Shown piece by piece: positions 1 to 64,000 of a stretch of 64,000 nucleotides of DNA. The translations under genes were made by a program, and so were the position numbers. The stretch spans positions 42,636,440 to 42,700,439 of the forward strand of contig NC_088643.1 of assembly GCF_964019385.1 (NCBI RefSeq), given 5' to 3'. Positions within the stretch are counted from its first letter, which is position 1; each line of letters begins with the position of its first letter. This stretch comes from Sycon ciliatum (lineage: Eukaryota > Porifera > Calcarea > Leucosolenida > Sycettidae). The notes under the pieces are model-generated. The model was not told where the DNA came from. It saw nothing but the letters and a program-made list of their open reading frames with translations, and did not search any database.

Positions 1-103
1 TGGTTGCGAAAATACTACGGCTGAATTTTAAAAATCTCCAGCAAAGGTTTCCCATTTTACACTAGGCTGCTTATGCAGTGGAGATTCGATTGTCACAATC
101 CAC

Positions 104-800
104 ACAAATCACCAAACTCATAGCCCATGTCACAGACTAACTCATACCCCATGTCACAGACTAACTCATAGCCCATGTCACAGACTAACTCATAGCCCAT
201 GTCACAGACTAACTCATAGCCCATGTCACAGACTAACTCATAGCCCATGTCACAGACTAACTCATAGCCCATGTCACAGACTAACTCATAGCCCATGTCA
301 CAGACTAACTCATAGCCCATGTCACAGACTGTCACAGAATGTCACAGACTAACTCATAGCCCATGTCACAGAATGTCACAGACTAACTCATAGCCCATGT
401 CACAGACTGGTCACAAACTAACTCATAGCCCATGTCACAGACTGTCACAAACTAACTCATAGCCCATGTCACAGACTGTCACAAACTAACTCATAGCCCA
501 TGTCACAGACTGTCACAAACTAACTCATAGCCCATGTCACAGACTGTCACAAACTAACTCATAGCCCATGTCACAGACTGTCACAAACTAACTCATAGCC
601 CATGTCACAGACTGTCACAAATTAACTCATAGCCCATGTCACAGACTGTCACAAACTAACTCATAGCCCATGTCACAGACTGTCACAAACTAACTCATAG
701 CCCATGTCACAGACTGGTCACAAACTAACTCATAGCCCATGTCACAGACTGTCACAAATTAACTCATAGCCCATGTCACAGACTGTCACAGACTGTCACA
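104..800. repeat. Tandem satellite, two nested periods
   Basis: The left part (104 to about 330) repeats a 24-base unit containing CATAGCCCATGTCACAGA. From about 330 on, the unit grows to roughly 34 bases by gaining an extra CTGTCACAAA block, which suggests a higher-order unit spreading from one end. The open frame on the minus strand across it (the repeated CDMGYELV peptide) is a by-product of a unit length divisible by three and is not a gene. Confidence 0.95.
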
Positions 801-835
801 GACTGCATACAGTAGCTAACTATGTACTGTTTTTA

Positions 836-1040
836 GGAAATTAGAGGCCACATGCCACGTACTGCTCTTTTCTCTCCGAAACTCAACACTTGCAAGCCAG
901 ATATGAAAGAAAGAAAAAGGTCCCTGGTTCGAGTCCCGGCGGTGTGACTGATGATTTTTTCTTTCTTTCATATCTGGCTTGCAAGTGTTGAGTTTCGGAG
1001 AGAAAAGAGCAGTACGTGGCATGTGGCCTCTAATTTCCTA
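836..1040. repeat. Foldback with about 80-base arms; tRNA-like tail in loop
   Basis: The arms 836-915 and 958-1040 are near-perfect reverse complements (left arm includes GCCACATGCCACGTACTGCT). The loop carries GGTTCGAGTCCCGG, a tRNA B-box-like block, also found in the tRNA-derived sequence at 1441. A third copy of the arm follows that tRNA-like sequence at about 1527-1615. A snap-back duplication of a tRNA-derived SINE tail is likely. Confidence 0.8.
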
Positions 1041-1084
1041 AAAACTTTGAAATTCTCCGTGAAACTCGGATGTTGAGCCATAAA

Positions 1085-1252
1085 TAAATGTAGAAAGGAA
1101 AAGGACATAAGGATACGAGTTAAGAGTCGAATGTCTCAGTACTCTTGTCAGTTGTGTGCCTAGTTATTGCACTTTCTGACTGTATATAGTATCCAGTTAC
1201 AGTGATGGAGAGTTACTCTTAACTCGTATCCTTATGTCCTTTTCCTTTCTAC
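1085..1252. repeat. Short inverted repeat
   Basis: About 38 bases at 1090-1130 (AAGGACATAAGGATACGAGT) recur as reverse complement at 1212-1250. The loop resembles the arm of the foldback at 57930-58415 (a CTTGTCAGTT...GTGCCT...GCACT series), so it probably belongs to the same dispersed family. Confidence 0.7.
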
Positions 1253-1440
1253 GTTCTCCGTGAAGTCCAAATTTGAAATTGCAATTTTGTATTTGCTCGC
1301 AGTGGACATAGTTTGATGCGCTCCCCATGATATCAAGCGAATGGCCGAGGGCCCTCTTGATTGGTGTGAGTTGCCAGTATGATGCAAGCCAGATGTGGAT
1401 TGATCGAAGAAGGATAGATTTACCATCACCGTGGATAAGA

Positions 1441-1516
1441 GTCATACTGTAGCTCGGTTGGTTAGAGCATTGCTCGCGAATAGCAAGGTCCCTGGTTCGA
1501 GTCCCGGTGGTGTGAC
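1441..1516 (+). repeat. tRNA-derived SINE head or decayed tRNA
   Basis: The first seven bases (GTCATAC) pair with the last seven (GTGTGAC). A D-arm (TAGC...GAGC), an anticodon-type stem (TTGCT/AGCAA) and a B box (GGTTCGAGTCC) follow in the correct order. A T run typical of Pol III termination begins at about 1522. Against a working tRNA: loop position 33 is G rather than U, the T stem has a mismatch, and two extra bases precede the acceptor strand. The same B-box and tail occur at 915-950. A tRNA-derived SINE is therefore more likely than a functional tRNA gene. Confidence 0.65.
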
Positions 1517-1764
1517 TGATGATTTTTTCTTTCTTTCATATCTGGCTTGCAAGTGTTGAGTTTCGGAGAGAAAAGAGCAGTACGTGGCATGTGGCCTCTA
1601 ATTTCCTAAAAACTGAAATTCTCCGTGAAGTCCAAATTTGAAATTGCAACTATGTACTGGACCTACTTTTGAAGTACCATCAAGTTGAGATGCAATTTTA
1701 CCGTAGAGTCAACAACCTTTCCGGGAGGAACGCTGAGTCGGTATGGCAGCAATATCAACTTTTA

Positions 1765-1806
1765 GGCATGAAGAGTCCACAAAGGACGAAACAGTTTTGT
1801 ATGCAG
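1765..1806 (+). ncRNA. Decayed hammerhead ribozyme
   Basis: Stem II (GTCC ACAAA GGAC), the GAAA core and stem III (ACAG...TGT) match the intact hammerheads at 60750 and 60976 base for base over GAGTCCACAAAGGACGAAAC, and the shared GCAGATTGAGT follows. The CUGANGA box is damaged (ATGAAGA) and the upstream stem I strand no longer pairs. It is best read as a fossil of the same retrozyme family. Confidence 0.7.
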
Positions 1807-1836
1807 ATTGAGTCAGTTTAGGCACACATGTATGTA

Positions 1837-2444
1837 CAGGTCAGACCTCGCTATAACGTAATCTCTGGGGGATGGGAGTAATTATGTTATAGCGAGGTTT
1901 ATGTTATAGTGAGTTGGGCACACCAATATGCAATATGTATGTCAAAATGACACTCTTCACTTACTGATTACAACTGTACTGTTTTACATACAAGTATGAT
2001 GATGACTAGCAAAGATGTGTACATGTGTACAGGCTTGTCAGCAAAGGGGCGACAAGAGCCATTGTAGTGTGTGTACTTGTACATGTGAGTCGTGATGTGA
2101 CAAGATTAGAGCCTATAGTATAAAAAGTAATGGGAGTAGTAAAATACCGGTATTTTACTACTCCCTGCTTCCGAGGTGGACGGCTCAGTCTCGAATTCGT
2201 CGCGAGAAGGCATGCATGCCGTGTACATAGTCATTTTTATACGAGTTTTTACGTTATGCTGAGGTCTCCGTTCGCCCGGGACCCAGCAAACAGTGCGTTA
2301 TAGCGAACATTACGCTATAGCGGATTATGTTTTAGCGAGGAAATTTTGTACAGAAGTGATGCGGTTTCGGCAGGGACATTCACATTTGTACGTTATAGTG
2401 AGGTTTATGTTATAGCGGGGGTCGTTATAGCGAGGTCTGACCTG
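1837..2444. mobile_element. pogo/Tigger-like MITE
   Basis: The terminal inverted repeats begin CAGGTCAGACCTCGCTATAA on the left and are mirrored at the right end, with TA on both sides, as in Tc1/mariner-superfamily insertions. The TIR resembles the AACCTCGCTATAACG type of Tigger elements. No transposase is present. A perfect palindrome (2132-2165, GGGAGTAGT...ACTACTCCC) is nested inside. Confidence 0.9.
2132..2165. repeat. 34-base palindrome GGGAGTAG...CTACTCCC
   Basis: Perfect self-complementary sequence centred on ACCGGT. A near-identical copy lies at 54565-54598. Shorter relatives that keep GGGAGT...ACTCCC occur at 4857-4885 and about 62294-62313. Confidence 0.85.
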
Positions 2445-2552
2445 TATAAAGAGATATATTCAATCCATTGTGTTTTGCGCATGAGGTACAATGCATAACC
2501 GGTGCCTTTAAAGCGTGTATGATTTGATCAAGGGCACTACTTGTAATAGTAA

Positions 2553-3155
2553 GGCCACACGTTTTTATGTTTCTCGTCACCCGAAAATCTAAAATCGTAT
2601 GCGAGAGGTGGAAAAATTAGAAAATGACTGAAAAATGAAAAAATTACTAAGTTATGCTAAAATCGACCTTTACACCATGTAAAATAGCATCCAAAGTTAG
2701 GGACCAGCACGTGCACATGTGCACACTGGCCTGGCCTGCGCGACACATGATGGGAGGTCGCTAGCGTTGTACGCGAGACTGACTCACCATGTACTGACTA
2801 CCAGTGTGCGGATCTTTTTCAAGTTTCGGCCCACGCATGCCATGCATGCTGTGTATGCTACACAGTACAGTACACTGCATGCAGTTTTTGTTGCGCAATC
2901 GAGCTGTATGTGCACAGAAGCTCCTACCACGTACTAGTTGCTAACTAGTTAGTCAGTACACGGTAAATCAGTCTCGCGTACAACACTAGCGACCTCGCAT
3001 CATGTGTCGCGCAGGCCAGGCCAGGGTGCACATGTGCATGTGCTGGTTTCCACATGCACAGTGCAGCACAGTTTTTTTTCTCCCAGACTCCTGAATCGTA
3101 TGGGCGATTGGGCGCGGGTGACGAGAAACAAAGAAGTAAAAACGTGTGGCCGAAT
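2553..3155. repeat. Foldback element
   Basis: 2706-2800 (including CTGGCCTGGCCTGCGCGACA) is repeated as reverse complement at 2945-3055, and an outer pair (AGGCCACACG near 2553; CGTGTGGCC near 3150) extends the match. No convincing reading frame is present. Confidence 0.75.
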
Positions 3156-3174
3156 ACCTTTTCTTCAGTTTTCC

Positions 3175-3500
3175 TTGATGGTGGACGGATATGGCCGTAA
3201 GGGCGCACCTGGCAAGGTGGCAGTAAATACATGCCTCCCCGAAAGCTCTCTCTAAGCTGAATAGTTACACTCTGGAACAGGACACTTCTTCTCACGACCG
3301 CTACCATCAGTTACGTGTGGCGATGCATAGCTTGTGGCTATATCAGATACCACTAGCCATGCATCGACTAGGCGCCATCCGCAAACTGATGGTGGTCACG
3401 GGTGGCGAGAAGTATAGGTCTGCGCCAGAGTGTAACTTTCCAGCTTAGAGAGCATGTGTGGGAAGGTGCGTAGGTGTGTATTCACCATCATATGAGTCAA
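3175..3500. repeat. Foldback repeat, second copy near 26815
   Basis: The halves are imperfect reverse complements around a centre near 3345 (CATCAGTTACG... and ...CGCAAACTGATG). The half containing GTGGCAGTAAATACATGCCT is recognisable again at about 26815-26935 in intron 1 of the CARD gene. Confidence 0.6.
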
Positions 3501-3589
3501 CCATTAGTACAGCTGCAGTGGAGTCTTCCATTTCATTCTCCCCTGATTTTCTGGGTATTTTGATTGTTATTCTTTGATTTGGCTTCTAG

Positions 3590-6500
3590 ACTCTTCACAC
3601 TGGGAAACTGTACTGAAGGACATCAGTGGAACTGTAGTTGTGAACATTGACTTGCTCAGAAATAAAGACATCAACATCCTGCAACTGAAAGCTGGCCTGC
3701 ATTATTGTGGATTCACCATTTCATACTTTAAGCTGAAAGGGGACACAGCCCCAACTTCAGCAAAGAGGAGTGGAAGACGACGGCGTCTCGGAGGTTTGTC
3801 ACCTTTCTGTTTCTTCTCACCTGTACTTTAGTGTTGAACCAAATGACTGTCATTCTAAACAGTTAAAAACTGTGTGAATGAGCAGGATTCGGGTGAGACC
3901 CAGTCGGACTCAGTTTTCCGCATCCGTGGGAACTCCACCACCATGTGAAATACCATATCATCAAACAATGAACTGAAACTTGTGAAGCTGGATGTGTGGT
4001 CCAACTGTACAATACAGGAAAACTTGGATGCTGTTAAACCGGAAATTTTCGGCGGTGTAATATTTTCGATATTTCCCAAAATAAACAGTTCGGTAGCACG
4101 AAAATTTCGGTAAACCAGTTTTCCAGATCCAAAAATGCACTTTGCACACTGTGTGGCAGGGCAATGTTGAATTTTAGGTCGCATTTTATTTTAGGTAAAA
4201 ATTGCCTGTACCGACGAAGTTACCGAAAATAAATCTCCGCAGAAAGTTTACAGTACCTGTAAAACATCCCCTTGTCCGAGTGTGAGGTACCTCGTTGTCC
4301 CTAGCCAGGCATTGCTGGTCTTTATGTGGCGGTGAGTGGCTGGGAAGAACAGCGAAAAGCGTACAAAGCAATTATACTGTAGAAGCAGAAAAAATCGGTG
4401 GTGTAATATTTTCAGTATTCTCAAAAATCGATGGTTCGGTGGAGGGACAATTTCGGTTAAAGGGGAAGTATACCCTAAAATCAAATGTTCACCAGTTGTA
4501 GTCTTCGTGGTGCTGAGTCGAATGGTCTTGGTCCGAGGACGCTGAGACGCTCCCTTCCTCCTTTATTCTCAATCGAACTGGCGCACTTCCACCGAAACTG
4601 GGTGACTGCGCCCTACTAGATAGGGATTTGTATGGAAAAAGTCACTAAAAACGCCGTTTCGTTCTTATAAAAGCACGGATGACCGCGATTGGTCCATATG
4701 TTGTAGTCTTGTGGCCGCTGAGTCGACTGGTGTTGGTCCGAAAAGGCTGCGATGCAGCGTTCGGCCCTCATTCCCAATCGAACACGGTTGAGTGAGCGGT
4801 CACGTGCCAGCAGAGTACATTTTTCACATTAAGATTCAACTCAAAGGTTCAAAGTAGGGAGTCGTAAGAGGCTTTTACGACTCCCTGGTTCAAAGGTTCA
4901 ACTCGAGTGACATAAACGGGCCCAAACAGGCTGTAAATGAGCACGTGACTGCTTACTCAACCGCTTTCGATTGGGAATAAGGGCCGAATGCTGCACCGCA
5001 GCCTTTTCGGACCAAAACCAGTCGACTCAGCGGCCAAAAGACTACAACATATGGACCAATCGCGGTCATCCGCGCTTTTATAAGAACGAAACGGCGTTTT
5101 TAGTGACTTTTTCCATACAAATCCCTATCTAGTAGGGCGCAGTCACCCAGTTTCGGTGGAAATGCGCGAGTTCGATTGGGAATAAAGGAGGAAGGGAGCG
5201 TCTCAGCTTCCTCGGACCAAGACCATTCGACTCAGCACCCCGAAGACTACAACTGGTGAACATTTGATTTTAGGGTATACTTCCCCTTTAACCCGTTTTC
5301 CAGGTAAGTGTACCGACATTTTGGGTGCGTTTTATTTTCGGTAAATATTTCGGCACCGAAGTTATCGAAAATAGAGCACCACCGAAAATGTCTGCTTTCA
5401 CAGCAATATGATTTTGGCGCTAGATGAAGCAAAGAAAAAACTCGGTATGCCAGCACTAGCTTGTCATGTTTAAAATTAAATACCACCTAAGATCACACCC
5501 AGCTATCACTTTGCCTCTCCCTCCGAGTCTACACGGTTGTTGCATTCTGCTGACTCAAAGGCAGTATGCCTGTGGAAGTACTTTCTCAATCATGTAATTA
5601 TTTTTCCGTCTTCTTCCTCCGGAAACAAAAAACTTTGTGACTCCGATCGACCTGCTTATTCTGATGAATTGAGTTTTGATTGGAATGGAGCGACGGTGAC
5701 TCCGAGTGAGACTCAAACTCTTCAAATTTCTTTTGTATAATAGTGTACTTCAAAGCAGTATATCCACACATGGTTTTGAACTTTTTGATTCATGCCACGA
5801 ATTTTCTTGAGCACCGGCAGTATCTCGTTAGAATTTAAATAAAAAGTCACAAGGTTTTCCTTTCCAGGGCTTGGGGACGTTCTTCTGACACCATGTTTAT
5901 TTTACTCGTCCAATTTTCGTAATATGGGTATTGTAAGAAAGTGTTCGCTCCCCACATATTCCGCCGACTTGCAGGGCCGGAGGCTGCTTGCGCGGAGCAG
6001 TGCAGCCGAAGGGCCATCTTTAAGGGGGTCTGGGGGTCGTCCCCCATAAAAAGTTTGGAATTTAGACGGCAAATCCTGCACTCTGGGCGACTCCCTGTAC
6101 AAAATCATACATCGAAACTTTTCTCCCCGGTTTTGGACGTTCCACGTGGACCGACTTCTTTTTATTTCTATTTTTTGGTACGGCCATGGCCGTACCGGCC
6201 GTACCAGTGGCGCCGGCCCTGACTTGACTTGACACTTGACTGACTCACGACTGCCATCCAGAGCAGACGAGAAGTCCATTGAACTGTCCACTCGGCAAAC
6301 CTGCAAGAAAGCACCACTCCCTGCTCAATACACAGTGTTTCGGGGAATTCACCCCTCATCAGTTGAGCTTGAGTAGGCTGAGGAAGATTGTGCCTGAAGA
6401 GCACCATGTATATAGTGCTCTCCAGGCACAAACATCACCAGGGATACAAAATTACAGAGACGCTCCGTTTTCAGCGCGACCAACACCTCGTGAACACCAG

Positions 6501-9500
6501 ATAGCAGCGTGAGTCAGTGTCGCTCTTGGACGGTGAGAACAAACGTCGCGCGGCGCGAACCCTTTCTTACAAATCATCGCTAAAGTCACAACCACTATGG
6601 GTATTGTAGTTTTAATAATTATTATCGTATTTTCCGGAGTATAAGCCGTACTTTAATCACCACTAATTCACCCAAAACGCGGTGCAGCCTATACTACGAT
6701 GGTCAAATTAAGTTTAATTAACATAGGGTAGATGTAAGTATTTCATGGCAAAAAATCTGGGTGTGGCTTATACTCCAGTGCGGCCTATACTTCGGAAAAT
6801 ATGGTAAACACATGTGTGAGGGGGTTGGGTAGAAATCACATGTCCCCAAATGGACGAAGTGGAGCTTTCTCTTGGAAGCCTTGCCTATGCTTTTGCCACA
6901 GTGAACACGAAAAACGGGTGAAAACCCTTGAAAAGCCGTTCAGCGAGGCCCTATTCAATCCCTACTCCAGCAAAGAATAGTAATATGACCACTTGGCCAC
7001 CAAGAAGCAAGGCTCCTTCAGGATTCGGCTGGGCCTTGCTCGCCTCACTTGGATTGTCACTATCAACAGACTCCTCTCAGCTGGCAGCTGATGTGCTGTA
7101 AAGACACTGGTTAAGACCTTCAGCACACAGCGCCGTAATAACTAATGACAACTATTTCAGCCTGCACACGTGGACCCAAAACTCTGCAGCCCTTTTTCTC
7201 GAAAATTTGAACATGGGGCAACATGTCATTTCTACCCGACCCGCTCTCATGTATATTCTTAGACTCGGATGTTGTGCCTATTAAAGGGGAAGTTAAGGCA
7301 AAAATCAAAATTTCACCAGTTGTAGTCTTCGGGGTGCTGAGTCGAATGGTCTTGGTCCGAGAAAGCTGAGACGCTCCCTTCCTACTTGAATCCCAATCAA
7401 ACTCGCGCACTTCCACCGAAACTGGGTGACTGCGCCCTACTAGATGGGAATTTGTATGCAAAATGTCACTAAAAGCGCCATTTCGTTCTTATAAAAGCAC
7501 GGATGACCGCGATTGGCCCATATGTTGTAGTCTTTTGGACGCTGAGTCGATTGGTTTTGGTCCGAAACGGCTGCGTTGCAGCGTTCCTCCTTTATTCCCA
7601 ATCGAACATGGTTGAACAAGCGGTCACGTGCTCCTGGGTGCCCAAATCACCTGGTCACCACGCCAGCAGGCGACAACTTTCACACCAAGGTTCAACTCGA
7701 GTTCAACTCGAGTTACAGGACTGCACCCAAAAAAGGTCAAACAGGCTAGTAAGTTGTACCCTGCAGGCACGGTGACCAGGTGACTGGTGTACGCAGGAGC
7801 ACGTGACCGCTTGCTCAACCATGTTCGATTGGGAATAAAGGAGGAACGCTGCATCGCAGCCTTTTCGGACCAAAACCAGTCGACTCAGCGTCCAAAAGAC
7901 TACAACATATGGGCCAAACGCGGTCATCCATGCTTTTATAAGAATGAAATGGCGCTTTTAGTGACATTTTGCATACAAATCCCCATCTAGTAGGGCGCAG
8001 TCACCCAGTTTCGGTGGAAGTGCGCGAGTTCGATTGGGATTAAAGTTGGAAGGAAGCGTCTCAGCTTCCTCGGACCACGACCATTCGACTCAGCACCCCG
8101 AAGACTACAACTGGTGAAATTTTGATTTTTGCCTTAACTTCCCCTTTAAACATTTTAGGGAAGAAAGGACCGGCCGATACAAGTCGGCAATGGATTGTTA
8201 CGTATCCACCGGTCCTTTCTCTTTAAATGATTGCCTGGCTAGAAATCAATTACAGTTGAGTAAAACCTGTCAGGGGGATTGCCTGATAAGACCGTTGCCT
8301 GTCCCAACGGATCACTAAACCTAGGACCGAGGGATGCTTTCTTTCTTTTCTTTTTTTACAAATGACCCTGAATGAGGAAACCGCCTGTACACAGCCACCC
8401 CATTTTGAAGGTCCTCGAGTGGTCGACTTGGCCAGGTGTCACTTTAGCTTCCATGGCAGTGTCTGCTCCAGAGCCTGGTCAGCCGGTCAGTGACCCGGTT
8501 GGGGCGTACTTGGATGCGCTTGGAAAAAGAACACACCGGGTCACTTGTGACCCGGTTGGGACTCAATCATGGAGTCCTAAGCAGGCGCGTGCTCGGCGAT
8601 GGGCACGGGGGGCACGTGCACCCCCCCCCCCAAAATTTTCAATCTGGGTAATTGCAATTGTAATGTATGCAAATATGCTCTAAAATTCAAGAAAGGTTGC
8701 AAACAAATTGCAGAAAATTGCCGGGGGGGGCTCCCCTCGGCTCCCGTGCACCCCCCTAGTTGGGGGGCCGAGCACGCCCCTGCTAAGATTCCGGGGCCCT
8801 NNNNNNNNNNNNNNNNNNNNNNNNNNNNNNNNNNNNNNNNNNNNNNNNNNNNNNNNNNNNNNNNNNNNNNNNNNNNNNNNNNNNNNNNNNNNNNNNNNNN
8901 NNNNNNNNNNNNNNNNNNNNNNNNNNNNNNNNNNNNNNNNNNNNNNNNNNNNNNNNNNNNNNNNNNNNNNNNNNNNNNNNNNNNNNNNNNNNNNNNNNNN
9001 TCATAAACTTCATAAAAAACAGCCCTTTATCGCTCCATATATACTGGCACACACAGAGACAGATAGCAATAGCGACAACACACCAAGTGAAGGGTAGTTA
9101 GCCGCAGCCAGATGTGAACCGGATAACGAGTGAGGTATGGAAGCAAGGACTAAGAACAGAGTGTCTCAGATAGAATAGGCGTGCCAGTGGATAGCAGAAA
9201 TAGGCCATGATGCAGAACCACTTGGGACCGTCAGATTCATTTTCCTGGACCGAGCTAGCCGGGGAAAAAACCCTCGCGCCGACGGACGCAGTTGTGAGGG
9301 AAAAAACCGGGTGTATATCCCCAATGGCGATTAGGCATCATGTAGGTATGGCAAGCACACACCAGATGCCATATTTGCAACTAAAAATATTTCGCGAGAA
9401 ATCATTTCTCGCCTATCTCGCTGCGCATGCGCTCGGCCGGCGAGAAATACAACTATTATTACTTATAATACTTGTTCTGATCTAGCTGTGCTGGTGACCA

Positions 9501-12500
9501 GTCATGTGGTATGTGTGATTGCCCGCCGGATAACTTCGCTTCTGGTGCGTGACGTACAGATCTTGGCTATACTGACGTGATCGGTCAGCTGGCCTGACCA
9601 TACACACCACACACACACACACACACACATGTACACCCACGCACCACACGTACACGCATGCATGCGCAGACACGATTTAAAGTGCTGTGGATCGGGGGAT
9701 GGACCTGAGCTACGCATGACGCTACTGCACACCGTCTCTTACGTAACTTCGGTAATAATAATTGTCAATGTTGGAATGCGCCCATGCAAGTGCGTTTGTA
9801 GGATACCATTATGTCTGGGAGACAGTTCTCTATTACTATTTGCATACTGCTTTTTTTATGCTCTGCATGCATAATTGTAGCCAGAATTTCCATCTTTCAG
9901 TGAATTTCTTAGAAATGTATAATAGCAGCAGTGCATTCATATTTTCCTAGGGATTTTATGCCCTCATCCTACCATTAATATTATGCGTCTGCATCTGCAG
10001 CTTGACTTGATTTTTGGAGTGTATGTATGTGGGGATGGGAGGGGGGGGGGGACAACAACGCAAATCTTCTCTATTTTTCTTATGCCGGTAATGGGTTACA
10101 CGGAAAAGATTACTGTGTCTGTCCTGAATTACATAGGTGCACCTACATGTGAATGTAACATTACCAGAATAGGAAACAAGCTCCATTGCTAGATCCACTA
10201 TAATATTTATTCTGATTATAATCGATTCAAGTATCGTAAAGCGAGATTTTCTAAATCTTAAAAATAATAACAGTGTTGACAATGAGCCTTCATGAATACA
10301 GCTGTCTCCTGGGCAAATAAGGAAATGAATTCGTCGTGGCCTTGATCTGCATCCAGAGGAGCTCTGCTTTTATGCAACTAGACCTATGTCGGATCAGTCG
10401 GTGCATTTTGGAGTCGATGGGCATGCGTTATTCTTCTCATACTGCTGTTCCTGTGACTGTGCCTGATCAGTACGGTGTTCATCCTGGGTACCATGGCAAC
10501 AACTAGGTCTGGATCTCAAGTGTACGCCGGGAGGCTCCAGCAAGGAAACATCCGGAGCAGATTGTTTATGCCACCTAGATGCAGTAGCGCTGCTGACATC
10601 AGTGTAAAACTGTGCTTGTGAGATGATTTCACCATCAACGGAAACTGCCAAGTGACCGCTCCCATCACTGCAGAAGACAAAAATAGATGAAAATCCAAAA
10701 ATTCAGGAGCTAAGCATTTGTCAAGTCCCATGATAGCCAGTTGCTCAGAATACTGTAACATGTTCAAGGTAAATGTAGTGCACAGTGAAATACAGTCAGA
10801 CTCCGCACGACTGCTACACAACCTTTATGTTCCACAGAAATAGGTAGATAGAAGAGGGATACGGATAACCAAAAACATGTTGCAGTCAGTACTCTCTGAG
10901 GCTGGCGAGGGAACAGGATATAAGAGTGGCATGGTACACATGATCAGATCACCTCTACTGGACGTGGAAATTATGGCCAAGAAACAATACCAGCAAACAA
11001 ATGCTACATGTATAGTCCATGCCTCTATTGTCGGTGCTACGTACTCTGATGGTAAGATGGAGATTTCCGTCACGACCACTCCTCCGATGTAATCAGGATC
11101 GACTTGCCACTGTGCATCCAATGGTCTTGTGGCGTGTCCTTGCCTCTGGGCGATGTTACCCCGGACACCCACCGTGCGAACCTTATCGGCAGTGTGAGCG
11201 ACACAAATACGGAACACGCCTCTGTTATTGCCCAGCGTGTTGCTTGATGGTAGCGGCAAGTCACACCTCAAGGACCTTGACTGGATCTTGGTACGCAGTG
11301 AGACACGCTCACGGTTGTAAACTGTCTTCTTGATGATCTCCAAGTCAATGATAAGAGCTGAAAGGCAGAAGTAAAGTGTGGTGCAAAGGATCAACTTCAC
11401 ACGTTTTTTTCTGAAGAAAGGTACATGACTGAGAGGCACATCAGCAATACCGAGCCAACGTTCAAGTCCAGTAATCATAGTCACAACCATGTGGCATTTC
11501 CTCTGTGTTGCATGATCCACCATGATGCGAGACGGGTAAATTACCTTGCTGCGGACGTATCTCTACTGCTGATCTGAGCGCAGTTTCCTTCGTTGGATTC
11601 GAACGCGTCACATGAGTTGCGTCTTCACGCGATGCACCTGCAAAACAAAACACAATAGCATGCCAACAACGAACTCTACAGTTTCCGTTGTACACGTGGC
11701 CAAGAAAATGTAGTTGTGTATTTACAGTGGAACTCATTCAGTGCGTACCCTTATAAGGCACACTCTCGTTTAGTACAAACATCGACCGGAGCACTGGTGT
11801 ATTCATCGACACAGAAAGTATGTTTGGACAAGAAGTATCTTGGATTCTACGTACACTCAGTTTCTGCTGCGCGTGTGGATACGTCTCATCAGAGTACCGC
11901 TGTAGATATCTATCCTCAAAAGACGTTGCAGTCTCCTCTCTTCAAACACTCACTGAATAACAAAGATTAGTACAATCATGACTGTCAGAATCTGCATACG
12001 CCAAAGCAGGAGTAAAGTGCTACTTCAGTAAAAAAATTATTTTTCCACAATAATCCATTTGGCTGCCCTTCATCACATTGTGTTTAATTAATATAATGTA
12101 TATATTTGCCCGTAAAATAGGCTTGTGATCATCCATTTGGCTGTGAAGTTTTGCTATTCTGAATTTCATTCTTTTCTTACCTTGGTTGTGGTGTGGTTGA
12201 CACCCGAGCGGGTTGAACTCCATTCCCCCAGCGTCACCCTTGGTCTCTTCGCTCGGCTGACCTTCTCCATTTTGCGCAGGCCTGCAGCTTGCCTTCTTTT
12301 CTACTGCTACGCTGACCGGTTGGGTCACTGACAGCGCAAGCAATGCAAATAGGCTCAGGAAAAAGCCAGATAGACAACGATCTTGTTCGTTGGGCAATAG
12401 CGATTGGTTGGGCAGACGGTCATCACGGTCATAGGGCTGATGACCTGCACAAAGGAAGAGGTGTGTACCGGACATCTCTGCAGTCCACAGACAGCTAGGG

Positions 12501-15500
12501 TAAAGATGGTTTTTTCTTGTGAATATTTTCCAGGAACAAGATCTGGCTCACCAGTAAATTTGACTCGTGAGTTCGTACTGCAATAATGCCGACTTCAGCA
12601 CATAGGGTTCGAGTAGAAAGGGAGCTTCCGTGGTGGTGGCGGTGGAAGCGAGAGGGTCTCCTCAGAAGCCCTCTGCACTGACCCTATCCAATGCATTAGG
12701 ATAGCTAAAACCTAGCGACAGTAAACGTCTTCAGACCAATCCAAGTTAGTTTTGGATTGCGAGGAGTGGCGTTCCCAGGAACGTTTGCCAAGTCTTGGGA
12801 TAACGAGTAGACTAGCTTTTATAGTTTTTTTTTAGTCGACTTCGACGCCTTGGGTAGCATGGGCCATGAACCAGCACGTCTGTCTCGCTCCCGCCGACAT
12901 CACTGTCATCACTGTCATCAGCATCGTAGACCTACGAGTTTTCATGTTTCTGGCAAGATCTCGGGACATTTCCCTTTCCTGAAATCGTGCCAGCGTCGAT
13001 GGCAATCCGCTTCTGTGAAGTCTTGAAGGACACGAATCGAGCATGACGTCGGGGAAGTCCCGTCGCACGTGCAAACCACGTTGCTTACGTCGTTGCTTGC
13101 GCCAAGATATTGATCACCTCATTTTCCTCTTGACGTGGCACTGACTCACTGTGACGGACGCTGACAGTCTACATAGTCATTGTACTTGTACACATGTATT
13201 ATGTATGTAGTGACTTCACACTCAACCATGCATGATCGGAATGCCTAAGCCATGCAGCAGCGCAGGCCCAAGGCAAGTATTAAAGTAATAGTTGATGTGT
13301 AGACTGCAGCCTATAGTATAGCCTAGTGTAGGCCGAGTCGGACAGGTACCTGTACTGACTGAGTACGAAGTCAATAGGAAATAAAAGCCGAGTAAAAGAC
13401 CGAGGCGAAGCCGACGTCATTTACGAGGTCTTTTAATTCCTATACTGACCAAGTGCCAAGTCAATATTCGATTTATCACAACTAACCAAAGCATGTGTTC
13501 AATGCTAAAAAGGAGTCAAATATAAGCGGTCAATATAGCCGTAAGGAGTCAAATATGCAGGAATATTTGACTGCTTATGTATGGCAAAAATCTATGTGAG
13601 TCAATACTAAGGGAGTGATAAGACTCAATACGAGCACTTCTTTTGTCGACCCAACAGGCAACAGGCAACAGGTGAACACTGCACAACACTCAGTGCACTG
13701 AGCCCAGGGCCAGGGCCAAGATAAGCCAATATCCCCATGGGACCATCACCATGCATGCTTCCTATTTTTTTGTAGTCTGGCATTCATGATAATGGATGCC
13801 ATGCCAGGCCTACATGTACAGCCTAGCACACGACCCAAGCTGCAATAATTATGGCTAATGAGTACTACTAGTACTAGTACTAGTATGCCCGCCCATGCAG
13901 CTGGCCGTGAGCTGGGGCGTGGCGCAGGCATCTCCACGATCAGAACATATTATGTTCTGAGGGACTAGAAAGTAGAATGCGAATGTAACATGTTGCATTA
14001 TACATGTACATGTAACATGCTGCATTCGCATTCTACTTTCTAGTCCCTTCTTCAGGTTTCAAACTTACTTGCCCCGAACAGGAACACCGTCCTGCATCGC
14101 AACTGACGCAAGGGTTACTTCCCGGGCGAAGCCTATATAAGCCCGGAAACCATGATGACCGCCGAGTCGAGTGTTGACTGTTGAGAGTCCAGACTCCATT
14201 ATTTTTGACTGTTCATGGACTACATGTACACAACTGTGATTGTATACATGATTGTACATGTACATGTACGTTAGAAAGTGACTAGCGGTAGTAGCGCAAA
14301 AGGAGAAGCGTCTCGAAAGCAGCTGACTCGATGGCTGCATGCAAATTGTATATGTATTTGGCCTAGTATTTCTCCTCGCGCCTTCATTACATTATTATAA
14401 TCCATGCTTACGAAAGTATTAGTTGCGGAGTTTGAGTCTTGTAATTGAGAGTGCTGTATCACTTGTGTTGGAGACGAGGATATAGGCAGATCTGACCACC
14501 CGATGTAATAGTGAACGACAGTCCGGCCCTCTTCTCACGAAGTTGATATTATCATGTGAGTACAGCATACAACAGCCTTACCGGTAGGGCTGGGAGGGTA
14601 ATGCTAGCATTAAAATAACAGTAGCATTTCAATTTAGAAGTGCGTGATTTGGAATGAGCATGAAAGCTTGGGCCATGTTGCATTTGAACATGAACATTGA
14701 ACTTTTCCGGACAGTTGCTATCAGCATGCAGGCGAAGTCATTTTTAAATTATTTAGCTGAATGAAAGGTGTTACCAAACTTACCATTACTAATACTAGGC
14801 ATTAGCGTAGAGTTGGATTTGCTAGGCTGACTAGCTTGCAAACATAATGTCCTGTACTTGTCTTGATGAGTTGATCCGTTCCAATCAGAATCAGATCCGC
14901 TATGCCGGTTGCTGGAACATCCGTGTGGGTGCACATCCAGCGCATTTGTCGATTTGCGTGCTTCTCTTGTGCATGACTGTACTGACAGTATACTAGTACT
15001 AGCCTTGTTGGGACTATTTTCCCGCGGAGTTTCCCTCATCAAATAAACGGGTAGATGTTTGGGGGATTCCCCCTTGGGAAGGCATACGGGTACCCCCCGT
15101 CGAATGACTATGTAGCATGTCGCGATCGAAGTAGCTCTGGCCGCCAAACCACTGCATGCATGCACTGCTTCACGTCATCAGGTCATGGCCTCCAGTCTTT
15201 CAGATCAGCACAGTCAAATCACTTTTATTTCCGCTAAAACGAAAAAATGGGCTCGCTGAAACAGTAGAGCTAGAGATAAAACCCAAAGATGGAGAGGCAA
15301 GTGCTAGATACTGATGGTGCGTTTGCATGAAGGTGTGCTCTCCGCCTAGCGCCTTGTCCTTTCACTTATAATTATATGGTGGCACACTGATGAAGATTAG
15401 TGTTTCTTCTGCAGCAAGTAGTGGGACCATTGAAGCTGATTCCGTGGTTCCGATCGTCATTTTCTTGCCGTGTGCAGAGTCTCCCGGCTCACCGACGGAT

Positions 15501-18500
15501 GTCCGGCCCGACCTTTCTGCTCTATGTAAAATCTATCATTGGCATTGGCGTGCTATATTGCCTATACTGGCTACAGCCTGTATCGTACTAGTAGTAGTAC
15601 TCACTAGAAACCCCGTTCAACCGTTGTCGCAAATCTGGAGAAGGACCCCACTGGCCCACTGTTTCTTAGCTGTTACAATGGCCGAAAACTGTGTCGTGAG
15701 CGTTGTGAACGATGGAGCGGCATATGCTTCAGCTGATCAGATTCCTGATGACCTATTTGACTTTGTCGAAGCGGTAAGAAGAGAGATAAGTTCCTTGTTA
15801 TGACGTCTTACACCACTGTTTCGGTGAGGCATTTTAATGTTAGACAACCACTGACACACTGAGCAACACAATCCTTTCATTTTCTTTCCTCTGTTTCCTT
15901 TTTTGACTAAAATCCTCCCTACCCCATCTCTCTTTGGTGCATCCATGGCGCTATGAAGCCGAGACCTCTCGTCGGCTGAGCTTAATGGTCCCCATGCCCA
16001 CCACCACACTCCATTATTCACCCCAGTGTCTGGAAATATTGTGGATTTTGTAGGAAGAAAAAAAACCCCAAAAGAACAATCGGAGCCACTAACTTTCAGT
16101 CAAGTCGTCGTGTGCATTTACCATGTTTACCATCTCTTCCCTTATTTTGCCGAGTCAGTGTGTTGGTAAAAAATTTCGAGGCCAATCGTTTCATTCCATG
16201 CAGCTCTAACTGCCATCAAGGTGCCTGTATGAGTGATGAAAGATCGCACTCAACAGCTCTCACAAGTAGCAAACACTTCATCAGGCCATTTGTACCTCCC
16301 CCCCCCCCCCCCCCACTAGCTTCTATAATTTGTGTACAATCATGACATTGTACAGCACTGCTACACATCGACCAATACTGGTACACGTTTTCAGTTTGTA
16401 GTGCAATGATTATGTTCCGGTACGAAGCAAAGTTGCCTTGAAACGTTCGATCATATCAGAGTAGCTCTGGAGGCGTTGAAATTTGGTTAGGAAGACCACA
16501 AGAATTCTTTTTTCACTTCCTTCCACTGCCCAACGAAGCACACAGTTACTAGTTGTACTTGGATATGCATGTAGTACCACAGTGCTGCACCCTTGGCCGT
16601 GGGCTACTACTGTATGTTTCAAACGTCAAGCGCATTTATTGAGAGAGCAGTACCAGGCGCGTGCCCCGTATGGGTTCCTGGGTGCCCGGAACCCCCCCTT
16701 TTTTTCGCTGAAAATGCAGGATTTGCTTCATTTTTTGAAAACTTTCGCGAGGAGGCCCCCGGAACCCCCCCCCCCCCCCCTTGAAGGGCACCGGCGAACA
16801 CGCCTGAGTACATGTATGTTGTCATTAATTAGAGTGAATGCTTTTGAAGAATTGCTAGTACAATGCTTGCAATCTTTCATGTTCTGTGATATCTGCAGGA
16901 TGGTGAACCTGTCATCGTTATCACCGTGGGCATCTACATGTCTGTGACGAAGGGCAATAAAGTGATGCTCTTCAGGATAGTCACGGATGCTGATCGCCCT
17001 ATTGAAAGTGTTAACGTGATGGGGGAGGCGTACGACATCAATCAGAACTGGCAGATCCATAGCAGCCAGTACAAGCTGAATACCAGGGTTAGTAGTAGCC
17101 AGTGAGCATGTCTGTTTGCGTGTGTGTGTGTGTGTGTGTGTGTCTGTTTGCGTGTGTGTGTGTGTGTTTGTGTGTATGTGTGAGAGAGAGTGCGTGTGTG
17201 TGTGTGTCTGTTTGCGTGTGTGTGTGTGTTTGTTTGCGTGTGTGTGTGTGTGTCTGTTTGCGTGTGTGTGTGTGTGTTTGTGTGTGTATGTGTGAGAGAG
17301 AGAGTGTGTGTGTTTGTGTGTGTGTGTGTGAGAGAGAAAGAGTGTGTGTTTGTGTGTGTGTTCATGCATTCGTGATTGTATGTGGTGTGTGTGTGTGTGT
17401 TTCATGTTGTTTCTTAAAATTGATCTATGATATACTGTCAAGTCATTCTGTCATCCGGAGGCATGACCAACAGGCCAGTGCTGGCCGAATTGGCGACATT
17501 ATTTGATTTGGAGTAGACTACCCTCCATGGGTTGTGAATCCAATTACATTCTTACAGTCTAGCCAGTGCTTAGGTAAAAACACTACGTCAAGCATGTCCT
17601 GTACTAGCACCCTGGTGACCTACTACTACAAGTATACATGCATACTGCTGACACCAGCTTCTGGTGCCATGTCCAACCAACTTGAGGAATGGTAACCTCG
17701 AAGGTTTTCGATGAATCATCCATGGGGGGGGGGGGGGGTGCATGAGCTGCCCTGCTGTTGATCAGAGGCATTATTAATATGTTTTGTTAACATGGAAGCA
17801 GGTGTATTCTGGACATCCTTGTTGATAATCCTGGGGGGTGCATGAGCTGTCCTGCTGTTGAACAGAGGCATTATTATTATGTTTTGTTAACATGGAAGCT
17901 GGTGTATTCTGGACATCCTTGTTGATAATCCTGGGGGTGCATGAGCTGCCCTGCTGTTGAACAGAGGCATTAGTATGTTTTGTTAACATGGAAGCTTGTG
18001 TATTCTGGACATCTTTGGTGATAATCTTGGGGGTTGCATGAGCTGCCCTGCTGTTGAACAGAGGCATTATTATTATTATGTTTTGTTAACATGGAAGCTT
18101 GTGTATTCTGGACATCCTTGTTGATAATCTTCCTGTGTACATGTTCGCTCAACCTTGGTGTTGACCACTTGCAGCCTCGACGTATAATCATTGAGCAGAC
18201 CGGGTTAACGCTGTGGACAGAAGATGGCATTCGCCGCACTAGGGACCTTGATGTGGTGGCTATGCCACGAGTGATCGAGGTCCCTGATCCGTTTGAAGGA
18301 GATACATTCGTGGAAACCATCTGTGAACTCGGAGCAGGTGAGCCTATGGTAGTAGGCTGATAAACAATATCAAGGATTTATAGATTGTATACAAATAATC
18401 TGTGTGGAGACTGAATAAAGCTATGTACAGTATGAAATTCGACTTCATGACTATAATGCACACATGTAAGCGAGGATAGTCTTGTATTTCCAAGAACATG

Positions 18501-19771
18501 TTCTTGTGATATTCATCAGCAAAATTATATTCTGTTCTTTTTCCTTAATTTCTGATTGTGATAATAATCACAATCAGAATATACTGCAACTAAAGAATAT
18601 CACTAGAAAACGTTTCTGGAAGCACAAGACCATCCTCGCTACATTATCACTGTTTTCATAGTCATGAGTGCAATCTTGATACAGTTCATAGGCGTATTTT
18701 GTAAAATGTTTTTGCAGTGCCATCATCATTTTAAAAATTGTGTCCTGCTGCTGCCCATTGCTGTCTCCATAGGTCTGGAAGTTCAGTTTATGTGATGGTA
18801 TTCCCTGCTCCTGCACAACACATACTATCCAATTGCCTTGTTTGTTGTAGGTGAAGTGATGGAATTACTCACTGACCAAAAGCTCTCAATCACGTTTGTC
18901 GGTGCTGATGGCCAGCAGCGTCTTGCTCATCAAGCGGAAATTTATAAAGTAAGGGGCCATCCGTAAATATAGATATATATTTAGAAACAAAAACTAGTCG
19001 TTTAGGGAGGAGGGGGTTGAGCGCCTGTTCGTTTCTCGAAAAATATCGATGTACATTTTTCACGCGTGAGCGTGTCCAGAAAAAAAGATCAAAAATATCG
19101 ATACTATGTAGCATTTGTACGTATTCGTTTCTCAGGGAGGGTAGGGGGAAGAGAAACGACTAGTTTTTGTTTCTAATTTAATATCGGTATTTACGGAAGG
19201 CCCCTAAGTTGTCCGACTTCTATCCCAGTTTAACTTTATAGGCAGATGCATGTGGGGCATGTGCAATGCCCCCCTCCCGACGACATATCTATGCATGGTT
19301 ATGTTTAAGGCTGGAGAATGAGTGTAAACAGCGGAGAATACTCATACTAAGTACCGGTATACCCCATTTTTCACAGTAACAGTCCAAGTTCATCACTAGT
19401 CTAGTGCATGAATGTTGTGCAGTGTACCGCTGCAGTATCCTCCTTTCTCCTAACCCAAGGACAGCATATCACAATTCACGGGAGTATATTCTGCTATTAT
19501 GGCATATCTGTCTGTCTGTAACTAGCTTGATTCTTTGTATTGTTTTGGTGGTGAATTCTAATGCAAGGGGACATTTTGGAAATGCACATTTATTCTTAGG
19601 AACAATGTATTATGTGTCACTTTTGTATTTGCTACTGCGCAGCCCGTCATTGCTGAAGAAGTATCGGTGGAGAACTCGGAATTGGTTCTGGCAAGCAATG
19701 GGACCAAATCGTCTTCATCCGCAAAGAAAGAAGATGAGGTGGCTAGTGAACGGCACGATGAAAATGGATAG
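3590..19771 (+). CDS. Gene A: seven-exon partial gene, not recognised
   Basis: Proposed exons: 3590-3793, 15415-15525, 15670-15773, 16899-17087, 18175-18337, 18851-18948 and 19643-19771 (stop TAG). Each has an AG acceptor and GT donor, and the phases (1,1,0,0,1,0) match at every junction, giving about 332 residues after an open 5' end. The product is mostly hydrophilic with beta-rich stretches ([32 protein letters not shown]) and an acidic, Ser/Lys-rich tail ([10 protein letters not shown]). No signal peptide, membrane segment or family signature is evident, so no function is assigned. Assignment of the first exon is the weakest point: its intron would be 11.6 kb and would contain gene M on the other strand. 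The start codon lies upstream of 3590 and was not found. Confidence 0.6.
4020..5385. repeat. Direct repeat split by a nested TTAA foldback
   Basis: Copy 1 at about 4020-4240 contains TTTTCGGCGGTGTAATATTT. Copy 2 starts near 4385 and resumes at about 5292 (CCGTTTTCCAGGTAAGTGTA), interrupted by the TTAA foldback at 4461-5287. This gives the order of events: repeat first, foldback later. Confidence 0.7.
4461..5287. mobile_element. TTAA-flanked long-TIR foldback (copy 1)
   Basis: Almost the whole element is palindromic: it begins AGGGGAAGTATACCCTAAAA and ends with the reverse complement. TTAA occurs on both sides, the target duplication of piggyBac-type transposition. The middle holds a small GGGAGTC...GACTCCC hairpin (4857-4885). 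No transposase. Relatives lie at 7285-8145 and 47814 onward. Confidence 0.85.
5388..6322. other. Non-coding stretch
   Basis: Short open frames on both strands show no splice-consistent structure or family motif. A palindromic GGCCATGGCC / CCGGCCGTACC block lies near 6180-6220. Nothing else is supported. Confidence 0.5.
6323..6368 (-). ncRNA. Hammerhead ribozyme, type I, complete
   Basis: Read on the minus strand: stem I GCUCAA (6368-6363), core CUGAUGA (6362-6356), stem II GGGG (6355-6352) with CCCC (6345-6342), GAA(A) at 6341-6338, stem III A-C-A / U-G-U with loop CUG, cleavage triplet GUA with H17 at 6329, then stem I UUGAGC (6328-6323). Every invariant core base is present and stem I is a perfect six-base match. 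The architecture matches animal type I hammerheads found in retrozymes and Penelope-like pseudo-LTRs. Self-cleavage is inferred, not shown. Confidence 0.88.
6388..6431. repeat. Strong hairpin next to the hammerhead
   Basis: TTGTGCCTG (6388-6396) pairs with CCAGGCACAA (6422-6431), and AGAGCAC with GTGCTCT inside. On the hammerhead strand it lies just upstream of stem I. It could be the rod-like body of a small circular RNA. Confidence 0.75.
6625..6806. mobile_element. Small Tc1/mariner-type MITE
   Basis: The left end reads TATTTTCCGGAGTATAAGCC and the right end is its near-perfect reverse complement (GGCCTATACTTCGGAAAATA). There is no coding capacity. Exact TA-flanked borders are a few bases uncertain. 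Confidence 0.8.
7285..8145. mobile_element. TTAA-flanked long-TIR foldback (copy 2)
   Basis: Begins AGGGGAAGTTAAGGCAAAAA, ends with its reverse complement and is bounded by TTAA. The arms share long blocks with copy 1 (GACTCAGC, AACTGGTGAA, CGCGGTCATCC). The centre differs (ACCTGGTCACCGTGCC-type repeats), so the centre evolves faster than the arms. Confidence 0.85.
8581..8783. mobile_element. GC-rich MITE
   Basis: TIRs GCAGGCGCGTGCTCGGC and GCCGAGCACGCCCCTGC bracket about 200 bases with C and G runs. A related element is at 16657-16807. Confidence 0.7.
8801..9000. other. Assembly gap, 200 N
   Basis: Exactly 200 undetermined bases. Apparent frames crossing it are meaningless. Confidence 1.
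9001..10393. other. Intergenic; CA microsatellite only
   Basis: A (CA)n run at 9606-9628 and a short G run near 10039 are the only structures seen. No exon with matching splice sites was identified. Confidence 0.5.
10394..12475 (-). CDS. Gene M: four-exon predicted membrane protein, unrecognised
   Basis: Exons on the minus strand: 12475-12181, 11637-11545, 11357-10991 and 10667-10394. Splice phases 1, 1 and 2 match exactly (1029 coding bases, 342 residues and a stop). Acceptors are strong (TTTTGCAG, CTTTCAG, TTCTGCAG). About residues 34-55 form a hydrophobic segment ([20 protein letters not shown]) after a charged N-terminus, so a signal-anchor or single-pass membrane protein is likely. The part after it has several Cys and beta-rich strands ([25 protein letters not shown]), consistent with an ectodomain, and the C-terminus is Gln/Glu-rich. 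A type II receptor-ligand-like topology is possible, but no family motif was recognised. The gene lies antisense within the inferred intron 1 of gene A. The ATG at 12475 is the first in frame; an upstream exon cannot be excluded. Confidence 0.68.
12476..13330. other. Intergenic; possible promoter of gene M
   Basis: No convincing exon. If gene M starts at 12475, its promoter lies in the next few hundred bases, but no TATA or initiator could be picked out. Confidence 0.35.
13373..13452. repeat. Palindrome with GAGGCGAAGCC centre
   Basis: CAATAGGAAATAAAAGCCGA and its imperfect reverse complement flank a central GACCGAGGCGAAGCC. The same central motif sits in the palindrome at 55885-56010 beside the tyrosine-recombinase gene. 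Confidence 0.65.
13961..14047. repeat. Perfect-arm palindrome
   Basis: The arm GGGACTAGAAAGTAGAATGC (extending further) is repeated as reverse complement ending at 14047. The loop is rich in ACATGTACATGT. Confidence 0.85.
14048..15414. other. Intronic or intergenic, nothing assigned
   Basis: No exon with matching phase was found between the foldback and gene A exon 2. The minus-strand open frame near 14749-15165 has no supporting splice sites or motif. Confidence 0.4.
16657..16807. mobile_element. GC-rich MITE, relative of 8581-8783
   Basis: GGCGCGTGCCCC at the left and GAACACGCCTG at the right are imperfect inverted ends. The interior has a run of C and GGAACCCCCC blocks. It lies in intron 3 of gene A. 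Confidence 0.55.
17118..17402. repeat. Compound TG microsatellite
   Basis: (TG)n interspersed with CTGTTTGCG and GAGAGAG blocks. Located in intron 4 of gene A, starting about 30 bases after the exon 4 donor. Confidence 0.95.
17736..18128. repeat. Tandem repeat, about 90-base unit, four copies
   Basis: Each unit contains CATGAGCTGCCCTGCTGTTG, a variable (ATT)n and GTTAACATGGAAGCTTGTGT. The array ends about 46 bases before the exon 5 acceptor of gene A. Confidence 0.9.
18953..19204. mobile_element. PIF/Harbinger-like MITE at a splice donor
   Basis: TIRs GGGGCCATCCGTAAATA and TATTTACGGAAGGCCCC; TAA duplicated on both sides (18950-18952 and 19205-19207). A second inner pair (AACAAAAACTAGTCGTTT and its complement) adds palindromic structure. 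Insertion is within the intron 6 donor of gene A. Confidence 0.88.
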
Positions 19772-19981
19772 GCTAAGCTGAATGATGTGTGGCAAATCCC
19801 ATGCCTCCTTACCCCGCGGGGTGCATATGGAGCAAAGGCTACAGAAGACGGAGCGGAAGTTGCCGAAGATAGCGAGGACAATGCAGGAGAAGACACCGCT
19901 CGGATCAGACGGGGCTATGGAAGGATAGTGAAGCAGGTAGACACCCTAACAGAAGAAGTAGAGATCACAGTGCTGCTGTAG
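19772..19981 (+). other. Open frame after the gene A stop codon
   Basis: The frame of the last exon of gene A continues without another stop for 69 codons after TAG at 19769, ending at 19981 with an acidic then basic composition (KATEDGAEVAEDSEDNAGED). This is probably 3' UTR. Readthrough, an alternative donor before the TAG, or a sequence error are the alternatives. Confidence 0.3.
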
Positions 19982-20327
19982 ATCATGGCGAGCATGCGTT
20001 CTACAGGAGGAAGAACATGAACGGCTCAAGATAGTACTTCAGTATTATTTTTCTCAAGGTGTAGACTGAGAATGGAAGAGCGGATCAGCAATATCAGTGT
20101 GTTCAATAGACTGTCAGTGTCAATCAAATGGACATATCATTACACAGTGCTTGAGCTACTCAGATAATTTATATGTTATAATCTGGCAACCGAGGCTCTC
20201 AAGATAAGAAACCACATTATAATCCTACGAAATAATATGGTGATAACTGTTCAGTTATTACCAATCCGAGCGCCTAGAATGGATTAGAACAAAATCACAG
20301 CCCGTGTGTAGTATCGCAGCCTATACA

Positions 20328-20439
20328 TGCTGTTCACGGACTCAGAAGAGACTTATGCTGTTCACGGACTCAGAAGAGACTTATGCTGTTCACGGACTCA
20401 GAAGAGACTTATGCTGTTCACGGACTCAGAAGAGACTAG
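20328..20439. repeat. 28-base tandem repeat, four copies
   Basis: Unit ATGCTGTTCACGGACTCAGA plus AGAGACTT, essentially without variation. Confidence 0.95.
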
Positions 20440-21541
20440 CGCAACAGTATTCCTGAACTGAATCAATCTAGAAATGAAGCAGCTTGTACACTGGGTAATG
20501 AACCATGTGTGTGTTATTGAAGGATATTTTGCTATGACTGTCTAAAGTGTCTATTCACACGAGTCATGCAGAGAGAATACTCTCCCAGGCCGTGTAGACA
20601 GCGTATCTATTGGCATTCATCACCACCTTTAACCACCTTCTGCCTGAATGCTATTTATTTCTAACGCCTTATTTATATGGAGTGGTAGAGTCTGCTATAG
20701 TTATTTATAGCGTTTCGTATCTAACGCCTTATTTATGGCATGGATCTCTGCATCCAATAGAGGCATGCAATATTGTTGGCCCAGTTCACTTGGTATATTT
20801 ACTGATTTGACCACCGTGACTATATGGGTCGGCAGCACAGTGATCCAATGTCATCGTTTTGCTGCGAAAGATTGCGGCAGGCTGCTGTGTACGCTGGATC
20901 TGAGTGACCATGATGTGATGCTCCATCAGGGTGCGCCTGTAAGATACTGTCAAGTCCCTGTCAGACTCTGAACAGCCCCTTAGCCATTGTTCACCCCAGA
21001 AATCAGAATATGAAATCTATTTATCCAAGCAGGCCTTCACCAGAAGCGGTATCCTCCCGGAGTACATGGCATGTATCTCCTGACTTTTGTCATGCACATT
21101 GACATTCTCCCTGAGAACAATCAAGCATAGAATATTATGAAGAGTGTGATACAGTACACGGGGTTCTAGCCAAAGGAGGGTAGGGGGCGAAGCCCCCCCC
21201 CCCCCTACTTTGTTTGCACCCCCCCTGTGAAAAGTCTTTTTCATTTTTGTGTTTTATCATGCCATTCAACGAAAATGCGGTCGATAGTTAGTAGTGTAGA
21301 GGGTTCATAAAGGCACATTTGTCTGGCGTGAAACCAGGTGTTTACCCCGTACGTACATGTACGTTGCATTTAGCATTGCAAGACAGTTACATGTATTTTG
21401 AAAATGGAAAATGGGTTACGGGGTAACTGCTTCCCCCCCCCCCCCCCCCCCTAGTATTTTGACTTGGTTAGAACCGTGGTATAGCATAGGTAGTACAGTA
21501 CTATCGGATGCTGTAGAACCTGAAGGACTGAAGGACTGAAT
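20440..21541. other. Intergenic between gene A and the CARD gene
   Basis: Contains G/C homopolymer blocks (21189-21228, 21432-21452) of a decayed MITE type. No supported gene. Confidence 0.45.
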
Positions 21542-21923
21542 CTGTCCCTCCAGGAAATCGCGATTGCACGGATGCAACAAATTTCGCGATTTTGGCCCAA
21601 ACCCGCAATTTTCAGCAAAATCCGCTATTTCCCGCGTTTTTTGTTGTTTTCGGCACTATAATATCTCACATTTTATGCACTTTTCATGCAGTTCTTTCCA
21701 TGATCCTGTAGGTTATTTGCACAGTACGACTCCCGAGTAAATATATGATGCAACACATTTCGTGATTTGGCCCAAATCCGCAATTTTCTGCAAATAATTC
21801 CGCGAATTCCTGGCCAGTTCTGCATCATTCCGCACTTTTCGTCGCATTTTTTGTTACTTTCTGCCGCAATTTCTTGCGCAAGTTTTCGAGAGTTTTTTCC
21901 GCAAATTCCCTGCGCAGGGACAG
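21542..21923. mobile_element. MITE with CTGTCCCT ends
   Basis: Left end CTGTCCCTCCAGGAAATCGC; right end is an imperfect reverse complement (CCCTGCGCAGGGACAG). The interior repeats CGCAATTTTC and CCCGCGTTTTTTG motifs. No transposase. Confidence 0.65.
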
Positions 21924-22305
21924 CTGAATCATGATCCCAGCATGCCTAGAAAGTACATGTAGTAGCAACGCGCTCTTTTGTTACATTTCCAGTTTCCAGT
22001 CTCTTCTTGCTATGCTTGCATAATAAACTTAGTGAAGTATGCATGTGTGCCTGTGCAACCCGGGCCTTTGTGACATGATCACATCATAGCCTAGGGTGGA
22101 CTCCAGCCGGACTGTTTTTCGGCCGACAGTTGTTGAAAGTGCTCGGCAGTAGTATCACTAGTGTAGCACGCCAGCAAATACGGAATCGTTCTTGGGTACA
22201 GTGCTGTGGTGTGCTCGGGCAACTATGGCACATACACACAAAAACAAACACACACATGCACATGCACCCCCCCCCCCCCCCCCCCACACACACACCTCAG
22301 ACCTC

Positions 22306-22424
22306 AGACCTGCCCATCGCGGAAGCGATGATAGCGAACAGCTATGTTAGACATAGCAACTTGTGCTGGGATTACACCATTCAACAGCTTGCAAGGCTGA
22401 TGAATTGACCGCCACTATTTTTAC
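22306..22424 (+). repeat. 115-base repeat flanked by CA microsatellites (copy 1)
   Basis: Contains GCCCATCGCGGAAGCGATGA and ends ACCGCCACTATTTTTA, directly followed by (AC)n; (AC)n and poly-C also precede it. Copy 2 is inverted at 28668-28786. Confidence 0.85.
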
Positions 22425-25266
22425 ACACACACGCATGTACACGCACACACACACACACACACACAAACACACGCGCGTGCACACACACACACAAACACAC
22501 GCGCGTGCACACACACACACAAACAACTATGGCAGTTGCGCACTGGACGCAGGCCAAGGCGGATTTCTGAGACTTTCGTTGTTGTATTTTGTGCGTATAC
22601 AATTATGTAGATGTGTTAGCTAGTTACATTATAGGGTGTGGACCTATCATTACGATATACTTAGCCAGGTCTTAGCTCGCCTGCACTAGTACTGCATAGG
22701 CCAACCCGCATCGGTTATTATTATTGGCCAGACTGACTAGCTGCTGGGTGGGTTAACAGTTTCTTACAAGCTTCTTTACACAGGACTCCCTTCGGGAACG
22801 GACACGATAATTTACTTACTCAGTTTTACAGGGCTTACCTGGTGATATTAAATTCTGTCACTCAGCACATACATGATGTACATTGTACATGACTGTAATA
22901 CCAGGACTGGCAAGAGTACAAGATGATACTGGTACTTCGAAGTACATGTAGTTCCAATCCAGCTCATGACAGTCATACTGTACTGTAGTGATTTTGTTGA
23001 CTTCTGCTTGAATTGTAGTTTTGTACCTTCTTTGGCCAAGCTAAATACCGGCATGATCAGCACACACTTTACGCACCGCAAGTCTATGATCAGCACACAC
23101 TTTACGTACCGCAAGTCTAGTCGATCGTAGCCAGGGAGTCGTAAAAGGATGCTCAACTTCTCAAGACTCCTCCTATCCGCCGCAATCATTTTTATTTACC
23201 TCTACCGGTACAGTAGTATGTAGCTCGGCTGGGTCGGCTGTCTGGAAGTACCAAGACAGTGAAGTGGTTTCCTTCGCTAGTTCGGGGATAGGGAGTGGTG
23301 AAAAGGGTTTCCCTGCAAGTGCCGTCAGTCATTTTACTTACAAAACAGGTGTAGTAGTAGTAAATACTTCAGTTACAAGATCTACCAGGCCTGCAGGCAG
23401 GTAGACATGAATTAATTTTATGTGATAGACTAATAACAGTAGTACATGTATGACTGTAGAGGGGACGGTTTCAAATAGGACACCGGTTGCAAACCGGAAC
23501 GGACTCAATATTCACTTTCTCTCTTGGTATTTTGATTAGAAAACATATGTCACAGTGAGACTACGATGTGTTATACTCCGAGCCAAAATTTCATGGCTCT
23601 GCGATGACCAGAAGCGCCATATCAAGCAGGTGAGTTTTTGACGTGTTGCTTCGCACTGCGACTTGAGTTTTACGACTTTCGAAGAATCAACTTCTTGTCG
23701 CAGGTAAACAGCGGCTCGCCTCTCGCCAATAAAGCACCGCATACCAATCAAAACTAATGGAAGCACACACAAGGCTTATTGTTACTCTGTACTGGCCGTC
23801 GTGGAGCGATAGCAATTACCTAATTTCAGACCCAGAGTGAATTTGACGTGCACTCTAAAACGTGTCCGGTTTGGAGCCACCTCTGATTTGAACTTTTTTG
23901 AAGCGAAAAATTGGGCAACTTGGAGGCAATGGGTCAACACGAAGGAGTGGCTCAGTTCGATTGACTCTGGCCCCAGAGCAAACTTCAACATGCCAGTTTC
24001 CTTCCACAAACATATTTCGAGTGAAAAATCCGCTGATGATCGGTTTGGGTCTATACAAATTTGGCTGTCAAAACGTCCCAGTATCGAGCCGTCCCCTCTA
24101 CATGTAGTCCACCAATAATTACAAGGCAATATCTTTTACATGCACAATTTCGATCCGCTTGTATGACATTGTATAATGCATTGCATTGCAGCCCGGCCGG
24201 TTAGGCAATCATGAATAAAACCACCATGTGTTCATGTTCCCTAGAATTTAGAAATGAATGAATAGCAGTACTGTACGAGCGTACTAGTGTGTCGAGACGA
24301 CAGAGAAACGGTAGATACGGGACAACAATAAAAGTTTACCAATACCATGAATCAAAATACCAGGACCAAAGACGACACTGTACAGTGAATCGTGGTTAGT
24401 TAGGGATGTAAATCTACATGAGTCTTTGTACATAAATCGTCTCGCTTGTACAGATATCTAGAATAATAGTTCTATTATCATAACCATAGCATAGCCTAGG
24501 GCGACCTCGAACATGACGATGGTGCATGCTTGTGACGTGCGTGAGCTAGCCCACATGCATTGTCATAATCATCATGGTGCATTGGTGCATCATAACGAAA
24601 ATGAGTCCGACTCTGACTCTGAGCCTAGACTGAGGCCTTAGGCCAGTTAGGGAGGGCAGAAAGTACAAGCACAACAAGTCGAGCTGTTATTTTTTCACAA
24701 ATCATCCGTCCGAGTCCTGGTTACTGGAATACTGGGTCAAGGCATGGCTGTGTTGGCCAAGCAGTACCAAAATATTGAATGTACGGTTCGTTAGTGGAAC
24801 GACGTTACGTAAACCATTGGCATTGTAGCGCTAGACAAGTCTCAAGTAAGTTTGTTCATTAGATCTACCGAGCCACATTTTCAACAGGCAAGCAGCATCT
24901 AGCTCTTTACGCCTGTCCGACGAATAATTTTTGAAGTCATTGTCTGTTATAGCTTTACTAGAAAAGCGTGGATCTACTGTCACTTAGTGTCACTTAGTTA
25001 GGGTCTTACATGGTCCTTGGAGACCTTCAAAGTCCATAATCCAGGAGTTCAATTTTAGGACGAATGAGGTACTGGCAATAACCAGATAACTACATAGCTC
25101 ATCTCGTCACGTCTCTGCGAGCGCGCGGTCAGGCCAGTGTGCGTTTGCCAAGTACTAGTAAGTAATAGTCAGTTAGTTATTGTAGGGAAAGCACGTGTTG
25201 CACTACTCTATTTTGACGTATCACAGTGGTCCCTATAATCCAGCACCATTAAGTGCTAAGGAAATC
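22425..25266. other. Intergenic, nothing assigned
   Basis: (AC)n to 22520, a GGGAGTCGTAAAAGG relic near 23134, and unremarkable sequence. Both-strand open frames at about 23840-24120 lack splice support. Confidence 0.45.
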
Positions 25267-25379
25267 CTGCTGGATATGGGAAGGTGCTGGATATGGGAAG
25301 GTGCTGGATATGGGAAGGTGCTGGATATGGGAAGGTGCTGGATATGGGAAGGTGCTGGATATGGGAAGGTGCTGGATTA
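25267..25379. repeat. 17-base tandem repeat inside a Tigger-like end
   Basis: CTGGATATGGGAAGGTG is repeated more than six times. The preceding GTGGTCCCTATAATCCAGCA resembles pogo/Tigger TIRs of the TCCCTCTAATCCGGCA kind seen at 46226, so the array probably grew inside a decayed MITE. Confidence 0.85.
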
Positions 25380-25773
25380 ACAAAATTAATCTGATTTACG
25401 GCTGCAGTGTGCATGAAGAAGACATTTTTTTGGCTACTGAAAAATTGTGCTGGTTGATAGAGGGTGCTAGTTTTATTGAGAGGCGACTGTGCATGTAGTA
25501 GGACTAATCGTGGGAAGAATTATTTACTAGCTGGGGGAACATCCACAAGGGTCCATCAACTGAATATTCACACTTGACGGAAGTGAAGCTAAAGTACAGT
25601 GCTGCTCAATGAAATCTGATAGCGTGAATCAAGTTTGCGCCCTCGGCCTGCACCAGTTCACATCACAGTGTTCGCCGGTCTCGGGTTGCATAGCACCCCG
25701 AGTGGCATTCACTCGCTTGATCATATCTCATTGAGCAGCACTGTATTTAATCATCTATTCAATCTTTCTACAG

Positions 25774-25940
25774 GCGCGAATAGTCCTGGCGACAGAATGA
25801 CACACAAACGTAGTAAAAATGATTCACTGCATCAAAGCAAAACATATCCAGAGAATGCACCGGGCTCTCCTCCTGACCTACGTCTTCTTTGTGCGCCGCT
25901 TGTATTGGGGAATGGACCAACCAGGGCTGTTCCACCTTGA
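25774..25940 (+). other. Possible 5' non-coding or alternative exon
   Basis: After a pyrimidine-rich TTTCTACAG acceptor, a frame runs to a stop at 25940 with Pro/Ser-rich content (TYPENAPGSPPDLRLL). It cannot be joined in frame to the CARD exon 1 start. It may be a 5' UTR exon or chance. Confidence 0.25.
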
Positions 25941-26112
25941 CGACTCATAACAATCCTTTGGACATGGTAGTCAGTGCAGTCTGGTGATTGCCGCTCAAGC
26001 ATGAAACTCCGAGTCCCCACAAGAGAGAGTTTTGTATCCTTCTCTGTGCAAATGAATAGTTAAATAACTTAAATTCTGTGTTACTTGGTTGTGTCGATAG
26101 GAAGTTGTCGCG

Positions 26113-49641
<23,529 letters not shown>

Positions 49642-49892
49642 CAAGTTATCAAGCAGCTCTCAGCAGGTGAGGACCGGAGGGTGTCGGCCATTCTGCATAT
49701 ATAGCTTTATATCTATAAGTAAGCATAATGCACAACCACACAGCTATGATAGAGTTGAGTTGAAGAGGAAGGATGCCAGGACTGACATCGGCACGACCAC
49801 ACGTCAAAATACTCTACCAGAATGAGAGCAGGATTCATCATAGCATGTTCTGTGTGTATGTTAGTGCGGGTTTGTGTGGGAATGTGTGTGCT

Positions 49893-49929
<37 letters not shown>

Positions 49930-51246
49930 ACGTGTGTGTATGTGTGTGTGTGTGTATGCAAGTGCGTGTGCAAGCATGGTTGTTCAGTCTTGTCCTGCAC
50001 TGCCATGAAATTGAAATGTTTGTCTTCTGTACTCTATGCAGAGATGAATTTCCTGGTGATTATTTTCTTGCGCCATGGCTTCTCAGTTCCAGTGAAGTGA
50101 GCATCCTGTCCTCATATGTACAAGTGCTGCACACTAGCTGCACCTATCATGCAGGGTTAGTACCGAATTCCGAACTGAGACTACGATGTACATGTCTGCT
50201 GCATACGTAAATCTTGAATTTGATTTTCAGTTGTGAATTCCCTTTTGGTTTTCGTAAAATGTGACCCAAACTATGCTATTTTCTTTACTGCAAAGTAATC
50301 CGGTGGAAATGTTACCTACTAGTGTGTCCTTTTTTCTGTGTATTATCGCATTATTGTCTCAGAGGAAACTGTTACCCTACTATTCTGTTAAATTTGATGT
50401 AAAAATTAATAGCGTCGGGTACAAAAGAACTAATCAGCTGGGGTTGTTTTTTGGCATGACCTGCTCGAAATATGCACTAACAGCTTGGTAGTAGTTGCTC
50501 TAAATATACACTAACCTTGGTAGTAGTTGGAGATCATCAGCTACAGGATGCCATCGTAAACTATACTGTATTTTGTGGTATGGCCATCCACTTCAAAACA
50601 GCAGTATTCTGGCCGTAATTCAGATCAAAATGAATGTATTTCCCTCTTCTGCAGTTCTTTCAAAGTTTTATTATAAATTTATAATTGAATGAGATTATCG
50701 TACATTTTGAGACTACCAACTCCCCACCACTACATACCCTCTCCAGCTGACCTTGTTCACCACACCCATAAATGGCTGTTTATATTCATGATTCACGGGA
50801 AGCACAAATCTGCTCATTCTGATTGTGAAGGCAGTCCGTCTATTGTCATCACAATCCAGTTTACACGATCCTGATGATGATAATTTTGCCGAATTATTTT
50901 TTTAAAGGACGATGTTGGGGTGACGACTGCACCTTAGCTTGGTGGTAGAGCTTCGCTTGCCCTATTAAAGCGAAGTTCTCGTCCTGGTGGTTTCAGTCAT
51001 GTTTTCTTTGTTTCATACTTTTCCTGTTTCAACTCCATCAAACCTTTGAACATTGTGAAACACTCGACAGCTTGTGTTTAGCCCGGTAGTGTGCTTGTAA
51101 AGAGCTGCACATTCACTTTGGCAAGTAGGACAGTCAGTCTGTGTTCATGTAGATGTACGTTGTCTACACATGCAGACTTGCAGTGCACATGCGTATATCT
51201 GCAAATCTTCATGTGATCAGTGGCTATCGAAAGTCTGGTGACTTAC
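49642..51246. other. CARD gene 3' flank and intergenic DNA
   Basis: A TG repeat at about 49890-49960, and a tRNA-like SINE head at about 50930-51000 (TTAGCTTGGTGGTAGAGC then an anticodon-type stem TTCGCTT/AAGCGAA). No obvious gene. Confidence 0.45.
50930..51000 (+). repeat. tRNA-derived SINE head
   Basis: A-box TTAGCTTGGTGGTAGAGC, helix TTCGCTT/AAGCGAA and a weak B box (GTTCTCGTCCTGG). The pyrimidine-rich tail TTTTCTTTGTTTCATACTTT resembles that after 1516. Confidence 0.5.
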
Positions 51247-51550
51247 GGTGCGTTTGAATCGTCTTGATCAACTTTTCGAACAAATTCATAAAAGAGATTA
51301 GTTGAAGTGTCCAAACTGAACGGTTTCTATCACTTTAGACTTTTTTCAGTGGAATTGTCATGGCGATAATGACGTCCGATCCGATCGACCATTTCCACGT
51401 AGCTATTCCAAACTCTTCTGAACTAATTCTCCAATCGGGTAGATGGAATTTCGAGGAGACTTTCGTTTTCTAAAGAGGCCAATAAGCCACCTCTTCAGGA
51501 AAACGAAACTCCTCGAAAAGTCAAAGGGTGACAATTCGAACGCGCCCATA
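51247..51550. mobile_element. MITE, GGTGCGTTTGAATC ends
   Basis: GGTGCGTTTGAATCGTC and the reverse complement GACAATTCGAACGCGCC match at 14 of 17 positions. An inner arm (TTTCGAGGAGACTTTCGTTTTC / AAACGAAACTCCTCGAAA) is also inverted. No clear target duplication seen. Confidence 0.7.
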
Positions 51551-51768
51551 CTACCCATAGTAGCATTATCTCAAATTTTACTATACCTGCATCTCTCTTA
51601 TTTTCATAGGTCTTGTCCCTTCAATGGTAATGATGATGAGCGATTTTCTTTGGACTGTGGAAAGAGGGATTGCCCATTCAGCCAGCACTTGGGATTGATC
51701 AGTGTCCCTTCATAAGAACCATATCTGGAGCACACATTGATAACTTAATATTCGAATTAATTAATCCA

Positions 51769-52101
<333 letters not shown>

Positions 52102-52104
<3 letters not shown>

Positions 52105-52900
52105 GAGCTGTGCTGCAACTCCGAGGTTCACATACTAGTAGTAGTGACATACTACTATTAGTACCTACTACTAGTACAGTAGTAGTCACGATCATCATCA
52201 GGTAACATCCTCATCCATAACATCCTCATCTACTACCGCCGTACCGGTAGTAGATCCCCTTCATTGGCCAGTCACATGTCATGTTCATTGTTCATGTAGT
52301 TGCGCGTGGGGATCATACTGATTCTCCCCCTGCATTTTGCCCTTTGCCACTTTGCCACGGAAGGGGAAGTACCTTTCATTCATTGTCAGTCTTTGTTCTT
52401 GCCGATCTTGTTGGGCCAACAATAGATCCTAGGCCTAGCTTGTACATGTACTACATTTTGTAAGTAACTTAGTTAGTGTTAGTTACATGTAGTTGAAGTT
52501 GTAGGGTCTGACTGGCACAACAAACCCTTGAAACAGTCATCAACTCAATCACTGCATTTAATTATGCTAGACTAGCCTAGAGCAGTAATGGTGACATGAA
52601 AGGTATCACCTGTACTGATATCCGCTGGTTTGAGGAAAAGATTGAAACGGGAAAAGTCTGAAGAAAGACAGCCACCATGTAGATTCTACCGCTGGGACTG
52701 ATATCCTCGTTTCACGGCTGTATGTGCGCTACATCACTAGCTGAGTTTGTTCTCTCGCACTACATGTACTATGTAGCTCATGATGCGGATCTGTTATGGT
52801 AGATCTACACTACAGTCATACAGATAATGATTCCAATGTCGTACACGCTTGAATGCACGCGCACGCGCGCGCAGATACCGGTCCGGGTAGATCTACATTA
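52102..52900. other. Intergenic, nothing assigned
   Basis: Short ACTACTAGTAC palindromes near 52140-52190. No coding signal. Confidence 0.4.
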
Positions 52901-53300
52901 GAGAGGTTTCGACCCGCGTGATTTGTGCTCTTACGTGAACGTCAATTTTTTGCGTCGACGCGAGCTCAGAAAGAGCTTTCGTTTCACGTTGCTTGTGAAG
53001 CACGTCGTTTCGCTGACGACAGGAGCGAAAACTGGGGGCGAAAACTTCAAAAAGTGAAAAAAGTGATTTTTGGTGAGGCCAAAGTCGCACAAATATTATT
53101 TATAGCTAGTTTAGGCAAAATCGACAAATCGAGTCAATAATCCCAACCTGATAGCAAGGCTAAATTTGCAAAAACTCGCGTCACGTCGAACGTGAGTTGA
53201 CCTCAGCTCACGTCATGAACGGGAGTTTCGACGCCAAAATTTGCCACACCGACGTGAAATTTCACGGTGTAGTGCAGAACAACGTGAAGCGAAACCTCTC
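52901..53300. mobile_element. Tc1/mariner-type MITE
   Basis: GAGAGGTTTCG at the left and CGAAACCTCTC at the right, each next to TA. Interior motifs (CACGTGA / TCACGTC types) are rich in ACGT. No transposase. Confidence 0.88.
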
Positions 53301-53719
53301 TATTGTCATGTCATTACTTCAATACTTGACATTAGTAACACATGACTGTACTAATACTAGTAATAGTAATACTAGTACTAATAGTAGATTGGTAACTAAC
53401 GTTACTTTAGTTCATTTCGTGTGTTTTGCACTGTTTCCCCTGGCCATGGTAAAAAATTAAGTTGATTCTCAGGTCATGAGCCTGTGAAAATCGGTGCGAG
53501 CGAGCGTTGTTTTATTTTATTTCCCACAATTATTTGTTTATTAATTTTCCAAAGATAGGGTCACACAATTAATTTTCCAAAGATAGGGTCACACAATGTG
53601 TGACCCTATCTTTGGAAAATTAATAAACAAAATAATTGTGTTAGTGCAATTAGGAGTATAATCGATGCAGACATGGCCAGACAACAACGAGTTCATGGAA
53701 TTTTTAAGGATTTTTATGT

Positions 53720-53759
53720 TATTCAAAATCGATTTTCGTGTTCCGCTCATCAGTGAATA
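53720..53759 (-). ncRNA. Hammerhead-like fold, PLE-2, sense copy
   Basis: Minus strand: stem I UAUUCA / UGAAUA (six pairs), CUGAUGA (53753-53747), GAAA, stem III AAU-CG-AUU, triplet UUU. Stem II is very weak (GCGGAACAC, one certain pair), so activity is uncertain. It lies 3' of the frame in sense orientation. Confidence 0.55.
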
Positions 53760-53959
53760 GTATCGGAACTGAGGGTACTGTGTACAAAAATAGAACATTT
53801 TATAACAGCATAATTAATTAAAAGTGTGAACAACAAAGGAAGTGCTACAGCATTACATAATATGTGTCAAACATAGTGCTAACGTATATAACTGAGTGCA
53901 GCCACAAAGCAAGAGGTGATACAGTGCAACATGACACAACATTTACATCTGATAACCAG

Positions 53960-54364
53960 CTACGAGAACAACTTTAGCGCGACTACGTGCTTCTTTTGTT
54001 TACAAAGAACAGGATTATGCACACGAATACATACAGCTTCCAGAACCTTCAATTGCTTAACATAACTTGCACGGCACAAAACAGAAAAGTGAGAATCATC
54101 GTACACACTAAGACAATCTGGACGTGATAACAAGTGACAAAATACAGCTGACTTTTTGCTCACGTCGCTCTCTTCCGTCTCATCCCGCTCCTTTCCTTCG
54201 ACCTCCTCCGCCCTATCCTCGTCCTCCGTCTCATCTTCATCATCATCGTCCTCATCACCACCATCATCATCATCAGTCACTTCCTCATCATCCGTTTGAT
54301 GCTTAGTCTCACTGCACTCCTTATCAGCCTCAGTTCCGATACTATTCACTGATGAGCGGAACAC
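53960..54364 (-). pseudogene. PLE-2 C-terminal endonuclease remnant
   Basis: 134 residues. A strongly acidic linker (DDDDGGDEDDDDEDETEDED) is followed by a conserved end: HLLSRPDCLSVYDDSHFSVL, then LKVLEAVCIRVHNPVLCKQK. The Glu of the LEA-V-I block and the P-x-L motif correspond to the C-terminal part of GIY-YIG domains in Penelope-like elements (usually P-x-L-N). The N-terminus reads into the adjoining pseudo-LTR, so this is only a fragment. Confidence 0.65.
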
Positions 54365-54382
54365 GAAAATCGATTTTGAATA
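54343..54382 (+). ncRNA. Hammerhead-like fold, PLE-2, inverted copy
   Basis: Same sequence as 53720-53759 on the opposite strand: TATTCA 54343-54348, CTGATGA 54349-54355, GAAA 54365-54368, TGAATA 54377-54382. No base differs. Confidence 0.55.
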
Positions 54383-54461
54383 ACATAAAAATCCTTAAAA
54401 ATTCCATGAACTCGTTGTTGTCTGGCCATGTCTGCATCGATTATACTCCTAATTGCACTAA

Positions 54462-55402
54462 TAAAATTGCTTTCTCCACGCCGACTCTTTAAAATAATTG
54501 TGGGAAAAAAATAAAACCCATACAAATGTATGTACATGGTCACATGTTCATAATATTCGGGCCAGGGAGTAGAAAAATACCGGTATTTTACTACTCCCTG
54601 ATTCATGCCTTTCGCAATGCATGCCCAGGGCTAGGGCGCGCTGGCCATGCAGCCGTGGATAAGCGGTACATACATGTACATGCATTAAATTTTATGCGCT
54701 GCATGCAGGCTGCGCGCTGGTCGTATCGGATCAGCAAGTGCACTTGCACTGCACGCAGCGTTCTGAACGCGCTGAGCTGAGGGCGCCGGCCCCGCGGCCA
54801 GGTCAATGATGGTCAATCGACTGGATTTCCATGTCCGCTACAGTAGTTACTAAAATATTTTTATTTAGTTACTTACGACGTTATAACGTTAGCAGTGTGT
54901 CTTTGGCGCAGTTTTTAGTTAGGAACGATAATCTACGGGAATACTAATAGTTACGACAATAGGTGCGCCGAACACCTAGCAGTAGATTGTGTGTGTAAGA
55001 GTGTAAGCGAAATATCGTCAGGGCGATCTCTTGTTGCTGCCGTCGTGTAATACGTTCCAGCACGGCCTGTGACTAACTACTTGGTCTTGGGGGTACGTAC
55101 ACAATGCTATTATGGAAATATGTGTGTTTTAGAACACGTATCTATCTGAGTGTATTATGCTTCCTGAAAAGATCAGTAGAAGAACATGCAGTGTGTGGGC
55201 GAAAAACGTCCAGAAAGCGTAAACCCCCTGCACTGTGTAAAATGCAGTCCCGAGAGGAGGGCTCACACTCACACCCCAGTATGGCAAGATCCCCATGTCT
55301 CACCCCAAGAAGAAGTGAGTACAGTAGTAGTCATACTGGTCGTAGATAATGAAAAAAATGAATAATGAAAACTGGGATGTTTAGCCAATAGTAATAGTAA
55401 TA
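54462..55402. other. Intergenic; one palindrome
   Basis: The palindrome at 54565-54598 (see 2132-2165) is the only structure noted. Confidence 0.45.
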
Positions 55403-55804
55403 CCGTAGAATCCCGCGGATAAGCCCACCCACGTATAAGTCCATGCTTGCGCATAAGCCCAGGCCAAGTAACATTATTTCGAACATCACGAAGCTTCGTC
55501 ATACAAGCCCATGGGTCTAGGTCGTACCAAGAGTCCATAAATTATGGACTCTTGGTCGTACCATGTACATAGTACAATGTCATGTAGATTGTTTTTGTAC
55601 ATTTCAACAAAATCATCGGTTGTTTTTGTTTGCACAGTGGCTTTCAGCAACGTACTTCTCACTTCCTTGGTACTTTTCAATAGCACAATGTTGGTGACAG
55701 CGTATAAGCCCATGCCCGCGAAAATACCCATGTTCTTGTATATGCCCACCGAAATGTCCTTGTGAAACAGATAAGCCCATGGGCTTATCCGCGGGATTCT
55801 ACGG
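55403..55804. mobile_element. pogo/Tigger-like MITE
   Basis: TIR CCGTAGAATCCCGCGGATAA and its reverse complement, TA on both sides. The interior repeats AAGCCCATG. Confidence 0.92.
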
Positions 55805-55884
55805 TATGTGAAGAGAAAAGGACCTATAAGTTACTATTTATGACTAACAGTCCACCAAAGGTAACGAGATAGTATACTTATAGA

Positions 55885-56010
55885 ATAGTAACTGAGCCCG
55901 AGTGTTTACGAAAAATAAAAACCCGAGTCAAAAAACCGAGGCGAAGCCGAGGTTTTTTGACGAGGGTTTTTATTTTTCGTGAACACGAGGGCGAAGTTTC
56001 TATTCTTTTT
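55885..56010. repeat. Long palindrome upstream of the YR gene
   Basis: Arms of about 60 bases (GAATAG...GAAAAATAAAAACCCGAGTC / reverse) around AACCGAGGCGAAGCCGAGGTT. The same centre is at 13390-13410. It may contain the promoter or recombination site of the element. Confidence 0.85.
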
Positions 56011-56118
56011 AAAATAAACTAATAAAAAACGATTTTCATGAGACTCCATTTTGGATCAATCTTTTTGCAGGCTCATCGTGCGTTTTCGTTCTTTCTGTCT
56101 TTGGGCAACTTTGGCAAG

Positions 56119-57651
56119 ATGGCAGATTCAGCTTCCTCTTCTCGTTTCGTTCCAGTTTCTGACGAAGAGAAGGCTCGTCTTCTAGACGAAGCAGTACCTC
56201 AGAAAACAAAGCAGGCAACGAAGTTTTGGATGTCTGTGTTCAAAGACTTTTGTTCGGACAATGAAGATGCCCGAAAACTTCTACAGGAAAAGGACGCTGA
56301 CTGGATGAGCATCGAAGAGGAAACATTAGCCTCTTTATTGGAGTCCTTTTACTGCTGTGCCAGGAAAAAGGATAAAACTGAGTACAAGCGTGCTTCTATG
56401 ATTGCAGCCAGAGGTGCTATCCAGCGCCAACTCAATATCTTCAACAGAGGAATTGACTTGAAAAGTCTAAAGTTCGACCGCGCCAACAAACTGCTCGATG
56501 CTGTTCTCAAGGACAAAAAGAAGAATGGTCGAGAGGCCCCGGTCACGCACAAGGAGACGATTTGCGATGCAGACGGGGAGAAACTGTCCGGGTATTTCGC
56601 AGACGTGAGCACTACTCTTGACGTAAAGAAGCTCACTCAGTACGTGTGGTTCAACTGCACGATCCATTTCTGTCTTCGTGGAAACGAGGCACAATCCCAG
56701 CTCAAGCCATCCGACCTCGTATTCACGACAATCGCTGGTGAGGAAGCCATTGTTCTGCACGCTGATTATATGTCAAAGAACCATCAGGGTGGTCTGACAG
56801 GGAGCCATACCGAGACCAGCGGAGCAATCACAAGATCTGATATGATCGCTGTTTTCCGAAGGTACCTGTCAAAGCTCCATCCAGAAATGGATCGTCTATT
56901 CCAGCGGGCAAAGTACGGAAGTGGAGTGCTCGCCATGGACTGTGATGTTTGGTTTATGAAGTCGGCACTTGGACACAACACATTGGGTAAGTAGCTGTAT
57001 TTTCTCCCATTTTGAACGGCGTTTTGTATAACTCTTGTTCCAAGCTTCTGTGATTGGTGTCAGTGTTCCCTCTCAGGTGTTCTATACTTGTACCTAATTT
57101 TTATTGAGATTCTGGAGGTTGTGATGAATGACTCATTTCACTCATTAAGATATCTGTTTCTGTATATTTTGTGATACTGCTATGCAGGAAAGATGATGAA
57201 GGAGATTTCTTCAGCCGCTGGCCTTGGCCAGACGTACACTAACCACTGCGTCCGTGTTACTTCTATATCCCACATGAAGGCCTCCGGAGCTGAGGATCGC
57301 AAGATCTGCACCGTAAGTGGTCATCGCAATGTGCAGTCACTTCAGGCATATGACCGACCGACGGCATCGGATGTCATGGCTTTGTCAAAAGCAATTGACA
57401 AGGAAAATGTTAGTCCGCAGACATCACCAGCACCTGTATCTGCTTCACCCGTGTCTGCACCGCCTGCTGCTGTCGCTGCTGCTGCATCATCTAGTCCTTC
57501 ACCACTGGGCTCTCTGTTCTCTGCTCAAGGCTCAACTTGGTCGAATGTTACTATCAACGTAACTCCACAGCTGCCTGAGAAACGTAAGAATCGCCCGAGT
57601 TTGAAATTGAAGAAGAAGCCAAAGAAGGAGCATGATGATGATGATAAGTGA
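56119..57651 (+). CDS. Tyrosine recombinase, Crypton/DUF3504-like, intact
   Basis: Exons 56119-56986 and 57188-57651, one phase-1 intron, 443 residues. All catalytic positions of the YR fold are visible: Arg187 (FCLRGNEAQ), Lys220 (YMSKNHQGG), His309-x-x-Arg312 (NHCVR), His335 (SGHRNVQ) and nucleophile Tyr344 (LQAYDRP). The N-terminal half (KQATKFWMSVFKDFC) fits the core-binding helices of Crypton and QRICH1/ZMYM-type proteins. The C-terminus is Ala/Ser/Pro-rich, then a Lys-rich tail (LKLKKKPKKEHDDDD), likely nuclear. The start at 56119 has an AAGATGG context; an upstream ATG at 56038 is in frame. It may be an active transposon or a young gene. Confidence 0.87.
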
Positions 57652-57739
57652 ATTTTTGTATCTCTTCTTCTTGTTGTGATCTCTCGTTCTATTACTCTAC
57701 GCTCTACTCTATTTTTCTGCATATTCTCCTATTCAATCC

Positions 57740-57870
57740 CTAAAAAGTGGTTTTTTATAGCTACAGGTTTTTTATAGCTACAGGTTTTTTATACAGGTTT
57801 TTTATCACTGGCAGGTTTTTACAGCCATGTTTTATAGCTACAGGTTTTTTATTGAGGTCTATACACGATA
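57740..57870. repeat. Degenerate tandem repeat TTTTTTATAGCTACAGG
   Basis: Four to five imperfect copies in the 3' flank of the recombinase gene. Confidence 0.85.
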
Positions 57871-57927
57871 TAAACAACTTGCATTCATCACAAAAATATG
57901 CAGAGGTTTTTATTAGTATATTTTAAA

Positions 57928-58415
57928 GTCAGATAGTGCGACAACAAGGCACAAAACTGACAAGGATATTGAGACATTGGACGACCTGACACCTAGCTCC
58001 AACACATCTACGAAGCACAAACCAACAATCTTCCAACTTGGAAGGCTTTCGCTTGCGGAAAGTTCCAAAGAGGGGAAGGGGTGCGCCATGAAGATGTGCA
58101 CGAGCTATGTCCCTCTGCAATAAAGAATGTTGAACGTTTCGGGATGATGATGACGAGACTAGTAAGACCATTGGACAAACCGGTCTAACTATAACTCGAA
58201 AACGCAAGGCAACAGACCACCCAACTTGGGAGGCTCAAAGGTATGTAAAAATACAGAAAGAGGGCCCGGGCCCTCTTTGGAATTTTCCGCACCTGAGCCT
58301 TCCAAGTTGGAAGGTTGTTGGTTTGCGCTTCGTAGATGTGTTGGAGCTAGGTGTCAGGTCGTCCAATGTCTCTATATCCTTGTCAGTTTTGTGCCTTGTT
58401 GTCGCACTATCTTAC
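57928..58415. repeat. Large foldback in the right end of the YR element
   Basis: Arm AGATAGTGCGACAACAAGGC through ACCTAGCTCCAACACATCTA returns inverted at 58300-58415. A relative lies at 61490-61715 (CCTTCCGACTTGGAAGGTTC) and a piece at 1130-1200. Confidence 0.8.
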
Positions 58416-58579
58416 TGTATAGTATCTCGTTACCTTGGTGGACTGTTAGTCATATAATTATAACTACTTGGTCCGCCAAGTTAAAATTGGCGCTTATCTT
58501 CGCACTTGATTTTCGTTGTTCTGCCTGTGTCATACGGCATGGAACCACCGATTTACCATTCGAACATAACCATTGACCA

Positions 58580-59450
58580 TTGCATCCGACAACACGGCGG
58601 CACAAACCATCACAGGAGTTGCGATCGGTTAGTTTGAGTCTTTTTGACTGGAGCTGCAACAGACGAACACTTCCGTCAGCGCAAGAAAACGCTGCAACCT
58701 CCGCTCCAATCCGTAAAATAGGTCGTGATGTTCGCATTTCAGAGCGATGGAGAATACAGTTTCTGCCTACTTCCAGCTCTGGTGGCAAGGATGGTTTACC
58801 GCGGAGAGGTATGGAAAAGCTGAAAAAGTGCATCGCGAGCTCGAATTTCAGTGCTCGCCCAGTACAGCGCCTAGTGAAGAGTTATCACCAGCAAATCGCT
58901 GACGAAGAAGCTGCAGCTCATGCCGACATCTCCAGAAAGTGAGACCAATCCGGCGGACACACTTTAGAGATCGCAGAGGACTGGGCAAGTAGCGAATCAA
59001 AATAAACACCAAAGTCCTGAGGGAAACTCTTGTGCAAAGGACTTTCAGGAAACTAGCCGAAAAGACTGGCGTAGGACTTAGGTGCAGTACGCACAGGTGT
59101 TACATCAAGCGGAAGCTATCACTGCGCTGTGTGTACACGCACCAGGGGCTGGCGTGGCTGGGTGCGGATCAGCAAGTACGGCAAGCGCAAGAGGCGATTT
59201 GAGAAAAAGGACAGTGATGAGATGTTGCTTTTTTGTCTCAAACAAAGGCATTATTGCAACGAAAGGGGATACCACTTACAGCCAACACGCGGGCAGTCTC
59301 ACTCAGCTTCTGAGCGGCAAGGTGACAGGCACGCACTGCCTTAGAGCGTGATTCGAGACCGTAGCAGAAGTGAAACAAGCTATGAAACGTGCAGCAGCTG
59401 TCCGGATCGAGAGTTTTGAGCTCTTCCAGCGACGATAGTGGCGAGGAAGA
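58580..59450 (+). pseudogene. Broken coding remnant, unrecognised
   Basis: Several overlapping plus-strand frames of protein-like composition (RPVQRLVKSYHQQIADEEAA near 58860; KRRFEKKDSDEMLLFCLKQR near 59190) lie in different phases. They look like a frameshifted second gene of the surrounding outer element, with a basic, Cys-containing product. Family not recognised. Confidence 0.35.
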
Positions 59451-59641
59451 CGTGTAACTTGCTTGAATTTTCGGCTGAGGCGCTTACTGACATGTACATT
59501 ATCATGTACATAGTGTTTTGTGATCGTGGCATGCTTCAAGTATATGTATTTTCTTTCTCAGACAAGTGTGAAGATAAGCGGCGATTGTAACTAGACTGGG
59601 TGGACCAAGTAGTAACTTACTTACAGGTCCTTTTCTCTTTG

Positions 59642-60613
59642 AAAAAAAAATTAATAATAATAGACTCGGATGGAGAGCCAAGGATTATTTTATAGAAGAA
59701 CAAAAAGGACCAAGGTTGTTGGAGCGCGCATCCAAGATGTGCTAGAGCTGTTAGCCAGTTAGTTGTAGAATGTCAGTACCGTCGGTCAGTATCGTGCAAT
59801 GTTATCGCATGAGCTGATTGTTTAGTAACTGGTGGTGTTAGTGGACATCATAGCGTAACTTGTACTTCCTTGGTCATTTTTGTTCTTCTATAAATTAATA
59901 ATAATGCAAGCCATGGCCAAAGGATTTCCTGCCGGCCTAGCTGTATATCAAACCGGCTTGTCACTGAATGCAATATGATAATAACTCCGTAGAGCAGATG
60001 ATCTGTTGTATACAATGTCAAATTTGCAATAGGTATTAGTAGATGAGCTGTTGGAGTCTTGTCCAGGAGATTATCAGCAATGTTTAACAAAATAAATTTT
60101 AATTCGACTCTACCTAGACTAACGGTGTACATGTCTGGAGACACGAAGCCAATGAGTTCTAAGTAGCTTGGAGAGCTAGCATGTAGTGACACAGCTAAAC
60201 CTAGCAGGATGCAGTAAAACCTGAGCTAATATTAAGCGACCTCTGGTATTAGTGAACAGCGCTTTTCAATGCAGTGGCGGTTCTGCATGCAAACTGCGCC
60301 AGAAACAGCGACCATCTGGCACCCGTGTTTCGCGACCAGCGACCCACGTCTAGTACCAAGTGCCATATCTGACATACAACGACCGCAAGTGCTTCTCAGG
60401 CTTCGCTGCAACAGGGTTTAAGTCAAAAGCGAGTGCATACACTGGTTCAGTCAACTGAAGTGACTAGTGACAGTGCAGGGTGCAATGCACTTGGTGTGAA
60501 AGGTTTTGAAAACTCATGGGTGCTTCATCTTCATGAATAGTGTTCTATGCCCAATACCTGTCAATATATGTAGTTGCATAGAAGGAATTTCTTTTTAGAG
60601 ATTAGCCTACTAC
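59642..60613. other. Repeat-derived, no gene
   Basis: 59665-59900 is an inverted relative of 61320-61480 (ACTCGGATGGAGAGCCAAGG). 60200-60300 resembles a decayed Tigger end (AGTAAAACCTGAGCTAATAT). Confidence 0.5.
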
Positions 60614-60728
60614 TGTAGGGCGTTTCAAAAGTATAGACCTCTAGACTCATTTTCGATTAATTCAATTTTGGTTTGTGCTTTTTGAATAATTTCTTCGGGA
60701 TGTTGCTCAGGCAGTTCCCCCAAATTTC

Positions 60729-60743
60729 TGATATTATAAATTA
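60729..60743. repeat. Target-site duplication, left
   Basis: TGATATTATAAATTA, identical to 61107-61121. Confidence 0.95.
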
Positions 60744-60749
60744 CTCAAT

Positions 60750-60793
60750 CTGCGGACAGAACTGTTTCGTCCTTTGTGGACTCGTCAGCGCAG
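60750..60793 (-). ncRNA. Hammerhead ribozyme 1 of the retrozyme
   Basis: Minus strand: stem I CUGCG (60793-60789), CUGACGA (60788-60782), stem II GUCC-ACAAA-GGAC, GAAA, stem III ACA-GUUC-UGU, canonical cleavage triplet GUC (H17 at 60755), stem I CGCAG (60754-60750). All core bases are conserved. Confidence 0.95.
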
Positions 60794-60975
60794 CACAGAG
60801 AAAATGAGGCCGAACCTGATAGCAATGGAAATAAAAATTTCCAATCAGGCCCGAACGTACCTTGCCAGAGTGCTCAAACTGACAAGTCAGTGAGCTCTGC
60901 ATAACGCAAACAGCAAAGGCACTACCCCACGCAAGAGTGCTCAACTGCTACAAGAGCAGGAGCGAAATACTCAAT

Positions 60976-61019
60976 CTGCGGACAGAACTGTTTCGTCCTT
61001 TGTGGACTCGTCAGCGCAG
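60976..61019 (-). ncRNA. Hammerhead ribozyme 2 of the retrozyme
   Basis: Identical to the first, with the core CUGACGA at 61014-61008 and GUC cleavage at 60981. Cleavage at both sites would release a 226-nucleotide monomer. Confidence 0.95.
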
Positions 61020-61106
61020 CACAGAGGAAATGAGGCCGAACCTGATAGCAATGGAAATAAAAATTTCCAATCAGGCCCGAACGTACCTTGCCAGAGTGCT
61101 CAAATA

Positions 61107-61121
61107 TGATATTATAAATTA
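61107..61121. repeat. Target-site duplication, right
   Basis: TGATATTATAAATTA, identical to 60729-60743. Confidence 0.95.
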
Positions 61122-61864
61122 TATATTTCTAGGTAATTGCATAAAAAACGCCCAATTTCGCAGATATTATGCAAAGTGATCACAGATTTTATGTGGTATA
61201 GGTGCTGGCCTGACGGGCTTTTGAAACCAGATGTCTATATTTTTGAAACTCATTATAGTAGAGTCGACGTCAAGGGCAAACCCTAGATTCAATGCATGAA
61301 AGGTTGAATACATAATTATTATGGACTCGGATGGAGAGCCAAGGTTTAATTTATACAAAAGAGAAAGAACCAAGGAACTACAAGTTACGCTATACTGTCC
61401 ACTACCACCACCAGTTACTAAAAAATCAGCTCATGCGATAACATTGCACGACACTGACCGACGGTACTGACGTTCTACAACTAGCTGGCACTCCAACAGC
61501 CTTCCGACTTGGAAGGTTCTAACTTCTAAGTTATAGAAATAACATAAGGAGGGGAAGGTGAGCGCAACCAAGATAAGCACGAGCTGAAAGTCTCAGCTGT
61601 GAAGGACGTTGGCGGATGTTCATGCATGTCGGTGACGATACTGGCAAGATCATTGGACAATACGGTCAAACAACGATTCAAGAACGCAAAGCAACATTCC
61701 ACACAACTTGTGTGGCTCAAAAGATGCGAAGATCAATAAAAGGGGAAGCTATGCAAACAAGAATCATGAAAAAACCGAACGCCTCAGTAAAACAGCACTG
61801 TACTTCGACTATGACAATTTACATGGACAATAAGCAGCGGTAACAAGCAGCAATAATTATTATA

Positions 61865-61995
61865 TCTATAAAGATTTCCCCCAGTTTCCTTGGAGACAAG
61901 AATGCGATTCTCAGAAAAAGGACACACTTCAGCTCTTGAAAGTTTTCGGTTTCTTTAGTATAGTTTGAAGCCTTATTGTCAGGTAAAATACAGGC
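61865..61995 (-). repeat. Diverged pseudo-LTR fragment of the PLE-1 family
   Basis: Matches 62757-62897 (AGGACACACTTCAG, CTTGAAAGTTTT, ATACAGGC) but the hammerhead box is decayed: minus strand CTGACAA instead of CTGATGA. Confidence 0.75.
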
Positions 61996-62850
61996 AAAAT
62001 CTAAAATAACTACAAAGAGTGGGTGTCACATACACATAGAACGGAGTGGGGTTCACACGTGCACCTTTCTCAAACCGGACAGCACAGGGTTCCAAGAAAA
62101 TAGCTGGTATCACCTGGAATTTGTTCAAGTACAGTAAACCTGTAATGGCGACCACTTTTCCTTGTCACGGACGCATTCACATTCAAAACAGCTCGGATAA
62201 GGCGACCACCCACCTGCGACCATGTTGCACCCTACTACTATAAAATAAATAAATAAATTCGACGGGGTTCGCGTACCGGGCAGGTCAAGAACAAGGAGTC
62301 ATACAACTCCCTGGTCAAGAACCACCTTTCCGCTTCCGTGGGACGCCACCACCCCATGATCAGGCGTCAGATGCGGCTCCTAAACGGTGGGGGAGGATAA
62401 ATGGAAGCGGAAGGATTTTTTCCAACCGTGCTGCGACCCACAGTTAATTGGGAACTCGTGGCCTGGCATGAGTAATACATGGATGTGGCAAATGGGATCG
62501 AGGCCTTTGGCCTCTGGTTGGTGGACCCTACTACTATAGTGTGTTTCAAAAGTATAGACCGCTAGACCATTTTGAATAAATCAAATTTGTTTTGAGCTTT
62601 TCGAGAAATTTCTTCGGAATATTGCTCAGGCAGCTCACGCAATTTTTCTCATGTAAATTTCTAAGGGATTGGATAACAGACGCCCAATTTTGAAACTTTT
62701 ATGCACAACGTGATCACAAATTTCAAGTGGTATAGATTATTATTATTATTATTATTATTAGGTAAACAGTTTCCTCTGAGACAAAAATGCGATAATACTC
62801 ATAAAAAGGACACACTTCAGGCTCATTACAAACATCTTGAAAGTTTTTGT

Positions 62851-62889
62851 CTTCACAAGTATACTTTCAAGCCTTCTCATCAGGTGAAA
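62851..62889 (-). ncRNA. Hammerhead-like fold, PLE-1, inverted copy
   Basis: Minus strand copy of 63804-63842 with no difference. Confidence 0.6.
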
Positions 62890-63213
62890 TACAGGCAAGG
62901 GAACAGGAACAGTGGATTAAATACAGTAAGAAGGTGGTAAAACAGCGCAAAAAGAAAGAAAGAAAGAAGATAGCTAAAGTAAACAGCGAAAAATGTAGGT
63001 AGGACTCTTCAACATCTGGACGCACGCATCCGACAACACGCACCGCTACACCTTATTCCACAACACGCACGATCCACTCGACCACGGAGGGGACGTCCAG
63101 CAAAGAATCATCCTGGTACAAGATGGTCCAACGCAGCGGCATCAACACCAAGCAACGTCACCTCACAATTAACTAGACCACCAGAAAAACAACCGGACAA
63201 GACACCTACGTGC

Positions 63214-63600
63214 GTGGCAGTGACAGGAACCGCATCAACCAGAAGAATGACAAGATCGGCAACGGTGGCGATGGCAGCGACTAAAGCACAGGCAGAGACA
63301 ACGGCTAGGGTCCACTCGACTAGCCATGTGAAATCGGATGTGTCCACCGCACATGCTGATTGTTCTGATGTTAGTTCTGATAAGTATGAGTCGTCCATTG
63401 CTAGTCATTTGTTTGAGCATCCTGATTGTCGTGCTGTGTATTCGGATGATTGTTTTTCGATTGTGTCACGTGTACGCAGTGCTAGATTGCTGAATGTTTT
63501 GGAAGCTGTATACATCCACACAAGGAAACCCAACCTTTGCAAGCAGAAACAAATCAAATTCACACTTAGGCTGTTAGGTAGGTCGTCAAAACCTCGTTAG
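63214..63600 (+). pseudogene. PLE-1 C-terminal endonuclease remnant
   Basis: 128 residues ending HLFEHPDCRAVYSDDCFSIV, then LNVLEAVYIHTRKPNLCKQK and a short hydrophobic tail. It aligns with PLE-2 over the last 60 residues and with the EA-x-x-I...P-x-L end of Penelope-like proteins. The RT and the GIY-YIG core itself lie outside this copy (lost), so the encoded peptide cannot act alone. The upstream part is Thr/Ala/Arg-rich linker. Confidence 0.65.
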
Positions 63601-63803
63601 TTACATGTATGTCCAGTGGTTGTCTCTTGTTGTCGCACTACATGTCGCGCTTATTGAGTTTTCTCGCATTTGCACCTTTGTGTCATTATTGCAATTTTCG
63701 CTGTTTACTTTAGCTATCTTCTTTCTTTCTTTCTTTTTGCGCTGTTTTACCACCTTCTTACTGTATTTAATCCACTGTTCCTGTTCCTTTTCCCTTGCCT
63801 GTA

Positions 63804-63842
63804 TTTCACCTGATGAGAAGGCTTGAAAGTATACTTGTGAAG
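63804..63842 (+). ncRNA. Hammerhead-like fold, PLE-1, sense copy
   Basis: Stem I UUUCAC (63804-63809) with GUGAAG (63837-63842); CUGAUGA 63810-63816; stem II GA-AGGC-UU (short, one G-U pair); GAAA 63825-63828; stem III AGU-AU-ACU; triplet CUU with H17 at 63836. All invariant core bases are present, but stem II is minimal. Short-stem hammerheads are reported from Penelope-like pseudo-LTRs, where dimers may be the active form. Confidence 0.62.
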
Positions 63843-64000
63843 ACAAAAACTTTCAAGATGTTTGTAATGAGCCTGAAGTGTGTCCTTTTTATGAGTATTA
63901 TTATTATTATTATGAAATGACCCAAAGGCAATATGCCTATCAAGATGCTGGCCTAACGGTTTTTTGAAACCGGATGTCTGGACTTTTGAAACGCACTATA

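Follow-up and report, generated by a model that had tools for sequence, protein, structure and literature searches.

Retrozymes in the genome of the calcareous sponge Sycon ciliatum are inserted with a nearly fixed 3′ end and spread 5′ ends. This pattern suggests that they integrate through target-primed reverse transcription started internally on a circle made by the ribozyme: copying would begin close to the foot of helix I, with UA of the RNA opposite an A|TA nick in the target, and would roll around the template until the reverse transcriptase falls off. In one array, alternating cleavage triplets suggest in addition that a weakened triplet, GCC, doubled the circle to 452 nt and that the doubled circle was copied nearly three times. 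Taken with all of its parts, this account has about an even chance of being correct. The element is described from one insert in a stretch of 64,000 nt from contig NC_088643.1 (the window) and from a search of the genome (538 Mb, 313 contigs), in which family copies were counted by pattern matching.

Structure of the Insert

A preliminary description of the window had interpreted an insert near its end as a retrozyme. This reading is supported by the type I hammerheads, the 226-nt tandem units without long open reading frames (ORFs), the long target-site duplications (TSDs), and the thousands of matches in the genome. The insert consists of a truncated 5′ unit, a complete unit, and 11 nt beyond the second cleavage site (Table 1). 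It had been called a complete retrozyme in a tandem insert; the array amounts to 1.6 units (363 nt) rather than two full units. The 15-bp target duplication described earlier, TGATATTATAAATTA, agrees at 15 of 15 positions between its two copies and receives a score of 15.0 under the scoring applied to all inserts. The 5′ TSD is separated from the unit by two nucleotides, TA (61105-61106), that derive from neither of them. The direct repeat within the insert spans 140 nt at 99% identity, with two mismatches, one within the element and one close to the border; the units had been described earlier as differing by about one base. Given the perfect TSD and the one base difference in approximately 138, the insert is probably a young copy. 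Among ORFs of 40 aa or more, four overlap the insert, and the longest of these (80 aa) extends beyond it; judged from these lengths, the retrozyme probably encodes no protein, as had been claimed.

Table 1. Features of the retrozyme insert and its host element, in window coordinates.
Feature	Position	Strand	Remarks
MITE-like inverted-repeat element, interrupted by the retrozyme	60610-61261		arms 60610-60649 and 61222-61261
TSD copy adjoining the 3′ end of the element	60729-60743		15/15 identical to its partner
Whole retrozyme insert	60744-61106	minus	363 nt, 1.6 units; borders from TSDs and comparison with the inner unit
3′-terminal 11 nt beyond the cleavage site, CGCAGATTGAG	60744-60754	minus	3′ strand of helix I
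Downstream type I hammerhead	60749-60794	minus	RF00163, 30.1 bits; cleavage predicted between 60755 and 60754
Full 226-nt unit, cleavage site to cleavage site	60755-60980	minus	predicted monomer RNA circle; spacing 226
Upstream type I hammerhead	60975-61020	minus	RF00163, 30.1 bits; cleavage predicted between 60981 and 60980
First unit, 5′-truncated, with the upstream hammerhead	60981-61106	minus	alignment begins at unit position 103
TSD copy adjoining the 5′ end of the element	61107-61121		15/15 identical to its partner
Other copy of the host MITE, lacking the retrozyme (paralogous empty site)	62527-62735	plus	alignment over the joined flanks

The placement of the insert inside a MITE is likewise upheld. 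The host element is old; its 40-nt arms are just 78% complementary, and its second copy, which lacks the insert, supports the placement, forming a single alignment with the joined flanks (220 columns, 77%) with an 8-nt gap near the insertion site and TSD. Within the second MITE copy, amid ATT repeats, lies a 3′ fragment of a Penelope-like element with inverted end repeats (62736-63942), and at another locus (L078) the same MITE is split almost where this fragment splits it. By eye, the ORF at 62983-63600 within the fragment looks like the terminal part of a GIY-YIG protein; it has no match in Pfam.

Hammerhead Ribozymes

The two hammerheads, both on the minus strand, are spaced by exactly 226 nt, as first described, and all of their expected core letters are found: CUGACGA, the four-pair stem II GUCC/GGAC, GAAAC, and GUC. 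Each is aligned over positions 1-45 of the Rfam model Hammerhead_1 (RF00163) with an E value of 2.6e-05 in a search of 801 bases. High-scoring Rfam hits had been predicted; both hammerheads are detected on the minus strand, and at 30.1 bits each they fall below the gathering score of 34, and for this reason a default Rfam scan of the window omits both. Among copies elsewhere in the genome, four of the 21 reported exceed the gathering score, the best reaching 34.9 (74 of 76,236 candidates were scored), and none of the 14 control genomes is positive in the same scan.

The circular fold of the 226-nt unit has an energy of -74.0 kcal/mol, compared to -62.1 ± 4.2 in 200 shuffles (z -2.8). The active hammerhead pairing is not seen in free folds, whether of the hammerhead alone in linear form or of the circle. 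Two more hammerhead-like core motifs with a stem II of 4-5 pairs occur in the window outside any retrozyme, at 6362 on the minus strand and at 39198 on the plus strand, and a hammerhead pattern also matched seven stretches of viral contigs.

Copies Across the Genome

As anticipated in the preliminary description, the element has other copies. A 21-mer from its 3′ end matches 5,484 places in the genome at no more than two mismatches, compared to none for the reversed control, and the retrozyme thus constitutes a dispersed multicopy family. Unit length is 226-228 nt in 21 of the 25 distinct units cut from loci, and a longer variant has a spacing of 238-239. The hammerhead occurs in two subtypes, set apart by a single compensatory base-pair change in stem II (GUCC/GGAC versus GUUC/GAAC) and by a longer stem III, with constant cleavage letters. 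Units differ on average by 1.5 bases within arrays (22 pairs from eight arrays, 16 of the pairs coming from two arrays) versus 6.6 bases between arrays (136 pairs).

Both subtypes occur at one locus (L028, 1900-2070), where a TA repeat contains two retrozymes in head-to-head orientation with an identical 3′ border. Two insertions were each found at two places: one with the same flank at C1:1368380 and C1:1645130 (L022 and L023), and one with the same TSD at C1:15580328 and C1:15723578 (L052 and L053). These pairs are either duplicated segments or assembly artefacts.

Target-Site Duplications and Insert Lengths

Insert ends were collected from 71 loci (L001-L071) and the window, and loci showing one place were merged, which gave 62 ends. 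This set required GCAGATTGA, so that its 3′ borders lie at +9 or beyond by construction, and it includes inner junctions (the first row of L002, L021, L036, and L059). TSDs with a score of at least 9.8 are found at 27 of the 62 ends versus 7 of 243 mis-paired controls, and those with a score of at least 13 at 18 of 62 versus 3 of 243. At the control rate, about two of the 27 may be due to chance, and several sit in simple repeats (L028, L048, and L070); 35 of the 62 ends have no TSD at the score of 9.8. As L052 and L053 share one TSD, there are 26 inserts with distinct TSDs. The length of these TSDs has a median of 14 bp and a range of 10-25, the longest ones being in simple repeats.

The 26 TSD-supported inserts measure 32-1256 nt with a mean of 290, and their lengths are fitted by an exponential distribution whose scale was estimated from the same data (KS p 0.83). 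Genome-wide segment counts provide a rough check, as the segments are unequal in length (21 versus 24) and in divergence: the 3′ end is matched 5,484 times, unit position 156 is matched 4,596 times, and position 27 is matched 2,406 times, which corresponds to ratios of 0.84 and 0.44 versus 0.81 and 0.50 predicted from the fitted lengths. Extrapolation from such counts gives an estimate of about 3,000 inserts in the genome. The 5′ end of a cleaved RNA was also considered as the usual stop of copying and was rejected. None of the 26 inserts has a 5′ end within 5 nt of cleavage-site run-off (1.3 expected if uniform), and two have one within 8 nt (2.0 expected); the calculation assumes a 226-nt unit for every insert, and the 0 of 26, which does not differ significantly from a uniform spread, argues solely against run-off as the usual stop.

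Could unequal exchange, without retrotransposition, have expanded a tandem satellite in which the hammerheads are passengers? Tandem arrays do exist, and an alternating array discussed below (L024) was possibly expanded later. Such an origin is nonetheless very improbable in view of the thousands of dispersed matches, the paralogous empty site in the window, the many inserts shorter than one unit, the nearly fixed 3′ end, and TSDs that exceed the controls and also flank inserts of 32-111 nt. Satellite growth alone was rejected on the dispersed copies, sub-unit inserts, TSDs, and 3′ border.

The 3′ Border and the Target Site

The most useful claim of the preliminary description was that the 3′ border of the insert, 11 nt beyond the cleavage site, constrains the integration mechanism. 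The position of this border was assessed in arrays recognized by their 5′ part, since a search with the 3′ end required GCAGATTGA and the matches to the 3′-end 21-mer, as listed, are the exact ones ending in GAGTA. These arrays gave 23 rows, 17 of which were informative after the removal of rows in which the array continues into a neighboring insert or the unit is lost (L014, L018, the first of L019, and L028), of L022, which is a single-unit insert at a locus retrieved through its 3′ end, and of L023, which duplicates L022. In 16 of the 17 informative arrays, the 3′ border lies at +10 to +16, chance matches with the flank included. The lone exception is an older retrozyme (L021, 1520-1560) with its 3′ border exactly on the hammerhead cleavage site. 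Judging from the pairing of the letters, the outer part of helix I, CUC/GAG, would extend as far as +11. In the window, the terminal 11 nt, CGCAGATTGAG, would represent the start of reverse transcription, and other inserts have the same border.

The target site was examined in ends that had not been selected by their flank, comprising 31 ends minus three inner junctions (the first row of L002, L021, and L036). T is found at +12 in 22 of these 28 ends, and A is found at +13 in 25. In all 13 TSD inserts with a +11 border, A precedes the nick, with G excluded from this position by the construction of the scoring; the site is ambiguous in six TSD inserts with a +10 border. The A before the nick and the T and A at +12 and +13 together indicate that the nick reads A|TA. 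Since the element has UA at the corresponding place, the primer can pair with it.

Proposed Mechanism of Integration

The following pathway is proposed for the retrozyme. First, transcripts of tandem units would cut themselves at every hammerhead to produce 226-nt pieces, which would then be closed into circles by a host ligase. A reverse transcriptase from another element would nick AT-rich target DNA at A|TA, and the freed target end would prime synthesis at an internal point of the RNA close to the foot of helix I, assisted by base pairs between TA in the target and UA in the RNA. Once copying had begun, the reverse transcriptase would circle the template until falling off. Such a pathway leads to inserts whose 3′ end is fixed and whose 5′ end is spread, which measure anything between tens of bases and several turns, and which are flanked by TSDs of about 14 bp. 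The anatomy, borders, TSDs, target preference, copy number, and length distribution are observed, and the cleavage, the circles, and the enzyme are inferred. There is good confidence that the retrozyme is mobilized by target-primed reverse transcription with an internal start; with somewhat less assurance, the template is considered to have been a closed RNA circle.

It has to be weighed whether the same element was copied from a linear template, that is, from an uncleaved or partly cleaved multimer with an internal start near helix I and random fall-off, in which case the ribozyme would merely trim the RNA. The borders observed do not separate a linear from a circular template, as an uncleaved multimer gives nearly identical ones, and a Penelope-like element has been reported to start internally on linear RNA in vitro, with hammerhead mutants inserting normally (PMC11167929). 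However, units are near-identical within arrays, as a closed template gives directly and as homogeneous source arrays also could. In addition, the array L024 shows a two-unit pattern three times over with one base differing, which a closed template again gives directly. A linear template is judged unlikely.

An Array With Alternating Cleavage Triplets

L024 (contig 1, near 2.275 Mb) is an array of 1256 nt that contains six hammerheads and is flanked by a 14-bp TSD without mismatch. Their cleavage triplets read, in order, GCC, GTC, GCC, GTC, GCC, and GTC, with a period of 452, and the five full units are identical apart from the GCC/GTC triplet. GCC breaks the NUH rule for cleavage triplets (PMC2238771). 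If efficient cutting is confined to every second site, the transcripts yield dimers of 452 nt, and a dimer circle, once copied, produces the pattern of L024. The alternation may record such copying, a reading on which confidence is evenly divided; if it holds, the genome itself records that the hammerhead sets the size of the circle. Alternatively, the alternation could have originated through exchange after insertion.

A search of the genome for the GCC variant found 42 sites, compared to none for the reversed control. Three of these are the L024 sites, exactly 452 apart. At four other places, pairs of GCC sites lie 238-239 apart, the adjacency of the units being taken from this spacing. As GCC occurs one unit apart at these four places, it does not simply force the formation of dimers; such pairs could reflect either weak cutting at GCC, as under the NHH rule, or later duplication. 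In a second array lacking an exact site (L093), the changes are private and do not alternate, leaving L024 alone among the arrays examined.

Penelope-Like Elements and the Mobilizing Enzyme

Animal retrozymes have been suggested to depend on Penelope-like elements, which are described as strong candidates for moving them (PMC7229834). Retrozyme repeats are reported to show no conserved motif that identifies a partner, and the question of the enzyme is described as open (PMC7761336). Mobilization by the sponge's own Penelope-like elements, which would be compatible with internally started copying of a circle, is a credible possibility to which slightly less than even weight is given. Penelope-like copies are present in the genome, where they carry minimal hammerheads alongside GIY-YIG and ORFs of the reverse transcriptase type. 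Two copies have TSDs, one of 14 bp and one of 12 bp that has a single mismatch and lies in a local repeat, and the published Penelope enzyme starts internally (PMC11167929). However, five copies from two families end at +70 to +83 and +109 to +117 beyond the assumed cleavage site (after GTT), as opposed to +11 for the retrozyme. In the text of PMC11167929, a lizard element is described with a two-site tail, which the sponge Penelope-like ends resemble. No tail shared with the retrozyme was seen by eye in the same five copies, and a likeness of GAG|T at Penelope and retrozyme ends, also noted by eye, was set aside as too weak. The size of the TSD and the internal start thus fit a Penelope-type enzyme, whereas the start point does not match. 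The difference in start point from the measured Penelope-like copies points to another enzyme or to another mode.

Other coding sequences were noted in the window and on one further contig. At 33876-37127 lies the ORF of an LTR-type retroelement, in which domains of reverse transcriptase and RNase H are recognized. Two ORFs lie at 56026-57651, the second of which matches a phage-integrase model just below its curated cut-off; we take this pair to be Crypton-like. The small contig C291 (L072) has a long GIY-YIG ORF that is UvrC-like by eye and probably belongs to a bacterium living with the sponge.

Comparison With Known Systems

Animal non-LTR retrozymes are known from cnidarians, molluscs, amphibians, and others (Cervera and de la Pena 2020, PMC7229834). 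By its features, the sponge element belongs to this group. As in the elements described in the main text of PMC7229834, it has a canonical type I hammerhead and a strongly paired predicted circle. The tandem units of that report are 150-450 bp in length, compared to 226 nt here in TSD-flanked arrays of up to 1256 nt, and its TSDs exceed 4 bp, compared to 15 bp in the window insert and a median of 14 in 26 inserts. The family of the coral Acropora millepora occurs in two sizes, about 225 and 245 bp (PMC7229834), and the sponge family likewise occurs in two, of 226-228 and 238-239. The GC content of retrozymes is given there as below 50% in the text and as below 45% in a figure legend; that of the sponge element, 49.1%, lies under the first figure and over the second. 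The host differs in being a calcareous sponge, and sponge, Porifera, Sycon, and Amphimedon are absent from the main text of that paper. A literature search that covered few subscription papers returned nothing on Sycon with hammerhead ribozyme, nor on hammerhead ribozyme with sponge/Porifera/retrotransposon. TSDs of 15 bp, as in the sponge insert, are reported for hammerhead repeats of Nematostella vectensis (PMC4918200).

The useful addition to the known retrozymes is the border pattern, and border statistics of this kind were not found in the texts consulted on retrozymes and Penelope-like elements. How an endless RNA circle becomes DNA and which enzyme moves animal retrozymes are left open in PMC7761336. 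The nearly fixed 3′ end, the spread 5′ ends, and the target motif over thousands of copies lead to predictions on the start, the template, and the target, and a sponge genome in which retrozymes and Penelope-like elements occur together is well suited to testing them.

Penelope-like elements share with the sponge retrozyme a hammerhead near the element end, an internal start (in one tested enzyme), and TSDs of 12-14 bp (in two sponge copies). They differ in encoding a reverse transcriptase and GIY-YIG, whereas the sponge retrozyme has 363 nt and no ORF above 80 aa, and in having a minimal hammerhead with measured ends 70-117 nt beyond the assumed cleavage site, compared to +11 in the retrozyme. 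Plant LTR retrozymes, as presented in the text of PMC4918200, consist of the same hammerhead-flanked non-coding units and are likewise non-autonomous, with a circular RNA intermediate such as the one that the sponge element would form. However, they possess type III hammerheads, LTRs, and 4-bp TSDs, in contrast to the type I hammerheads and the 15-bp TSD of the sponge insert.
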